DNA of 64,000 bases from Brevibacillus panacihumi W25 (GTDB taxonomy: Bacteria > Bacillota > Bacilli > Brevibacillales > Brevibacillaceae): contig NZ_KI629782.1 of assembly GCF_000503775.1 (NCBI RefSeq), positions 744,001 through 808,000 of the forward strand, in the 5' to 3' direction. Made by a program: the position numbers and the translations under genes. Under the pieces are notes generated by a model. It ran no database searches. It saw only the letters and a program-made list of their open reading frames with translations, and was not told the origin of the DNA. Numbering within the stretch: position 1 is the stretch's first letter; every line of letters begins with the position of its first letter. Shown here piece by piece: positions 1-64,000 of this stretch.

Positions 1-761
1 TCCACTGGCGTCTGGCGCGGTGTTGAGGTTCCGATTTCCGTTACCTCGAAGGCTTTGCCTGTCGCCATCATTTTAATTTTCATGCCTTTTCGAAGGGTTC
101 CGTTCACTACGCGGATCGAGGCAATCACGCCTCGGTATGCATCGAAGTAGGAGTCAAAAATCAAGGCTTGCAGCGGAGCATCCGGGTCGCCCTCCGGCGC
201 CGGAACTTTTTGCACGACGGCTTCGAGCACTTCCTTGATGCCGATACCCGCTTTGGCGGAAGTCAGGACGGCATCGCTGGCATCCAGTCCGATGACATCT
301 TCCACCTCTTGCTTTACACGCTCTGGCTCTGCACTCGGCAGATCGATTTTATTCACAACCGGAATGATTTCCAGGTTATTGTCCAACGCCAGATATACGT
401 TCGCCAATGTCTGTGCTTCAATCCCTTGGGCGGCATCCACAACAAGAATCGCCCCTTCACAGGCAGCCAGACTGCGGGATACCTCGTACGTGAAGTCCAC
501 GTGTCCAGGGGTGTCAATCAGATGGAGAATGTATTCCTCTCCGTTGTCCGCTTTATAGTTCAAACGCACAGCATTCAACTTGATCGTAATGCCGCGCTCT
601 CTTTCCAGATCCATCGAATCCAGGAACTGGGCTTCCATCTCACGGGATGACAAGGCACCGGTGAGCTCCAAAATCCGGTCAGCAAGTGTCGACTTGCCGT
701 GGTCAATGTGGGCGATGATGGAAAAATTTCGTATCCTTTTCTGTCTTTCACGTCGATCCAT
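1..761 (-). CDS. lepA: Elongation factor 4 (LepA), N-terminal part
   Basis: Ribosome-associated GTPase that back-translocates or remodels stalled ribosomes. The frame reads from ATG at 761 off the left edge, giving about 253 of roughly 600 residues. All GTPase motifs are visible: P-loop HIDHGKST near residue 18, switch I around [19 protein letters not shown] and a SAK motif. The start is preceded by a GGGAGGG ribosome site at 774-780. It has its own promoter upstream, so it is not read from the neighbouring genes. In B. subtilis lepA directly follows yqxA; here 12.7 kb separates them. Only the C-terminal end is missing, through the window edge. Confidence 0.97.
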
Positions 762-831
762 TGACTGTTAGTTCCCTCCCACGCGAATCCATTCCTGCCA
801 GATTGCGTCTCACAAAAATACACTAACGGTT

Positions 832-860
832 ATTATAGCAAACGCTGGATAGCGTAGCAA
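832..860 (-). promoter_or_regulatory. Probable SigA promoter of lepA
   Basis: On the minus strand a TTGCTA -35 (855-860) and a perfect TATAAT -10 (832-837) are 17 bases apart, about 70 bases before the lepA start. Confidence 0.6.
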
Positions 861-926
861 CAAAAGAGAATGGAGAGTTGGCCCAAAAGCACTAGAGAAA
901 GTACGTTCCAAGTGATTCTGAAGCAA

Positions 927-956
927 TTACACCAAACTGTAAATTTATGTTATTAT
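927..956 (+). promoter_or_regulatory. Possible promoter of the holin-like toxin
   Basis: TTACAC (927-932) and TATTAT (951-956) are 18 bases apart, 65 bases before the toxin start. Reasonable but not perfect SigA hexamers. Confidence 0.4.
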
Positions 957-1021
957 TGGACTAACGATAGAACGGCTTGCAAAGGCAGTTGGCTACCTCT
1001 CGCGGAAGGGAGGGATGCTAC

Positions 1022-1129
1022 GTGGAGGTTAAAGATGCTTTGACGCTGATGATCGGTTTTGGTTCGCTACTAATAGCAGGGCTGACCCTGGTTGTCGCAA
1101 TAGTCGTAGCTCTTAACCAAAAGAAATAG
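1022..1129 (+). CDS. Putative holin-like toxin, 35 residues
   Basis: A 35-residue peptide starting at GTG 1022 with a strong AAGGGAGGG ribosome site at 1006-1014. It has an acidic N-terminus (VEVKDALTLMIGFG), one hydrophobic membrane helix (about residues 8-31) and a basic NQKK end. This is the pattern of the holin-like toxin family found in many Bacilli, usually part of type I toxin/antisense RNA loci such as txpA-ratA. Its stop codon lies inside a hairpin stem, a common feature of these loci. The antisense RNA would be transcribed from the minus strand over 1100-1250, but no minus-strand promoter is obvious. Toxicity is inferred from the family. Confidence 0.75.
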   Translation: MEVKDALTLMIGFGSLLIAGLTLVVAIVVALNQKK

Positions 1130-1198
1130 ACCGCCCCTGCCAGGGTACGCGGTCTATTTCTGGACATTTTACCAAAGCCGACCGCCTTTGTAGCGGTC
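1124..1198. repeat. Nested inverted repeats at the toxin 3' end
   Basis: An 11-base perfect inverted repeat (1124-1134 with 1149-1159) includes the toxin stop codon. A second hairpin made of the same gaccgc/gcggtc words follows at 1180-1185 and 1193-1198. The repeated words allow alternative pairings, as expected where sense and antisense RNAs overlap. Confidence 0.7.
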
Positions 1199-1204
1199 TA
1201 TTGG

Positions 1205-1245
1205 GCGGGAGCCGTGTGGTCGCACGGCTCCCGCAACAAGTTTTA
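1205..1245 (+). terminator. Hairpin terminator after the toxin locus
   Basis: A perfect 12-base stem (1205-1216 with 1223-1234) with a 6-base loop, followed by a moderately T-rich tract. The most likely end of the toxin transcript. Confidence 0.55.
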
Positions 1246-1300
1246 TTATAACTTTTCCCAATTCCACATTCAAGAGATGTTCTGGCGATGTTATGAAATG

Positions 1301-2297
1301 TCAGGATGGCTGCTCACTTCGCTGCCGGATCATGTCCAAGACTTCCGGTGGGAAAATTTCCGCAAGGCTGCTCTGATACCGATTTCCATCCTCTGGCATC
1401 TGGAAACCGACCACGCGATAGTCATTCCCCACATACATCACGTCAAACGCCATCGCCGCACTGATTCCTGGAGTTGTTTTCACTTTGGACCCTGATCCAG
1501 GCATAGGCCCTTCGTTTCTCGGCACTAGGGGCATCGACATGAAGCAGTTCGATGGTGATCTGGCGGTTCTTGCCCAGCCACCCCAGCTTATCTCCTTCGG
1601 TTTCCAAAAACTTGCGGATCAGCGGTTCTACCAGGCTTTGGTTGCTCGGAGAGATCCCTGACTTCACTTCAATAAATACATGCCCGAAATATTTCCCTGA
1701 TGACCGTACCTCCAGCTTCCAGATCCCCGGAGTGGGCAAGACAAGTCCTGAAGGAAAATGGCCCTTGGCATCGTAGAGTCCACCGCCCACTTCGAAGCTC
1801 CCCAGCTCCACTTGCTGTCCCTCGCTGTCGTGTGCTACTATATCCACCGTTTTGGAAAAGTCCCCGTCCAGCATCCACATGAATTTTTGCTGCTGACCTG
1901 CGTAGATGTTGCTTTCATCTGTAATCAACCGGACAGGCTTTTCGCCCAGATAGGAGAAAGTCAGGTTATCCACTGTTCCTTCGACGACAGGGGAAGGTTT
2001 CCAGAGCTCCGGGCTTTGCAAGACTCCTCCGGGCAGCAAAGAAGGCGGTTGTTGAACAGGATCAGTCCCGCTCTGCCCCCATTCGACCTGTTGCGGCCAC
2101 ACCTGCCAAAGTGTGATGACGAGCAGCAGTGCCGCTACCGTCACTGGGCCAAAGCGCATAAACGACATCCTGGGAGACCGCTTGTGAATTCGATCACGTA
2201 CTCCATTCTCCAATTTAGCAGTAAAATGCACGTCCCGCAGCATCCCTTGATCCGCCCGCTCCTTCAGCTGTTCCAACCATTTGTCTTCCATTCCCAT
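1301..2297 (-). pseudogene. Frameshifted membrane partner of an ECF sigma factor
   Basis: The main frame (2297 to 1443) encodes a cytosolic N-terminus (about 45 residues), one membrane helix (FGPVTVAALLLVITLWQVW) and an extracellular domain. It then runs into an unrelated tail after AYAWIRVQSENNS. A second frame, shifted by one base, continues over about 1470-1301 with a plausible C-terminus (MAFDVMYVGNDYRVVGF, then PEDGNRYQSSL). The shift most likely lies between 1460 and 1480. Joined, they would give about 330 residues. The start overlaps the sigma gene by 34 bases, so it is probably the anti-sigma factor or a coupled sensor. The shift may be a real mutation or a sequencing error. The first 9 kDa would still hold the cytosolic region that could bind the sigma factor. 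Confidence 0.7.
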
Positions 2298-2809
2298 GCA
2301 TCCTCCTCTCCCATCCGTTGCTTCAAGTGCTGTCTTGCGCGATGCAAGCGCGTACGTACCGCTCCTTCCTTAATCCCGAGAACCTCAGCCATCTCCGCCA
2401 TCGACAAATCGGCGTAATAATGTAGGGAGATGACCTGACGGTGCGCCGGCGGCAGAGATAGTACAGCCTGTACCAATTGATCCCGCTCGACCTGTTCCAT
2501 CACAAGCCGTTCGGCAGAGTGAACGCTTTCGTCCCGAATCCAGGATTGGGGAAGGATATGCCGTACTGACCATGAACGCAAGTACCCCTTGCACTCATTC
2601 ACGGCGATCCGGTACAGCCAAGTATGCAAGCTGCTTTCGTGACGAAAGCGCGGGAGATTTCGATACACTTTGACGAAGACATCCTGTGTCAGATCTTCCG
2701 CCAGACTGCGATCCTTGACCAGAAAAGTGATGAGGCGGAGTATACGCGTCCCGTATTCCTTCATGATTTGTTCAAATGCAGCTTCCTGTGTGGGCTGCAA
2801 TTTTTCCAC
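2264..2809 (-). CDS. ECF-type RNA polymerase sigma factor
   Basis: A 181-residue extracytoplasmic-function sigma factor. Region 2 is seen in residues 14-80 (EDLTQDVFVKVYRNLPRF, then HTWLYRIAVNECKGYLR). Region 4 with its helix-turn-helix is in residues 115-170 (LSMAEMAEVLGIKEGAVRTR). The GTG start at 2809 has an AAGGAGG site seven bases upstream. Its 3' end overlaps the downstream membrane-protein gene, the usual arrangement for a sigma/anti-sigma pair. The signal it responds to cannot be told from the sequence. If the partner gene is truly frameshifted, the control of this sigma factor may be altered. Confidence 0.92.
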   Translation of the reverse strand: MEKLQPTQEAAFEQIMKEYGTRILRLITFLVKDRSLAEDLTQDVFVKVYRNLPRFRHESSLHTWLYRIAVNECKGYLRSWSVRHILPQSWIRDESVHSAERLVMEQVERDQLVQAVLSLPPAHRQVISLHYYADLSMAEMAEVLGIKEGAVRTRLHRARQHLKQRMGEEDAWEWKTNGWNS

Positions 2810-2888
2810 GGCACGATCCTCCTTCCCTTCACTGCTACTCGTTAGATGCGCAAGAATGACTTTTGTTACAGGAAGCGGCCAACATTTT

Positions 2889-3701
2889 TCATGATCCGAC
2901 AGCCCCCTTCTGTCTGGAGGCAGCAGCCAAGCTCATTTCCGAAAAATAAACGATATGTTTTTTCCCCGTTCTGGGATGAAGAACCACTTCCGCCTCGACA
3001 CCGAAAACATCGCGAATCAGCGCAGCCGACAGTACCTCTTCTGTCCGTCCCGACGCCACGATTTTGCCGTTGTCCATGACATACAAGCGGTCGCAGTACA
3101 TGGCTGCCATATTGAGATCATGCAAGGCTGCCAGTACGGTCATCCCCAGCCTTTTCACCAGGTCCATGATCTGCAATTGATAGCGCACATCGAGGTGGTT
3201 TGTCGGCTCGTCCAATACAAGGAATTTCGCCTGCTGGGCCAAGGCCCGAGCGATCATGACGCGCTGCTTCTCGCCTCCTGACAAAGTAAAAAAGCTTCGC
3301 TGCTCCTGATCCCCCATCCCCACCTGCGCCAATGCTTCGGCACAAATCCGCTCATCCTCTGCTGTATCCGTCTGAAACAGCGTTTTGTGGGGAGCGCGTC
3401 CCATGAAGACCATCTCGCGTACCGTAAAGTCAAACTCAACAGACGATTCTTGCCGAACGACAGCCATGCGCTTGGCGCTCTCCACTGTGGATAGCCGATA
3501 GACGTCTTCCCCATCCAACGTAATGAGACCTACTTCCGGCTTCAGAACGCGATAGATGCTCTTCAACAAGCTGGACTTGCCGCTGCCATTGGGTCCGATC
3601 AACCCGACGGTCTCCCCGTCCAACACTTCCAGTCCTACATCTTGCAGCAAGGTTTTCTTTTTATCTACGGTAACGGAGATGTTTTCCGCTTGCACCCTCA
3701 T
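2889..3701 (-). CDS. btuD: Cobalamin ABC transporter ATP-binding protein
   Basis: A 270-residue ATPase of the FecE/BtuD type that powers metal-chelate import. It has Walker A GPNGSGKSS near residue 36, the signature LSGGEKQR near 144, Walker B FLVLDEPTNHLD and the H-loop LHDLN. The ATG overlaps the permease stop codon (ATGA), showing translational coupling. Family members carry iron-siderophores, haem or B12. The B12 assignment rests on the cobalamin riboswitch in front of this three-gene operon, not on the ATPase itself. Confidence 0.88.
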   Translation of the reverse strand: MRVQAENISVTVDKKKTLLQDVGLEVLDGETVGLIGPNGSGKSSLLKSIYRVLKPEVGLITLDGEDVYRLSTVESAKRMAVVRQESSVEFDFTVREMVFMGRAPHKTLFQTDTAEDERICAEALAQVGMGDQEQRSFFTLSGGEKQRVMIARALAQQAKFLVLDEPTNHLDVRYQLQIMDLVKRLGMTVLAALHDLNMAAMYCDRLYVMDNGKIVASGRTEEVLSAALIRDVFGVEAEVVLHPRTGKKHIVYFSEMSLAAASRQKGAVGS

Positions 3702-4750
3702 TTGCCACTACCTCCAAAGGAATAGGAACTGCGCATCATCAACCAGAGAAAGAACGGTCCGCCGCAAAGCGCCGTGATGATCCCGATCGGCAGTTCTTCC
3801 GGAGCGAATGCAAACCTGGCAATGACATCAGCCCAGACGAGAAAAATCGCTCCGAGCAAAGCGCTGACGGGAAGCACTCGCCGATGGTCCGATCCAACCA
3901 GGACGCGAACGATATGCGGCATCATCAAGCCGACAAAGCCGATCGCCCCGCTAATGGCGACGATCACCCCGGTCAGCAAGGCGGTTACCAAAAACAACAA
4001 TCTGCGAAAACGGGTGGTATTTACACCCAAGGTACGGGCGGATTCCTCCCCGAGCAGCATGGCATTGAGCGAACGATAATGAGCGATCAATATCAGCATG
4101 ACAATCGATACCACCACCGAAGGAATAGTCAGATAATCCCACTTGGCACCTGCCAAACTGCCGCTCATCCAGAACAAAACTGAGCGAATCCCGTGTTCAT
4201 TGGGTGCAGAAAAGATGATCAGGCTGGTTACAGCTGACAGAACGGCCGAGATGGCGATTCCGGCCATCAGCAAGCGAACCGTGGAATTCTGTCCTCCGAT
4301 CCGTGATAACACAAAGATAAGCAGTACCGAGAGTAATGAACCTACAAAAGCTCCGGCAGACAAAGCAAACTGTCCGAACAGACTGAATGCGCCAAACAGG
4401 ATGACCAGCGTCGCTCCTACGGACGCACCGGAAGAGACTCCAAGGATATACGGGTCCGCCAACGAGTTGCGAACCAAAGCTTGGATCGCCACCCCGACCA
4501 CCGACAATCCTGCACCGACTATCACTCCCAGCAAGACGCGAGGAAAGCGGATATCCCAGATGATCGTATGCTCTGCTTTTGTCCAGTCTGCCTGTATGCT
4601 CTCACCCAGGAAAGGAGTATGCCATAACGCTATTTTCCAAACCTTCGCTGAGTCGATCGGAACTGATCCCATGGTGATGGCTAGCGTAATCGTGACAATC
4701 AGACCGATTACCAGCACCACGAGTAGCATTGTCATGTTTATGCGTCGCAA
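3698..4750 (-). CDS. btuC: Cobalamin ABC transporter permease (FecCD family)
   Basis: A 350-residue polytopic protein with about ten hydrophobic segments, matching the FecCD/BtuC fold. Typical motifs are FPRVLLGVIVGAGLSVVGVAIQ near residue 90, GVSSGASVGA near 125 and GAIGFVGLMMPHIVR near 265. The start is taken as TTG at 4750, just after a GGGGGGAG ribosome site; an ATG at 4735 is the alternative. It forms the membrane channel with BtuD and receives substrate from BtuF, encoded 54 bases upstream. Confidence 0.88.
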   Translation of the reverse strand: MRRINMTMLLVVLVIGLIVTITLAITMGSVPIDSAKVWKIALWHTPFLGESIQADWTKAEHTIIWDIRFPRVLLGVIVGAGLSVVGVAIQALVRNSLADPYILGVSSGASVGATLVILFGAFSLFGQFALSAGAFVGSLLSVLLIFVLSRIGGQNSTVRLLMAGIAISAVLSAVTSLIIFSAPNEHGIRSVLFWMSGSLAGAKWDYLTIPSVVVSIVMLILIAHYRSLNAMLLGEESARTLGVNTTRFRRLLFLVTALLTGVIVAISGAIGFVGLMMPHIVRVLVGSDHRRVLPVSALLGAIFLVWADVIARFAFAPEELPIGIITALCGGPFFLWLMMRSSYSFGGSGK

Positions 4751-4804
4751 TTTTCTCCCCCCCTTTCAAAGAGCCAGCCCAGAACTGGAAGTATTCGATA
4801 CGCG

Positions 4805-5821
4805 CTAATTCATAAACTTTTCAGGATACATACCCTCTGCCAAGATTTTCAGCGCAATTGGCGCACGAACACCTTCCGCCGCAGCGGACAGCGGCAAGAC
4901 GATCAGCTTCTGCTCCTTGATCGCAGGCAAATCAGCCAGCTCCGCTTTATGCAACAGCATGTTTCTTTTCTGCTCTACCGTCTTATCGCCATAGTCGACG
5001 ATGACAATCACTTCTGGATTGCGATTGACCACCTCTTCCCAGCTTACCGTAGTCCACCCCTTGTCCACGTCGGAAAAAATGTTTGTACCGCCTGCCTGGG
5101 CGATGAGGGTGGTCATGTAGTTGTTTGCGGCGGTCAGGGGTTGGTCTTCTCCACTGTCATACACGAAGACAGTAAGTGGCTTGTCGATTTGTCCCAGCTT
5201 GTCCGTTATTTGCTCCATCTCTCGTTTCATGCTGGAAATGAGCGCCTCGGAGCGGTCCTCGATCCGAAAGATTTTTCCGATGTTCAAAATATCTGTGAAA
5301 ACATCCTCCGTCGTCGGAGCGCTCATATTGGAGGACATATGTAAATAGGATTGGATTCCGGCTTGTTCCAGCTCTTCCATCGATCCTACTCCCTCATCGC
5401 CAAAGCCGCTCTTCCACCCGGAGTAGACAAAATCGGGGTCGGCTGCCGCAAGTACCTCCTTACTCGGGTACTTGTCAGACAAGACCGGAATTTTTTCATA
5501 GGCTTCCTCATATATAGGCAAAATCGCATCATCGAGATAAGCCGTCCCCACCATCTTGGCCTCCAAGCCAAGCGCGAGCATCACTTCTGTCACATGCTGG
5601 TTGAGAGTCACGGCCCGTTCAGGTGCCTTGTCGAAGCGAATTTCTCTTCCGTTATTTTGAATCACGACCGACTGCCCGGATTCTTGACCGGATAGTGACT
5701 GAGAGCCCGCACCTTGCGAATTCTGGTTTGCTGGCTGGTTTACCCCGCACGCGGCGAGCAGCATGGTTATTGCACAAACACCGATAATACTCATCTTTTT
5801 CCAATTGAATTTGCGATTCAT
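4805..5821 (-). CDS. btuF: Cobalamin-binding lipoprotein
   Basis: A 338-residue periplasmic-binding-type lipoprotein. The signal peptide ends in a lipobox (LLAACG, cysteine near residue 25), so it should be anchored to the outer face of the membrane. The mature part has the BtuF/FhuD-type two-lobe pattern: RAVTLNQHVTEVMLALGLEAKMVG, then AADPDFVYSG and the ILNIGKIF linker helix. It is the first gene after the B12 riboswitch and terminator. An AATGAGGGGGAAG ribosome site precedes ATG 5821. Substrate assignment comes from the riboswitch. Confidence 0.88.
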   Translation of the reverse strand: MNRKFNWKKMSIIGVCAITMLLAACGVNQPANQNSQGAGSQSLSGQESGQSVVIQNNGREIRFDKAPERAVTLNQHVTEVMLALGLEAKMVGTAYLDDAILPIYEEAYEKIPVLSDKYPSKEVLAAADPDFVYSGWKSGFGDEGVGSMEELEQAGIQSYLHMSSNMSAPTTEDVFTDILNIGKIFRIEDRSEALISSMKREMEQITDKLGQIDKPLTVFVYDSGEDQPLTAANNYMTTLIAQAGGTNIFSDVDKGWTTVSWEEVVNRNPEVIVIVDYGDKTVEQKRNMLLHKAELADLPAIKEQKLIVLPLSAAAEGVRAPIALKILAEGMYPEKFMN

Positions 5822-5849
5822 GTAGCTTCCCCCTCATTTTTCATCACAA

Positions 5850-5886
5850 TAAAAAGCATCTCCCCTAATGGTTGAGGGAGATGCTT
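5850..5886 (-). terminator. Riboswitch-controlled terminator before btuF
   Basis: A strong hairpin (GCATCTCCC paired with GGGAGATGC) followed on the minus strand by TTTTTATTG. It lies between the cobalamin aptamer and btuF and is the expected expression platform: B12 binding favours termination. Confidence 0.8.
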
Positions 5887-5995
5887 GTCTTTCGTGGACG
5901 GGGACATGCCAAGACACAGGCGATTGACTATGCCCTGCTTTTCGCTGCCGCTGTACTCCACATCATCCCCATCCTCGTGGGCCGATCATGCATGG

Positions 5996-6180
5996 CTTCA
6001 TGGCAGGTCTCCTGGCTTCGATTCATCGTGCTGTGTCACCTTCCCATTCCCTTTTGTGAGGGAACAGTGGCATGTCTGACATCGCACTCCTCGTTACAGT
6101 GGCGGGGGCGCGCCGGTTTTTCACCGGACTTCCCTTTTAAGCTGATTGCTCCATTACGGCAGCAACCTAGCACCATGAAA
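5996..6180 (-). promoter_or_regulatory. Cobalamin (B12) riboswitch aptamer
   Basis: Minus-strand RNA with the hallmarks of the class I cobalamin aptamer: a closing stem (6173-6180 with 5996-6003), the conserved GCCACTGT segment (6096-6103), a second GCCACTG (6065-6071), the GGAAG-CCGGTG-CCGG hairpin at 6120-6145, and the B12 box AGCCAGGAGACCTGCC at 6002-6017. An ordinary ORF on the plus strand across this region is a shadow. Together with the terminator it fills the 389-base gap between btuF and the peptidase gene. Confidence 0.92.
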
Positions 6181-6210
6181 CATCATTATTTACTTGGTTG
6201 GACGCTGGTT

Positions 6211-7311
6211 TTATCCGATTATCGTCCACTCTTTCGGGAATTTCGTCAACACTTCTACGCCTGTTTCCGTCACCAGGACGTTGTCTTCGATCCGGACACC
6301 CCCGAGACCAGGCAGATAGATCCCCGGCTCGATGGTAAAGACCATTCCCGGGCGCAAGACTTCCTGATTTTCCCCGTGTACCGATGGGTATTCATGCACA
6401 TCCATGCCAAGTCCATGACCGAGACGATGCATGAAATATTCCCCATACCCCTTGGCACTGATGACATCACGTGCGGTTTTGTCCAAATGGGCAAACGTTA
6501 CTCCGGGTTTGATTGCTGCGATTGCCGCTTCATTGGCAGCCAATACGATCTCGTAGATTTCACGCAGCTTTCCGTCTACTTCTCCCACGGCAAAAGTCCG
6601 TGTAATATCGGAGACGTAACCGTCGGCTTCAACCCCTAAGTCAAACAGCAACAGCTCTCCTTGCTGTACAGCTCGACTACCCGGATTTCCGTGGGGCAGC
6701 GCCGATTTCTCGCCTGCGAGTACCATCGTGCTGAAGGAAGGGCCTTCCGCACCCAAACGCTTCATCTGATACTCAAGCTCTGCGACGATCTCCACTTCGG
6801 TCACGCCCGGCTTTACTTTTTTCAAGCTCTCCCGCAGAGCATCTTCTACGAGCTGGATCGCGTGCTTCATGCGGGCAACTTCATCTGGGGACTTGATCAG
6901 ACGCATTTCCCGAAGGGGCTGCTCCACGTCGACGAAGCGTGAAGCCCCTACGAATGCGCTCATCGCCTCGAAGCGCTCCACAGTCATATGACTTTTCTCG
7001 ATCCCCAAAGCCTGAAGGCCGGTCGGCAGGGTCTCTTTGAGTACTTCATAAGGATTTTGAATATCTGTATGGGTATAGATGCGTTGGATGTCGGAAGCGG
7101 AGGCGGCTGCCTCCCGATCCAACGCAGGGACGATCAAAGAAGGTTCCCCCTGGGCCGGAATCACCAGTCCCAGAAAACGTTCATGCGGATCTGTAAAAAA
7201 GCCAGTCAGGTAGTAGACATGCTTCGGAGAAGTAATCAATACTGCATCCAGCTTTTGTTCTTGCATAAAGTGATGAAGCTTTTCGATGCGTGCTGCAAAC
7301 AATGTCGTCAC
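6211..7311 (-). CDS. Xaa-Pro aminopeptidase/dipeptidase (M24)
   Basis: A 366-residue M24 metallopeptidase that cleaves peptides next to proline. The N-terminal creatinase-like domain spans residues 1-125. The catalytic pita-bread domain follows with the metal ligands visible: LFDLGVEADGYVSDITRTF (two aspartates), HRLGHGLGMDVHE (histidine), TIEPGIYLPG (glutamate) and VRIEDNVLV (glutamate). Start is GTG 7311. It follows the dipeptide transporter operon, separated by a terminator, so it may have partly independent expression. The context suggests processing of imported proline-containing peptides in the cytoplasm. The ypdF/pepQ distinction cannot be settled here. Confidence 0.93.
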   Translation of the reverse strand: MTTLFAARIEKLHHFMQEQKLDAVLITSPKHVYYLTGFFTDPHERFLGLVIPAQGEPSLIVPALDREAAASASDIQRIYTHTDIQNPYEVLKETLPTGLQALGIEKSHMTVERFEAMSAFVGASRFVDVEQPLREMRLIKSPDEVARMKHAIQLVEDALRESLKKVKPGVTEVEIVAELEYQMKRLGAEGPSFSTMVLAGEKSALPHGNPGSRAVQQGELLLFDLGVEADGYVSDITRTFAVGEVDGKLREIYEIVLAANEAAIAAIKPGVTFAHLDKTARDVISAKGYGEYFMHRLGHGLGMDVHEYPSVHGENQEVLRPGMVFTIEPGIYLPGLGGVRIEDNVLVTETGVEVLTKFPKEWTIIG

Positions 7312-7376
7312 CTTGCTTTCGCCAATATTCTATAGCGAGGATACCATTTCCTTGGCAAAAAAAGAAGCGTTTCACC

Positions 7377-7402
7377 GAAAAAGGAAGCTGAGGCAGCTTC
7401 CT
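7377..7402 (-). terminator. Terminator after dppC
   Basis: Hairpin GGAAGCTG/CAGCTTCC followed by TTTTT on the minus strand, between dppC and the M24 peptidase. Confidence 0.7.
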
Positions 7403-7417
7403 TCTCTATGAAAACAA

Positions 7418-8311
7418 TTAATTTTTCATCCTCGGGTCCAACGCATCCCGCAGACCGTCTCCGATCAGGTTGAAGCCAAGCACGGTCAGCATGATAGACA
7501 AGCCCGGGAAGATGACTGTCCAAGGTGCCTTCTGAATGTATTGGCGCGAATCGGAGAGCATTTTGCCCCATTCTGGTTCGGGTGCTTGGGCGCCCAAGCC
7601 GAGAAAGCCCAAGGCTGCCGCTTCAATAATCGCGGTCGCAATGCCAAGCGTTCCCGTCACGATGATGGGGGCCATGCTGTTCGGCAAGATATGCTGCAGA
7701 AGAATACGGCTGTCCTTCATGCCAATCGCGCGAGCCGCCATGACAAATTCTTCTTCCTTGAGACTGAGGACACGCGAGCGAACCAGTCGTCCAAAGGTCG
7801 GGATATTTACGATCGCTATAGCCAGCAAAGCATTTTGCAGCGAGGGGCCCAGAATGGCAACGATCGCAATCGCCAGGAGAATGCTGGGGAAAGCGAGCAT
7901 GATATCAAAAATTCGCGAAATCAGGGTATCTACCCAACGGCCGTAATAACCAGCCAGCAGCCCCAGAATCGTTCCTGCCACAACCGAACCGATCACCGAA
8001 AACGTCCCGACCCATAGGGAAATGCGCGCACCATAAATGACGCGGCTTAGAACATCCCGTCCATTGTAGTCCGTCCCCAACAGGTGCTGCTCCGATGGAG
8101 GCTGGTTTTTCATCTTCAGATCCCCTACATCGTACGGATAAGGGGCGATAAATGGAGCGAATATAGCGACGATCACAAAAAAGCAAATGATCCCCATTCC
8201 CACCAGTGCAAGCTTGTTCTTGCGCAGTGTTCTCCACGCTTCCCGCCAAGGAGAGATGACTTGTTCGTCTGCCTGCTTTACCGGATACGTCTGCACATTT
8301 ACTTCTGCCAT
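7418..8311 (-). CDS. dppC: Dipeptide ABC transporter permease DppC
   Basis: A 297-residue inner-membrane permease of the DppC/OppC family. It has a cytosolic N-terminus, a first helix near residue 35, the OppC_N region (KMKNQPPSEQHLLGTDYNGRDVLSR) and about five more helices. The EAA loop for ATPase contact is seen in VMAARAIGMKDSRILLQHILPNS. It begins 15 bases after dppB with a GGAGGTT ribosome site, so the two permeases are made together. Confidence 0.94.
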   Translation of the reverse strand: MAEVNVQTYPVKQADEQVISPWREAWRTLRKNKLALVGMGIICFFVIVAIFAPFIAPYPYDVGDLKMKNQPPSEQHLLGTDYNGRDVLSRVIYGARISLWVGTFSVIGSVVAGTILGLLAGYYGRWVDTLISRIFDIMLAFPSILLAIAIVAILGPSLQNALLAIAIVNIPTFGRLVRSRVLSLKEEEFVMAARAIGMKDSRILLQHILPNSMAPIIVTGTLGIATAIIEAAALGFLGLGAQAPEPEWGKMLSDSRQYIQKAPWTVIFPGLSIMLTVLGFNLIGDGLRDALDPRMKN

Positions 8312-8326
8312 ATCTGACGAACCTCC

Positions 8327-9337
8327 TTAGCGGTATTTGATCCGTGGATCGATGTAGGCGTACAGCAGGTCGACCAGCAAATTGATCAGGACGAAGATCG
8401 TCGCGATGACGAGAATCCCCGATTGGATGACCGGGTAATCACGATTGCCGATCGCCGTGAAAATATACCGTCCCACACCCGGCCAGCCGAAGATCGTCTC
8501 CGTCAAGACTGCGCCCCCTAGCAAAAGACCCGTTTGCAAACCGATCACAGTAAGTACAGGGATCATGGCATTCTTCAATGCATGCTTGTACACCACGCCG
8601 AATTGAGCCATACCTTTTGCCCTGGCTGTGCGTACATAATCGGCACGCATGACTTCCAGCATGCTGGAGCGCGTGATGCGTGCAATAATGGCCATCGGAA
8701 TGGTCCCCAGCGCGATTCCAGGTAGAATCAAGTGCTCCACGACATCCCGGAACTGGTCCCATCTTCCTGCCATTATCGAATCCACTATATAAAAGTGCGT
8801 AATAGCCTGTACAGGATCACGCGGATTGTCACGACCAACTGATGGCAGCCATTTCAACTCTTGCGCAAAAAACCATTGCTCCATCAGACCCAGCCAAAAA
8901 ATCGGCATGGAAACGCCAATCAAAGCAATCAGCATAGCGGTGTAATCGAACCAGGAATTTTGCTTCCAAGCAGAGATAATGCCGGCATTGACGCCAATAA
9001 AGACAGCAAAACACATGCTAAAAATTGTCAGTTCTGTCGTAGCCGCCAGATAAGGACCAATTTCTTTTGCAATGCTAGCCCCTGTGTGGAGCGATACGCC
9101 AAGATCTCCTGTAATGATTTGCTTGAGATAATCAAAATACTGTATGTACCAAGGATTGTTTAAGCCAAGAACTTCACGCAAGTCAGCAATTGCTTTGGCA
9201 CTTGCTTTCTCACCCAGAATGGTTAATGCCGGATCGCCCGGTATAGCCCGAATAATTGAAAAAACGACGATGGACATGCCCAGTAGGACGGGAATGAGCA
9301 TTAGAATTCTTCGGATGCTGTAGGATAGCAATGCCAT
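8327..9337 (-). CDS. dppB: Dipeptide ABC transporter permease DppB
   Basis: A 336-residue permease with six membrane segments and the family N-terminus (SIRRILMLIPVLLGMSIVVF, then RAIPGDPA). The EAA motif is at DYVRTARAKGMAQFGVVYKHALKN. It pairs with DppC to form the channel. A terminator-like hairpin lies between it and the binding-protein gene upstream, so the permeases are probably made at lower levels than the binding protein. Confidence 0.94.
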   Translation of the reverse strand: MALLSYSIRRILMLIPVLLGMSIVVFSIIRAIPGDPALTILGEKASAKAIADLREVLGLNNPWYIQYFDYLKQIITGDLGVSLHTGASIAKEIGPYLAATTELTIFSMCFAVFIGVNAGIISAWKQNSWFDYTAMLIALIGVSMPIFWLGLMEQWFFAQELKWLPSVGRDNPRDPVQAITHFYIVDSIMAGRWDQFRDVVEHLILPGIALGTIPMAIIARITRSSMLEVMRADYVRTARAKGMAQFGVVYKHALKNAMIPVLTVIGLQTGLLLGGAVLTETIFGWPGVGRYIFTAIGNRDYPVIQSGILVIATIFVLINLLVDLLYAYIDPRIKYR

Positions 9338-9404
9338 CTCCTCGCTTTCCTGATTTGAAAACTTGGCTCCGTCAAGACGTCATGGCGGGGCGGTGGTTGC
9401 ACGA

Positions 9405-9443
9405 AGAAAAAAGGGTAAGAAGAAGGGGCTCCTCTTACCCTTT
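9405..9443 (-). terminator. Intra-operon terminator after the binding-protein gene
   Basis: AAGGGTAAGA paired with TCTTACCCTT, then a TTTTTTC tract on the minus strand. Its place between the solute-binding protein and dppB suggests partial read-through that sets a high binding-protein to permease ratio. Confidence 0.7.
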
Positions 9444-9469
9444 GCAATCGTTTGATCTGATGGAGAGGA

Positions 9470-11131
9470 TTATTTGATATCTACTTTCTCCAGACTTTCC
9501 GAGCCTTTTGGATGCGGTTTGTAGTCGACGATATTGGCTCTTGCAGCCAGTGCAGGTGTGGAGTGGGCCAGAGGAACCATTGGCACTTCCTTGAAGATAA
9601 TCTCCTGTACTTGCTTGTATAGCTGCTCGCGCTCTGACTGGGTATTCGCCTGCTTGGCTTTCATCATGAGCTGGGAAGCCTCATCGTTTGCCCAGCGCGT
9701 ATTGTTGTTTCCATCGATATTATTCTTATCCAAGAGCGTCGCGAGGAAGTTGTCTGGGTCCCCGTTGTCCCCGGTCCAACCGAGCATGAACATGGTTTGC
9801 TCGCCGATTCTTGTTTTCTCCAGATAAGTCGCCCATTCCATCGTCACAATTTCCGTTTCAATTCCGATTTGCTTGAGGTCTTGTTGAATGGCTTCGGCAA
9901 TTTTCACACCATCCGGCATGTATGGCCGCGGTACAGGCATTGCCCAGAACTGTGTTTTAAAGCCATTAGGGAATCCGGCTTCAGCCAACAGCTGCTTGGC
10001 TTTTTCCAGATTAAACTCGCGGTCCTTGATGCTGTCGTTATGTCCCCAGAGGGTCGGCGGCATAGGATTGACAGCCGGTTGGCCCAAACCTGCAAAGAAG
10101 GCTTCCACGATAGCAGGCTTGTTGATCGCGTAAGCAATGGCCTCGCGCACCTTTGGATTGTCAAACGGCTTTTTCTCTACGTTGAACCCAATATAGCCAA
10201 CGTTCATCGAAGGTCGCAGGATGAGCTGCAAATCGCTGTTCCCTTGCACCGTTTCCGCATCATCAGGGTTCAGGCCATCCATCAGGTCGATCTCTCCGTT
10301 GATCAAAGCTGTCAAACGTGCCGTATTTTCAGGAATCGATTTGAACACGAGGGTGTCCACTTTCGGGTACCCGGCGTTCCAATAGTCCGGATTTTTTTCC
10401 AAGGTTATCGTGTCGTTGCGTTTCCACTCTTTAAATTTGAATGGCCCCGTACCTACCGGTTTTTCGGTAAAGCCATCTGCTCCCGCCGCTTGAACTGCTG
10501 TTGGAGATGCGATGGCAAAAGGAGACATTCCGAGGTTTTGGATGAAAGGAGCCAACGGATAATTCAAGGTGAACTTGACTGTATGCGGGTCTACTGCCTC
10601 TACAGATTTGATGACGTGATTGGGATCTCCCTTGTAGCCCCCAAACATGTCATTGTAATAGTAGTAACCGTCCTGGTTGTGGAAGGGGTTGCTCTTATCC
10701 ATCCAACGCTCGAAGTTCCATTTCACTGCTTCGGCATTAAAATCCGTGCCATCGTGGAACTTGACGCCCTGGCGCAGTGTAAAGGTATACGTAAGGCCGT
10801 CTTCCGAAATCTCCCATTTTTCAGCCAAGGATGGAACAACTTTGGTGCTTTCCTCTTCGTAACCAACTAGTGTGTCAAAAATATTTTCGGTTACTTTAAA
10901 GGATTCGCCGTCTGTCTCTCTGATCGGATCGAGACCAGCTGAGTCACCACCACGACCGACGATCAGTTGTTTCGGTTCGCTTTTAGCAGGCTCCGGCGCT
11001 GGCGTTGGCGCTGGTTGCTCTGTCTTGGCAGGCTCAGTCGGCGGTGCTTGCGTCGTTTGAGAGCAGCCCGCAAGCAGCATCGAAATCGCCAACAAGCTGG
11101 TCATGGTCGCCGAAAGAATTCGTTTCTTCAT
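9470..11131 (-). CDS. dppE: Dipeptide/oligopeptide-binding lipoprotein
   Basis: A 553-residue extracytoplasmic solute-binding protein, family 5. The chosen start at 11131 (MKKRILSATMTSLLAIS) has an AAAGAGGGGG site; the longer frame to 11206 is not needed. A lipobox (LLAGC) is followed by a low-complexity linker rich in proline, threonine and lysine (about residues 26-55). The family signature LRQGVKFHDGTDFNAEAVKWNFER and GTGPFKFKEWKRND are clear. It captures peptides outside the cell and hands them to DppBC. The symbol follows the Bacillus naming; dppA is the enteric equivalent. Confidence 0.92.
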   Translation of the reverse strand: MKKRILSATMTSLLAISMLLAGCSQTTQAPPTEPAKTEQPAPTPAPEPAKSEPKQLIVGRGGDSAGLDPIRETDGESFKVTENIFDTLVGYEEESTKVVPSLAEKWEISEDGLTYTFTLRQGVKFHDGTDFNAEAVKWNFERWMDKSNPFHNQDGYYYYNDMFGGYKGDPNHVIKSVEAVDPHTVKFTLNYPLAPFIQNLGMSPFAIASPTAVQAAGADGFTEKPVGTGPFKFKEWKRNDTITLEKNPDYWNAGYPKVDTLVFKSIPENTARLTALINGEIDLMDGLNPDDAETVQGNSDLQLILRPSMNVGYIGFNVEKKPFDNPKVREAIAYAINKPAIVEAFFAGLGQPAVNPMPPTLWGHNDSIKDREFNLEKAKQLLAEAGFPNGFKTQFWAMPVPRPYMPDGVKIAEAIQQDLKQIGIETEIVTMEWATYLEKTRIGEQTMFMLGWTGDNGDPDNFLATLLDKNNIDGNNNTRWANDEASQLMMKAKQANTQSEREQLYKQVQEIIFKEVPMVPLAHSTPALAARANIVDYKPHPKGSESLEKVDIK

Positions 11132-11254
11132 GACTTGAATCCCCCTCTTTTCTTTGTTTACCGCTTGCACATAAAGGTTCTGGTTCTTATCGACTCTGCT
11201 TCGCATCCCCCCTTTAAAAGGTTGCGGGATAGTAGATTGTGCTTCTGTCGATGT

Positions 11255-12235
11255 TTACGCCTGGCTGTATAAATGGCAGGCCACAAAATGACCTTGCTCG
11301 ACCTCCTGAAACTGGGGGCGAACGGTTGTGCATTCTTCTTTCACCCGGGGACAGCGCGTGTGAAAGGTGCAACCGCTGGGAGGATTGGCAGGACTGGGGA
11401 CATCCCCTTCCAAAATAATTCTCTCCCGAACAACATCCGGATCTGGGGTGGGCACTGCAGACATCAATGCTTCGGTATAGGGATGCAGTGGATTCGTGTA
11501 CAGCTGATTGCTGGTAGTCAATTCGACGATCCTTCCGAGGTACATGACTCCGACTCGGTCACTGATATGGCGCACCACACTCAAGTCATGGGCGATAAAT
11601 AGATACGTCAACCCCATTTCCTTCTGTAGGTCCTGCATGAGATTGAGCACTTGAGACTGGATGGAGACATCGAGCGCCGACACCGGCTCGTCGGCCACGA
11701 TCAATTTGGGATTAAGCATCAACGCCCGGGCGATGCCGATCCGCTGACGCTGGCCCCCACTGAATTGGTGGGGATATCGCCTTGCGTGATAACTGCTGAG
11801 ACCGACGACTTCCAGCATCTCAGCCACCCTTTTTTTTCGTTCAGCCGAGGTTCCCTTCTTATGTACGATCAATGGTTCTTCCAGAATCTTCTCAACATTG
11901 TGACGAGGGTTTAGCGAAGCAAACGGATCCTGGAAAACAATCTGCATATCGCGCCTTATTCTGCGCAGGTCATCGTGCTTCAGCTTCATGACATCAACGC
12001 CATCAAAGCGAATTTCACCTGAAGTTGGCTCAATGAGACGGAGCAAGGAACGGCCCGTCGTCGATTTGCCGCAGCCGCTCTCCCCTACCAAACCGAGGGT
12101 CTCCCCTCGTTTGACGGAAAACGAAATATCGTCAACTGCTTTGACCATGCCTATTTCCCCACCAAGAACACCGCCTGTGATGGGATAGTATTTTTTTAGA
12201 TTGGAAACTACCAGAAGTTCTTCAGTCACCTGCAT
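11255..12235 (-). CDS. dppF: Dipeptide ABC transporter ATPase DppF
   Basis: A 326-residue ATPase of the oligopeptide type. Walker [15 protein letters not shown] near residue 52, signature [15 protein letters not shown], Walker [13 protein letters not shown] and the long C-terminal oligopeptide-transporter extension with four cysteines ([16 protein letters not shown]) are all present. It forms a heterodimer with the DppD-like ATPase just upstream (12-base gap). The cysteine-rich tail is a known iron-sulfur-type feature of these ATPases. Confidence 0.92.
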
Positions 12236-12247
12236 GCTCCTTTCGGG

Positions 12248-13216
12248 TTAGACACTTAGCCAGCAACGGGAGCGATGGTTCTCTTCCACGGCAATCAGCT
12301 CCGGCATTTCTTGTCGGCAGCGATCCATCGCCTGCTCGCAGCGCGGCGCAAAACGGCAGCCGGCAGTCAGCGAGCCTGGAATCGGCACATTGCCCGGGAT
12401 GGAGTACAGCCTTTCCTGGGATTCTTCCAGCTTCGGAAGCGAATTCAGAAGCCCAATCGTATAGGGGTGCTTGGGGTTTTTCAGAATGGTCCGTACGTCG
12501 CCTTCCTCTATCACATTGCCGGCATACATGACTACGACACGATGGCACATTTGCGCAACGACTCCGAGATCATGCGTAATCAGCAAAACGGCGGTATCGG
12601 CTTCTTGGTTCAACTGTCTCATCAAATCGAGAATCTGCGCTTGAATGGTCACATCCAAAGCGGTGGTAGGCTCGTCCGCAATCAGCAATTCTGGATTGCA
12701 GGCCATCGCCATTGCAATCATCACACGCTGCCGCATCCCGCCTGACAGCTGATGGGGGTATTCGTCCACGATGGCTTCGGCGCGGGGGATTCCTACCCTT
12801 TTCAACATCTCTACTGCTTTTTGCCGCGCTTCTTTTTTACTAGTTTTCGTATGTAAGCGGATTGCTTCACCAATCTGATCGCCGATGGTGAATACGGGGT
12901 TTAGCGAGGTCATCGGCTCCTGGAAAATCATCGCGATTTCATTGCCGCGAATCTCTCGCATCCGTTTTTCACTGGCCAAGACCAGGTCCTCTCCTTTAAA
13001 ACGAATCGCGCCCCCCACGATCTTTCCGGGAGGATTCGGAACCAGTTTCATGATGGATAACGAGGTTACGCTTTTTCCGCAACCTGATTCGCCTACGATG
13101 CCCACTACTTCACCTTTATGTACCGTGATCGAAACACCATCTACTGCGGGTACCTGACCACGATCCGTGAAGAAGTGCGTTTGCAGGTTTTCGATCTGAA
13201 GCACTGGCTGAGACAC
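12248..13216 (-). CDS. dppD: Dipeptide ABC transporter ATPase DppD
   Basis: First gene of the dpp operon. An ATPase with Walker [15 protein letters not shown], signature [15 protein letters not shown], Walker [13 protein letters not shown] and a C-terminal extension with cysteines ([16 protein letters not shown]). GTG at 13216 is preferred because a GAGGTG ribosome site sits six bases before it; ATG at 13234 is in frame but has a weaker site. Gene order here is dppD-dppF-binding protein-dppB-dppC-peptidase, with the ATPases first, unlike B. subtilis dppABCDE. Confidence 0.92.
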
Positions 13217-13269
13217 TCGGCGCACCTCTTTCATCGTTATATTGTTGTTGATTACAAATATTTACTGAC

Positions 13270-13298
13270 ATTATGCCATCTGTTCTATATTTTGGCAA
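13270..13298 (-). promoter_or_regulatory. SigA promoter of the dpp operon
   Basis: TTGCCA (13293-13298) and CATAAT (13270-13275) are 17 bases apart on the minus strand, 55 bases before dppD, in an AT-rich gap. Confidence 0.65.
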
Positions 13299-13330
13299 TA
13301 ATTAAATTTCTCATTAATATTTTTTTTATA

Positions 13331-13345
13331 AATTTTCGGATAATT
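13331..13345 (-). promoter_or_regulatory. Candidate CodY operator
   Basis: A 15-base site AATTTTCGGATAATT matches the CodY consensus AATTTTCWGAAAATT at 13 positions. It lies about 33 bases upstream of the -35. CodY control of dpp operons is known in Bacillus; the call here is by motif only. Confidence 0.4.
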
Positions 13346-13424
13346 ATAATGAAGACTCTCATCTTGAATTTGCTCCCCGCTTTTGATTGATCAGGATTGG
13401 TTTTCCACGATATTCCAAATAGGA

Positions 13425-13449
13425 AAGACCTGCCGTAGCAGGCCTTTTG
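13425..13449 (-). terminator. Short hairpin after yqxA
   Basis: GCCTGC-TACG-GCAGGT stem with short T tracts on both sides. Probably ends the gpr-spoIIP-yqxA transcript; could work in both directions. Confidence 0.5.
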
Positions 13450-13494
13450 TCTCTATGCCATTCTCCCTACTACCAATTTAACGGTAAAGCAGTT

Positions 13495-13803
13495 TTATGG
13501 TTCAAAGAAGCCCCCTACCCACTCTACTAACACCTTCGCACTGTTTTTGACAGACCCTCCCAACGTCATCCCCATATTGCTGACGTAATTAACCATTTGA
13601 TCGGGAGAAGCAGTCTGGACATTTTTCCCCATTACGGCAATCTCCATCTGCCCTTTATCTACTTGTTTAATATAGAAGGTTTGTGGTTGCTGCTGCGGCA
13701 CTCCGCTCACTTTGGCGATTCCTCTCTCCGCTGTTTGCAAGCCTAAAACTACACCAATCAACAGAATCACCAGCATTCCGGTCAATTTGAATGTCACATT
13801 CAT
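13495..13803 (-). CDS. yqxA: YqxA-like DUF3679 protein
   Basis: A 102-residue protein with an N-terminal membrane helix (MLVILLIGVVLGLQT) and a small outside domain, matching the DUF3679/YqxA family by context and shape. It lies six bases after spoIIP with an AGAGGTGA ribosome site, the same order as gpr-spoIIP-yqxA in B. subtilis. Function unknown; probably linked to sporulation. Confidence 0.8.
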   Translation of the reverse strand: MNVTFKLTGMLVILLIGVVLGLQTAERGIAKVSGVPQQQPQTFYIKQVDKGQMEIAVMGKNVQTASPDQMVNYVSNMGMTLGGSVKNSAKVLVEWVGGFFEP

Positions 13804-13809
13804 GTCCAG

Positions 13810-15045
13810 TCACCTCTTCGCAGGCTCTTCAGCCACTGGATTGGCCACTTTCTCCGCCTTGAAGTAATAGGCTGCGAATACATCCGCCAAAGCTTCTGCC
13901 GTATTCAAGCACTCCTCCAAGGTGTTTTCGGTGCCACCTATTTCCATTAACAGGCTACCCGAAGAGATAGACTGGTTATACTCGCCATGATCGGATTTAT
14001 CGCCTTTTTCCATGACACCGCGTGAAAGTTCCGGATACATTTCTTCCAGCAGCTTGTGAAGCTCTGTCGCAAACGCTTCGTTCTTCTGGTGATTCTTGTT
14101 TCGCTTCCCAATAACGAACAGCACACGGGCGTACTTTTTGCCTTTGATCGTGGCCGTTGTTTGCTCTCGAGGCGCGGTATCCCGATGCAGATCGAAAAAG
14201 TATTCCAGTTCCCGATGCTCCTGGGCGGCTGCTTTCACAACCTGGAGAGACTGAGCGTAGGAAAGGGCGTAATTCATTTTCTTGTCCAGCAGTTGCTGGT
14301 AAATGTCATCGGTGTTTACCTCTGATCCTACGCCGCGTTCGTTCAATGCGTCCGAGAGGTGCTTGCTGACCAGTGTAATATTGCGGGTCGGATGATCCAG
14401 GGAAGACCCGACGTACTTCGTCTCGCTGACCCATGACTCCCTGTTGTGGGAGGTGTAGACAAACACGACTTTTTTGTCGGCGGGATTGGGAATCGTGCCC
14501 GGTTTATTTGTGGGCTCTTCTGGTTTGGCCTCGGGTTGGGCGGTTTCCGTGTCTGGATCATCCACCGTTGATTGGGAAGGAGTGGTTGCCTGAGCATCGA
14601 TCACCTGCTTGGGATGAGGAGGATATTCCACATACAAGTCGGCTAATCTTGCGCCCTTCCCTTCTACGATAAACCGCGCATCATCCATGGTCATCATGCC
14701 GGGCAGCTCCCTGCCGAGCAAGCTGCGCAAATCGCCGGGATGGATACTCGTCGCCAATTGAAACAGAAAGCCCGTCACACTGTTAGGCGCTTGATCTCCC
14801 TGTACCGTTTCGTTCAGTGTCGGTATCTCCCGTCCCATCCACGTCAACAAGGCAAGGCTGGAAATCTGCGATGCGGCCTGTTGCACTGTAGTAGAGGCGA
14901 TCACAAGCCGGTTGTTGCTAAAGGACAGCACGCCTGTCAACAAAAATAAAAAGGCGGTCATAAACGAAAGGACTACAAACTGGCGCTGTATGAGGGCAGC
15001 CATCTGTCTCACTCCTCTGGCTGTAGCTTTGACAGCGGAGCGCAT
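13810..15045 (-). CDS. spoIIP: Stage II sporulation protein P
   Basis: A 411-residue peptidoglycan hydrolase that acts with SpoIID and SpoIIM in septal thinning and engulfment. It has an N-terminal membrane anchor (residues 22-45), a variable linker rich in proline and glutamate (about 170-200), and the conserved SpoIIP catalytic domain from VVFVYTSHNRESW to the end, including FFDLHRDTAPRE and SSGSLLMEIGGTENTLEE. It should sit in the mother-cell membrane. It follows gpr with about 100 bases between them. The linker is the only poorly conserved-looking part. Confidence 0.95.
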   Translation of the reverse strand: MRSAVKATARGVRQMAALIQRQFVVLSFMTAFLFLLTGVLSFSNNRLVIASTTVQQAASQISSLALLTWMGREIPTLNETVQGDQAPNSVTGFLFQLATSIHPGDLRSLLGRELPGMMTMDDARFIVEGKGARLADLYVEYPPHPKQVIDAQATTPSQSTVDDPDTETAQPEAKPEEPTNKPGTIPNPADKKVVFVYTSHNRESWVSETKYVGSSLDHPTRNITLVSKHLSDALNERGVGSEVNTDDIYQQLLDKKMNYALSYAQSLQVVKAAAQEHRELEYFFDLHRDTAPREQTTATIKGKKYARVLFVIGKRNKNHQKNEAFATELHKLLEEMYPELSRGVMEKGDKSDHGEYNQSISSGSLLMEIGGTENTLEECLNTAEALADVFAAYYFKAEKVANPVAEEPAKR

Positions 15046-15151
15046 CCGGCTCTCACGCTTGTCTATGCTTTAACCTATGAGGGTCATAGAGACGATAGAA
15101 CCCCTTTCTAGCTTTTCTCTCTCGCGCTAGTCTCCCTATTCACTAGGAAGT

Positions 15152-16252
15152 CTAGTGGGTGTAGGCGGCGCTGTTTTCCTCATCTACGGCTCGGTGCAAC
15201 GAGCGGTTCAACCCTGTAGCAACCACATTGGATACACCTTCGATGAAATCATCCACTTCTTTCGGAGTGACGATCAAATCCTGTCCAAGCGGTCGCAGCA
15301 CCTCGTGAATCAATTGTCTTTTCTCTTCTTCTGGCAAGGAGCCTACCAACCCCATGAAGGTTTTGCGCGATTCCATGTCAGGCAAGTCCTCTTCTGTGTA
15401 TGGCTCCTTGCGCTCTGGCAGCGTACTCATCGACAGCCTGTTGAAAGCTCGATTGCTCTCTGCCATGGATTGTCCAAAATGACCGAGCAAGTAAGTAATG
15501 GCGTCGTTGACGATCGTCGAGGCAAATACGACCGTCGGAACCCCGATTGCTATCACGGGAATACCCAAGGTCTCCTGATCAATGGCCTTGCGTTTGTTTC
15601 CGACACCCGAACCCGGATGGATGCCGGTGTCAGAGATCTGGATCGTCGTGTTGACGCGATGCAGCGCCCGGGATGCGAGTGCATCCACACAGATGACGAA
15701 GTCCGGTTTGCTCTTTTCCACAACGCCGAAAACGATCTCGCTAGTCTCAATTCCCGTGATCCCCAACACCCCGGGGGAAAGGGCGCTAACGGGACGATAA
15801 CCATCCCCAACAGTCTCAGGTGCGATCTGGTACAGATGCCGGGTTACCAGCAGGTTTTCGACTACCATCGGACCGAGTGCATCCGGCGTGACATTCCAGT
15901 TGCCCAGCCCTACGACCAATGCCTTGTGTTCTTCCGTGATACCTAGCTCTTTCAGAAAGCCCCCGAACTCGACAGCGAATCGCCGTATCACTTGCTCTTC
16001 CACGCTTGTATCGTTGTTGCGCAGCTTTGGCACTTCAATCGTCAAATAGCGGCCCGGCAGCTTTCCCAGCTTTTTGCCCGCTTCCTCTGTCTGGACGTGC
16101 AAGCGGGTGACCATAATGCCAGGCTCGCTATCATCCGCCTGCAGCCATACCCCCGGGATGTCGCTCTCGTTGTGCTGCCTTGCCAGCTCGTGTGCCTCCA
16201 CAGCGAGATCAGTTCGTATCGAATAGCCTGACAGATCGATATCATGTTCCAC
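15152..16252 (-). CDS. gpr: Germination protease (GPR endopeptidase)
   Basis: A 366-residue protease of family A25 that degrades small acid-soluble spore proteins at germination. It has the typical N-terminus SGYSIRTDLAVEAHELA, which contains the propeptide, and the core VVGLGNWNVTPDALGPMVVENLLVTRH, FVICVDALASRAL and TIQISDTGIHPGSGVGNKRK. GTG at 16252 fits the usual distance to YSIRTDLAVE and has a GAAGGGGG site; the frame stays open to TTG 16312. Divergent from rpsT, as in B. subtilis. Confidence 0.95.
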   Translation of the reverse strand: MEHDIDLSGYSIRTDLAVEAHELARQHNESDIPGVWLQADDSEPGIMVTRLHVQTEEAGKKLGKLPGRYLTIEVPKLRNNDTSVEEQVIRRFAVEFGGFLKELGITEEHKALVVGLGNWNVTPDALGPMVVENLLVTRHLYQIAPETVGDGYRPVSALSPGVLGITGIETSEIVFGVVEKSKPDFVICVDALASRALHRVNTTIQISDTGIHPGSGVGNKRKAIDQETLGIPVIAIGVPTVVFASTIVNDAITYLLGHFGQSMAESNRAFNRLSMSTLPERKEPYTEEDLPDMESRKTFMGLVGSLPEEEKRQLIHEVLRPLGQDLIVTPKEVDDFIEGVSNVVATGLNRSLHRAVDEENSAAYTH

Positions 16253-16411
16253 TTCCCATCTGCCCCCTTCTCTCCATTTTGTTCCTGCTACTAGGGTGCT
16301 TGAATCGCTCAATTTTATTCCAAATCCTCTTCTTGCAAATGGGTACTGCGCATGCTAGAATTACTTTGTTGTATGACTGTATGTCTATGGTCGTCTAAGG
16401 AGGTGACACAC

Positions 16412-16687
16412 ATGCCAAACATTAAATCCGCGATCAAGCGCACCAAAACAATTGAAAAGCGCCGCGCACACCGTGCTTCTCAAAAGTCTGATCTGCGCAC
16501 TTCCCTGAAGAACTTTGAGAAAGCCGTGGCTGCTTCTGATGTAGCATTGGCGAAATCGACTCTTCTGGTGGCTGTGAAAAAGCTGGACAAGGCCGCTTCG
16601 AAAGGTCTCATTCATAAAAACGCAGCAAACCGTCAAAAATCCCGTTTGATGAAAAAGCTTAACGTTCTGAGCGCTCCTGTAGCGTAA
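16412..16687 (+). CDS. rpsT: 30S ribosomal protein S20
   Basis: A 91-residue, very basic 16S rRNA-binding protein, recognised from [18 protein letters not shown] at the start. ATG 16412 has a perfect AAGGAGGTGA ribosome site; the longer frame is only upstream read-through. It sits alone on the plus strand between gpr and holA, both on the minus strand. Confidence 0.97.
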
Positions 16688-16702
16688 GAGAACTGCGTAA
16701 GC

Positions 16703-16737
16703 AAAAACCCGCGAACATTCGTTCACGGGTTTTTTTA
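16703..16737 (+). terminator. Terminator after rpsT
   Basis: ACCCGCGAAC/GTTCACGGGT hairpin followed by seven T. The A-tract on its left lets it also serve holA on the other strand. Confidence 0.85.
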
Positions 16738-17784
16738 TGCCTGATATTGGCTGCTCCTCTGCCGCTCTTCGTGGGCGCGCGTAATGAACATCTCCAGGGC
16801 GAGCAGCTTGTCCACCTGGCCAGATTTGATCCGGAAATCCTCCTCTGCCAGAATCCCCAGCAGTTTTTTCAATGATCCTTCCGAAAAATGACGCGCTTGC
16901 TCCGTCGCCTTTTTCACTGCATAGGGATGAATTTTCAGCATTCCCGCCAGCTGCTGCTGGGAGTATCCACGCGGCGACCATTGACGAATGTGCAGGAGCA
17001 GGCGAAATTGGCGGGCAAACAACGCGAGCAGCTTGATTGGCTCTTCCCCCGTTTTTATACAGTCGTACATCATCCGCAATGCTCTGTCGATTCTGCCCAT
17101 CGCTACGTGCTCGATCAGGGCAAAAACATCCTGCTCCAGCGTGCGAACAGCCAATTTCTCGATGCTTTCGTCGGTAATCTCTCCGTTCGTGCCGACGTAC
17201 AGCGCAAGCTTTTCCAATTCCTTGTCCAGCAAGCGGAGTTCACCACCCACTCGCTCCACGAGTTTGATCGCCTCTGACCGCTGAATACGGGCCTGATACG
17301 TTTCTGCTCGCCGCTCCACCCAGCTGTACAGATCTGCATCCTTCAACTGTAAAAATGGGAGCAGCTTGGCTTTTTGCTGTAAAGTCTTAACCAGCTTTTT
17401 GCGCTCATCCAGTTTATCCGCGTCTGTAATGAGGATCAACGTCGTATAGGACGGCGGATTTTGCAGATAGGCAAGCAGAGCATCCGGATTGCTTTCGATT
17501 TTCGCTGGCGGTTTGCTGCCCGTCAAAAAATAGGCTTGTCTGGCAATGATGAGCCGGTGTTCCCCCATAAAAGGCAAGGTCTCTGCATCCTGCAAAATAT
17601 CAGCCAAGGGGGTCTCCGTACAATCATATATGCTGAAATTCAAATCACTGAACGCCGGATCGATCATTTCGCGCCGGGCCAGAGCCACAAATTCTTCCGC
17701 GAGATAGGTTTCCGGTCCAAAAAGGACATAGACAGGTGCAAATTGCTTTTGCCGGATCTCACGAATCTCCGCATGTAATGGCAC
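16735..17784 (-). CDS. holA: DNA polymerase III subunit delta
   Basis: A 349-residue clamp-loader subunit (YqeN in B. subtilis). The N-terminal domain has FAPVYVLFGPETYLAEEFV, the middle domain SYTTLILITDADKLDERKKL, and the C-terminal collar domain ends near LLALEMFITRAHEER. It opens the beta clamp with tau and delta-prime. Start is GTG 17784 with an AAGGGAG site. Its conserved place next to rpsT supports the call. Confidence 0.95.
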   Translation of the reverse strand: MPLHAEIREIRQKQFAPVYVLFGPETYLAEEFVALARREMIDPAFSDLNFSIYDCTETPLADILQDAETLPFMGEHRLIIARQAYFLTGSKPPAKIESNPDALLAYLQNPPSYTTLILITDADKLDERKKLVKTLQQKAKLLPFLQLKDADLYSWVERRAETYQARIQRSEAIKLVERVGGELRLLDKELEKLALYVGTNGEITDESIEKLAVRTLEQDVFALIEHVAMGRIDRALRMMYDCIKTGEEPIKLLALFARQFRLLLHIRQWSPRGYSQQQLAGMLKIHPYAVKKATEQARHFSEGSLKKLLGILAEEDFRIKSGQVDKLLALEMFITRAHEERQRSSQYQA

Positions 17785-17842
17785 GAATATCGACTCCCTT
17801 CTCTTCCGGCATTATTATACCATATTGACATTTCGTCAGAAG

Positions 17843-17872
17843 AAAAAACCGCTGCCTGAACGGCAGCGGTTT
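17843..17872 (-). terminator. Strong terminator, minus strand
   Basis: AAACCGCTGCC paired with GGCAGCGGTTT followed by TTTTC on the minus strand. It ends whatever is transcribed through 17.87-18.0 kb, either the anti-sigma operon or a separate RNA. Confidence 0.85.
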
Positions 17873-17873
17873 G

Positions 17874-17958
17874 GTATCGTTGGCACCTCTATGTAAACGT
17901 TGGGGGAAGAGCCCCGGGATGTATCCTCCCCAAACGGTAAGCAGGGGGTGCTTGATAC
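17874..17958 (-). ncRNA. Candidate structured RNA (unassigned)
   Basis: On the minus strand three helices are nested: GTATC/GATAC (17954-17958 with 17874-17878), GCACC/GGTGC (17947-17951 with 17883-17887), and a ten-base helix with one mismatch (17927-17936 with 17898-17907). A terminator follows directly. No protein frame fits the 160 bases between the anti-sigma gene and holA. I do not recognise it as any known RNA class; it could be a 3' UTR structure or a small RNA. Confidence 0.35.
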
Positions 17959-18034
17959 TATACTATACGCACGATTCCCCTTGCCGGTGCCGGTCCATCA
18001 GTTGAAAGCCACATTTCATCTGATGCCTGTTTTT

Positions 18035-18952
18035 TCAAGCTAAACTTGTACGCCCGTATTCACGCGAGGATTTCTTTTTCCCCATTTCTTTATCATCGTC
18101 GTGGTCATCGTCACGGTCGTCATCTCGATCGTCTCCGTCATCTTTCTTGTTATCCTTCTTCTTCTTCTCTTTTTCGTCCTCTTTGGATTTCTTCCCTTTG
18201 TCATCATCGGATTTCTCCTCCAGGCCGAAAGGAAATGCCGGTGGCTTTGGTTCCCTTGGCACTGGCTTTGGAGGGACCATGACAGGTACGGAATCAGCTG
18301 GTTGGCCAACCTTGGCCGGTGGCGGTTCCGGAGCTTTCGTTACCGGTTTGGAAGGAGTCTGGGCTTTTTTCTGCTGCTTCGGCGGCTGTTTCGTTTCCTC
18401 CTGTACAGGCGGCTCCTCACCCTGTTCGGGAAGAGGTGTAGGATTAGTGCTTGGTTGGGGAGCAGGCGGCCCGATAATAACAGGCGGTTCCGCAGCCGGC
18501 GGAGCGACAATCGACCCCTGGGTAGCGGGATCTATCTGCTCGTTTGCTTCCTTTCCGATGAGCATGACGCCTAACAATAGACATGCAGCCACGGCGGTGC
18601 TCCCGATTCGCGCAAACCAGACAGTCTTGTTTTTCCACTTTCTCGGTTCGGAAGGCGAAGCTGGCTTGCTTTTCACTTCCAGGGTTGGCAGGACTCCCGC
18701 ATTCAGATCGGCTTTTGCAGCAGGTGTGGCCACTGCTGACTCCAGCTTCGGCAAGATCGAATCCACGATGCTGATGGAGGGGACGACTGGGGGCAGCTGC
18801 TCTAATTGAAGAGACACGCTTTTCAAACGATTGTACTTTTGCTGCAAGTCGGTATCTTTCTCGAGAAGGGCAAACAATGCTCTTTGCTCGTCAGGAGACA
18901 AATCTCCGTCGAGATCCCGCTGCATCCATTCCCATATCTCTGTGTTAGTCAT
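18035..18952 (-). CDS. Anti-sigma factor with long charged tail
   Basis: A 305-residue protein cotranscribed with an ECF sigma factor; the start ATG overlaps the sigma stop (ATGA). The N-terminal 60 residues (EIWEWMQRDLDGDLSPDEQRA) look like a cytosolic sigma-binding domain without a clear zinc HxxxCxxC motif. One membrane helix is at about 113-132 (STAVAACLLLGVMLIG). The outside part is mostly low complexity: a proline/glutamine-rich stretch (about 155-235), then a tail of alternating acidic and lysine residues (about 240-295). The tail may touch the cell wall or bind cations. No release protease is encoded nearby. Confidence 0.75.
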   Translation of the reverse strand: MTNTEIWEWMQRDLDGDLSPDEQRALFALLEKDTDLQQKYNRLKSVSLQLEQLPPVVPSISIVDSILPKLESAVATPAAKADLNAGVLPTLEVKSKPASPSEPRKWKNKTVWFARIGSTAVAACLLLGVMLIGKEANEQIDPATQGSIVAPPAAEPPVIIGPPAPQPSTNPTPLPEQGEEPPVQEETKQPPKQQKKAQTPSKPVTKAPEPPPAKVGQPADSVPVMVPPKPVPREPKPPAFPFGLEEKSDDDKGKKSKEDEKEKKKKDNKKDDGDDRDDDRDDDHDDDKEMGKKKSSREYGRTSLA

Positions 18953-19497
18953 CAACCGATCCCCCCTTTCTGGTAGTCGTACAACAGCTCCTGCAACTGT
19001 TGTCTGGCCCGAAATAGATACGACTTTACCGTATTCAACGGCAATTCAAGCGTTTCCGCAATTTCCTGGTAGGAAAAATCCTCCAGATAGCGGAGTACTA
19101 CCACCACTCGGTACTGCTTGGGCAGTTTCCCAATGGCTTCTTGGATGTCATGAGACAATCCGGTGAGAAGGATTTCGTCTTCTACGTTGTTTCGATCAGG
19201 TATAATCATCTCGTGCTCGTCTATCGAGACCGTCTCTTTTTTCGCGCGAAACTTATCCATACAAACATTGCTGACGATTCGCTGTACCCAGGTAGAAAAC
19301 TTCGCCTTTTCCTGGTAGGTATCCAACTTTCGGTAAATGCGAATCAAAACTTCCTGGGACGCATCCAAAGCGTCCTGTTCATTGCCCAAGATATAATATG
19401 CGCTGCGGTAAACGGAGGTCTCAATAGATCGAAGCAGTTGAACAAGCGCCTCATGATCCCCGGTTTGCGCTAACCTGATCAGCTCTGCTTCCGGCAT
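18952..19497 (-). CDS. ECF-type RNA polymerase sigma factor
   Basis: A 181-residue sigma factor similar in layout to SigW/SigX. Region 2: DASQEVLIRIYRKLDTYQEKAKFSTWVQRI, with the loop to region 4 at residues 85-115. Region 4: YRVVVVLRYLEDFSYQEIAETLELPLNTVKSYL. Start ATG 19497 with a GGGGGGAGAAGAG ribosome site. Directly coupled to the membrane anti-sigma gene that follows. Probably an envelope-stress regulon; its own promoter could not be identified. Confidence 0.92.
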   Translation of the reverse strand: MPEAELIRLAQTGDHEALVQLLRSIETSVYRSAYYILGNEQDALDASQEVLIRIYRKLDTYQEKAKFSTWVQRIVSNVCMDKFRAKKETVSIDEHEMIIPDRNNVEDEILLTGLSHDIQEAIGKLPKQYRVVVVLRYLEDFSYQEIAETLELPLNTVKSYLFRARQQLQELLYDYQKGGIG

Positions 19498-19551
19498 ATT
19501 CTCTTCTCCCCCCTACAGACGGGTCGCTGCTAAAAAAGGTTGCAACCATAT

Positions 19552-21933
19552 TTATGTATCGGCTAATTGGGTCTTCCATGATATTCCTTTAGATGAAATC
19601 GTAAGGGTAACTGCTCCGTGTCGATCCGTACGGAAGAGATTCGTTCCGTGCTTTGCAAAACGCTCCAGTACTTCCGGTGAAGGATGTCCATACCTGTTGC
19701 GTTGACCGGCGGAAACAATCGCATAGCGAGGTGCTGTCGCTGTCAGAAAGGCTTCTGTGCTGGAAGTCTTGCTCCCGTGATGTGCGACTTTCAATACATC
19801 AATCACTGGAATGCCATTCTCAAGCAGCATATTCTCCCCGTCCGCTTCGATATCCCCTGTAAACAAGACTGTATTGCCGTACGCCGTAAGCTGCAGTACG
19901 ACAGAAGCGTTGTTGCCGGAGTAACCGGCGCTTCGTCCCGGATGAAGCCACTTCCACTCTACTCCAGGCATGTCTGTCCAACTCATGCCTGGCTCCCCGG
20001 ACCAAATCGGCACACTCTGCGCCTGAAACCGGGCTAGCAGCTCCAGTTCCTTCGCTTTTGAGGTCGTCCCGTTCGTCAACACAGCTCCAAACGTAATTCT
20101 CCCCAGGAGTGCGTCCATTCCTCCAATGTGATCCATGTCGCCGTGAGTCAGAACGACTCTGTCCACATGCGTGATTCCCCTCGAACGCAAAAAGGGGAGT
20201 ACGACATCCTTGCCTACCTCGTAAGGATCCCGTTTTTCGCGCCACGGCTCCCGGATTTCCCACGCGGTTTTTCCACCCGCATCCATTAAGTATACCTTCT
20301 TTTGACCAACTTCGACAATGATAGAATCCCCTTGCCCTACATCCAGGTACGTAATTCGGACTTCATTATGCCCGGAAAACGGTTGCCTCGCTACGATGAT
20401 CAAGCCGGCCAAGACGATCAGATAGAGGATCATGTCCCGTCTGCGATGATACCCGAGATCCCATAATTTGGGCAGCAAAAGTAAAAAGATACCATACCCG
20501 ATCAGCCACCACCAATCCGGGTGCGGCCAATGCGTGTAAGGAAGCCGCATATTTTCCAAAGCGAACAAGGGGGCATGCACCCATTCCAACAGCTGCGTGG
20601 ATAACCAGACAGGCACAGTCGCCAACGCCGGATGCAGGGTGCCGAAAAGAAGCGCGATATACCCCAGCGGCAATACTAGGGACGAAAGAAGAGGCGTCGC
20701 CAGGAGATTGACGAGCCAGGACCACGGAGAAAATTGATGAAAATGATAGACCACAAAAGGAAAAGAGACCATCTGCGCCGTCATGGTGACTGCAAGCAGG
20801 GTACGCAGCCAAACAGGCGTCTGCCCGCCTGCATACAAGCAATACGGGACATATCGGATCAAGCCGAGCGTAACGGCGAAGGACAACTGAAACCCTACAT
20901 TCCAAAGCTGATAGGGATCGTAGAGGAGCATGACAATCAAAGCGCCTGCCCATACCTCCCGGCCGTCCAGCCGCTTGTTCCACACCTGACAGGCAAGGGC
21001 GACCCCTCCCATTAACCCGGAGCGCACAGCCGAAGCGCTCGCCCCTACCAGCATCACATAGCCGATAATGAAGAGAACGGTCGTCACCAATGCGTGCTTG
21101 CGATTGATCCCGATGCGCTCAAGCAGCCACATGAACATGCTGCTAACCAGCGTCACATGCAAGCCTGAGATCGCCAAAATATGGCTTAATCCCAGCTCAG
21201 AGTACATTTCTCCCCACTCTACAGCGACATCCTCTCTGACCCCAAGAAGGAGAGATTTCATATAACCAGCCGTTTTTGGGTCCCCGAACAATTCATCGAC
21301 CCGGTTCGCTGCTTTTGCCTGCCAAGACTGAAAAAAGCTCCAGATTCCGGAGCCTGTCGAGGTCCACTTTATGTCCGCATAATTTGCTTCTGCCGTTACA
21401 TGTACGCGCTGGTAGTAGAGGTATTGCTTGTAATCAAATGCGTGCGGGTTGCGGGCAGTCGCGGGCAGCGCAAGTTGGACCGGGGCGACGAAGGTGCCGC
21501 CGTGTCTCCATGTTTCCACTTGCTTGGCCTCGGTTTCTGTATCCAGCTTGACGCGCAGAGCGACTCTTTCTTTGCCGGGAATATCGATCCAGCTTCCGTT
21601 TTTTTCTTTCCACGCCGACAGGAAGACAAACATCCTGGCCACGTCGCCGTCGCGCTGGACGGGTGCTTGCAGCTCGCCTTTCGCCCAAACAACCTTCTCG
21701 TCAGCTGCCAGTGGCTGCAATGAAGATCGGTGGAAAAATTCGTACCCGGTAAAATAGAGACCTGCTAGAATAGTGATCAGAAGATAGAGGGTCAGCCAGC
21801 GACGCTTGGGCTGGGGAAGCAATCGGCATACAGACAGCCAGATGCCTGCCGCAGCAAGCATCCATGCCGAATGTAGATACGCTGCTAGCAAATAGCCTGC
21901 AACGAGTGAAATACCCGCACCTAGTATCGTCAA
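19552..21933 (-). CDS. comEC: DNA uptake channel protein ComEC/Rec2
   Basis: A 793-residue competence protein that forms the membrane channel for transformation DNA. It has an N-terminal membrane pair and DUF4131 region, the Competence domain with helices (SHILAISGLHVTLVSSMFMW, a classic motif), then a C-terminal metallo-beta-lactamase domain (VGQGDSIIVE, THGDMDHIGG, LKVAHHGSKTSS) thought to be a nuclease. TTG start with a GGGGGGAG site. In B. subtilis it follows comEA and comEB; here it faces away from both asnB and comEA on the opposite strand, so its control must differ. Confidence 0.95.
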   Translation of the reverse strand: MTILGAGISLVAGYLLAAYLHSAWMLAAAGIWLSVCRLLPQPKRRWLTLYLLITILAGLYFTGYEFFHRSSLQPLAADEKVVWAKGELQAPVQRDGDVARMFVFLSAWKEKNGSWIDIPGKERVALRVKLDTETEAKQVETWRHGGTFVAPVQLALPATARNPHAFDYKQYLYYQRVHVTAEANYADIKWTSTGSGIWSFFQSWQAKAANRVDELFGDPKTAGYMKSLLLGVREDVAVEWGEMYSELGLSHILAISGLHVTLVSSMFMWLLERIGINRKHALVTTVLFIIGYVMLVGASASAVRSGLMGGVALACQVWNKRLDGREVWAGALIVMLLYDPYQLWNVGFQLSFAVTLGLIRYVPYCLYAGGQTPVWLRTLLAVTMTAQMVSFPFVVYHFHQFSPWSWLVNLLATPLLSSLVLPLGYIALLFGTLHPALATVPVWLSTQLLEWVHAPLFALENMRLPYTHWPHPDWWWLIGYGIFLLLLPKLWDLGYHRRRDMILYLIVLAGLIIVARQPFSGHNEVRITYLDVGQGDSIIVEVGQKKVYLMDAGGKTAWEIREPWREKRDPYEVGKDVVLPFLRSRGITHVDRVVLTHGDMDHIGGMDALLGRITFGAVLTNGTTSKAKELELLARFQAQSVPIWSGEPGMSWTDMPGVEWKWLHPGRSAGYSGNNASVVLQLTAYGNTVLFTGDIEADGENMLLENGIPVIDVLKVAHHGSKTSSTEAFLTATAPRYAIVSAGQRNRYGHPSPEVLERFAKHGTNLFRTDRHGAVTLTISSKGISWKTQLADT

Positions 21934-22132
21934 TCTGCTCCCCCCGTCCCTTGTCGAAAACTTCTTTTCAAATCGAAGTTTAGCTCGTTATCCCGGGACA
22001 AAAATAGGAAGTAGAAAGCCCTTTTACCCATCGATTTTCCGACATTTTCAGGTCATTTGGAGAGATTGCGCTGGCACTCGATCTTATGATAGAGTTAGCA
22101 AGAGCAATCAGTGAGAGGAAGAGTCATTTCAT

Positions 22133-24058
22133 ATGTGTGGAATCGTATCGCTCTATAACAAGCGGCAAGCGCCTGTTCAACAAGAAACAATCAGCGCGAT
22201 GACAGGTGTCATCCTGCACCGTGGTCCAGACGACGATGGTTTTCATCTCGAAGAAAACATCGCCCTGGGCTTTCGTCGTTTAAGCATCATCGACGTGGAA
22301 GGCGGGCATCAACCCCTGTTCAACGAGACGCGTGATATGTGGATTATCGGCAATGGAGAAATATATAACTACAAAGAACTGCAGCAATGGTTGAAGGATT
22401 CCGGACACATCTTCCAAACCGATTCTGATATTGAAACGATCCTGCATCTCTACGAAGAAGTAGGGACAGATGCGCCGAAGCATCTGCGCGGCATGTTCGG
22501 TTTTACCATCTGGGACGGACGCAAAAAACGGCTGTTCGGCGCGCGCGACCACTTCGGGATCAAGCCTCTTTACTATGTTGAAACCGCTGATTCCATCGGG
22601 ATCGCAAGCGAGATCAAAAGCCTTCTGGAGCTGCCAGGGTTGAAGCGCGAAGTCAATCCTACAGCTTTTTACCACTATCTTACCTTTCAATACGTCCCTG
22701 ATCCCGAAACGATGTACAAGGGGATCTATCGCATTCCCCCAGCCCATTCGTTTATTGTGGAGCAGGATCAAATCACCCTGGAACGCTACTGGGACGTTCA
22801 CTTTCAGCCTGATGAGGGCAAATCCTTTTCCTATTTTGTCGAGGGCACACGCAACATCATGCTGGAATCCATCGACAAGCATCGAATCAGTGAAGTGCCC
22901 CGGGGAGCCTTTCTTTCCAGCGGCGTAGATTCAAGCAGCATCGTAGCCATGCTGCGCACGTTTGAACCTGTCAAAACCTTCTCCGTCGGCTCGGATATTC
23001 CTGGATACAGCGAGCTGGACTTCGCCAAACGGACCGCTTCTTTTCTCGGCACGGAACATCACGAGCTGGTCGTTAATGCCCAGCAGTACATGGATGAACT
23101 GCCCAGACTTATCTGGCATCAGGACGAACCCGTCGCAGACCCATCTGCGATTCTACTCTACTTTGTGGCAAAGCTGGCAAGTGAGCATGTGACTGTAGTC
23201 TTGTCCGGTGAAGGGGCCGACGAATTTTTTGGCGGCTACAATATCTACCGCGAGCCCCAGTCCCTGAAAATGTTTTCCGGAATGCCCGGTTGGATGCGCC
23301 ACTCCATCGGATCCTTGGCTGAACATCTGCCGGACCAGGTAAAAGGAAAAAATTTCCTGATCCGCGGATCAAAAACCGTGGAAGAACGCTTCTTCGGAAA
23401 CGCCCTGATTTTCAGTGAAGAAATGAAAAGACGCGTGGTCATGGAGGATATTGCCAACTCCAGCTCCTACATCTCGCCGTTTTCGATCACCAAGGAAATT
23501 TACAAGCGGGCCAGCGAGTATGATGACGTCACCAAAATGCAGTATCTGGATATTCATACCTGGCTGCGCGGCAACATCCTGATGAAGGCTGACAAGATGA
23601 CGATGGCCAACTCGCTGGAGCTGCGCGTTCCGTTCATCGATACGAAGGTGTTTGAATTCGCGGCGACGATTCCCACGAAATACAAGATCGCGAATGGCAC
23701 GACCAAGCATGTGTTGCGCGAAGCCATGAAGGACTTCTTGCCTGCGGAAATCAAATCTAAAAAGAAACTGGGCTTCCCGGTTCCTACCCGCACCTGGCTG
23801 AAAAGCGAATTCTACCAATGGGCCAAGGAATTGATTTTCGAGTCCAAGGTAGACAACCTGATCAACAAGGCATATGTGCTGTACATGCTGGACGAACACC
23901 GAGAAGGAAATGCGGACTACAGCCGTAAAATCTGGACGATTCTCGTCTTCATGCTGTGGCATCAGATATTTATCGAGCAGCGCTATACCTTTGACCCGTA
24001 CGTGAGTCCCAATGTTGACTTGAGACGCAAGAAAAACAGTTTGCAGCACATTGGGTAA
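22133..24058 (+). CDS. asnB: Asparagine synthase (glutamine-hydrolysing)
   Basis: A 641-residue class II glutamine amidotransferase. The catalytic cysteine is residue 2 (MCGIVS), with RGPDDDG and GNGEIYNY in the glutaminase domain. The synthetase domain has the PP-loop GAFLSSGVDSSSIVA and LSGEGADEFFGGYNIY. It makes asparagine from aspartate, glutamine and ATP. The length matches AsnO/YisO of B. subtilis, which is linked to sporulation. It is inserted between comEC and comEA. Confidence 0.94.
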   Translation: MCGIVSLYNKRQAPVQQETISAMTGVILHRGPDDDGFHLEENIALGFRRLSIIDVEGGHQPLFNETRDMWIIGNGEIYNYKELQQWLKDSGHIFQTDSDIETILHLYEEVGTDAPKHLRGMFGFTIWDGRKKRLFGARDHFGIKPLYYVETADSIGIASEIKSLLELPGLKREVNPTAFYHYLTFQYVPDPETMYKGIYRIPPAHSFIVEQDQITLERYWDVHFQPDEGKSFSYFVEGTRNIMLESIDKHRISEVPRGAFLSSGVDSSSIVAMLRTFEPVKTFSVGSDIPGYSELDFAKRTASFLGTEHHELVVNAQQYMDELPRLIWHQDEPVADPSAILLYFVAKLASEHVTVVLSGEGADEFFGGYNIYREPQSLKMFSGMPGWMRHSIGSLAEHLPDQVKGKNFLIRGSKTVEERFFGNALIFSEEMKRRVVMEDIANSSSYISPFSITKEIYKRASEYDDVTKMQYLDIHTWLRGNILMKADKMTMANSLELRVPFIDTKVFEFAATIPTKYKIANGTTKHVLREAMKDFLPAEIKSKKKLGFPVPTRTWLKSEFYQWAKELIFESKVDNLINKAYVLYMLDEHREGNADYSRKIWTILVFMLWHQIFIEQRYTFDPYVSPNVDLRRKKNSLQHIG

Positions 24059-24159
24059 CCCCGTTTGTCCCAGATCATATTTGCAGCCCCCCTCTTTCTT
24101 TTCGTAGCATCTGTGGTAGAGATACCCTGCAGATGTACGTCAAGGAGGAGGGGGTTTTA

Positions 24160-24909
24160 TTGTTGTGGGAATGGTGGCAGCGCTATCGACGGCTGATGAT
24201 GATTGCGGGATCATTGCTTTTTTTGGCGGGCAGCGTCTGGCTCTATACATGGGATACCCAAGAGGCAAACGAGGATTGGCCGCTTTCTCCCGTGATCGTG
24301 CATGGCAAAGAAGTGCAAACGCAGACGCTCTTACAGGAAGATGAAGATCCCTCGGAAAAGCAAAATGAGAAGAAAAAGGATGAATCCACACCTGCAGCCG
24401 AGAAATCGGTCGCCCCGTCCCCCATCTATGTCGATGTGAAGGGACAGGTGCAGCAGCCGGGCTTGTACGAGTTGAAAGCAGGTATGCGGGTAGCGGATGC
24501 CATCTCTTTGGCAGGAGGTTCTCTTCCTGATGCAGACCTGGATCAGATTAATCTCGCACAGCCTCTGACGGATGGCGCCGCGGTTGTCATTCCAAAAAAG
24601 TCCGCCCGATCAGACGGACTATCGGCAGTTCGTCCCCTTCCTGGCATGCTGCCGCAGCTCTCCGCGGACGCGACAGGAGTCACAGGCACTGGCAGTACCT
24701 CTGCCCAGGCAGACAGCCGCGTAAACCTCAACACCGCCACAGCAGAAGAACTAATGACCCTGCCTGGGATCGGACAGGCAAAAGCTCAAGCCATTCTTGC
24801 CTATCGGACAGAGAAACGCCCCTTCCGCACTCCGGAGGAACTCAAAAACATCTCGGGTATCGGCGAAAAAATGTACGAGCGTCTTAAGGACCGGATCCGC
24901 GTGCAATGA
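24160..24909 (+). CDS. comEA: Competence protein ComEA
   Basis: A 249-residue surface DNA receptor. A single N-terminal membrane helix (MMIAGSLLFLAGSVWLY) is followed by a charged linker, a SLBB-like domain (YVDVKGQVQQPGLYELKAGMRV), and a C-terminal helix-hairpin-helix pair (NLNTATAEELMTLPGIGQAKAQAIL) that binds DNA. TTG at 24160 is preferred because the AAGGAGG site lies inside the longer frame, which opens at ATG 24133. It passes incoming DNA to ComEC. Confidence 0.92.
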   Translation: MLWEWWQRYRRLMMIAGSLLFLAGSVWLYTWDTQEANEDWPLSPVIVHGKEVQTQTLLQEDEDPSEKQNEKKKDESTPAAEKSVAPSPIYVDVKGQVQQPGLYELKAGMRVADAISLAGGSLPDADLDQINLAQPLTDGAAVVIPKKSARSDGLSAVRPLPGMLPQLSADATGVTGTGSTSAQADSRVNLNTATAEELMTLPGIGQAKAQAILAYRTEKRPFRTPEELKNISGIGEKMYERLKDRIRVQ

Positions 24910-24974
24910 ATGCCAACGAATCGGCATGAACCTCCCTTTCCTGACATATGATGAAATGAATTGTGGAGGGAGGT

Positions 24975-25817
24975 ATGGATTTGAACAGGATTGGTGTTGT
25001 AGGAACGGGCAGTATGGGCAGCATCGTGCTGGAAGCATGGTTGAAAGCCAACGCCCTCTCCCCCAGCCAGCTCATCATCAGCAACCGCACCCCTGCAAAA
25101 GCCGAGCAATTGGCAGAGAAATACCCTGGCTTGGCCGTCGCACGAGACAATGCTGAGATCGCACGTTCTGCTTCGATACTGGTGCTCTGCGTCAAACCGT
25201 TGGAATACAGCCTGATGCTGCAACAGCTCTCATCTGCCCTGACTGAAGACCACCTGCTGATTACCATAACCAGCCCCATCAGATTGGAGCAATTGGAGGC
25301 TCAAGTCCCCTGTCCTGTCGCGAGGGTAGTTCCCAGCATCACCAATGCTGCCAGAAGCGGTGTCAGTCTATGTGAATTTGGCTCACGGATTACCGAAGAG
25401 CATCGAGAGCGAATTTTTTCCCTGTTCTCAGCAATCAGCCATCCCATCGAGGTAACCGAGGGCTTTTTGCGTGTCAGCTCTGACCTGACTAGCTGCGGGC
25501 CGGCATTCGTCAGTTATATCTTGCAGCAAATGATTGAAGACGCCGTAAAGGAAACCGGAATTTCTCATGATGCCGCTACCTATCTGGTATCTCAAATGTT
25601 GATAGGCATGGGCGAGCTGCTGCAGCAGGAGTTGTTCACCTTACCGTCTCTCCAGCAGCGGGTCTGTGTCCCGGGAGGCATCACCGGTGAAGGACTGTCT
25701 GTCTTGCAGGGCGCCATCCCGGGTGTGTTCGCAGAAGTCTTTCGGCGTACACACGCCAAATTCGCTGAAGACCTCGAACACGTTCAGAGCCAGTGGAGCA
25801 GCAAGGTGCCGGATTGA
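24975..25817 (+). CDS. comER: ComER, pyrroline-5-carboxylate reductase family
   Basis: A 280-residue protein with an N-terminal Rossmann fold (RIGVVGTGSMGSIVLEAW) and a C-terminal P5C-reductase dimerisation domain (CVPGGITGEGLSVLQG). It matches ComER, the divergent neighbour of comEA in B. subtilis, but here both genes read the same way. ATG 24975 has a GTGGAGGGAGG site. Enzyme activity is not certain; ComER is linked to biofilm and sporulation control in Bacillus. Confidence 0.88.
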   Translation: MDLNRIGVVGTGSMGSIVLEAWLKANALSPSQLIISNRTPAKAEQLAEKYPGLAVARDNAEIARSASILVLCVKPLEYSLMLQQLSSALTEDHLLITITSPIRLEQLEAQVPCPVARVVPSITNAARSGVSLCEFGSRITEEHRERIFSLFSAISHPIEVTEGFLRVSSDLTSCGPAFVSYILQQMIEDAVKETGISHDAATYLVSQMLIGMGELLQQELFTLPSLQQRVCVPGGITGEGLSVLQGAIPGVFAEVFRRTHAKFAEDLEHVQSQWSSKVPD

Positions 25818-25835
25818 CCCTTTTTGGCTCCTGAT

Positions 25836-25876
25836 GAAAAAAGGAGTGGCACCTGCGATAGGCGCCACTCCTTTTA
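25836..25876. terminator. Bidirectional terminator between comER and leuS
   Basis: AAAAGGAGTGGC(A/G)CC hairpin with A tract on the left and T tract on the right, serving two convergent genes. Confidence 0.88.
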
Positions 25877-25903
25877 CATATGCTATTCTTTTAGGTTCTC
25901 CGT

Positions 25904-28321
25904 TTAGCGAACGACGATGTTAACCAGTTTTCCAGGAACGGCAATCACTTTGACAATTGTTTTGCCTGCGAGGAGTTCCTTGATCGTCTCATTCTCCATC
26001 GCCAGTGCTTCCATCTGCTCCTTCGTCGCGTCGGACGCAATCAGCAGCTTCTCTTTGTTTTTGCCGTTTACCTGCAGGACGATCTCAACCTCGTCTTCTA
26101 CCAGCTTCGACTCGTCGTAGGTCGGCCATGCTGCGTAAGCAATCGTCTCTTTATGTCCCAACTTCTCCCACAGCTCTTCGCCCAGATGAGGAGTGATGGG
26201 GGAGAGCATTTTAACGAAGTCTTCCATGTATTTCTTCGGCAATACATCCGCCTTGTAGGCTTCATTGATAAAGACCATCAGTTGGGAGATGCCGGTATTG
26301 AAGCGAAGTCCTTCGTAATCCTCCGTTACTTTTTTCACGGTTTGGTGGTAGACGCGTTCCATCGCATTCGGCTTGTCGGTATTTACGATCTTCGGATTCA
26401 ATTCCCCGTTGTCGTTGACGTACAGACGATAGACACGATCCAGGAAGCGGCGTGCACCGTCCAAGCCTTTGGTGGACCAGGCGATCGAGGCATCCAAAGG
26501 TCCCATAAACATTTCGTACAAGCGCAGCGTATCTGCACCATGGCTTTGGACAATATCGTCCGGATTGACGACATTTCCTTTGGACTTGCTCATTTTTTCG
26601 TTGTTTTCACCCAGGATCATTCCTTGGTTGAACAGCTTTTGGAACGGTTCCTTCGTCGGTACGACGCCGATGTCGTAAAGGAATTTATGCCAGAAGCGAG
26701 CATAGAGCAAGTGCAGAACAGCGTGTTCGGCACCGCCGATGTAAATGTCGATCGGCAGCCATTCTTTCAGCTTGTCTGGATCAGCCATTGCCTTGTCGTT
26801 GTGCGGGTCGATAAATCGCAGGAAGTACCAGCAGCTGCCCGCCCATTGCGGCATAGTGTTGGTCTCGCGACGAGCTTTTTGTCCCGTTTCCTTGTCGATG
26901 ATATTGATCCAGTCGGTGATGTTCGCAAGCGGCGATTCGCCTGTACCGGACGGCTTGATCTCCTTGGTTTTCGGCAAGACGACCGGCAGCTCTTCTTCGG
27001 GTACGACTTTCATCGTGCCGTCTTCCAGATGGATGATCGGAATCGGCTCTCCCCAGTAGCGTTGACGGCTGAACAGCCAGTCGCGCAAGCGGTACGTAAC
27101 TTTGCGGCTTCCTTTTTTGTTTTCCTCCAGCCACTCGATCATCTTGTTGATCGCCTGTTCCTTGTTCAGACCATCGAGGAAACCGGAGTTGATATGTTCT
27201 CCATCGCCTGCGTACGCCTCCTTGGAGATGTCGCCGCCGGCAATGACCTGTTTGATCGGCAAGTCAAAGGTTTTGGCAAATTCGTAGTCGCGCTCGTCAT
27301 GAGCCGGAACCGCCATAATCGAACCCGTTCCGTAGCTGATCAGCACATAATCGGCAATCCAGATCGGCAGGCGTTCGCCATTGACCGGATTGATCGCATA
27401 GGCTCCGGTAAAGACGCCCGTTTTTTCTTTCGCCAGATCGGTACGCTCCAGATCGCTCTTGTGCTTCGCTTGTTCCAGATACGCTTCGACAGCTGCTTTT
27501 TGTTCACTGGTCGTAATTTTTTCAACCAGCTTATGCTCAGGCGCCAGGACCGCGTAGGTCGCTCCATAGAGAGTGTCAGGACGCGTGGTAAACACAGTGA
27601 AGGATTCGTCATGGCCTTCGATGCCAAATGTCACCTCTGCCCCCTCAGAACGGCCGATCCAGTTGCGCTGCATCTCTTTGATGCTCTCCGGCCAGTCCAG
27701 CTCTTCCAGGTCGGCCAAGAGGCGTTCTGCGTAAGCGGTAATTTTCAACACCCATTGCTTCATCGGACGACGCTCTACAGGGTGGCCGCCGCGCTCGCTT
27801 TTGCCGTCAATGACTTCTTCGTTGGCCAGGACGGTTCCCAAAGCCGGGCACCAGTTTACCGCTACTTCGTCGATGTAGGCGAGTCCATGCTCGTACAGCT
27901 TGGTGAAGATCCACTGTGTCCATTTGTAGTAGTGCGGGTCTGTCGTGTTGATCTCTCTGTCCCAATCGTAGGAGAAGCCCAATGCCTTGATCTGGCGACG
28001 GAAATTGTTGATGTTGTGCTCGGTGAATTCCGCAGGGTCATTCCCTGTATCTAGCGCATATTGCTCCGCAGGCAGTCCGAAGGCATCCCAGCCCATCGGG
28101 TGCAGGACATTGTAGCCTTGCATCCGCTTCATACGAGACAAAATATCGGTAGCCGTATATCCTTCCGGGTGACCGACGTGAAGTCCGGCTCCCGACGGGT
28201 ACGGAAACATATCCAGGGCATAGAACTTTTTCTTGTTTTTGTCTTCGGAGGTCTTGAAGGTTTTGTTCTGTTCCCAGTATTGCTGCCATTTCTTCTCGAC
28301 ATTTTGATGACTAAAAACCAT
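25904..28321 (-). CDS. leuS: Leucyl-tRNA synthetase
   Basis: An 805-residue class I aminoacyl-tRNA synthetase that charges tRNA-Leu. The HIGH-type motif is HVGHPEGY near residue 47. The CP1 editing domain spans about 220-420 ([12 protein letters not shown], then [12 protein letters not shown]). The KMSKS motif is intact ([10 protein letters not shown]). Anticodon-binding and C-terminal domains follow. It is controlled by a T-box leader immediately upstream. The 633-residue plus-strand frame across it is a shadow. Confidence 0.98.
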
Positions 28322-28448
28322 GGTAAAGCACTCCCATCTCGGAAAAATTAGAAAAACTAGGCTTATCGCCCAAATCCAATGGCGAAAGCTTTCGTTTTTC
28401 TTATACTTTCACCCTTTATCGCGTTAGCGAAATTATCTTTTGAAAGTA

Positions 28449-28730
28449 TAAAAAAACCTCGCGCCCCTATCGCTTACGAAAAGGGACGAGAGGTTGTGCA
28501 TACTCCCGCGGTACCACCCAGTTTGGTGAAAAACTGCTCACCCGCTTGTTGGATCCGTATCGTGGACAAGTCGCCCGCCCTTACACAGCACGGCATGCGC
28601 CTTCAGGGAGAGTGCTGGGAGGTGAGTTCAGATCGGCCTGGGTTGACTTGCACCTGCCGTCAACTCTCTGGTTGTCGCAGACAGGATCCTACTATTCCTC
28701 TTTAACGCGTCGATTTTTGTAGTTATAACC
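28449..28730 (-). promoter_or_regulatory. T-box riboswitch of leuS
   Basis: The minus-strand leader has the T-box TGGGTGGTACCGCGG (28506-28520), a terminator with GAGGTTTTTTTAT (28449-28495), and a stem I specifier loop with CUC, a leucine codon (28624-28626, GAACTCACC). Uncharged tRNA-Leu would stabilise the antiterminator and raise leuS expression. It fills most of the 437-base gap before yqeM. A separate ten-base inverted repeat (28402-28411 with 28441-28450) lies between the terminator and leuS. Confidence 0.93.
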
Positions 28731-28732
28731 AG

Positions 28733-28762
28733 ATTATAGTCAATCCAAACCAGCCGTGTCAA
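28733..28762 (-). promoter_or_regulatory. SigA promoter of the leuS T-box
   Basis: Perfect TTGACA (28757-28762) and TATAAT (28733-28738), 18 bases apart. The -35 overlaps the end of yqeM. Confidence 0.75.
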
Positions 28763-29502
28763 TCTTTCGGCCTGCGGGCTGCAAAAAATAGACGTTCACT
28801 TTCCGCATGCGGCGGCAAATCCAGAAAGTCTGCTGTCAGCTTGATGTCGCTAAAGCCTGCATCCGTAAGCCAGCGCATCAACTGGATAGGCTGATAGGCG
28901 CGTTGCCAATGCTCCTCCTCTACCCGCTCGTACAAACCGGAGGGCTGGCGAATGAAAAAGGTAAGCTGATGCTCAACCTCTGTGCGCAATGGATCGCAGA
29001 AACATTGCCAAATGTACGATACCTCATCCTCCACATAAGTAAAGGTGGCGTCGCCAAAGCCATGCAGGATCTTGTACGGACTGTGGACGTCGAACAGGAA
29101 GAGACCACCTGGGGTCAATTGTGAAAAAACACGGCGAAAGGTCTCCTGAACGTCCTCCTCTTCCGTCAGATAGCTGAGAGAGTCGCAAAGGGAGATGACC
29201 GCATCCGCAGGCGTCAGGGAAAGCTCGCGCATATCCTGCTCCACCCAGGAGACATCCACCTGTTCACGCCGCATCTTGTCGTAGGCGATGGCGAGCATTT
29301 CCGCAGACAGATCGACTCCGGTCACACGGTATCCGCGCTTGGCAAGCGAGATCGCTACCGTACCTGTACCACAGCCCAGATCAATCACATGACTTGGCCT
29401 GTTTTGCTCTCCCCAAGCCTGCTCTACCCAATCCAGCCATTTTCCATACGGTGTCTCTGCCATCAATTGGTCATAGACGGCAGCCATATGCGTATATGCC
29501 AT
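28759..29502 (-). CDS. yqeM: SAM-dependent methyltransferase YqeM
   Basis: A 247-residue class I methyltransferase. Motif I is VIDLGCGTGTVAISLAKRG near residue 40, followed by GVDLSAEML and PADAVISLCDSLSYL. Start ATG 29502 has an AGAAGGG site and lies just after the rsfS stop. It keeps the yqeK-rsfS-yqeM order of B. subtilis. The substrate is not known. Confidence 0.9.
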   Translation of the reverse strand: MAYTHMAAVYDQLMAETPYGKWLDWVEQAWGEQNRPSHVIDLGCGTGTVAISLAKRGYRVTGVDLSAEMLAIAYDKMRREQVDVSWVEQDMRELSLTPADAVISLCDSLSYLTEEEDVQETFRRVFSQLTPGGLFLFDVHSPYKILHGFGDATFTYVEDEVSYIWQCFCDPLRTEVEHQLTFFIRQPSGLYERVEEEHWQRAYQPIQLMRWLTDAGFSDIKLTADFLDLPPHAESERLFFAARRPKD

Positions 29503-29507
29503 CTTCG

Positions 29508-29864
29508 TTACCCTTCTTCTGAGAACGTAACGACCTCGGCGTCCTTCCAAAGACGTTCCAGATTATAAAATTCGCGATCTTCCCGATGGAATACGTGGAT
29601 GACGACATCTTCAAGGTCTACCAGCACCCAGCGCCCCTCTTCTTCTCCTTCGATTCCACGGACCGGATAGCCATGCTTATGAGCCTGATCCCGGATTTCC
29701 CGGACGATGGCCTGCACCTGGCGCTCATTGTTTCCGTGGCAAATCATGAAGTAGTCTGCGATGACAGACAGATTTTTAATATCGAGCACCGTCAGCTTCT
29801 CGGCCTTTTTGTCCTCTGCTGCCTTGATTACCAAACGAGCTAAATCTTCAACCGTCCTAACCAT
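29508..29864 (-). CDS. rsfS: Ribosome silencing factor RsfS
   Basis: A 118-residue protein (YqeL) that binds L14 and prevents 30S/50S joining in poor growth. Recognised from EKLTVLDIKNLSVIADYFMICHGNNERQVQAI, and the HVFHREDREFYNLERLW end. The start overlaps the yqeK stop by 8 bases; GAAGGAGG site. Confidence 0.95.
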   Translation of the reverse strand: MVRTVEDLARLVIKAAEDKKAEKLTVLDIKNLSVIADYFMICHGNNERQVQAIVREIRDQAHKHGYPVRGIEGEEEGRWVLVDLEDVVIHVFHREDREFYNLERLWKDAEVVTFSEEG

Positions 29865-30453
29865 TAAACCCTCCTTCTCTCCCTTTGCGGGAAACCAAGT
29901 CGTTATAAGCTAAAAGCGTCAACGGATAGACCGTCTTGTGCTTTTCTATCAAGAACTGGATGGTACCACCTAAAGCAGTAGCCAGGGCGGCATCCAGATC
30001 CTTTTCAGCCAGAGCGCGAATCATACCCACGCCTGGAAAATCTCTGTTCGGTTCTATATAGTCTGCCACACATACGACTTTTTCTAACAGGGTCATGCCC
30101 ACTCTACCGGTCGTATGATAGCGCACAGCCTGAATGATCTCTGGATCCGTCACGCCCAGCTCGCTTTGAATGACGATCGCCCCGGCAAATGAATGCCAGA
30201 GCTCCTTATCGCCCTGCAGCAATTCGGTCGGCATATCATGGCGAACCAGGATCTCAAACATCTTGTCTACCGGCCAGCATTTGCAGTAATCATGCAAAAA
30301 TCCTGCCAGCTCCGCTTTGTCCGGGTCGGCACCGTACAGCAGAGCCAGCTGACGTGCCGATTCTGCCACACCCAATGTGTGCTGATACCTTTTGTCATGC
30401 ATCTGCGCCCGCACGCGGGCGAGCAATGCTTCCCGATCCAGTGGCTCCATCAT
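29857..30453 (-). CDS. yqeK: HD-domain hydrolase YqeK (Ap4A hydrolase)
   Basis: A 198-residue HD phosphohydrolase. Metal-binding HD residues are visible: RYQHTLGVAESARQLA, FLHDYCK, WHSFAGAIV and the later AVRYHTTG. Family members split Ap4A symmetrically. It starts 19 bases after yhbY; in most relatives nadD sits in between and is absent here. Confidence 0.93.
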   Translation of the reverse strand: MMEPLDREALLARVRAQMHDKRYQHTLGVAESARQLALLYGADPDKAELAGFLHDYCKCWPVDKMFEILVRHDMPTELLQGDKELWHSFAGAIVIQSELGVTDPEIIQAVRYHTTGRVGMTLLEKVVCVADYIEPNRDFPGVGMIRALAEKDLDAALATALGGTIQFLIEKHKTVYPLTLLAYNDLVSRKGREGGFNG

Positions 30454-30472
30454 ACACGGCTCTCCTTTATTC

Positions 30473-30763
30473 CTAAGGCAGCTTGATCGTCTTGTGTTCG
30501 CGAGATTCCTTGTACAAAACGACGGTATGACCGATCAGTTGAACCAGCTCAGCGCCAGCCCCCGCAGCCAAATCTTCCGCTACTTGGTGCTTGTCGTCCA
30601 GGTTGTTTTGCAGGATCGAGACCTTGATCAGCTCACGCACTTCCAATGCCTCTTTGATTTGGGTAATCATATTTTCATTCACTCCGCCTTTTCCCACTTG
30701 GAAAATAGGGCTGAGATGATGGGCTTCTGCGCGCAGAAAGCGCTTTTGCTTGCCGGTTAACAT
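30473..30763 (-). CDS. yhbY: YhbY-type RNA-binding protein
   Basis: A 96-residue CRS1/YhbY domain protein (YqeI). MLTGKQKRFLRAEAHHLSPIFQVGKGG and the GGTVVLYK-like end (IGHTVVLYKESREH) are typical. It helps 50S ribosome assembly. ATG 30763 is set by an AGAGGAGG site seven bases upstream. Confidence 0.95.
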   Translation of the reverse strand: MLTGKQKRFLRAEAHHLSPIFQVGKGGVNENMITQIKEALEVRELIKVSILQNNLDDKHQVAEDLAAGAGAELVQLIGHTVVLYKESREHKTIKLP

Positions 30764-30777
30764 CGGCATGCCTCCTC

Positions 30778-31623
30778 TTATTTTTTCAGTTGTTCGAGCA
30801 CGACGGCTCGCATCTTGTCGCTGGGTGCAGCTTGCCCCGTCCAAAGCTCGAAGGCCAGCGCGCCCTGATTGACGAACATGCCTACTCCCGAATGGACAGT
30901 AGCGCCAATACTGCGTGCCTCCCGCAACAAACGGGTTTCCAAGGGGTTGTAGATCAAGTCGCTGACGACCAGCTCCCCGTGCAGCCATTCCGCCGGAACC
31001 GGCATATCCTGGACATTGGGGAACATGCCGATGGAAGTCGTATTGATCAAGAGCGTCGAATCTGCGATTGCCTCTTGCCCGGCATCCTGTTCGACGACCT
31101 TGGTCGGAACGATGGTCCCGACATGCTCCGCCAAAAACAGGGCTTTTTCCCGCGAACGGTTGATGATCCGAATTTCTTTTACCCCATGTTCTGCCAAGGT
31201 AAAGGCAACCGCTCTGGCAGCGCCGCCTGCACCGAGGATCGTGACTACTTGCTTTTCCAATTCGATTTTTGTATCCTCTACCAGCGATCGGACATAGCCT
31301 AAGCCATCCGTATTATAGCCGATCAACCGACCGTCAACATTGACGATCGTGTTGACCGCGCCGATTTTTTTCGCCAAGGGATCTACCTCGTCCAGCATGG
31401 GCATCACGGCCACCTTGTGCGGGATCGTCACATTGACCCCCTTGATCCCCAGTGCTCGAATTCCTTCGACAGCTTCTTCGAGATCCTCCGGATGTACGTC
31501 AAAAGCAGCGTATGCAAAGGACAAGCCCGCTTCCGCGAACGCCGCATTATGCATCAGCGGCGATTGAGAATGGGAAACGGGATGACCGAATAGCCCCACC
31601 AATATTGTCTTGCTTGTCATCAT
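30778..31623 (-). CDS. aroE: Shikimate dehydrogenase
   Basis: A 281-residue NADPH enzyme of the shikimate pathway, reducing 3-dehydroshikimate. The N-terminal substrate domain has [15 protein letters not shown] and NVTIPHK, with the catalytic lysine. The Rossmann domain has [15 protein letters not shown] and INRSREKA, and NTDGLGY. Start ATG 31623 follows a GGAGAG site; the longer frame is not needed. Confidence 0.96.
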
Positions 31624-31693
31624 GACGCTCTCCAACCCCCTAACTCTTCTCTCTAGCATATGGCAGGATTGCGGGCGAAGCAATCTTTCACGC

Positions 31694-32815
31694 TTAGATC
31701 AAGCCTTTTCGTATCCCTACACTGACCCCTTTGGGTGCATGGACGACGACGTTCGCTTCATGCTTGCCCTGCAACGTGACCCAGCCCAATCCAGAAATGA
31801 CGATGTCCGTAGACATCCCAGTGGCTTTGATCTTGAATGAATGCTTCACAAACTGGGGCAAAGCCTGTACAGCTTCTTCCCCCGTAGGCGGAACGAGCAT
31901 GGTTCCGTGATGCTTTTCCAAGACCTCATCCGCTTTTTCCAGCTTCGTCCGATGGATGTACAAATCATTGTCCACATATACGACCAGCGGCTGTTTTGGG
32001 CCACGCACGAAATCGACGCGTGCCAGCCCCCCGAGGAACAGCGTCTGTTCCGGATCGAGCTGGTACACCTTGGCGTTGATTCGGCTCGTCGGTGTGATCT
32101 TGCGCAAATCCGTTGGCGTGATCATGTGCCCGATCTGCTCGCGATTGATAATGCCGGGAGTGTCGAAGATGGAACGACCGTCCTCAAGCGGAATCTCGAT
32201 CTTGTCCAAAGTCGTTCCTGGGAACGGAGAAGTCGTGATCTCCAGCTCTGTGGAGCCGAAATCGTGCAAAATCCGGTTGATCATGGTAGATTTTCCTACA
32301 TTCGTGACGCCGACAATGTATACGTCGCGTCCTTTGCGCAGCTCTCCGATGCGAGCCAGCAGCTCGTCGATATGTAATCCTTTTTGGGCGCTGATCAGCA
32401 CCACATCCTGCGGACGCAAGCCCCGTTCTTTGGCTTCATGCTGCATCCAGTTGCGGACGCGGTTGAGGTTGATATTGCGCGGCAGAAGATCTACCTTGTT
32501 GCCCACGAGCAGGATCGGGTTGTTTCCGACGAAGCGCGGCAAGCCTTTGAGCCAGGAGCCCTGGAAATCAAAAATATCCACGACCATAACGACTAGAGCC
32601 TGAGTCGAACCGATTCCGTCCAGAATGCGGAGAAAATCGTCATCTCCCATGCTGACCGGAGCTACTTCGTTGTAATGTTTGATCCGAAAACAGCGCTGGC
32701 AAATCACCACTTTTCGCTCAAGCGCAGAGGCCGGCGCATATCCAGGCTTCTTTTTATCCTCTGTCTGGATCGCAACTCCGCATCCGGCACAGGCGCCCAG
32801 ATTTTGATCCATCAT
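31694..32815 (-). CDS. yqeH: Ribosome-biogenesis GTPase YqeH
   Basis: A 373-residue circularly permuted GTPase for 30S assembly. An N-terminal zinc finger (CAGCG, then [12 protein letters not shown]) is followed by G4 NKVDLLP, G5 SAQKG, then G1 GVTNVGKST and G3 DTPG. ATG overlaps the yqeG stop, so translation is coupled. Confidence 0.96.
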
Positions 32816-33336
32816 GCTTTGCTCTTCCACGAAACCAATCCTTTCCGCTCCATCCAATATAGGGCGACACGCTCCATCTGACGGTTGAAGCGCGTCCAAA
32901 ATCCGTCTGTCTGCGCGACGGGAACAACTAAAATCGTATGAAATCCAAGACGATTGCCCCCCAGCACATCCGTAAACAATTGGTCGCCGATCACGACGGT
33001 TTCCTCAATCTTTACATTCATATGCCGGACCGCCTGTAAAAAAGCTTTGTTGGTCGGCTTTCGGGCCGCACTGATAAAGGCGATTTGCAAAGGCGAACAA
33101 AAGCTTCCCACTCGCTCCTCGTTGTTGTTGGAGACAACTGTGACCTGTAGGTCGGCCTCCTGCAGGCGCTTGAGCCACTCCACCACCTCCGGAGTCGCCT
33201 GCGGCCTGTCCCATTCCACCAACGTATTGTCGAGGTCGGTAATGACCGCGCGAATCTTTCGTTGCTTCAATTCTTCTATATCAATGTGGTGGATCGAATC
33301 CACGTACTGGTTTGGCATCAGCTTTTGTAAAAACAC
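32812..33336 (-). CDS. yqeG: HAD phosphatase YqeG
   Basis: A 174-residue HAD family IIIA phosphatase. Catalytic motif VITDLDNTLVEWDRP, then VVSNNNEERV and VIGDQLFTDVLGGNRLG. The start is set at GTG 33336 by GGAGG six bases upstream and by the family N-terminus. First gene of the yqeG-yqeH-aroE-yhbY-yqeK-rsfS-yqeM operon. Confidence 0.94.
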   Translation of the reverse strand: MFLQKLMPNQYVDSIHHIDIEELKQRKIRAVITDLDNTLVEWDRPQATPEVVEWLKRLQEADLQVTVVSNNNEERVGSFCSPLQIAFISAARKPTNKAFLQAVRHMNVKIEETVVIGDQLFTDVLGGNRLGFHTILVVPVAQTDGFWTRFNRQMERVALYWMERKGLVSWKSKA

Positions 33337-33385
33337 GGAGCACCTCCAAATGGCAACAAGCCTTATAACCGTGATTTCGGCACCT

Positions 33386-33415
33386 ACTATATCATACTCC
33401 ACCATCCTGTTGCAA
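33386..33415 (-). promoter_or_regulatory. Probable SigA promoter of the yqeG operon
   Basis: TTGCAA (33410-33415) and TATAGT (33386-33391) with an 18-base spacer, 50 bases before yqeG. Confidence 0.5.
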
Positions 33416-33421
33416 AAGAAA

Positions 33422-33456
33422 AACAAACGCGCCCAGTACCGGCGGCATGGGCGCGA
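33422..33456 (-). terminator. Terminator after the dinB operon
   Basis: CGCGCCCA paired with TGGGCGCG followed by TTTGTTTTTC on the minus strand. Confidence 0.75.
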
Positions 33457-33461
33457 AGGCA

Positions 33462-33653
33462 TCAGCAGTCCTTGTTTTTCCGGCTTTCCATCAGACGTTT
33501 GACACGCTTGGTAGGCGTCCAGCAAGAAAAGCGGTAGTCAGGACGCGTCTCGTAGGTAAGACGCGAGCAGCGATATCCGACCTTCCCTTGCTCCCGTTCG
33601 ACGCGAAAATGCACACACGTCGCGCAACAGTGATGCGGATTGTTTGGCTCCAC
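33462..33653 (-). CDS. Small zinc-finger-like protein, 63 residues
   Basis: A 63-residue protein with a CATCVHF pair at the N-terminus and two further cysteines (YRCSRL, FSCWTP), likely one zinc site (CxxC-x15-C-x16-C). A GTG start is used, with an in-frame stop two codons upstream and a GAGGGG site. It follows dinB by 12 bases, so it is probably cotranscribed. Function unknown. Confidence 0.7.
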   Translation of the reverse strand: MEPNNPHHCCATCVHFRVEREQGKVGYRCSRLTYETRPDYRFSCWTPTKRVKRLMESRKNKDC

Positions 33654-33665
33654 GTCTCATTCCCC

Positions 33666-34718
33666 TCATTCTCTGCGATTCCAGGTAAACAGCGAGAGCT
33701 GCTCATAGCGAACCTCTTGGGGATCGGCGAAGTTGGAGAAGCCCACCCCGACCAAACGAACGCCTGCGCCGTAGGAAAAAGCATCGAGCAAATCGTCCAG
33801 CAGCTCTCGCCAATTTGAGTCGGTCGTCGCTTTGCGCTGTTTGGTGCGCAACGTAAAATCAGCGTATTTGATCTTCAGGATGATCGTCTGGGGAGATACT
33901 CCCTCCTGCCGAATGTCTTCCTGTACCTCTTGCAAAAGGGAGTATGCGATGGCAGCGACTGCCTCCCGCTCAAACAAGTCGAAGCCCAAAGTCGTTTCGC
34001 GACTAAGCGATTTAGGTGCGCGCTCCAGGACGAGCTCGCGTTGATCGTGTCCCCGGGACCGCTCGTAAAGCACCCTGCCCATTTTTCCAAAAAGCTGGAC
34101 CGCTTCATCCATAGACAATTGCCAAAAGTCCGCGACGGTCTTGATTCCTTTTTTGGCGAGAAGCTCCTGGGATTTCTTGCCTACTCCATGCAGGGCGCCG
34201 ATTGGCAGAGGCGCCAGGATCTCCAGGGCGTTTTCCGGCCGGATGATGACAAAGGCATCCGGCTTTTTCAAATCGCTGGCAATCTTGGCCAGAGACATGT
34301 TATACGATAGACCGACGCTGCAGGTCAAGCCTGTCTCACGTCGGATGCGCGTCTTGATCTCACGTGCGATCGGCACAGCATCCGAATAGGCCGAAACATC
34401 CAGATACGCCTCATCCAGTCCGACGGTTTGATATTGCTGCGTATATTCACCTAAAATTTCACGGATTTCAGCTGACTTTTCCACATAGCGTCCATAGCGG
34501 ACGGGCAAAAAGACAGCCTGCGGACATTTCTTGCGAGCCAAAGCAATGGGCATCGCCGAGCGGACCCCGTATCGGCGCGCTTCATAGCTGCAAGTGGAAA
34601 CCACTCCACGATTGCCCGTACCGCCTACGATGACCGGTTTTCCTCGAAGCTGCGGCTGATCAAGCTGCTCTACACTGGCGAAAAAAGCATCCACGTCCAT
34701 GTGCAGGATTTTTTTCAT
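33666..34718 (-). CDS. dinB: DNA polymerase IV
   Basis: A 350-residue Y-family translesion polymerase. Catalytic motifs MDVDAFFASVEQ at the start, YSYEARRYGVRSAMP-like region (CSYEARRYGVRS), DEAYLDVS and SVGLSYNMSLAKIASDLKKP are intact; a helix-hairpin-helix follows (LHGVGKKSQELLAKKGI). ATG 34718 is used because it begins the conserved MKKILHMD; the frame opens at TTG 34736. Confidence 0.95.
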   Translation of the reverse strand: MKKILHMDVDAFFASVEQLDQPQLRGKPVIVGGTGNRGVVSTCSYEARRYGVRSAMPIALARKKCPQAVFLPVRYGRYVEKSAEIREILGEYTQQYQTVGLDEAYLDVSAYSDAVPIAREIKTRIRRETGLTCSVGLSYNMSLAKIASDLKKPDAFVIIRPENALEILAPLPIGALHGVGKKSQELLAKKGIKTVADFWQLSMDEAVQLFGKMGRVLYERSRGHDQRELVLERAPKSLSRETTLGFDLFEREAVAAIAYSLLQEVQEDIRQEGVSPQTIILKIKYADFTLRTKQRKATTDSNWRELLDDLLDAFSYGAGVRLVGVGFSNFADPQEVRYEQLSLFTWNRRE

Positions 34719-34810
34719 AACGGCAGATACCACCAAACATACATTCTCATCTCTATTATTATCGCCGTTTTTCCTGGACTATGCAAGGGCGTGGATCCCC
34801 TGTCAAGAAT

Positions 34811-35251
34811 CTACATATGCTGACGAATCGCACCCATTAACTCGGATACAGGCGGATTCCCCTTCTTCGCATAAATGATCGTCCCATCCTTGCCGATGAT
34901 GTAGACGATGCGCTGCTGGAAAAAGAGGCCTAAAATCTTGCCCACACCATACGCCGTCCGAATCTGCTCATCGGCATCGACAATCAGTGGAAATCGATAG
35001 CCAAATTTTGCTGAGAATGCCTGATGCTTCCCCAAATCAGCGGGATTCACACCAAAAACGACCGTATCCAGCTTTTCCAGCTCACTGTACTGGTCCTGAA
35101 TGGCACAAAGCTGCTTGGTGCAGACAGGCGTATCGTCGCCTGGGTAAAAAATCAGCACTACATTCTGCCTTCCCAGATAGTCTTGCAAATGAATCGTTCC
35201 CTGCGTGCTTTCCGCTGTAAATGCGGGAGCGGGGGACCCTATTGTCAGCAT
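34811..35251 (-). CDS. Peroxiredoxin (Bcp/AhpC-TSA type)
   Basis: A 146-residue thiol peroxidase. The active-site PGDDTPVCTKQLCAIQ holds the peroxidatic cysteine and a second cysteine five residues on, as in atypical 2-Cys Bcp enzymes. ATG 35251 has GAGGTG six bases upstream; GTG 35260 is possible. It removes hydroperoxides in the cytoplasm using thioredoxin. Confidence 0.9.
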   Translation of the reverse strand: MLTIGSPAPAFTAESTQGTIHLQDYLGRQNVVLIFYPGDDTPVCTKQLCAIQDQYSELEKLDTVVFGVNPADLGKHQAFSAKFGYRFPLIVDADEQIRTAYGVGKILGLFFQQRIVYIIGKDGTIIYAKKGNPPVSELMGAIRQHM

Positions 35252-35293
35252 CCTGTTCACCTCATCCTTAGTATACAGCCGAAGAAGAAAAAG

Positions 35294-35324
35294 GAAAAAC
35301 TGCCCACTTTCATCTGTGGACAGC
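35294..35324 (-). terminator. Terminator after the C26 peptidase gene
   Basis: CTGTCCAC paired with GTGGGCAG (one G-T pair), then TTTTTCC on the minus strand. Confidence 0.65.
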
Positions 35325-35340
35325 CCTCGTGTGCATCGTT

Positions 35341-36087
35341 TTACGATTGCTTTTGTGCCATGGATTGACTGACATTCGCAACAAACGCCTCCGCGATTTT
35401 TAACATCTGGGCATTATGACCCCACATGCGTTCGGGATGCCACTGCAGTCCAACATGCAGTCCGTCCAGGCTCTCAATCGCCTCAATCACACCATCCGCC
35501 GCCACTCCTGTCACCCGGAACCCCGGTGCAACGTCTTTTACCGATTGATGGTGCGAAGTGTTGACCAGCACTTCGTGGGTACCCAGTGCGTCGGCGACGA
35601 ATCCAGGCTGAAGCTGTACCTTGTGCGCGCCGTACTGGCGAGATCCTTTTTGCGCGTGTTGAAACGCTCCCGGCACCTGGCTCGGGATGTCCTGAATCAA
35701 GGTTCCCCCGCATGCCACGTTCATGATCTGCATTCCCCGGCAGATGCCAAGCATCGGCTTCTTCTGCTCCAGCGCCAGCTTGATGATGGCCAGTTCAGCC
35801 AGATCGCGCTCATATTCCACATCTCCCAAGCGTTGCAGAGGCTCTTCTCCATAGAGATGGGGGGCAGGATCTTCGCCGCCTGTCAAAATCAGCCCATCGA
35901 GCGATTCCAGCATCTTCTCAAAGGGCGGGTCCTGAATCCCCAACAGCGGCATGATCAGCGGAACCCCGCCTGCTCGGGCAATCCCGTCTACATAGCCGGA
36001 ACCAACGTAAAAATACTGGTCTAGATTGTTATTTGGAAAAAACATTTTTGCACAAACCACACCGATTACGGGACGCACGCGGGTCAC
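35341..36087 (-). CDS. Gamma-glutamyl-gamma-aminobutyrate hydrolase family (C26)
   Basis: A 248-residue class I glutamine amidotransferase-like peptidase. The nucleophile elbow is LGICRGMQIMNVACGG; the catalytic histidine and glutamate are in GLQWHPE. The N-terminus RPVIGVVCAK and GGEDPAPHLYGEEP match PuuD/C26. It probably cleaves gamma-glutamyl amide bonds. Start is GTG 36087. The physiological substrate is unknown. Confidence 0.9.
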   Translation of the reverse strand: MTRVRPVIGVVCAKMFFPNNNLDQYFYVGSGYVDGIARAGGVPLIMPLLGIQDPPFEKMLESLDGLILTGGEDPAPHLYGEEPLQRLGDVEYERDLAELAIIKLALEQKKPMLGICRGMQIMNVACGGTLIQDIPSQVPGAFQHAQKGSRQYGAHKVQLQPGFVADALGTHEVLVNTSHHQSVKDVAPGFRVTGVAADGVIEAIESLDGLHVGLQWHPERMWGHNAQMLKIAEAFVANVSQSMAQKQS

Positions 36088-36197
36088 TTCCTTCTTCTGA
36101 GTAATGGATGGATGCGGAAAATAATTCTTGCTGTTCCTAGCTTGACTACATACTATTATAGTAAGAAAATTTTGTCTATATAAAAGGAGTTGTTTCT

Positions 36198-37007
36198 ATG
36201 CTATCCAGCCTCTCCCCTTCCATTGCTAAAATACTGGAAGAAGCCGGCGGCGAATGGGGGGTTTATCTTGAAGATTTGCAGACAGGAGAACAGCTTGCTT
36301 TTAACCAGGATGAACGCTTTTACGCGGCAAGCGTGATCAAGGTTCCGATCATGACTGCCGTTTTTGCAGAAGTATACGCGGGCAAATTCGCCCTGGAGTC
36401 GAAAATCACCCTGCGGAGCGAGGATCAGGTCGGGGGCGCGGGCATCCTGCAGCATATGACACCCGGCTCGGAATGGACCGTGCAGGACCTCGTCACCCTG
36501 ATGATTATCCAAAGCGACAATACGGCGACCAACATATTGATTGATCTGGTCGGGCGAGAGGCGATTCGCGCAGCCATGCAGGCGACGGAGATGACCAACA
36601 GCCGATTTTTCAACAAGCTGATGATTGTGCCTGCCCAAGTGGAAGGCTACAACGAAGTGACTGCTGCGGACCTGGGCAATCATCTGCGCTATCTGGCGAC
36701 CGGAAAAGTGATCTCCTACGACAGTTGCGAGAGAATGATCGCGATTCTGAAGCAACAGCAGCATCGCGACCGCATCCCGTATCATTTTCCCTATCCAGGG
36801 GGAGACGTAATCGGCAGCCTGCCAAGCTGGGAATTCGCGAATAAGACGGGTTCTGTGACGAAGATCACGCATGATATGGGGATTCTCTACATCGGCTCCA
36901 GAGCTGTCACAATCTGTGTTCTGAACAAGGGTCTGGAGCAAAGGCCGGCGGTGCAATCCATCGCCAAGATCGGTAAGCTGGTATTTGACCTGTACGACAA
37001 CGAATAA
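36198..37007 (+). CDS. Serine hydrolase, class A beta-lactamase fold
   Basis: A 269-residue protein with the penicillin-interacting motifs: SVIK (Ser45-Lys48), SDN (106-108) and KTG (216-218). It has no signal peptide, and no clear ExxLN omega-loop motif of true class A beta-lactamases; the region reads VEGYNEVTAADLG. It is therefore more likely a cytoplasmic esterase or peptidase than a resistance enzyme. AAAAGGAGTTG ribosome site. Alone on the plus strand. Confidence 0.85.
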   Translation: MLSSLSPSIAKILEEAGGEWGVYLEDLQTGEQLAFNQDERFYAASVIKVPIMTAVFAEVYAGKFALESKITLRSEDQVGGAGILQHMTPGSEWTVQDLVTLMIIQSDNTATNILIDLVGREAIRAAMQATEMTNSRFFNKLMIVPAQVEGYNEVTAADLGNHLRYLATGKVISYDSCERMIAILKQQQHRDRIPYHFPYPGGDVIGSLPSWEFANKTGSVTKITHDMGILYIGSRAVTICVLNKGLEQRPAVQSIAKIGKLVFDLYDNE

Positions 37008-37012
37008 TAATG

Positions 37013-37053
37013 AAAAGGGATGTACCCCTCTAACGACGGATACATCCCTTTTG
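37013..37053. terminator. Bidirectional terminator
   Basis: AAAAGGGATGTA paired with TACATCCCTTTT between two convergent genes. Confidence 0.85.
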
Positions 37054-37059
37054 TATGGA

Positions 37060-38355
37060 TTATTCTTTTTCCAAAATCAGCTTGGATACGTTATAGGCGC
37101 TGGAGAAGGAAAGCTCAGACAATTGTCCCTGTCCTTCGCACCAGTCTCCTGCAAAAAAGAGGTTGCGGTAATCAGGCAGCGAGATCGGCATCGGCTTCTG
37201 GTTCATCGTCCACTTGATTTCCTGAACGATCGCACGTGTGGAGACGCGCGGAACGACCAATTGCTCCCTCCAGCCTGGGAAATGCTTGTCGTACAGATTT
37301 TCGATCTCCTGTTTGCGCTGTTCGATGATCTCTTTGTTCCCGACTTCGGATTGGCGCAAGTACGCAGTAGCCTGAAGCAATTGTCCGCCTTCCGGTACGC
37401 AGGTATGGTCATAGTACGAGATGTCGGTAATAAAGATGTTGTTTTGCTTGTCGTAAATATAGGAGTACGGAACGTCAATGCGCTCTTTCAGTCCGACGTC
37501 ATACACGACAACGACGGTTGGTTCATACTCCGCATATTGCGCGATGGCATGCTCAAGACGCGTTTCCTGGAAGACCTTGACCATTTCCTTCGGCGGGATG
37601 CAGCATACGAATTCATCTCCGGTAATCTCTTCCTCCGGCGTCATGACCGCAACTACACGATCATCCTCTACACGAACACCCTCAACCTTGGTCTTGGTCA
37701 AAACCGTGCCGTTATTCGCTTCAATGACACGGACGAATTCCGTAATCAACGCCTGCCAGCCTCCGCCGATATAAGCAACGGGCTTGTTTGTGGTAAACAG
37801 ACGGCTATAGTAGTTGAAGAATACATCCGATGGAATCTTCTCCGGCTCACGGGTAAAGAAGTTGGAGGATGCGAGTGTCAGCATCATTTCCTGCACTTCT
37901 TCATTAATGTGCTTCTTCTCCATCCACTTCTGAATGGATAGATGCGGATGGCCCGTTTCCATTTTCAGCATCGTTTTTAAAATTTCAAACGTAAACAATA
38001 CTTTGTCGAAGGCCTTCAACAGCTTCGTCTGGAAGAGTCCTTGCACGTTGGCAGGAACCGCGGTCAGCATATCTCCCGTATCGTATTTGGCCTTGTTCGG
38101 ATTGAAATCTTGCCAGTCAATGTGCAGGTCAAGTTCTTTTTCAAACGTCCGCAATACGGAACTGTCGCGTGCGTAAATCGCATGCGCACCGAAGTTGAAG
38201 TTAAATCCCTTGATTTTCAAAGTAACGGCGCGTCCACCTAATTGTCCGCGTTCCAGTACAGCAACTTTTTTCCCTTTCGACGACAGATAGGCGGCTGTAG
38301 AAAGACCCGCAAGTCCTCCGCCTACAACTACAACGTCATAGTGATTGGTTGTCAT
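37060..38355 (-). CDS. FAD-dependent oxidoreductase, phytoene desaturase-like
   Basis: A 431-residue flavoprotein. The dinucleotide motif is VVVGGGLAGLSTAAYLSSKGKKVAVLE, with GGRAVT next. The C-terminal FAD motif is NLFFAGDWCEGQGQLSELSFSSAYNVSKLI. The family includes carotenoid desaturases and amine oxidases. No carotenoid genes are nearby, so the substrate is unknown. ATG 38355 with a GGGGAG site. A group II intron lies 195 bases upstream. Confidence 0.85.
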   Translation of the reverse strand: MTTNHYDVVVVGGGLAGLSTAAYLSSKGKKVAVLERGQLGGRAVTLKIKGFNFNFGAHAIYARDSSVLRTFEKELDLHIDWQDFNPNKAKYDTGDMLTAVPANVQGLFQTKLLKAFDKVLFTFEILKTMLKMETGHPHLSIQKWMEKKHINEEVQEMMLTLASSNFFTREPEKIPSDVFFNYYSRLFTTNKPVAYIGGGWQALITEFVRVIEANNGTVLTKTKVEGVRVEDDRVVAVMTPEEEITGDEFVCCIPPKEMVKVFQETRLEHAIAQYAEYEPTVVVVYDVGLKERIDVPYSYIYDKQNNIFITDISYYDHTCVPEGGQLLQATAYLRQSEVGNKEIIEQRKQEIENLYDKHFPGWREQLVVPRVSTRAIVQEIKWTMNQKPMPISLPDYRNLFFAGDWCEGQGQLSELSFSSAYNVSKLILEKE

Positions 38356-38550
38356 ACACAATCTCCCCTACGCGCTAGCGATGTTGATCTATGATATATG
38401 GTTTGAAACCCAATCCTTAGAATAAGGGATAGGCAGAGCAGAGTCAACTATAATTGAACTTACGTCTATTATTATACTCGAACGTGCCAATTTTTCCCTA
38501 CTCTCTTCTTCAATAGTATTCTCTGCCAATAGGGCGTAATCCATCCGCAC

Positions 38551-40440
38551 AATCGAGTAGGAGGGGGTGACTAACCCCCGTCCTCTCACACCACCGTACG
38601 TACCGTTCGGTATACGGCGGTTCATTTAGGTATGACGCAAATAGGTGTATCTGTCTGACAAACTCTTCAAACCTTGATTACGCCAGTAAGCATTATTCAA
38701 TGCTCGGTGAAGAATTGGACTACATGCAATTCGCCATTGTTTCTTTCGTGAATTGCCCCATTCATAGGCTTTTTCCTTGGGAACTCCTAAGGAGATAAGC
38801 CTTTTTACTTTTGTTTTCGGGCGCTTCCACTCTTTCCAGAGACACATTCTTCGGAGTCTTCTTCGAATCCATTCGTCAAGATGGCTGAACCCCGAAGGGG
38901 TATCAGCCAAGGCAAAATAGCCACACCAACCTGTAAGGTACTCATTGAGATCGTCAATTCTGTATTCCATTGGGAGTGGTTTAGTGCGGGAGGTGATCTC
39001 CCGAATCCTCTGTTTTGCTCGCTTCAGACTATCGTTCGCTATTCGAATCTTGGGCGATTTGTTCACCGTGAAACTGAAACCAAGAAATTTACGATTCCAT
39101 GGGCGATCAACGGCGCTTTTCTCCATGTTGACTTTTAGCTTGAGCTTTCTCTCAATGAACGTGGTCACGGAATCCATCACGCGGATTCCTGCCTTCTTTG
39201 ACTTCACATAGATGTTGCAGTCATCTGCGTAGCGAAGGAATCGAAGCCCCCGCTTTTCCAGTTCCTTGTCGAGTTCGTGCAACATGATATTGGATAAGAG
39301 CGGACTCAACGGGCCACCTTGCGGCACCCCTTGATCGCTTTCAATTTCCATACCATTAACCATAATCCCTGATTCGAGATAGCGTCGGATGAGGGTTAGG
39401 ATAGTTCTGTCTTTGACATGTTTTGCGATAAGCCCCATAAGTTTATCGTGGTTTACCTTATCGAAGAACTTCTCAAGATCCATGTCTACGACCCAACGGT
39501 ATCCTTCCTCGATGTATGTCTGTGCCTTCTTGACTGCGTCATGTCCCCGTCTTCTTGGACGGAATCCATGACTATGTTCGGAGAACATAGGATCAAATAT
39601 CGGAGAAAGAACCTGTGCAATTGCTTGTTGGATGAGACGGTCGGTCACGGTAGGAATGCCTAATAGCCGAACACCACCGTTCAGTTTCGGGATTTCGACT
39701 CGTCGGACTGGCGAAGGTACATAGGTTCCATTCTCCAATGACGCTCGTAGGGAGTCCCAGTTGGATAAGATATGTTGACGTAGGGATTTTACGGACATAC
39801 CATCCACACCGTGGCTTCCTTTGTTCTTTTCTACTCGCTTTAGTGCCAACAGGAGGTTTTCCCGTGACAGCAGTTGTCCCATCATAAAACCAGATATCCT
39901 TTCGCGTGAACGTTCTTTCTACTTGTGCCACTCTCTATTCCGCCCTCTTGAAGTCCCCCATGGATTCACCATTTCCTCCTTCAAGTAAGTCCATCTGGAT
40001 TGTCTGCATCATCATAAAGAGTGAACGCCTAGCGTCCCGTTCTTCCTAAATGTTCGGCCCTTCCCGTTTCAAGCGTCCTCTACTCCGGTACTATGGCCTC
40101 TGCTGACTCCTGACCGTTCAGTTTCTCCTAGCGGAGAAGGTTACCATGAGGGCATGGCGTCCCAGTCAGGTCTCCCCGGGTAAGAACGTTGTCTTTCCCT
40201 CCATCCACCTGCTTCATTTACTCCCGATAGCCTTTGGCAACATGGACTTCGTCTTGTATGGCAGACTCATCCAGCTATCGTTAGCCTCATATGAAGTTCG
40301 TGTTCCTCAGGCCGGAGGTTTGCCGCAGACTTCCTTCAGATTCCACCTCGCGGTGGACACCCTTGTCGTAAGCTAGTGGCTACTGTTGCCTTCGCCATTC
40401 GGGACTTTCACCCTAGAGACAACGCCCATGCCGGGCACAC
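38551..40440 (-). mobile_element. Group IIC intron, full length
   Basis: About 1.89 kb on the minus strand. The 5' end at 40440 reads GTGTGCCCGGCATGGG, with the conserved AGGGTGAAAGTCCC nearby. Ribozyme domains I to III fill 39886-40440. The reverse transcriptase gene is in domain IV. Domain V is the hairpin at about 38582-38618 (CCGCCGTATACCG paired with CGGTACGTACGGTGG). Domain VI carries GGGGGTTAGTCACCCCC, with the 3' end near 38551 (CTACTCGATT). It sits seven bases after a terminator hairpin, the known target of class C introns. Nothing appears broken, so it may still splice and move. Confidence 0.9.
38626..39885 (-). CDS. ltrA: Group II intron reverse transcriptase/maturase
   Basis: A 419-residue intron-encoded protein. 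Reverse transcriptase blocks are clear: HGFRPRRRGHDA, VVDMDLEKFFDKVNHD, QGVPQGGPLSPLLSNIMLHELD, then the catalytic RFLRYADDCNIY. A maturase (X) domain follows, with LNEYLTGWCGYFALADT. No HNH endonuclease is present, as usual for class C. ATG 39885 begins MMGQLLSRENL, the common start of this family. Confidence 0.96.
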   Translation of the reverse strand: MMGQLLSRENLLLALKRVEKNKGSHGVDGMSVKSLRQHILSNWDSLRASLENGTYVPSPVRRVEIPKLNGGVRLLGIPTVTDRLIQQAIAQVLSPIFDPMFSEHSHGFRPRRRGHDAVKKAQTYIEEGYRWVVDMDLEKFFDKVNHDKLMGLIAKHVKDRTILTLIRRYLESGIMVNGMEIESDQGVPQGGPLSPLLSNIMLHELDKELEKRGLRFLRYADDCNIYVKSKKAGIRVMDSVTTFIERKLKLKVNMEKSAVDRPWNRKFLGFSFTVNKSPKIRIANDSLKRAKQRIREITSRTKPLPMEYRIDDLNEYLTGWCGYFALADTPSGFSHLDEWIRRRLRRMCLWKEWKRPKTKVKRLISLGVPKEKAYEWGNSRKKQWRIACSPILHRALNNAYWRNQGLKSLSDRYTYLRHT

Positions 40441-40446
40441 CACCAT

Positions 40447-40476
40447 AAAAAACGGGAGTTGGATCACCCCCGTTTT
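40447..40476 (-). terminator. Terminator of cvfC, target of the intron
   Basis: AAAACGGGGG paired with CTCCCGTTTT, with a T tract. It overlaps the cvfC stop and ends seven bases before the intron. Confidence 0.85.
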
Positions 40477-41614
40477 ATCCTTGCTCGTTGCGCCGGGTCA
40501 TTTGTTGCCAGACGGTCCCGCTGGCAGCCTCCCCGCTCTCAATCCGCTCGACTGCCATTTTCACCTGCAGACTGACTTCAAATTCCGGATCATTCTGTGC
40601 CTCTCGCAGTGCCTCAAGCGCTGATTCATCCCCGACTTCGAAAAGGAAGCGGGCAGCGCGCCAACGAACCAATTTGTTGCGGTCTTTCAATGCCTTGCAC
40701 ATCGCACCAATCGCACGGGGATCACCCAGATCCGACAGCGTGTCACCTGCCGTTCTGCGCACGGAGACAGAGTCGTCTTCCAGGGCCTCGTACAGCAATG
40801 GAAAAACCGCGTCGCTCCCGATCATCCCCAGATACACCACTGCTTGTCTGCGAATGGAGGATTTTGGATCTTTGAGTGCCTTTTCCAGAACAGGCAGGTC
40901 TTGTTCGCCGGGCTCCATCCGATCCAGTGCCGCATACCGCTTCTGCCAGTCCGGATCATCCAGCATTTCCAACGTCACGATCTTCTTCTCGCGAACAATC
41001 GGAGCTGGCGGTTCCCCCGTTCCCTGCTGCATGGCTCTTTCGACTAACTCCTCCACTCGCTCCACGGGGTAAGCCGCATCGATTTCCAACGCCACTTCTT
41101 CCCCGATCTCGCGCAAATCGCCGTAGCGGACGCCGTGCTCGACCCATTTTCGTTCCATCAGCAGATTGGGGGAAGCAGAACCAGCACGAACAGCCGCTTG
41201 GCCAAAACGTTCCGGCAGGGCAGCACGAATTTGCTCGCTGCCCATTGTGACTTTTACCTGCATCGGCACTTCGCGGAACATCTGAATGTATACCTGCGCC
41301 TCTCCGAATGCAGCAGCACCTGATTCCTCTTGGAGCTCGGGAACTGCCATCTCACTGCCTGCATGCAAAATCTCTCTTGCCTGCGTCAGGATTTTTTGCC
41401 AATCGGCATTGGATTTACGCTCCAGCGCAAGGAAATCAGCCGTATGAAAAAGGGAAACAACGCCATCGATAGCTAAAAGCTTCGCCATGAGATCAGGTAC
41501 GTTTTCCGCCTTCTCTTTGGTATAGACACGTTGTACGCCATCCGGCAAACGCTCGTCAACATTCAACTTCATTACATTGGGACTGGGTGTTGGTTCTATC
41601 GAAAGCAATTTCAT
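40475..41614 (-). CDS. cvfC: Conserved virulence factor C family (Nfu_N-HEAT)
   Basis: A 379-residue protein. The N-terminal 90 residues match the NifU/Nfu N-terminal scaffold domain ([13 protein letters not shown]). The C-terminal half has HEAT-like repeats (about 220-365), such as [18 protein letters not shown] and [19 protein letters not shown]. This layout matches CvfC of Staphylococcus, first seen as a virulence factor but present in harmless Bacillales too. The biochemical role is unknown; the Nfu part suggests iron-sulfur links. Confidence 0.8.
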
Positions 41615-41724
41615 GCCTTGTCACTCCTTTTCTCCGCACACTTTCCAGCTTCCCCTATATCCTAGCATGGAATTCCCTATCGGTTCCAACCTGCAACTCT
41701 TTGGAAAGTGTAAAAAATCATTTT

Positions 41725-42588
41725 TCAAAGAGTCAGCTTGTAGTAATCATTGGCTGATTTGACAAAAAATCCACAAGACTCATACAATCCGAGCGCATTG
41801 CTGTTCTCGCAGGCTACTTCCAGGCTGACTTTCTGCATTCCTTCACTCAGCAAAATGTCAATCGTTTGCGCTAAAGCCTGTCGTCCGTAGCCTTTTCCCT
41901 GATGCTCTGGATGAACACAAAAGCCGTAGATAAAACCTGCCTTTTCCGTTCTCATTGTGCTGATTTTTCCGACGGACTGATCATTTGTGAGGATCAGATA
42001 GGTCTTGGACCGGTCATTTTGCTCGATGCTCTGATGCATCTCCCGCACTTTTTTCTCTTCCATTTGAAAACCATGGACATCCAGCCAAATCAACGTTTCG
42101 AGGTCGGACGGTCCTGCAGCCCGCAATTGGATGCTAGGCGGCGGCAGAACCGCTTTTTTATCCGGTGCCAAATCCATCCAGTATTCAGAGAAGGAGTACA
42201 CGGCGCCGAGTTGTTCTACGAAGGACTTCCCAGAACCCGATTCTCGCTGAACGATGAAACAGTGTTGCGGAATCTTTCGCTCCCGGCACACGCGGGCTGC
42301 CTCATTTTGTAGCGCACGAAAGATCCCTTTTCGGCGATAATCAGGATGCACCATCCCGCTTACTTCCGCTTCCTCTCCATGAAACACATACAGCCCAAGA
42401 AATCCAACCAAGCGATCATCCTGGTAGCAGAGAAAGTCCTCTGTCTCGGTTCCGCGACGGGACCGCAGCATGTCCGGGTTCACCTTGAGGTCAATTCCGT
42501 CATGTTCGTTGCACACCTGGACGAGCTGCAGGACCTCTGCAATCTCCTCTGCAGTCAATCGGGTCTTTGCTACGATGTCATATCCCAT
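41725..42588 (-). CDS. GNAT acetyltransferase, two domains
   Basis: A 287-residue protein with two GNAT-like halves. The first has EVSGMVHPDYRRKGIFRAL; the second has FIYGFCVHPEHQGKGYGRQAL and ENSNALGLYESCGF. Both show the RxxG/QGKGYG acetyl-CoA loop. ATG 42588 is set by a GGAGAGG site; the longer frame is spurious. The acceptor is unknown; the tandem layout is like mycothiol synthase but no thiol genes are nearby. Confidence 0.85.
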   Translation of the reverse strand: MGYDIVAKTRLTAEEIAEVLQLVQVCNEHDGIDLKVNPDMLRSRRGTETEDFLCYQDDRLVGFLGLYVFHGEEAEVSGMVHPDYRRKGIFRALQNEAARVCRERKIPQHCFIVQRESGSGKSFVEQLGAVYSFSEYWMDLAPDKKAVLPPPSIQLRAAGPSDLETLIWLDVHGFQMEEKKVREMHQSIEQNDRSKTYLILTNDQSVGKISTMRTEKAGFIYGFCVHPEHQGKGYGRQALAQTIDILLSEGMQKVSLEVACENSNALGLYESCGFFVKSANDYYKLTL

Positions 42589-42602
42589 ATATCCCTCTCC
42601 CA

Positions 42603-43361
42603 TCAAAAATAATGGCTTCTGATCTCCCGTACCACTTCTTCCAAATTGTTCGCTACCTGCGGAATCGAGTACCCAACGAACAAGGGGGAGGTGACAAAAC
42701 GTGGAACCACTTTGGCGACGAGCTTGCCCTCCCAATGATAGAAGAAGAAATTGTAGCTTTGAAAGCGCGGATTGACGTGATTCAAGATCCAGTGCGCCAG
42801 GATCTGCAGGTATTCGGCCATTCGGCCAAGCCGATCATGATTTGAAAGCACGACATTGTATTCAAAAAAGCTGGCTCTGGGCTGCGTCGACAGCGTCACC
42901 TCAACCCCGTCTTCCTGATCTATGACAATCCCCTCAAAATCCGATTGCTTCACCTGTTGCAAATAGTCATATTGGTTAAGACCGACAATCTGCATATGCG
43001 GATGGCGTATGCTCCCTCCGGAATAAGGGCCGTGATTCTTGAAAAAAAGCACCGACTGAAAATCTTTGCTCCTCTCCATCGCCATCCATTTTTCAACTCC
43101 AAAAGCGAGCAGATTGCGGACATGCTCTTTGGAGTAAACAGACCAGTCCCCGTCGCATTCGTCAGATTCAACCAATACCGTTTGAACGGTATCCTGTAAG
43201 ACCGGGAATTTATTCTTCAGCCAAATCATGCTGTCCCGCTGCTCCAATACATCGGTCAGGCTGTTTCTTTCACAAAATGGGCATGAAGCGTCTCGATTAT
43301 GGATACTTTCCGGTTTTTTTCTGCCAATCTGCATATCGAAGTGCAAGTGAGTCCTTCCCAT
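42603..43361 (-). CDS. DUF4931/GalT-like HIT-superfamily protein
   Basis: A 252-residue protein with a CPFCERN metal motif near residue 25 and SIRHPHMQIVGLNQ, the HPHxQ active site of galactose-1-phosphate uridylyltransferases. It is therefore a nucleotidyl-transferase or hydrolase of the HIT superfamily. ATG 43361 has a GGGGAGGG site; the long upstream frame is not needed. 14 bases separate it from the acetyltransferase, so both are probably one operon. Confidence 0.8.
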   Translation of the reverse strand: MGRTHLHFDMQIGRKKPESIHNRDASCPFCERNSLTDVLEQRDSMIWLKNKFPVLQDTVQTVLVESDECDGDWSVYSKEHVRNLLAFGVEKWMAMERSKDFQSVLFFKNHGPYSGGSIRHPHMQIVGLNQYDYLQQVKQSDFEGIVIDQEDGVEVTLSTQPRASFFEYNVVLSNHDRLGRMAEYLQILAHWILNHVNPRFQSYNFFFYHWEGKLVAKVVPRFVTSPLFVGYSIPQVANNLEEVVREIRSHYF

Positions 43362-43460
43362 CCCATTCCCTCCCCGATTCACACCTTTTACTTTACATGG
43401 AAAATGGGCATGCGTAAATCGTCCAACTCTTCGGAAAAAACACGCAATGACCTTCACAAA

Positions 43461-43493
43461 ATGGAGCGGGTGTTTTACTATTACCTTGTCTGA
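43461..43493 (+). other. Possible 10-residue leader peptide
   Basis: ATG 43461 to TGA 43493 encodes MERVFYYYLV, similar to the start of the next gene (MERSFYYPVSW) and rich in tyrosine. A hairpin with T tract follows at 43511-43553. No good ribosome site is seen, so it may just be a gene remnant. Confidence 0.25.
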
Positions 43494-43510
43494 AAGCAAT
43501 TTTTTGGCAA

Positions 43511-43553
43511 CAGACAAGGCGCCTGTCTTCGCCGAGCAGTCTGCGGTTTTTTT
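43511..43553 (+). terminator. Hairpin with seven T before 43613
   Basis: CAGAC paired with GTCTG and an inner GGCG/CGCC stem, then TTTTTTT. It lies 60 bases before the next plus-strand gene: an attenuator or the end of a short transcript. Confidence 0.5.
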
Positions 43554-43612
43554 ATCTCAAACCGTCAGACTACACTAGCAGTAGCGAATGACGAAAAAGG
43601 GGTTGGCAGAAA

Positions 43613-43861
43613 ATGGAGCGTTCATTTTACTACCCGGTTAGCTGGAGCGAAGCACACCGATACAAATCCGTTCTGGATGAGGAAGGCCTTCCTTACGAGG
43701 TCCTGTCTCCACTCGATCTGCCTGTTCTGGGGGAAGGGCAGGTCGCGATTGTCTTTCCTTCTATTCCGCTTCGCTCGTATGTATGGGTGAGAACCTTGTT
43801 TGCAAGCGACGGCATCGGTTATCCCGATCCTTTTGCCCGAGAGATATGGCTCAAAAAATAA
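43613..43861 (+). CDS. Hypothetical protein, 82 residues
   Basis: A small soluble-looking protein (MERSFYYPVSWSEAHRYKSVL) with an AAAGGGG ribosome site. Its helix-strand pattern resembles DUF2007-type small proteins, but no firm family was recognised. The L,D-transpeptidase gene starts 63 bases downstream on the same strand. Confidence 0.6.
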   Translation: MERSFYYPVSWSEAHRYKSVLDEEGLPYEVLSPLDLPVLGEGQVAIVFPSIPLRSYVWVRTLFASDGIGYPDPFAREIWLKK

Positions 43862-43924
43862 CGGCCAAGAAGCGTCATTTGCTTAGTTGCGACATAGGAT
43901 GTGGTAGAACGAGAGGTGGAGAAA

Positions 43925-44287
43925 ATGCCTTCCTACAACATCCGTGTTTCGATCGAGCGGCTGAGGCTGGATTTGCTAGATGGCAATGAGGTAGTACGTT
44001 CCTATCCTGTGGCGTTAGGCAAACTCGCGACATCGACCCCACAAGGAAATTTCACGATCATCAGCAAAGTCCCGTACCCGAATTCTTATCCCGGCGGTCC
44101 GCTCAGCGTGTTTGGCACCTACTGGCTCGGATTGAGCAAGCCGCATTACGGCATTCACGGCACCAACAACCCTTCGTCGATTGGCCACTACGTATCGCAT
44201 GGCTGTATCCGCATGTACAATGAAGATGTCAATGCCTTGGCTAAAATCGTACCAATCGGAACACCTGTACGCATCCGTCAAAAATAA
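43925..44287 (+). CDS. L,D-transpeptidase (YkuD domain)
   Basis: A 120-residue minimal YkuD domain. The catalytic motif [20 protein letters not shown], with the active cysteine, is intact. There is no signal peptide or LysM domain, unlike B. subtilis YkuD. ATG 43925 has a GAGGTGGAG site. Family members make 3-3 peptidoglycan crosslinks; how this one reaches the wall is unclear. Confidence 0.9.
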
Positions 44288-44316
44288 AGCCCGCCTTTTT
44301 TACAAAAGGCGGGTCT
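44286..44316. terminator. Bidirectional terminator after the YkuD gene
   Basis: AAGCCCGCCTTTT paired with AAAAGGCGGGTCTT; it overlaps the end of the convergent small gene. Confidence 0.85.
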
Positions 44317-44572
44317 TGTCTTGAATCGAGTTTTCGTTTGTTTCTTCCCAATCTTCGGTTTCATCTGATCCCAGGTAGACGATGTACCTTGTAGCTTGCT
44401 TGTACATGATAGACAAGGTCAATTCCTTGATCTTGTTCATGATCTCTTCCTTTTTCTCGGGCATTTCCTGATCTAGTTTTTCTTCTTGCAGGATCAGATA
44501 GGACGATACCCACTCCGGGTCAAGTTTGTATGCAGGCAAAGACAGCGACTCCTCTACTCGTGTAATCTCCAT
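44300..44572 (-). CDS. Hypothetical protein, 90 residues
   Basis: A small acidic protein, helical in the middle (LQEEKLDQEMPEKKEEIMNKIKEL). No known domain was recognised and no membrane segment is seen. Its stop lies within the shared terminator. Moderately supported by codon use and lack of an opposing gene. Confidence 0.55.
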   Translation of the reverse strand: MEITRVEESLSLPAYKLDPEWVSSYLILQEEKLDQEMPEKKEEIMNKIKELTLSIMYKQATRYIVYLGSDETEDWEETNENSIQDKTRLL

Positions 44573-44643
44573 TAGTCTACATGAAGGGAGCCGCTGTTCA
44601 CAGCATCAATTACTGGCTGTATAAACATTGTTTGACATCAGAT

Positions 44644-46572
44644 TTATTTTCCTTGCTCCAGTTCCTCGATCAAAGCAGACAGTTCGGCCCAGCGCTCGAC
44701 GGCTGCTTCCAGTTCAGCTGCTACCTGCTGTTCTTCTGCGTACAGCTTTTCCACTTTGCCGTAGTCACTGCCCGAGAGCGCGATCTCCTGCTTTAATTTT
44801 TGGCTTCGCTCTTCCAATGAAGCAATTTTGCCTTCAATCTCGTCCCATTCCTTCTGATCCTTGTAGCTTAGCTTGCGGGTGCGGTTATTCCCGCGGTTGG
44901 CCACACTCTTCTCGCTTTTGGCAGGCTGGCCTTCCGCAGTAGATCCCGCTGGCACAGGGGGGCTTGCTTCCTTTTCTTCCCGCCTGGTCTCCAGATATTC
45001 GGAGTAATTGCCGTAAAAATGGCGAATTTGTCCTTGTCCCTCAAAGGCCATTAAATGTTCTACTGTTCGATCCAGGAAGTAACGGTCATGCGAGACCGTA
45101 ATGACAGCTCCGGGAAACTGCTCCAGATAATCTTCCAGAATGCTGAGCGTTTGAATGTCCAAATCATTCGTCGGCTCATCCAAGAACAGGACATTCGGTT
45201 CTCCCATCAAAGTGCGCAACAGATAGAGCCGACGTTTTTCCCCTCCGGATAGACGAGAAATCGGGGTCCACTGCATATTCGGAGAAAAGAGAAATCGCTC
45301 CATCATCTGAGAAGCAGTGATCGTCTGCCCATCACTCGTATGGATCACCTCTGCCGCTTCCTTCACGTATTCGATGGCACGCAGCTTCTCGTCCATCTCT
45401 ACATTATTTTGCGTATAGTAGGCTATTTTGACGGTCTGTCCAACCTCAACCTTTCCCGTATCAGGCTCGATGCGGCCCGCGAGCATATTGAGCAAAGTCG
45501 ATTTGCCGCTGCCATTGGGACCGATGATTCCGAGGCGATCCTTCGGCAACACGATATAGCTGAAATCATCAACCAATTTTCGCTCCCCATAGGATTTGCT
45601 GATATGCTCGATCTCGATCACTTTTTTGCCCAATCGACTGGCTCCCAGAGCCATATCCATCTTCGCTGAAGGTCCCTCCACTACGCGATCCCGCAACTCT
45701 TCCGCTCGCTGTACCCGTGCTTTTTGCTTGGTCGTCCGAGCTTTGGCACCTCGTCTTAGCCACGCCAGCTCCCGGCGCAGCAGATTTTGCCGCTTGCTTT
45801 CGGCCGCAGCCTCATTTTCTTCGCGCTCCGCTTTTTTCTCCAGAAAGGTAGCGTAATTGCCTTCGTAGCTATACAGCTGGCCGCGATCCAACTCAAAGGT
45901 GCGGTTGGTCACCCGATCCAGAAAATAGCGGTCATGCGTGACCAGCAGCAGCGCTCCTTTGTAACGGGAAAGATATTCCTCGAGCCACTCGACGGTCTCG
46001 TTATCGATATGGTTGGTCGGTTCGTCCAGGATCAGCAGGTCAGCGGGTTGTATGAGGGCTCTCGCCATCGCAACACGTTTGCGCTGACCGCCGGACAGCT
46101 CGCGAATAGGCTGGGAAAAATCATGGATGCCCAATTGGGTCAAGATCATCTTCGCCTGTGTATTGCTCTCCCATGCATCAGCTGCGTCCATGCGGCCTTG
46201 CAGCGCCAGCACGCGGGCCTGCTTTTTCTCATCAAGTGGAGATTCCTGAAGGTCCGCCAGTGCCATCTCGTAATCGCGCAATAGCTGAATCAATGGGGAA
46301 TCGCCGTAAAAGACCTGGTCCAGCACATTCGAGTCTTCATCAAAGCTGGGGTTTTGCGGCAGGTATTCAACAACGAACCGGTTGGCATGAATGATTTTGC
46401 CGCTGTCAGGTGTATCCAGGCCAGCGATGATCTTCAAGAGTGAAGACTTGCCTGTGCCATTTACCCCGATCAGACCAATTCGCTGCTGCTCGGCAATATG
46501 AAAGGATATGTTTTCAAACAAACGTTTCTCTCCATAGCTTCTGGAGAGATTCTCCACGGATAATATCTGCAT
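44644..46572 (-). CDS. ABC-F ATPase (Uup/YfmR type)
   Basis: A 642-residue soluble protein with two ATPase domains and no membrane part. Walker A GVNGTGKSS and GPNGSGKST, signatures LSGGQRKRVAMARAL and LSGGEKRRLYLLRTL, and a charged P-site linker (about 240-300) are present. A C-terminal coiled coil (about 560-642) points to the Uup/YfmR branch that rescues ribosomes at difficult peptides or acts at Holliday junctions. ATG 46572 starts MQILSVENLSRSYG. Confidence 0.92.
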   Translation of the reverse strand: MQILSVENLSRSYGEKRLFENISFHIAEQQRIGLIGVNGTGKSSLLKIIAGLDTPDSGKIIHANRFVVEYLPQNPSFDEDSNVLDQVFYGDSPLIQLLRDYEMALADLQESPLDEKKQARVLALQGRMDAADAWESNTQAKMILTQLGIHDFSQPIRELSGGQRKRVAMARALIQPADLLILDEPTNHIDNETVEWLEEYLSRYKGALLLVTHDRYFLDRVTNRTFELDRGQLYSYEGNYATFLEKKAEREENEAAAESKRQNLLRRELAWLRRGAKARTTKQKARVQRAEELRDRVVEGPSAKMDMALGASRLGKKVIEIEHISKSYGERKLVDDFSYIVLPKDRLGIIGPNGSGKSTLLNMLAGRIEPDTGKVEVGQTVKIAYYTQNNVEMDEKLRAIEYVKEAAEVIHTSDGQTITASQMMERFLFSPNMQWTPISRLSGGEKRRLYLLRTLMGEPNVLFLDEPTNDLDIQTLSILEDYLEQFPGAVITVSHDRYFLDRTVEHLMAFEGQGQIRHFYGNYSEYLETRREEKEASPPVPAGSTAEGQPAKSEKSVANRGNNRTRKLSYKDQKEWDEIEGKIASLEERSQKLKQEIALSGSDYGKVEKLYAEEQQVAAELEAAVERWAELSALIEELEQGK

Positions 46573-46673
46573 GGCTTTCTCCTGTACCTTTTCTTTCGAC
46601 TTGTCTAGCAAATGGTAACATGTTTTTGCGGTAAGCTCTAGTTGCGTAGAAAAAAGTCCGCAGGCATGTGATC

Positions 46674-47390
46674 CTAAATCTGCTGACAAACCTCCGTCAA
46701 TACTGCGCCAATCCGTTTATCGGAAATCACAAGATCAGCCCAAGCATCAAGCGGTGTCGGTTCCTGATTGACGATCACCAGTCTGGCACCGCCCTCCTTC
46801 GCACGTTGGGGGAACCAGTTAGCGGGACTTACCGTCAAGGATGAGCCCAAAACGACAAACAAATCCGCCTGATCGCTCCATTCCTGAGCCTGTTCCAGCG
46901 CCATAGCAGGCAATGCCTCGCCAAACAAGACGACAGAAGGTCGAAGGAACCCTGTGCAGGAGCAAATGGTTCCATCCTGCTGCAGGTAGCGGGCACTGGG
47001 ATAGACCTGTTCACAGCGCGTACAGTGAACCGTCTCCAGCGTGCCATGGAGCTGTGCGACCTTTTTGCTGCCCGCGCGGTGATGAAAACCGTCCACATTC
47101 TGCGTGATGATCCCCTTCACCTTCCCTGCCTGCTCCAGAGCAGCCAGGCATTCATGTCCTGCATGCGGCTCGCAGGCCAATAACCCCTCGATCCGTTTTC
47201 GATAAAAGTCTATAAACGCTTCCCTATGATTGCGCATGGCTTGTGTGCTTGCTAGCTGCATCGGATCTTTTCCTTGCCATAAGCCGCTTTGCGAACGAAA
47301 ATCAGGCAAGCCGCTTTCAGTAGACATGCCCGCGCCAGTAAAAACAACGGCAGACTTGGCTTCATACAGCCATTCCTTCAATGGGTCCAT
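46674..47390 (-). CDS. NAD-dependent protein deacylase, sirtuin
   Basis: A 238-residue Sir2 protein. VFTGAGMSTESGLPDFRS binds NAD, TQNVDGFHHRAG and LHGTLE hold the catalytic residues. The zinc site has CTRC and a close CSC pair (TICSCTG). It should remove acetyl groups from lysines. AAAAGGAGTGA ribosome site. Function like SrtN of B. subtilis. Confidence 0.94.
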   Translation of the reverse strand: MDPLKEWLYEAKSAVVFTGAGMSTESGLPDFRSQSGLWQGKDPMQLASTQAMRNHREAFIDFYRKRIEGLLACEPHAGHECLAALEQAGKVKGIITQNVDGFHHRAGSKKVAQLHGTLETVHCTRCEQVYPSARYLQQDGTICSCTGFLRPSVVLFGEALPAMALEQAQEWSDQADLFVVLGSSLTVSPANWFPQRAKEGGARLVIVNQEPTPLDAWADLVISDKRIGAVLTEVCQQI

Positions 47391-47473
47391 CTCGTGTCAC
47401 TCCTTTTCGCTCACACCGTATACATATTCTAATGGAAGGAAATCTCTTTTGCATAGGAAAGGGGGCTTGTGTC

Positions 47474-48280
47474 ATGACGATGTATTTCGTCTCGGATTTG
47501 CACGGTCAGTATCAAACCTTCGTCAAAGCGCTCGAAGACGCCTCCTTTTCCCTGGATCGCGGCGATCAACTCTATGTGATTGGCGACATGGTAGACAGAG
47601 GACCGAAATCAAAAGAGGTATTCCTACATCTGCTAGAGTTGCGGCAAGCCTATCCCAACCAAATCATGCTGCTGAAAGGAAACCATGAACAGATGCTGGA
47701 AGACTGGCTGCTGCGAAAAGGGAATCCTGAGCTTTATCTTCGTTTCAACGGCGGCGATGCCACCATCCGCTCATTTTTGGATCGCCACCCGCTGCGTCGC
47801 GCATTTCTCGGGCGCATGCCATCACCCGAAGAACAGGAACAGGCCAGACAGCTGATCCTTGAGCAATATCCGCAGCTTCTGCCTGCCCTGACAACACTTC
47901 CCCTCTACATGGAGCTTCCCGCCAATCCCGGAATGAATACTCCTGCTGTATTACTGGTCCATGCTGGAATCCGTCCTGACCTCCCGCTGACACAACAACG
48001 TCCTGAGGATCTGCTCTGGATACGCCAGCCCTTCTACGATCACTATAATGGAAATCTCCCGATCGTTTTTGGGCATACGCCCGTCGACCGCCTTCCAGGC
48101 TACGCCGGATCCGGTCCCTGGAGGAGGGGGGCGCTCATTGGCATTGATGGAGGAGCAGGCTATCAGCGAGGTGTCCTGCTTTTGCAATGGCCCTCTCTGC
48201 AATCTCAGTTCACGCCTGTGCAAAATCTGCAAAGCGTCATCACGTTTGCCTATCCGGAAGTGAAAACGAAAAAAGCCTGA
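47474..48280 (+). CDS. Metallophosphoesterase, PPP-type
   Basis: A 268-residue calcineurin-like phosphoesterase. Metal-binding motifs YFVSDLHGQY, VIGDMVDRGPKS, LLKGNHEQM and VFGHTPVDRL are all intact. It is similar to bacterial serine/threonine phosphatases and PrpE-type Ap4A hydrolases. ATG 47474 is chosen because it begins the conserved MTMYFVSDLHG. Confidence 0.9.
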   Translation: MTMYFVSDLHGQYQTFVKALEDASFSLDRGDQLYVIGDMVDRGPKSKEVFLHLLELRQAYPNQIMLLKGNHEQMLEDWLLRKGNPELYLRFNGGDATIRSFLDRHPLRRAFLGRMPSPEEQEQARQLILEQYPQLLPALTTLPLYMELPANPGMNTPAVLLVHAGIRPDLPLTQQRPEDLLWIRQPFYDHYNGNLPIVFGHTPVDRLPGYAGSGPWRRGALIGIDGGAGYQRGVLLLQWPSLQSQFTPVQNLQSVITFAYPEVKTKKA

Positions 48281-48414
48281 CAGCTGATGAGGCGACTCGG
48301 ACGCTTACGGCTTTTCCTTCTGTGTCGGACAAGCCGGTTCATTTCACAAATTGTTACTTTATACAATCTACTTTCGATTCGTAATTATGATAGAATAAGG
48401 GCTGAGGTGTTGAT

Positions 48415-48843
48415 ATGAAGCGTGAACAATTTTTGGAACGATGCATGTTCCTCTCCTGGGTCATCTCCTTGATTGCGACCTCGGGTAGTCTCTTTTTTTC
48501 AGAAGTTCTCAAATACATACCTTGCGAGTTATGCTGGTACCAGCGAATTTTCATGTACCCTCTCGTGATTCTGCTGGGTGTTGCTTCCGCTAAAAAAGAC
48601 TACCGGATGTCCCAATACGGGCTGATCCTCTCCGTCATAGGCGGCCTGATCTCCCTGTATCACTACCTGATACAGAAGGTTCCATTCCTGCATGAAATGG
48701 GGGACGCATGCGGAATCGTTCCTTGCAATACCGATTACATTAACTGGTTTGGTTTTATCACGATTCCGTTTTTGGCTCTGATTGCATTTATTTTGATCAG
48801 CATCCTGCAAGTGTTGATAATGAGACATCGAAAGGAGAACTAG
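48415..48843 (+). CDS. bdbC: Disulfide oxidoreductase BdbC/DsbB
   Basis: A 142-residue membrane protein with four helices and the two cysteine pairs of the DsbB family: CELCWYQR and CGIVPC. It reoxidises an extracytoplasmic thiol oxidase using quinone. The thioredoxin-like gene starts three bases after, so they act as a pair. Confidence 0.93.
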   Translation: MKREQFLERCMFLSWVISLIATSGSLFFSEVLKYIPCELCWYQRIFMYPLVILLGVASAKKDYRMSQYGLILSVIGGLISLYHYLIQKVPFLHEMGDACGIVPCNTDYINWFGFITIPFLALIAFILISILQVLIMRHRKEN

Positions 48844-48846
48844 GCC

Positions 48847-49320
48847 TTGAAAAAAGTTATTATTCTCGCTATCGTCGTGGCGGCGCTATTGATCGGTGCC
48901 ATCGTGTACTCAGACATCTCCAATCGTGAGAAGGCAGCAGGAAATCCATACGGCAAGGAAACCCTTCATCCGGCCACACTGGCCCAACTTGACGATCCGC
49001 TGTACGGCAATCTCATCTTGCCTGATGAACTGAAAGACAAGATGGATAAGAAAGAAGAGCTTTACGTCTATTACTTCAGCCCGACATGCGAGCATTGCAT
49101 GGCTACAACGCCAGTGCTCGTACCGATTGCCGATGAAATGAAGATTGACATGAAAAAACATAATCTTCTCGAGTTTCCTTCCAGTTGGGATGAATATCAT
49201 ATTGAGTTCACACCGACTCTGGTCCATTACAAAGACGGCAAAGAAGTGTCCCGCCAGGTTGGCGAACAAGATGCTGACACTTGGAAGAAATGGTTTGAAG
49301 AACAACAACAAGGCTCCTAA
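48847..49320 (+). CDS. Membrane-anchored thioredoxin-like protein
   Basis: A 157-residue protein with an N-terminal membrane anchor (VIILAIVVAALLIGAIVY) and an extracytoplasmic thioredoxin fold with the active site SPTCEHCMAT and cis-proline FTPTL. TTG start at 48847, coupled to bdbC. It is the likely partner of BdbC, in the place of BdbD. Confidence 0.88.
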   Translation: MKKVIILAIVVAALLIGAIVYSDISNREKAAGNPYGKETLHPATLAQLDDPLYGNLILPDELKDKMDKKEELYVYYFSPTCEHCMATTPVLVPIADEMKIDMKKHNLLEFPSSWDEYHIEFTPTLVHYKDGKEVSRQVGEQDADTWKKWFEEQQQGS

Positions 49321-49500
49321 ACCTACCGCCGGCCTCCCATTTTGATAGATGGGAGGCTGCTATTGTGAATACGGCGTGACAGATGTGTGAACAATCCCTC
49401 TTTTCTCCACGAAATAGCCCAAAATAGTCATTAGGCTTCTTCCCTTTTCATGCCTATAATAGAGGATGGGGAACATCATCGGAAAACGGAGGTAGTACCT

Positions 49501-50373
49501 ATGAATCTCACCTATTTGACCGAAACATTTGGCTTTCGCGGGACGTGGAACCCTGAACTGATCGTACTGACCGTATTGATCGGTGTGGCATACTTTTCCT
49601 TTATTGGTCCCTTGCGTCATACCTTTCCGGACAATGAGCCAGCGAAGCCGAGACATAAGATCCTGTTTACAATAGGGCTCCTGCTCTTTTACTTCAGCCT
49701 GGGCAGTCCGTTAAATGTGAGCGGCCATTTCTTGTTCAGCGCCCATATGCTGCAGCAGTCCTTGCTGTATCTGGTCATGCCCTTGTTCATCCTGGCTGGA
49801 ACACCTGCTTACCTGATCCGTTACCTGGCAAGTTTTCGCGTAATCAGAGGAATTTTGCGCGTTTTTACGCACCCCCTGCCAGGCGTGATCTTGTTTAATG
49901 CTCTGTTTTCTTTCTATCATATGCCCTTCATTCTCGACCTGTCGATGAACAATCTGGCGATTCACAACTCCATTCACTTGATCTTGTTGATCGCAGCTTT
50001 CTTCATGTGGATGCCGGTGATGGCTCCTGTTCCGGAAATTCATCGTCTGTCCCATTTGCAAAAGCTGGCGTATATTTTTGCCAACGGGGTATTGATCACT
50101 CCGGCATGTGCCCTGATCATGTTTGCTGGCGCTCCATTGTACGACACCTACTTGAATGGTCCAACGATGCTTTGTGCGCCGTTCTTCTCGGCACCGATCG
50201 ACAAGTCGATGTTCGCCTTTACCATGGACCCCTTGGAGGATCAGCGTCTCGGCGGAATCATCATGAAGCTGATGCAAGAGATGACCTATGGTGTGATGCT
50301 TGCTTATATCTTTACGACATGGTACCGCAAAGAACGTGACCAACCAGATGATCAACTGCTCCCCCATTCTTAA
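49501..50373 (+). CDS. ctaG: Cytochrome c oxidase assembly factor CtaG
   Basis: A 290-residue membrane protein with about seven helices of the Caa3_CtaG family (SAHMLQQSLLYLVMPLFILAGTPAYL, FYHMPFILD). It is needed for the CuA-containing caa3 oxidase. ATG 49501 with a GGAGG site. First of the ctaG-sco-ytkA group. Confidence 0.93.
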   Translation: MNLTYLTETFGFRGTWNPELIVLTVLIGVAYFSFIGPLRHTFPDNEPAKPRHKILFTIGLLLFYFSLGSPLNVSGHFLFSAHMLQQSLLYLVMPLFILAGTPAYLIRYLASFRVIRGILRVFTHPLPGVILFNALFSFYHMPFILDLSMNNLAIHNSIHLILLIAAFFMWMPVMAPVPEIHRLSHLQKLAYIFANGVLITPACALIMFAGAPLYDTYLNGPTMLCAPFFSAPIDKSMFAFTMDPLEDQRLGGIIMKLMQEMTYGVMLAYIFTTWYRKERDQPDDQLLPHS

Positions 50374-50400
50374 TGCCCGGGGAGGGAGAGGAGTCCTAGC

Positions 50401-51012
50401 ATGACCGCTGCTTCAACTACTGCGTTACGGATTCGAAGATTGCTCATTTTCTTGCCGATCCTAGTCTTCCTTATCCTGCTGTCGTCCTGGTTTTTCGGAC
50501 AGCCCAAGAACGTACAGGCCGCTCTTCCTGATATTTCGCTGGAGGCTTTGGACGGGAGCGCTTTTCCGCTGACGAACGAGAAAAAGAACCTTCGTCTTGT
50601 TGAATTGATCTACACGCGTTGTCCAGACGTTTGCCCGACTACAACGGTTCGGATGGTACAATTGCAAAAGCGGCTGATGGAAGAAAATCTGATGGGGAAT
50701 GGAATCGAATTTTTGACTGTTACGATCGATCCAGTCAATGATACCCCTGAAGTATTGCAAAAGTACGCCCAAAATATCGGAATCGATCCGCAAGGCTGGG
50801 TTATTCTGCGCGGCGACGAAGAAACGATCAAAACCGTGACACGCTCGCTTGGATTCTTCGCCAATCAGACGGAAGACGGATTTATCTCCCATACCACCAG
50901 CACCTATTTGGTCGACGAGAACAACGTTGTCTTGCGCAAGTTTGGTATGGGAGAAGACTTCGATCCGGACGAAATCTACGAAGAACTAATCAACTTGAAA
51001 CAGAAAGGGTAA
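50401..51012 (+). CDS. SCO1/SenC copper chaperone
   Basis: A 203-residue membrane-anchored protein (helix 13-33) with a thioredoxin fold. The copper motif CPDVCP and the later histidine (GFISHTTSTYLVD) are present. It delivers copper to the CuA centre of cytochrome oxidase. 27 bases after ctaG. Confidence 0.93.
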   Translation: MTAASTTALRIRRLLIFLPILVFLILLSSWFFGQPKNVQAALPDISLEALDGSAFPLTNEKKNLRLVELIYTRCPDVCPTTTVRMVQLQKRLMEENLMGNGIEFLTVTIDPVNDTPEVLQKYAQNIGIDPQGWVILRGDEETIKTVTRSLGFFANQTEDGFISHTTSTYLVDENNVVLRKFGMGEDFDPDEIYEELINLKQKG

Positions 51013-51022
51013 TGATCGGAAC

Positions 51023-51829
51023 ATGACAATCATACGCTTCATGCGCGTGCTTCCCTGCCTCCTTTTGCTCGTCTCGGTGGCTGCATGCGGCAATGACAAT
51101 CAAGAGGCATTTGTGCCCGGTTCGCCAGTAGAAGCCGCCTTTACCATGGAACCAAGCGAGCCTGCTGTGGGTGATACCGTCACGTTTGCTGTTACGGTGA
51201 CACAGGATGGCAAACCAGTGGACGATGCGAGCGAAGTAAAATTTGAGTGGTGGAGGGAAGGTCAGGAGCCGCATGAAATGTTGCCCGCCACCTTCCAAAA
51301 AGATGGCCTCTACATTGCCAAACAGACCATTTCCCAGCCGGGATCGTACTTTGTCTACTACCATGTCACAGCAAGGGATTTTCACACGATGAAAAAGATT
51401 CCCTTTACAGTAAAAGGAGAAACGGGCGAAGTCGATCAACCAACTCCTGCTGAACAGCAGAGCCAAGACAAAAAGACTACGTCCTCCACTGAACACGGAG
51501 GTTCGCATGACCATGGCACAGAAGCATCAGAGGGTGGACAGGTCGAGATGCATTTTATGCCGGCAACAGAAATTCGCGCATCGGAAGAGACTTGGCTTGG
51601 CGTCCACATCATGAACGGGGATGATGTCCTGCCAAACGCGACTGTACGCTTCGAATACTGGAAGGACGGAGAAGAAAAACACGCGTTTCAGGATGCTGCC
51701 GAAACCCATCCTGGTCAATATGGAGCGAAGCTTACATTCCCCGCATCTGGGGCTTATACTGTCAAGGTTCATGTCGAAGCAGGCAGCATTCACGATCACA
51801 AAGATTTTTCAGTAGCCGTGCAAGAATAG
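51023..51829 (+). CDS. YtkA/FixH-like lipoprotein, two domains
   Basis: A 268-residue lipoprotein (lipobox SVAACG). Two YtkA-like immunoglobulin-type domains (about 38-132 and 175-265) are joined by a linker rich in glutamine, serine and histidine (EHGGSHDHGTE) that could bind copper. Follows sco by 10 bases. It probably helps oxidase assembly or copper handling outside the cell. Confidence 0.85.
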   Translation: MTIIRFMRVLPCLLLLVSVAACGNDNQEAFVPGSPVEAAFTMEPSEPAVGDTVTFAVTVTQDGKPVDDASEVKFEWWREGQEPHEMLPATFQKDGLYIAKQTISQPGSYFVYYHVTARDFHTMKKIPFTVKGETGEVDQPTPAEQQSQDKKTTSSTEHGGSHDHGTEASEGGQVEMHFMPATEIRASEETWLGVHIMNGDDVLPNATVRFEYWKDGEEKHAFQDAAETHPGQYGAKLTFPASGAYTVKVHVEAGSIHDHKDFSVAVQE

Positions 51830-51837
51830 GAAATCCA

Positions 51838-51888
51838 AAAAACAGGCGCAGCTCCGTCGTACGATTGCGGAGCATGCGCCTGTTTTTG
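51838..51888 (+). terminator. Terminator after the ytkA-like gene
   Basis: AAACAGGCGCA...CTCCG paired with CGGAG...TGCGCCTGTTTTTG, a long strong hairpin; works on both strands. Confidence 0.9.
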
Positions 51889-51923
51889 CAGGTTTGTTGG
51901 TATGATGAAGCGATTTGGCTGAA

Positions 51924-52283
51924 TCAGCAAGTAAAATACGCAACGCGATTGACGTTCAACTCGTAATAGTCCCAGCGATTATTACGCCAGCGATAGCCGT
52001 AAACTGTGTTGCGACCTATCCTGAAGGGATAAAACCAAAACGTGCGACCGTTGTGGAGCCAGATGAACGTATAGCGATACAAGCATCCTTGAAAGCTCCA
52101 TGGCCCGATTCTTCGCGGGCCTCCTCCACCTCGATAGCCAGGCGAGCTTGGTGCCCTCCCCGGGGGTGGTCCTGGTGGCGGAGGAAAACCTCCAGGCGAT
52201 CCAGGGGGATACCCTCCTGAACCAGGGGGATAACCGGGATAACCTGGCGATCCAGGAGACCCAGGTGGAAACATATATGACAT
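51924..52283 (-). CDS. Proline/glycine-rich surface protein
   Basis: A 119-residue protein. The first half is collagen-like (PPGSPGSPGYPGYPPGSGGY) and the second half a compact domain with conserved aromatic residues and paired cysteines (GCLYRYTFIWLHNGRTFWFYP to AYFTC). The C-terminal domain resembles small Bacillales proteins often mislabelled as transporters. It has no membrane helix. Spore-coat or surface location is inferred. Confidence 0.65.
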   Translation of the reverse strand: MSYMFPPGSPGSPGYPGYPPGSGGYPPGSPGGFPPPPGPPPGRAPSSPGYRGGGGPRRIGPWSFQGCLYRYTFIWLHNGRTFWFYPFRIGRNTVYGYRWRNNRWDYYELNVNRVAYFTC

Positions 52284-52424
52284 GACCCTTCACCTCCTAC
52301 AAGTCTCCCTATAGGAGATGCAGCAAACGCGGAACTGGCATGTGCGTTTGCCGGCGGTCATTCACCCATTTTTCCGCATTTGTCCGAGATGCATCCGCCC
52401 GAATCTGGCTCTCACTGTTCCCGA

Positions 52425-53408
52425 TTAATAGGGACGCCCCCCGCTGATAAAACGATACTCCCAATGGGTCCCTTTAAAATCGGTGATCCGTACTCCCCCG
52501 GATTCCTTGGAATACGTATGCAGCAGCTTGTTGTCACCGAGGTAGATCGCGACGTGATTGATGCTTTGCTTGGATACGTCAATCCCTTTGTAATCTGACT
52601 CCTTCCAGCCCTTGTACTTCATGACAAATACGAGGTCTCCCTTTTTCAGCTTGTTGATGTCCGTTGTCATCGTTCCGTGGGCTTTTACATAGTTGGCTTG
52701 GGATTTCGCTCCTCCCCGCCCCATATCGATGCCTGCCCCATCCAGATAGGCCCACATCGTGAATTCAGAGCAATCCATAGTCTTTTTATTGGAACGAGTG
52801 GATCCGTATTCGTATGGAGTTCCCAGGTACTTCATCCCTGCTGATACGACCTTGTTGCCCAAGTCCTTCCCCAGATTTTGATCGGGTTCTGTAGTGTTTG
52901 GCGGTGTGACCGAACCTGCTTCATCCGGTAGAATGCGGCGCACACTAAGCAACTTTTTGGAATAATCGCTCAAATTTTTAACTACCACTTTCTTTTCTCC
53001 CTGAGATGCGTACATGTATTGACCGTCTCCGATGTAGACACCCATGAAAGACGCAGATCCTTTCCCTGTAGAGGAGAAAAAGAGCAAATCACCAGCTTGT
53101 ACTTCTTGCACAGATACTTTCTTGCCCGCCTTGTTCAGCTTGGCAATGGTATCCTCTATATTCATGCCGATCTTCTTGTATATGTAAGTTGCAAAACCTG
53201 CTGAGCCAAAAGCTTGTGGACCAACTGCCCCGTATTGATACGATTTTCCTTTCAGCGACTGGGCGATGGCTGCTACTTGCGCCCCTTGGGCTTCGGTTTG
53301 GGTCTGCGCCGCATGCGAAACAGCCTGTCCACCTTCTGCAAACATCAGAAAAGATGTGCTAAGCAAGACAGCAACAGTGGATTTTTGTAACCAATCTCGT
53401 TTCGTCAA
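52425..53408 (-). CDS. Secreted NlpC/P60 protein, one degenerate domain
   Basis: A 327-residue exported protein. TTG 53408 is chosen for its GGAGGG site; the signal peptide (STVAVLLSTSFLMFAEGGQAVSHA) follows. The second NlpC/P60 domain is complete (TMDCSEFTMWAY, NHVAIYLGD). The first has lost the catalytic cysteine (GSAGFATYIY where DCSGF is expected) and the histidine (SFMGVYIGDG). The first may bind wall peptides and the second cut them. Confidence 0.87.
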   Translation of the reverse strand: MTKRDWLQKSTVAVLLSTSFLMFAEGGQAVSHAAQTQTEAQGAQVAAIAQSLKGKSYQYGAVGPQAFGSAGFATYIYKKIGMNIEDTIAKLNKAGKKVSVQEVQAGDLLFFSSTGKGSASFMGVYIGDGQYMYASQGEKKVVVKNLSDYSKKLLSVRRILPDEAGSVTPPNTTEPDQNLGKDLGNKVVSAGMKYLGTPYEYGSTRSNKKTMDCSEFTMWAYLDGAGIDMGRGGAKSQANYVKAHGTMTTDINKLKKGDLVFVMKYKGWKESDYKGIDVSKQSINHVAIYLGDNKLLHTYSKESGGVRITDFKGTHWEYRFISGGRPY

Positions 53409-53564
53409 TGTGCTTCCCTCCAAGTTGTGAATTTCCCAACGAATTGGGTACGGAACCAGTCTACTGGAAAAAGCAAAACAGGTTAAGGCTGTAAATTTTC
53501 CCAATAGCTGAAATGATTACATAGTCAGGTGTCTATAGCCCTAGAGAACAAAATGCCTCATACA

Positions 53565-53608
53565 AGGAAAACTCTTGCCCTTTCATCAGACAAGAGTTTT
53601 CCTTTTTT
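53565..53608. terminator. Bidirectional terminator
   Basis: AAGGAAAACTCTTG paired with CAAGAGTTTTCCTTTTTT. Confidence 0.85.
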
Positions 53609-53610
53609 GA

Positions 53611-54813
53611 TTACAGCGCTTGTTTCGCGATGCTTTTCGTCGCCTCGCGATATAAAAACAAGACCGTTTCTCCCATTCGCAGTTTTCGGGAGCCCTTCAC
53701 GAGAAAATACGTATTCGGCTTCAAGCGTTTCATCAGCATTCGATGAAGCTGTCTTTTACTGATGCAATGGACGACGCGTTCTGGAGGGAAGCCTGCCTGA
53801 ATCGCTCCCCGCGCGATATATCTGGCGCTTTTTCCCAGGGTGTAGACGTAGTCGACCTGCTTTTGGCTCAAATAACGCCCGACATCTTCATGCCCCTTCT
53901 GTTCGTAATTGCCCATCTCCAGCATGCTGGCAAGGACTGCGACTTTCGTTCCTCTCGCCACCTGACACAGTGCGTCGATGGCAGCTTTGGCAGCATTGGG
54001 ATTGGAGCTGTACGAGTCGTCGAGGATATGCACATTGCGTACAGTCCGATAATGAGTCAGGCGCTTTTTTTGCGGACGAAAACATCGCAAGCCTTCCTGG
54101 ATCACTGCTGGCTTCAAACCAAGTGAATCCGCGACCGCGATGGCAAACAGGGCATTGTAGATATTGTGCTCGCCTAGTACGGGTATGAAAAATGAGTGCT
54201 CTTCGCCTTTTAGTTCACAGGAAAAAGATATGCCTTCCTCCGTCTGGCAGAAGTTGGTCGCACGGTAATCCGCTTCCTGCTGCAGTCCGACCGTAATAAA
54301 CGCACCGGAAAATTTACCTGTATACGGCTGCTTGCAAAGCATGCGCGAGTACGCACAATCCATGTTCAGAAAGACCTTCCCATTTGGCTGCATATGACGA
54401 ATGAGTTCCGATTTGGCCAATGCGATTCCTTGTTTGGTCCCTCCGACATTGCCGATATGGGCTGTCCCGATATTCGTGATCACGCCATAGGAAGGCTTGA
54501 TGATTTGACAATGCCTCATGATATGGCCTCTACGCAGCATGCCAAACTCCAGAACCGCCGCTTGATGCTCCTTCCTGATCCGTCGTGCATGCGCTCTCGT
54601 ATTGCCTAGAAAATTCTTGTTGAACATCGATTTGTACACTCGTCGGGTACGCCCGAGAATCGCTGCAATCATTTCCTTCGTCGTCGTTTTCCCTGCACTG
54701 CCAGTTACTGCGATGACAGGAATGCGCAGGATGAGCGGCTTGGTGGGCAGCTTGGCTATCTCTTTTCTCCCTATTTTTTTCAAACGCAGCCTCTCCTTTA
54801 TTCGAGTCCACAC
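53611..54813 (-). CDS. Mur-ligase family protein, MurF-like
   Basis: A 400-residue ATP-dependent ligase. The P-loop ATVTGSAGKTTTKEM (VIAVTGSAGKTTTKEM) and central domain (GVITNIGTAHIGN) are clear, and the C-terminal domain holds LDDSYSSNPNAAKAAI and LASMLEMGNYEQKGHE. The N-terminal MurF substrate domain is missing, so the substrate may not be UDP-MurNAc-tripeptide. Start is uncertain; GTG 54813 is a guess. A CapA-like gene is divergent. Confidence 0.85.
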   Translation of the reverse strand: MWTRIKERLRLKKIGRKEIAKLPTKPLILRIPVIAVTGSAGKTTTKEMIAAILGRTRRVYKSMFNKNFLGNTRAHARRIRKEHQAAVLEFGMLRRGHIMRHCQIIKPSYGVITNIGTAHIGNVGGTKQGIALAKSELIRHMQPNGKVFLNMDCAYSRMLCKQPYTGKFSGAFITVGLQQEADYRATNFCQTEEGISFSCELKGEEHSFFIPVLGEHNIYNALFAIAVADSLGLKPAVIQEGLRCFRPQKKRLTHYRTVRNVHILDDSYSSNPNAAKAAIDALCQVARGTKVAVLASMLEMGNYEQKGHEDVGRYLSQKQVDYVYTLGKSARYIARGAIQAGFPPERVVHCISKRQLHRMLMKRLKPNTYFLVKGSRKLRMGETVLFLYREATKSIAKQAL

Positions 54814-54941
54814 CAAAATTCTTTTCTCATAGTATGAAGGGCGTAGACAGCCTGTATAGACCGTCATCTAGTCGTTGTCTCCACTTCTGTTCCATTCCGG
54901 TGGACGACTGGATGCATAGAGTAGCAAGAGAGGTGAGGCAG

Positions 54942-55973
54942 TTGAAAAAAAAGGTGACAATTGCCGCGGTCGGTGACATCCTGATGTGGAAAAGTCAGAT
55001 TGCGGCAGCCCAAATCCCTGGCACCCGCCAATTTTCCTTCGCCGAACAGTTCGCCCCTGTCGCCGGGCTGTTGCAGCGTGCTGATTTTACGATCGGCAAT
55101 CTGGAAACGACATTTTCTGGGCCCAAGCAGCCCTATCAGATCGGCTCGTTTCGCGCTGGGTATCCCCGATTCAACTGTCCGGATGAGCTTGCCCGTGATT
55201 TGAAGCATGCTGGCTTTCAGCTTTTAACGACGGCCAATAATCATTGTCTGGATGGCGGGCCCTTAGGACTTGGACGGACCTTGGATGTGTTGGATCGGTA
55301 CCAGCTTGATCATACCGGCACCTACCGCAACAAGCTGGAGGCACAGCTCCCCTATATCAAGCTGGTAAAAGGGATTCGCATCGGAGTTCTGGCGTATACC
55401 TATGGAACGAACAAACAGAAGATACCAGCAAATGCACCCTGGATGGTCAATCTCCTTCATCCGGCACGAATGGAAGCAGACATCGTCAAACTTCGACCGC
55501 TCGTCGATATCCTGATCGTCTCCCTTCATTTTGGGATTGAATTCCGTTACACCCCGACACTGCGGCAACGGATACTCGTGCAGGCCCTTCTGGACCGCGG
55601 AGCCGACATCGTTCTCGGTGCTCATCCCCATGTTCTGCAGCCTGTCGTCACCCCTATGATCCGCCAGAAAAACAACCAGCATCGGAAAACGGTCGTTGCC
55701 TATTCACTGGGCAATTTTTCCTCCGAGCCGATGCTGAAAATCCAACAGTCGCAATGCGGGGCGATTCTTTTTTTGACTATCGAAAAAGAAGAGAATAGAC
55801 AGGCTGAGCTCACCCAGATCTCTGTAGTCCCTACCTATACACTGCGTTTCACGCGAAAAGGCCGAATCGCTTACCGCATCGTTCCGTTGCGAACTTTGCT
55901 GCATAAGCCCTCCCCCTATTTTCTGCGGGCATGGGGACGCGTGAGAGAAATTATCGGCAAACGATTCCTATAA
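54942..55973 (+). CDS. CapA-family protein
   Basis: A 343-residue metallophosphatase-like protein of the CapA/PgsA family (AAVGDILMWKS, NLETTFSGPKQPY, TTANNHCLDGG, LGAHPHVLQP). TTG 54942 has a GAGGTGAGG site; ATG 54912 is an alternative. No membrane anchor or signal peptide is seen, unlike PgsA. CapA proteins take part in polyglutamate capsule making; the divergent Mur ligase suggests a joint role. Confidence 0.87.
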   Translation: MKKKVTIAAVGDILMWKSQIAAAQIPGTRQFSFAEQFAPVAGLLQRADFTIGNLETTFSGPKQPYQIGSFRAGYPRFNCPDELARDLKHAGFQLLTTANNHCLDGGPLGLGRTLDVLDRYQLDHTGTYRNKLEAQLPYIKLVKGIRIGVLAYTYGTNKQKIPANAPWMVNLLHPARMEADIVKLRPLVDILIVSLHFGIEFRYTPTLRQRILVQALLDRGADIVLGAHPHVLQPVVTPMIRQKNNQHRKTVVAYSLGNFSSEPMLKIQQSQCGAILFLTIEKEENRQAELTQISVVPTYTLRFTRKGRIAYRIVPLRTLLHKPSPYFLRAWGRVREIIGKRFL

Positions 55974-55974
55974 A

Positions 55975-56009
55975 AAAGACGCGGATCAATGGCATCCGCG
56001 TCTGCTTTG
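55975..56009 (+). terminator. Terminator after the capA-like gene
   Basis: AAGACGCGGAT paired with ATCCGCGTCTGCTTT. Confidence 0.75.
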
Positions 56010-56056
56010 TACATGAATGAAGCTGCTCTGATTGTATTGTACTTGGTCAATCAGTA

Positions 56057-56557
56057 TTATGCTTTACTTACTATTTCTTGCTTGCATACCGCTTGTTTCA
56101 AACGTTCAGATGCCTGTTCCGTATCCATTCCCAAGACTAGTTCTATCTCACTGATGATGATTTGCTGAGCATTATCCAGCATAAGTTTGTCAGAAGTGCC
56201 TAAAATTTTGTTCTTGCTAATCGTTGTCAAATCGCGGATCACCTCGGAGATCTCGTATAGGTCTCCGCTTTTCATTTTGTCCATATTGATTTTTTGACGC
56301 TGGCCAGCTTGAACGGAAAGATCTGCCTCTCCCTCCTGCAAACGCGCCAAAACATCGTAGAGGACGTCTTTCTCAACTACGCGGCGAATGCCTAGTGCGG
56401 ACATCTTCTCAACAGGAACCATGATGTCTAAATCTTTCAGCAGCATGTTCAACACAAAATACAAATGTTTCTCGCCGAGAAATTCTTTTTCCTCCCGGGC
56501 CTGAATGATTCCGGCTCCATGCATGGGGTAAAAAATCTTGTCTCCTACTTCAAACAT
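56057..56557 (-). CDS. CarD-family transcription regulator
   Basis: A 166-residue CarD/TRCF-RID protein (FEVGDKIFYPMHGAGIIQ, then EISEVIRDLTTIS). It binds RNA polymerase beta and stabilises open complexes. ATG 56557 is preceded by GGAGGTGG. Similar to YdeB of B. subtilis. Confidence 0.9.
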   Translation of the reverse strand: MFEVGDKIFYPMHGAGIIQAREEKEFLGEKHLYFVLNMLLKDLDIMVPVEKMSALGIRRVVEKDVLYDVLARLQEGEADLSVQAGQRQKINMDKMKSGDLYEISEVIRDLTTISKNKILGTSDKLMLDNAQQIIISEIELVLGMDTEQASERLKQAVCKQEIVSKA

Positions 56558-56666
56558 ACGTCCACCTCCCAGACAACCTCCTTCTATTATACCACACTTT
56601 ACTCGTTTAAAATTTTTTATTTTATCATAATCCAACAAATTGAGTCAATGATTCATTTCCACTTTT

Positions 56667-57137
56667 TCACTGATATCCATTTGGCAGCGTGCTCTGCCTC
56701 ACCCTACCTCCAACTTTAAAGAGTAGAACCCCAGTTACAATGACAAGGACACCAATTAGTTGCTTAGGTGTAAAGGGAACCTTCACCAGACCAAACAACC
56801 CCAAAGAATCCCACAAGATCGCAAACATGAGCTGTGAGATCAGGACGATTGAGATGGCGTACGTGGGACTGAGCAGCCGAATTCCCTGAACCAGGCAGAT
56901 CACTACTCCTACGCCAATCATTCCACTGAACCAGTACCAAAGCTTCATCTGCGAAAAAGGAAACCCACTCTGTCCTGCAAAGATAACTGCGCCCGCAAGC
57001 GATGCCAAAAATCCCATCCCTAACACGAGAGTCGTTGTCGTCCAAGACCCAACGTGTTCATTCACTTTCGCATTGAATATATTTTGCAGGCTGACTAGTG
57101 TACCTGCGAGTAGCGCCATCAATACTCCTTGTATCAT
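56667..57137 (-). CDS. DMT transporter, DUF606 (YdcZ) type
   Basis: A 156-residue membrane protein with five helices (IQGVLMALLAGTLVSLQNIFNAKV). DUF606 proteins are half-size transporters that may work as dimers. It is 13 bases after the Crp-type regulator, so one operon. Confidence 0.85.
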   Translation of the reverse strand: MIQGVLMALLAGTLVSLQNIFNAKVNEHVGSWTTTTLVLGMGFLASLAGAVIFAGQSGFPFSQMKLWYWFSGMIGVGVVICLVQGIRLLSPTYAISIVLISQLMFAILWDSLGLFGLVKVPFTPKQLIGVLVIVTGVLLFKVGGRVRQSTLPNGYQ

Positions 57138-57150
57138 TTGAATTCACTTC

Positions 57151-57849
57151 CTATTTGTAGAGATTATGATTGGCTAATTCAGAAAGTTTTTTCTTGTCCT
57201 TTACCGTAACACTTCCATTTATCCGCTCAATCAGACCCGCTGCGCAGAGCTGTTGGATGACCCGATTCAGATGTTTGTAGCTGGTTCCAATCAGATTCGC
57301 TGCATCACTCAAACTAGTTGCGGGAAGTTGCCCCACTACCTGATTATCGGATTCATCAAAGCACACAGACAGAAGATAGCTTGCCAGTCTCACTTCCACC
57401 GGATACATTAAATTAAAGCTCATCGAGTTTGATTTTATGGCGAATTTTTGCGTGATGATCTCCAGTAAAAATTTCAGAAATGGCGCATCATCGCTGCCGT
57501 ATTTTGATAACCAGCGATATTGAATGCCAATCATCATCACGGACGAAACCGCCTCAACCGTATTTAGAAAATCCATTTTTCGTACATATTCAATATCCCC
57601 GATCAACTCAAGCGGTGTTTTAAAAGAGAGAATTAAGGTTTTTCCTTCCGGAGATGTTGTATAGATTTTAATCTTTCCCTTGACCAATACATACAGATTT
57701 GCAGCGGGTTCTCCTTGCGAACAAATCCGTTCACCATTCTCAAAACGATATAACGATAAATGCGGATGCATTGATTTGGGAAGGATGGTCTCGATATGAT
57801 GCTCACACAAATAGGCATTCAACTGAACTCGATCATGAATTTCGATCAT
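57151..57849 (-). CDS. Crp/Fnr-family regulator
   Basis: A 232-residue regulator with an N-terminal cyclic-nucleotide-type domain (ICSQGEPAANLYVLVKGKIKIYT) and a C-terminal winged helix (SLSDAANLIGTSYKHLNRVIQQL). No Fnr-type cysteine cluster is present. It resembles YeiL. Flanked by two DUF606 transporters, which it probably controls. Confidence 0.87.
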   Translation of the reverse strand: MIEIHDRVQLNAYLCEHHIETILPKSMHPHLSLYRFENGERICSQGEPAANLYVLVKGKIKIYTTSPEGKTLILSFKTPLELIGDIEYVRKMDFLNTVEAVSSVMMIGIQYRWLSKYGSDDAPFLKFLLEIITQKFAIKSNSMSFNLMYPVEVRLASYLLSVCFDESDNQVVGQLPATSLSDAANLIGTSYKHLNRVIQQLCAAGLIERINGSVTVKDKKKLSELANHNLYK

Positions 57850-57870
57850 GTCGCTGTTTTCCCTCCACTC

Positions 57871-58296
57871 TTACATTTTGAGGATCACCACACCCGCGAT
57901 CATCAGCCCGATGCCTATGAATTGCGGCAACCTCATCTTCTGCTTCGCCAAGCCGAACCATCCGTTGCAATCCATAAAAAAGGTCATGCTCAATTGGGCA
58001 ATTAACAAGACAGATATTGTCAGGGTTGCACCGATCAAATGCATAGCGGTGACATTACTAAAAATAATCATCGCCGCAAAGGCTCCGCCAGTCAAATAGG
58101 CAGGCTGTACGCGTTTTAGACCATGCCAATTCTTCTCCCCGACTATCAGCAGGACCATCAAGGATGTCAAGAATCCAGTAAACTGGGTAATGGTCGCTGT
58201 GTGCCAGGTCCCAATATCTTGACTAATCCGCGAATTGGCGACACTTTGCAGCGTAAGAAAGGCTCCGCCCATAAAAGCGAATATGGCTCCTTTCAT
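57871..58296 (-). CDS. DMT transporter, DUF606 (YdcZ) type
   Basis: A 141-residue membrane protein with about five helices (AIFAFMGGAFLTLQSVANSRI). ATG 58296 is set by GGGAGGTGAC. With its partner at 56667 it may form a heterodimer across the membrane. 22 bases before the regulator gene. Confidence 0.85.
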   Translation of the reverse strand: MKGAIFAFMGGAFLTLQSVANSRISQDIGTWHTATITQFTGFLTSLMVLLIVGEKNWHGLKRVQPAYLTGGAFAAMIIFSNVTAMHLIGATLTISVLLIAQLSMTFFMDCNGWFGLAKQKMRLPQFIGIGLMIAGVVILKM

Positions 58297-58519
58297 TTCC
58301 TTGTCACCTCCCGTCATTTTTTCCATTATTAAATGACAGTTTGAGATCTTGGAAAAGGACATATGTCCTCGGATAAAACGTGCCACATTTCCGAACCAAG
58401 CGAAGCCGTCGGACCTTATCTTGCTCGAGTTACCTTGGCATCATGAAGATTTTCAGTTCATTGGACCGCAATTGATTTGCAATGGCAGGACTGCTAGCCC
58501 TGATGGATCGGGTGGACAC

Positions 58520-58566
58520 GAAAAACCCGCAAGCTGGCCATTTTTCCAAATGACCTGCTTGCGGGA
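58520..58566 (-). terminator. Terminator after sigK
   Basis: CCCGCAAGC paired with GCTTGCGGG, followed by TTTTTCG on the minus strand. Confidence 0.88.
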
Positions 58567-58594
58567 GCGCCTGACCTTCCGATTGCAGTCCCCA

Positions 58595-59140
58595 CTATCT
58601 ATTCTGTGTCTGTTTCGTCCGGTAAAATTCATTAAACAACTTCATTAATGCCCGCTTTTCAATTCGTGAGACGTATGAACGAGAGATGCCAAGTTCCCGA
58701 GCGATCTCCCGCTGCGTCTTTTCTTTGTCCTGGTCCAATCCAAACCTGCCGATGATGACTTCTTTTTCACGCTCGTCGAGGATGTGGATGTGCTGGTAGA
58801 TCTTGTTCGACTCCAGCTTCAATTGCACCGCATCCACTACTTCATCGGTCTCTGTCCCGAGTACGTCTATAAGCGTGATTTCATTGCCCTCTTTGTCAGT
58901 TCCGATCGGATCATGCAGGGAAACGTCCTTCTTCGTTTTTTTCAGACTGCGGAGGTGCATCAGGATTTCATTTTCAATACAACGCGCCGCATACGTCGCC
59001 AGCTTCGTTCCCTTATCCACCTGGTAGCTCTCAATTGCCTTGATCAGACCAATGGTCCCGATGGAGATCAGGTCTTCACTGTCTTCTCCGGTGTTCTCGA
59101 ATTTCTTGAGGTTGTAAACAAGAACCGATGTCATCCTCAT
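58595..59140 (-). CDS. sigK: Sporulation sigma-K, 3' part only (split gene)
   Basis: The C-terminal part of SigK, the late mother-cell sigma factor. Homology starts at [20 protein letters not shown] (near 59107) and continues through [30 protein letters not shown] and region 4 [38 protein letters not shown] to the normal end. The N-terminal part (about 65-70 residues, including the pro-sequence) is missing. The frame runs 11 codons further upstream into foreign DNA. The gene cannot make functional SigK until the intervening element is cut out. A terminator follows. Confidence 0.93.
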
Positions 59141-60737
59141 GCTGAAGAAACTGTTGGCGTTTTAACTCATCTAGTGCTCCGACTGCAGTAATCTGTACTT
59201 CGTTCCCGTCGTAGCGAATAACAACTTCATCAACCAGGGTCTCCAGGATATGTCGCTTCTCCTCAAGGGTAAGCTCGTCGCCGGCGCTCTCGATAAAGTT
59301 TCGGACAGCCTTGGAGACCTCGGCAATCCGATTGGCCGATATTTCCTTCTCCGCTTGTTCTGACAACTGCTTTTCGTACCCGGCAAGCTCTTGCTCCAAC
59401 GACTTTAGTCCGGCATTAATCTTTTGCATTTCGGTAAGCATCTCCTGCTCATCAATGACCTCCCGCTTGAACATGATTTTGATTTTTTCCTTTTCCTTCT
59501 CCTTCTGCTCCAGCTGACGTTTGATGTGGTCCGCGGCGGATTGAAGTTCCAGGTTAATCTCATTCGATTTGCTTTGCAGCCGCTCCATATAATCATCGGG
59601 ATTAGACAATGTCTCCAAAATGAGCTGCCAGACGTAATGATCCAACATATCGGCGCGCAACGTTTGAGTCGGGCACTTCTCAACTCCTTCACCATACTTC
59701 TTTGGGAAGAGGTTTGGACATCTGTAGCAGGTGTAACGGATCTTTTCTCCCGTTTCTTTATTTACCCGGCCTGTATAAGTAGTTGCTTGCCACATTCTGC
59801 CGCAATGTCCACACCGGATCATGGATTTTAACAAATACTCATACTTTACATTTCCTGACCGTTTCATGTTTTTCTCTTTCTGCACCTGGGCTAATTCAAA
59901 CAGTTGCGGGTCAATGATACTTGGCACGGTAACCTCGATCCAGTCCTTTTCCTCGCGAAAGGCATATGTTTTTTTCGGTGTGCCGTTCTTGGTTTTCTCC
60001 CCGCGAATCTTCCGGGTTTCTCTACGATTGTAATAGAACTTGCCGATGTACACCTCAGAAGTAAGAACCCTTCTAATGGAACTGGCGCTCCAGTTCCTGC
60101 TTTCCCCTCGTTTGGGTACCGCCCCCAACGCATAGAGTCGATCCCCGATTTCACGAAGCGTATAGTTCTCATGAACATACCAGTGGTATATCTTCTGGAC
60201 AAATTCGGCTTCCTGCGCATTGATAATCAAGGTATTTTCATGAAGATCATATCCATAGGGAGCCACACGCATGGGCATGATCTTCTTATCTTTTTCCACC
60301 GCTTTGAGTCTTCCGCGTACCGTCCGCTTCTTGATTAAAGACAACTCGTATTGTGCTATGGAACTCATCAGGTTGAAAAAAAGCTGCCCTTCCGGCGTAT
60401 TCCGGTATTCCGTGTCCACGAACACCAGCTCGATATTGCTCCGCTCCAGCTCACGGCAAAGGATTAATTTATCCGTCAAGTCCCTGGTCAACCGGTCGGG
60501 GTGGGTAACAATCAAGCGACGGACCAGCCCTTGCGCAACATCTTGTCTGAATTCATTCATGGCGGGCCGATCGATATCTTCACCTGTGAATCCTTCTTCG
60601 CGATAAACTTTGATCATGGATTCGGGAATTCCCAAGTCTTTCGCTTTCCGCATGCAAATCTCAATTTGTGCATCAAGGCTTGTGCCCTCTGATGCTTGCA
60701 TGCCTGTAGAAACCCTTGGATAAATGGCCGTATACAT
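59076..60737 (-). CDS. Large serine recombinase (SpoIVCA-like)
   Basis: A 553-residue site-specific recombinase. The catalytic resolvase domain (about 1-150) starts [19 protein letters not shown], with the active serine in RVST, and HPDRLTRDL. Then come the recombinase domain (about 160-290), a zinc ribbon (CGHCGRMW, then CYRC), a coiled coil (about 400-485) and a C-terminal part [21 protein letters not shown] 60737 starts [10 protein letters not shown]. Its last 11 codons lie in sigK DNA and overlap the sigK frame. By position and fold this is the enzyme that excises the element to restore sigK. Confidence 0.93.
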
Positions 60738-60799
60738 GGAGGTTCGCTCTTCTCCTTTCTGATCACTATCACTTTCCAGTATGGACAAAGAGAGAAACA

Positions 60800-60826
60800 A
60801 AAAAACCGGCTTATTCAGTCGGTTTC
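60800..60826 (-). terminator. Terminator between the 50-residue ORF and the recombinase
   Basis: AAACCGACTGAATAAGCCGGTTTTTTTG on the minus strand (here cited as AAACCG paired with CGGTTT, positions 60800-60826) with seven T. It includes the small gene stop codon, so the recombinase likely has its own promoter in 60738-60800. Confidence 0.65.
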
Positions 60827-60963
60827 AAGATCAAACGCTTTAGGATGTAATCGATAACGGCATTTTTGGCCTCTGCAGCGGATAAGGTGTTTGAGACTTG
60901 AACTGAATCACTACATAAAGTATGAGGCACATATACGATTTTGATTGTCGGCATTCGCTCCAT
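60811..60963 (-). CDS. Small protein, 50 residues (candidate excision factor)
   Basis: A 50-residue basic-tailed protein (MERMPTIKIVYVPHTLCSD to KRLILKPTE). ATG 60963 has a TTGAGGTGAAA site seven bases before it. No known domain was recognised. Its size and place right next to the recombinase fit a recombination directionality factor, such as SprB (58 residues) of SPbeta, but there is no sequence support. The frame is open up to 61011. Confidence 0.5.
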   Translation of the reverse strand: MERMPTIKIVYVPHTLCSDSVQVSNTLSAAEAKNAVIDYILKRLILKPTE

Positions 60964-61007
60964 ACTTTTCACCTCAATACACCTTATTCCGTCTGCGGTT
61001 TGTCCTA

Positions 61008-61766
61008 TCACAAGCGCATGGTGTTTTGGATATACTTGAACTCCGTTTCCATAATTCGAACAATAGCCGATTCATGATCCGCCCCAATGAATGTCCAGTA
61101 CCGGTGCCCAGGTACAACAGATTGGGTAATGAATCCTGACCATGTTAAGGACTTCGATTTTAGAGCGGACATGAGTTTGTCCAAACTTAATAGGTCATTT
61201 TGATATAGATCAACGACGATCACATCGGTTCGTGATTCTAGACGGATATAACATTCTTGATCCGTGTTTGTCTGGATGACATATCCTTTTACATCTCTAT
61301 TACGATCTTCAGCCATTCTCAATAACGGAATCAGGTCTTCCATACAAGTTAAAGCTATCCCGCTAAAATCATAATTTTTAAAGTTCCATCGCTCCATAAC
61401 AAGCATATCCTTATAAGCCCAATCAAAAGGAACACGGTGGATGATGCCAAATTGGGCCAGTAGCTCATTGCTGAATCTCCTAGATTTCAAAGGGTTCGTT
61501 AAGTCGAAAATTGTAGAAGAAGATTCCGAAAAATCTCCCAGCAAGAGTGTTCTTAACTCCGCTGTCCTTAAACTAAAGGCATGTATCAATGCTTTTCGAC
61601 GATAAGGCAAGGATAGTTTCCGTAGCAGAATACCAAAAGTTATTGGGTCAGTAGCTGCCAGTTCTTTCACCTCATACCAGTCTCGATCATGCCTGCTGAT
61701 ATAAGTGATTTCGTCTATTTCACCATGGATGAATTTTAAGGCTAGTTGAAGAAGGTCTTCCTTCAA
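61008..61766 (-). CDS. Unknown protein of the element, 252 residues
   Basis: A soluble-looking protein with no recognised family. The N-terminal third is helical (MKEDLLQLALKFIHGEIDEITYIS), the middle has DWAYKDMLVMERWNFKNYDF, the end is mixed. No catalytic motif or membrane segment stands out. It is upstream of the 50-residue ORF on the same strand, so it may be in the same transcript. Confidence 0.6.
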   Translation of the reverse strand: MKEDLLQLALKFIHGEIDEITYISRHDRDWYEVKELAATDPITFGILLRKLSLPYRRKALIHAFSLRTAELRTLLLGDFSESSSTIFDLTNPLKSRRFSNELLAQFGIIHRVPFDWAYKDMLVMERWNFKNYDFSGIALTCMEDLIPLLRMAEDRNRDVKGYVIQTNTDQECYIRLESRTDVIVVDLYQNDLLSLDKLMSALKSKSLTWSGFITQSVVPGHRYWTFIGADHESAIVRIMETEFKYIQNTMRL

Positions 61767-61821
61767 CCTAAGCTTTACACTCCATCAGCTTAATCCCGTA
61801 TCAAAGCACTCATCATCAACT

Positions 61822-61910
61822 CTCCACAAATGGAGCCGATTCTTGTTTCTTTCGGCCGAAATCCTCGCATAACCCGAAAACCCAACGAGCTTTTGCTCCA
61901 TTTGTGGAGC
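61822..61910. repeat. Paired palindromes in inverted orientation
   Basis: CTCCACAAATGGAGC (61822-61836) and its exact reverse complement (61895-61909) lie 58 bases apart. Each arm is itself a palindrome (CTCCA-4-TGGAG), and between them is TTTCGGCCGAAA (61850-61861), a 12-base perfect palindrome. It lies between the unknown gene and the tyrosine recombinases and may be their binding site, an end of the inner element, or an operator. Confidence 0.7.
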
Positions 61911-62041
61911 AACCAGGACAGAAAACGAAAGCAAATGATACCTTTACATCAATGATGTGGACCATCGGGCCCCACCTCCTTTCTTAAGCAAAAGCTGCTG
62001 TCTGAACGGTCAAAGAAACAGAATCTGAGGGAGAGATGTAG

Positions 62042-62167
62042 ATGGATAACGATCAGAATATTAAAGATATCGATATTTTGGGATTCATGTATTCGGATCA
62101 TTGGAAGCAAAATGCGAAAACTATTGCAGAGATTGCTTCTTATGAGAACTCTACTTCGCAAGAATGA
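62042..62167 (+). CDS. Small acidic protein, 41 residues
   Basis: ATG 62042 with a GGGAGAG site encodes MDNDQNIKDIDILGFMYSDH and on to SYENSTSQE. It overlaps the start of the next recombinase gene. No known family. Possibly a small regulator or a leader that sets translation of the recombinase. Confidence 0.5.
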   Translation: MDNDQNIKDIDILGFMYSDHWKQNAKTIAEIASYENSTSQE

Positions 62168-63560
62168 TTTACAAACTGTCCCAACTGGCAATCATGATAT
62201 TAAGAGTCTTAGTTGGGAGAAGGTGCTCACGTTCTTGAATACCATGTATGCATTTCGTTGGCCTGAAGAGGACGTCGAGATATGTTCACCAGAAAGTGGT
62301 TCTCTTGCATTAAATGAATGGATCTTTTCAACCCAGATTCAAGGCAAAATCTTTGCCCCCGTGCTACTGGATTACCTTGATAATAAAAAGTCGATCAAAT
62401 CCACCAGCTACTTTTCTTTGATGGAATACGCACTAGAGCTCATTGATTTTTTTAAAACCCGTTATGGGCTTGATGCTAGATCCATTCAAAACAAAGAATT
62501 GGCAAATAAAGATGCACTTATTAATTTCATTGAGCATTCTTCCTACAATTTCGTTCAACGTGACATGATTCTAGCAATAGCTCGAAAATTAATCTCTAAT
62601 GGGTTCGAATTAAAGAAATCAACAAACGGTATTTCTACAAAAAAGAGGACTCAAGATATAAATCATCCCGCTATCACTGCGCATATTAAAGATTTACACC
62701 GTTCAGGAGTCAAGGAAAAAAGCGTTAACGGTAAATATAAAATCAGTTACGCCCTATTTTTAAACTGGTTGAATAAAACATACGTTCAGTTCCAGAGCAC
62801 TTCATGCGACGCATTACCATTGTCATTAGTTACTGAGGAGCATCTACTCGAATTCAAGCAATATTTACTCCGTTTAGAAAAGAAAGGGATCTATATCAAG
62901 CAAACGGTTAGCAATAGTTTTTACGATATCCGATTCCTTCTGGCTAACCTCTATAAATTGGGCTGGCTTGCTAAAGACATAACAATGGATGTTACAGGAA
63001 TCCCGTACGAGAGATACTATTATCGCGAGTTACCAACAGATGCTGAACTCCAGTGTTTTTTTCATAATATCCAACTCTATTCTGATCATCCCACATTGGA
63101 ACTGGCAGCCTTTGGGTTGATGCTTTGTCTTGGTTTGCGAATTCATGAAGTTGCTAACATTCGCTATCAGGATATCAATGTCGAGAATAGAACCATCTCT
63201 GTCTTCGGAAAAAACGAGAAATCGGCCATTCTACCCTTACCTGATCCGCTACAGAATTACTTTCACAAGCTTGTTGTCAACAAAAGTCAGGATGTCCATC
63301 TGTTTGGAAACAACAGCCAATCAACTATTCGCAAATTAAGGGCACAGTACAAACTTTATTCTTTTGTCTCGGGATGGAAATATCCGGGGGGTCCCCATTT
63401 ACTGAGGCACACTTTCATCAGCAGGTTGTCGGAACGTACAGATTGCCCGTCACAATTGCTTATGTACTTGGCAAGGCATGATCGGCCAGAAAATACTGCA
63501 CGATACGTCCACCGGAGCTCCAATCAATTAACAAATGCTGTAAACAAAATCAATTACTGA
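62112..63560 (+). CDS. Tyrosine recombinase
   Basis: A 482-residue integrase. The catalytic residues are seen: Arg in GLRIHEVANI, HxxR in GPHLLRHTF, His/Arg region ARHDRPENTARYVHRS with the tyrosine nucleophile. The N-terminal 180 residues are an extra domain. The start may be ATG 62112 or ATG 62142. Codon use is AT-rich compared with the chromosome around it. A second recombinase gene starts 11 bases after it. Confidence 0.88.
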   Translation: MRKLLQRLLLMRTLLRKNDLQTVPTGNHDIKSLSWEKVLTFLNTMYAFRWPEEDVEICSPESGSLALNEWIFSTQIQGKIFAPVLLDYLDNKKSIKSTSYFSLMEYALELIDFFKTRYGLDARSIQNKELANKDALINFIEHSSYNFVQRDMILAIARKLISNGFELKKSTNGISTKKRTQDINHPAITAHIKDLHRSGVKEKSVNGKYKISYALFLNWLNKTYVQFQSTSCDALPLSLVTEEHLLEFKQYLLRLEKKGIYIKQTVSNSFYDIRFLLANLYKLGWLAKDITMDVTGIPYERYYYRELPTDAELQCFFHNIQLYSDHPTLELAAFGLMLCLGLRIHEVANIRYQDINVENRTISVFGKNEKSAILPLPDPLQNYFHKLVVNKSQDVHLFGNNSQSTIRKLRAQYKLYSFVSGWKYPGGPHLLRHTFISRLSERTDCPSQLLMYLARHDRPENTARYVHRSSNQLTNAVNKINY

Positions 63561-63570
63561 GGAGGTTCCC

Positions 63571-64000
63571 ATGCCTAAAGTAATCAACGATACAAAGTAT
63601 ACCGAACTTAAAGAACAACTGAATCAGCTGTTATGTCTTTATGGTCCAGAGAAAATGCGGCAAGTTATGGAAACCTTGCCTGTCCAGACACAGACAAAAC
63701 CTAATATGCCCCTGGCAGTGCGGAACGTTTCATTTCTCGAAGCCGTTGATGCTTTCTATCAAAGCAGCAAGTTTTCTGGACTTAGCCGGACCACGCAAAC
63801 AACGTATCGGTCAGAGATGAAACTTTTCCAGCAACATGTCAAGGAAAAGTTTGGCGACGATCCGCAGTTTGAAAAGGTAACAAACGGCGAATTCTTGTCT
63901 GACTATATTAAGCTTAATGAGGATCCTAATACAAAAGCCAAGAAGTCTTCCTTTCTTCGCACCTTCATAAAGACCACATACAAAATATTTTATGGCCATC
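63571..64000 (+). CDS. Second tyrosine recombinase, N-terminal part
   Basis: Reads from ATG 63571 off the right edge (143 residues seen). GAGGAGG ribosome site. VSFLEAVDAFYQSSKFSGLSRTTQTTYRSEMKLF is typical of an integrase core-binding (SAM-like) domain. The catalytic part is beyond the window. Tandem with the previous recombinase. Confidence 0.75.
   Translation, partial: MPKVINDTKYTELKEQLNQLLCLYGPEKMRQVMETLPVQTQTKPNMPLAVRNVSFLEAVDAFYQSSKFSGLSRTTQTTYRSEMKLFQQHVKEKFGDDPQFEKVTNGEFLSDYIKLNEDPNTKAKKSSFLRTFIKTTYKIFYGH

Follow-up and report, generated by a model that had tools for sequence, protein, structure and literature searches.

A tyrosine recombinase trio and a divergent regulator-like gene at one end of a sigK-splitting defence island in Brevibacillus panacihumi

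The skin and other sigK-intervening elements of B. subtilis and C. difficile carry the serine recombinase SpoIVCA at their end, and the sigK frame is restored through short cores. These elements are usually described as prophage-like. A related arrangement is the gerE gin element of Bacillus cereus ATCC10987, which, in the sections available of its description, targets gerE and is excised in sporulation (PMC5595907). The available sections of the GInt description report three tyrosine recombinases and a fourth gene at the island end, with variable cargo downstream of the operon (PMC5385486). In a limited search of the open-access literature, sigK elements containing a trio of tyrosine recombinases or BREX were not found described, and no match was found for three tyrosine recombinases in Paenibacillus or for two intervening elements in sigK. 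The locus described here combines a split sigK with such a trio.

The split sigK gene and its island

The window is a stretch of 64,000 nucleotides of Brevibacillus panacihumi W25 (genome label G000, assembly GCF_000503775.1), C1:744001-808000 of contig NZ_KI629782.1; coordinates without a contig prefix are those of the window. A TIGR02846 search of this genome found the sigK 3' part at C1:802622-803122 and, on the same strand but outside the window, the 5' part at C1:862387-862584, and it found no intact sigK. The 3' part occupies 58595..59140 on the minus strand and comprises the codons from about 66 on. An AA core at this end of the element (59106..59107, which is C1:803106-803107) has its partner at C1:862397-862398, and fusion of both cores generates HIVKKF in frame and a sigK of 236 aa. 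Relatives of the same genus have this sigK protein uninterrupted, at 97-100% identity, and 17 of the 39 family genomes contain one full-length sigK open frame. The positions of the two sigK parts and of their AA cores, together with the frame restored on joining, thus define a sigK-intervening element of ~59.3 kb, with a SpoIVCA-type recombinase present. The original prediction had placed the tyrosine recombinases inside a developmentally excised element, and the second sigK part and the restored frame bear out their place in an element whose excision would restore sigK.

The attP half-site GTTGTAAACAAGAACCGATGTC (59111..59132) has an inverted copy at the opposite element end, and inverted copies of GAC(A/G)TCGGTTC(T/G)TGTT(T/C)ACAAC lie immediately internal to both cores. 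Joined element ends (attP) are present at 1588-1760 of the P. naphthalenovorans contig NZ_FNDY01000056.1 (L085), where 127 of 141 positions are identical to the attP predicted from the window and the sequence is palindromic across about 50 bp; this stretch carries the trio too. The joined form therefore exists in a public assembly. We infer a circle; the contig might also derive from some other arrangement. If excision is mother-cell-specific as in the B. subtilis skin, the whole 59-kb island would be lost from the mother cell and retained in the spore.

The cargo of the island is rich in defence genes. The 3' side of the trio holds McrC and McrB, an HD protein and two MrfA-type helicases. Further right are an OLD-like protein and then a BREX type III set, in which PADLOC matched DrmD/BrxHI-II, BrxA, PglZ, PglXI, BrxC and BrxF. 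A UvrD-like protein (an AddAB-like pair by reading) and a WYL regulator follow, with HIRAN, Fic and SWIM proteins toward the sigK 5' part. No phage structural genes were recognised among the ORFs read over C1:800001-860000. The trio islands L088, L092, L093, L096 and L095, located in sigK or elsewhere, have a common backbone of a WYL regulator, an AddAB-like pair, a HIRAN protein and a small ORF of about 105-160 aa, not every island having all of these.

Further rearrangements of sigK were seen in other genomes. At G187:C4:968625-1056876 (L073, L112-L115) the gene lies in four pieces (codons 1-66, 67-112, 113-142 and 143-end). The three intervening elements measure about 15, 4 and 68 kb, and every one of them has a large serine recombinase of its own. 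When the pieces are joined at three short cores, they yield a 233-aa match, 80.7% identical to the sigK of the window. By coordinates, sigK is in three pieces at G003:C1:2482440-2492565 and in P. naphthalenovorans (G410). At G011:C1:2903001-2963000 (L065-L067) the sigK 3' part, the serine recombinase and X lie in inverted orientation with respect to the sigK 5' part, and a transposase pair adjoins. The BREX genes of this element are retained and the trio is missing; owing to the inversion, simple excision would be unable to restore sigK.

The trio, gene X and the intergenic region between them

The original prediction had noted two adjacent tyrosine recombinases at the window edge and proposed extending the sequence to look for a third; all three were found. 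TR1 (62112..63560, plus strand) has 482 aa and a PF00589 match with an E of 1e-16; TR2 (63571..64000, plus strand, running on to window-equivalent 64698) has 375 aa and an E of 1.8e-26; TR3 (C1:808695-809636, window-equivalent 64695-65636) has 313 aa and an E of 8e-26. TR2 and TR3 overlap by 4 bp, and TR1 and TR2 are separated by 10 bp in the window and overlap by 4 bp in B. fluminis. The catalytic R-K-H-R-H-Y set is present in all three window proteins. All six positions are kept in the 25 rows of TR2 relatives, and those of TR3 are kept in 24 of 24 rows except for the first histidine (H in 22). TR1 relatives keep them in 22 of 22 rows except for the first histidine (H in 20, Y in 2) and the second (H in 13). 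An AlphaFold2 model of P. validus TR1 (mean pLDDT 79.5) places helical domains at 87-183 and 209-305 ahead of the catalytic domain.

The small overlapping ORF that the original prediction had pointed out (62042..62167, plus strand) is the TR1 N-terminus: one extra base near 62167 separates these first 41 codons from the rest of the gene. This base is absent in P. validus, P. cookii, Paenibacillus sp. MSJ-34 and Paenibacillus sp. P25, all of which read through in frame, so the ORF is no separate gene. The G011 fragment also lacks the base, and the spot is deleted in G015. The extra base may be either a true frameshift or a sequencing error; as a one-base frameshift of TR1, it means that the trio may be inactive in W25. 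The dN/dS values of X, TR1, TR2 and TR3 are 0.07-0.30 for the pairs where they were computable, and judged by these ratios the four genes are under purifying selection. The non-coding tail 3' of TR3 is identical at 92 of 113 positions (81%) between this genome and L086, compared with 43% for TR3 third positions.

The trio faces three genes of the minus strand. The large SpoIVCA-like serine recombinase (59076..60800) contains Resolvase, Recombinase and Zn-ribbon domains and is accompanied by the small gene orf66 (60811..61011, GTG start). Gene X (61008..61766), which is regulator-like and divergent from the trio, has a 4-bp overlap with orf66. This overlap is 4 bp in six and 7 bp in two of the eight clade-A loci examined. 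In clade A, X-orf66-serine recombinase and the trio are read in opposite directions out of one intergenic region. In G003, which has no trio, orf66 adjoins the serine recombinase and X is absent; thus, orf66 is the companion of the serine recombinase, whereas X accompanies the trio. orf66 is a candidate directionality factor. Two homologues of X match HTH_3 weakly, with E 0.018 and 0.089, neither reaching the Pfam cut-off, and a search of the PDB with the model of X (mean pLDDT 66) gave no match below E 0.001. X may be a DNA-binding regulator, a weak assignment.

The intergenic region contains two palindromes, CTCCACAAATGGAG at 61822..61835, an operator candidate, and CTCCATTTGTGGAG at 61896..61909, 74 bp apart from start to start. 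The pair CTCCANNNNTGGAG between X and TR1 is kept in all nine clade-A loci examined with a spacing of 73-75 bp, while the spacers are changed; one site ends in A in L084 and L085. The stretch from X to TR1 showed no sigma-70-like promoter, and an Rfam scan of L021:5700-10100 gave nothing but a sub-threshold Histone3 match. The palindromes had been taken as one end of an element whose other end should appear on extending the sequence. No further copy was found at another end, and the pair sits between divergent genes.

Other sets of tyrosine recombinases occur in the same genome. At G000:C6:126001-184000 (L116-L118), five to six Xer-like tyrosine recombinases lie ~9 kb apart on one strand, among repeated blocks and IS66/IS21-like copies; several of these Xer-like proteins outscore RIT proteins with the TR1-3 profiles. 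A DUF6262 gene comes after a second tyrosine recombinase trio at G000:C5:456284-460929 (L024:8284-12929), and this order of genes is GInt/Tn554-like.

Distribution and history of the module

At E 1e-30, TR1 relatives were found in 3 of 39 family genomes and in 4 of 398 class genomes, that of the window included. Scanning the TR2 alignment against a genome collection of 84,980 species yielded 28 loci, which belong to Paenibacillus, Brevibacillus, Cohnella and Aquibacillus. All three recombinases matched in 26 of them, L081 and L084 being truncated by contig ends. X was detected in 22 of the 28 and not in L093, L094, L097, L099 or L101. In the plasmid collection, TR1 and X had no match at the limits set. 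X and TR1-TR3 constitute a rare four-gene module.

Comparison of the insertion sites in relatives, as the original prediction had proposed, located the trio in elements at two sigK sites and also outside sigK. A serine recombinase adjoins the trio in 10 of the 28 loci, and in 7 of these the sigK 3' part lies on its far side. A fragment of the sigK 5' part lies 0.9-2.7 kb after TR3 in 5 of the 28; in L099 it comprises residues 65-117 only, and the same genome also has an intact sigK. In the elements at codon 117, the serine recombinase adjoins the 3' part in G415, G419 and G420 and lies ~12 kb away from it in G416. Thus, the trio and the serine recombinase lie toward opposite ends of these elements. 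Two codon-66 elements have neither trio nor X, G003 (recombinase 78% identical) and G009 (54%), and no TR1 match at E <= 1e-30 was obtained in many family members whose element lies near codon 117. Outside sigK elements, a phage-type integrase is often near the trio, as in P. typhae, P. elgii (neighbour assigned by Pfam) and Cohnella pontilimi. Broken copies of the trio were found in B. invocatus (G015), P. sediminis and Paenibacillus sp. P25. The B. invocatus locus was initially seen as a cargo-free form, which was rejected; its many deletions identify it as a decayed copy.

TR2 is 99% identical to that of the window in P. validus and 97% in P. cookii, where sigK is intact and the island lies elsewhere, its core bearing AAGAAATTG. 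The TR2+TR3 tree of 24 rows excludes the broken L079, L082 and L083, the cut L084 and the near copies L089 and L094, and P. cookii L077 was labelled as codon-66 group by its backbone, though this locus is outside sigK. The tree requires 2 changes for the codon-117 group and 4 for all three groups, vs. 11.2 with shuffled labels. In L093, L094, L097 and L099 the trio unit has a common left edge and four different left flanks. Judged from sequence comparison, the module is found in elements at two sigK sites, with more than one entry, and outside sigK. The tree and the common left edge with differing left flanks suggest modular entry into the elements.

The ends of the module were also examined. 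Fourteen end pairs of the trio were tested for terminal inverted repeats and none scored above the shuffled maximum; no direct repeats were found at the trio ends, and there was no second copy of the conserved TR3 tail as the other module end. Clade A has a sharp right edge at C1:809877, which was initially taken as the element end. Since other loci continue ~50 bp into AT-rich DNA, this claim was dropped.

Interpretation and comparison with known systems

The reading favoured here, with moderate confidence, is that X and TR1-TR3 form a resident module at one end of the sigK-splitting defence island. In the proposed mechanism, the serine recombinase, probably with orf66 as its directionality factor, would excise the island in the mother cell, and X would bind the palindrome pair and control both divergent operons. 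The trio would be dispensable for sigK excision, because G003 and G009 split sigK at codon 66 without it. Its own role would be that of the GInt and RIT sets, the transfer of the module, or of the whole island and its defence genes, from one site or host to another. We read the genes as a GInt/RIT-like mobility module of putative activity, co-regulated with the developmental recombinase. The recurrence of the recombinase set at island edges suggests a shared mobility module and not a stray transposon. For clade A, where the trio always has the same position, it could alternatively be a stably inherited passenger.

A wider proposal is put forward tentatively, as a conjecture that may well prove wrong: Paenibacillaceae sigK islands would be dual-recombinase defence islands in which an X-controlled bidirectional region switches between serine excision and trio-driven island movement or cargo swap. 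If this is true, one common switch would govern development and defence-gene turnover, and the intergenic region common to both recombination systems would link development and mobility. The sigK islands contain BREX, McrBC or DarTG-like genes together with the conserved recombinase module; on this basis sigK would be a reusable docking site for defence islands, whose defence genes the mother cell would lose and the spore line would retain.

The reading nearest to the original prediction, in which the sigK element was entered by a self-contained transposon of RIT or Tn554 type that is simply nested there, is unlikely, and it is the alternative that survives best. Three adjacent recombinases, the TR2/TR3 overlap and the RitA-like helical domains in the TR1 model agree with it, as do the entries into different sigK elements and other islands and the constant left edge beside unlike flanks in L093, L094, L097 and L099. 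However, none of the 14 end pairs has terminal inverted repeats, no TnpC is present, and TR1-3 are no closer to RitA/B/C than to the Xer-like proteins of the same genome. Nesting is doubtful also because the clade-A trio faces X-orf66-serine recombinase across a common divergent intergenic region, with the 4- or 7-bp overlap conserved in 8/8 loci. The trio therefore looks built in there, although the tree and the left edges suggest modular entry into the elements.

It is improbable that the trio belongs to the sigK excision machinery or sets its direction. In favour, the trio sits within a few kb of the element end at two sigK sites and, in clade A, opposite X-orf66-serine recombinase. However, G003 and G009 at codon 66 have neither trio nor X, the many family members with codon-117 elements named above have no TR1 match at E <= 1e-30, and the codon-117 elements that carry the trio have the serine recombinase toward the opposite end. 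Slightly less probable still is that the trio is decaying, functionless baggage of the islands. The TR1 frameshift in the window and the broken copies described above point that way, whereas the low dN/dS, the almost invariant catalytic residues and the preservation of the palindromes and of the 113-base TR3 tail point to the contrary. A defence or plasmid-handling cassette, as further island cargo, is highly improbable despite the defence-rich surroundings in the loci read, as PADLOC gave no match to TR1, TR3 or X and only an E of 0.024 for TR2 to a candidate family.

Among known systems, Tn554 resembles the trio in having several tyrosine recombinases in series. The identification as Tn554 was rejected, since a search of the surrounding ORFs with Pfam found no TnpC/DUF6262-like gene adjoining the trio; the C5 set of the same genome has a DUF6262 gene, whereas the trio has none. 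The likeness to RIT elements, as far as their descriptions were available (PMC3414803, PMC8138268, PMC10214605), is closer and stands in part. RIT likewise places three tyrosine recombinase genes side by side in one direction, slightly overlapping, and the TR1 of P. validus is modelled, like RitA, with two helical (core-binding) domains before the catalytic domain. However, the terminal inverted repeats of about 34 bp described for RIT were not found for the trio, and in comparison with these descriptions the trio has the extra gene X and is carried in islands with a second recombinase. One-to-one homology to RitA, RitB and RitC, tested against nine pHG1 proteins, was rejected; Xer-like proteins of the same genome score higher.

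In the parts of the GInt description available (PMC5385486), the recombinase trio and fourth gene likewise lie at one island end with cargo downstream. The fourth gene of GInt is the small helix-loop-helix GinD, whereas X has about 250-285 aa and is often divergent; no ORF of at least 75 aa that could be ginD-like lies between TR3 and McrC. As described there, GinC is without the first Arg, whereas TR1-TR3 all keep the catalytic set. No flanking repeats of GInt type were found, and the one joined form observed is that of the serine recombinase sites.

The island resembles skin in its insertion in sigK, its terminal serine recombinase and the short-core joining that restores the frame; unlike skin, it has defence cargo (McrBC, BREX type III), the codon-66 site and a tyrosine trio beside the serine recombinase. 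Its nearest biological parallel, going by the available sections of PMC5595907, is the B. cereus gerE gin element, which likewise interrupts a gene, is not a phage, and carries three recombinases along with restriction-modification genes. There the recombinases are all of the serine type, whereas the island here has a tyrosine trio and lies in sigK. By the features tested, the trio matches none of Tn554, RIT and GInt, yet it probably works like RIT and GInt.
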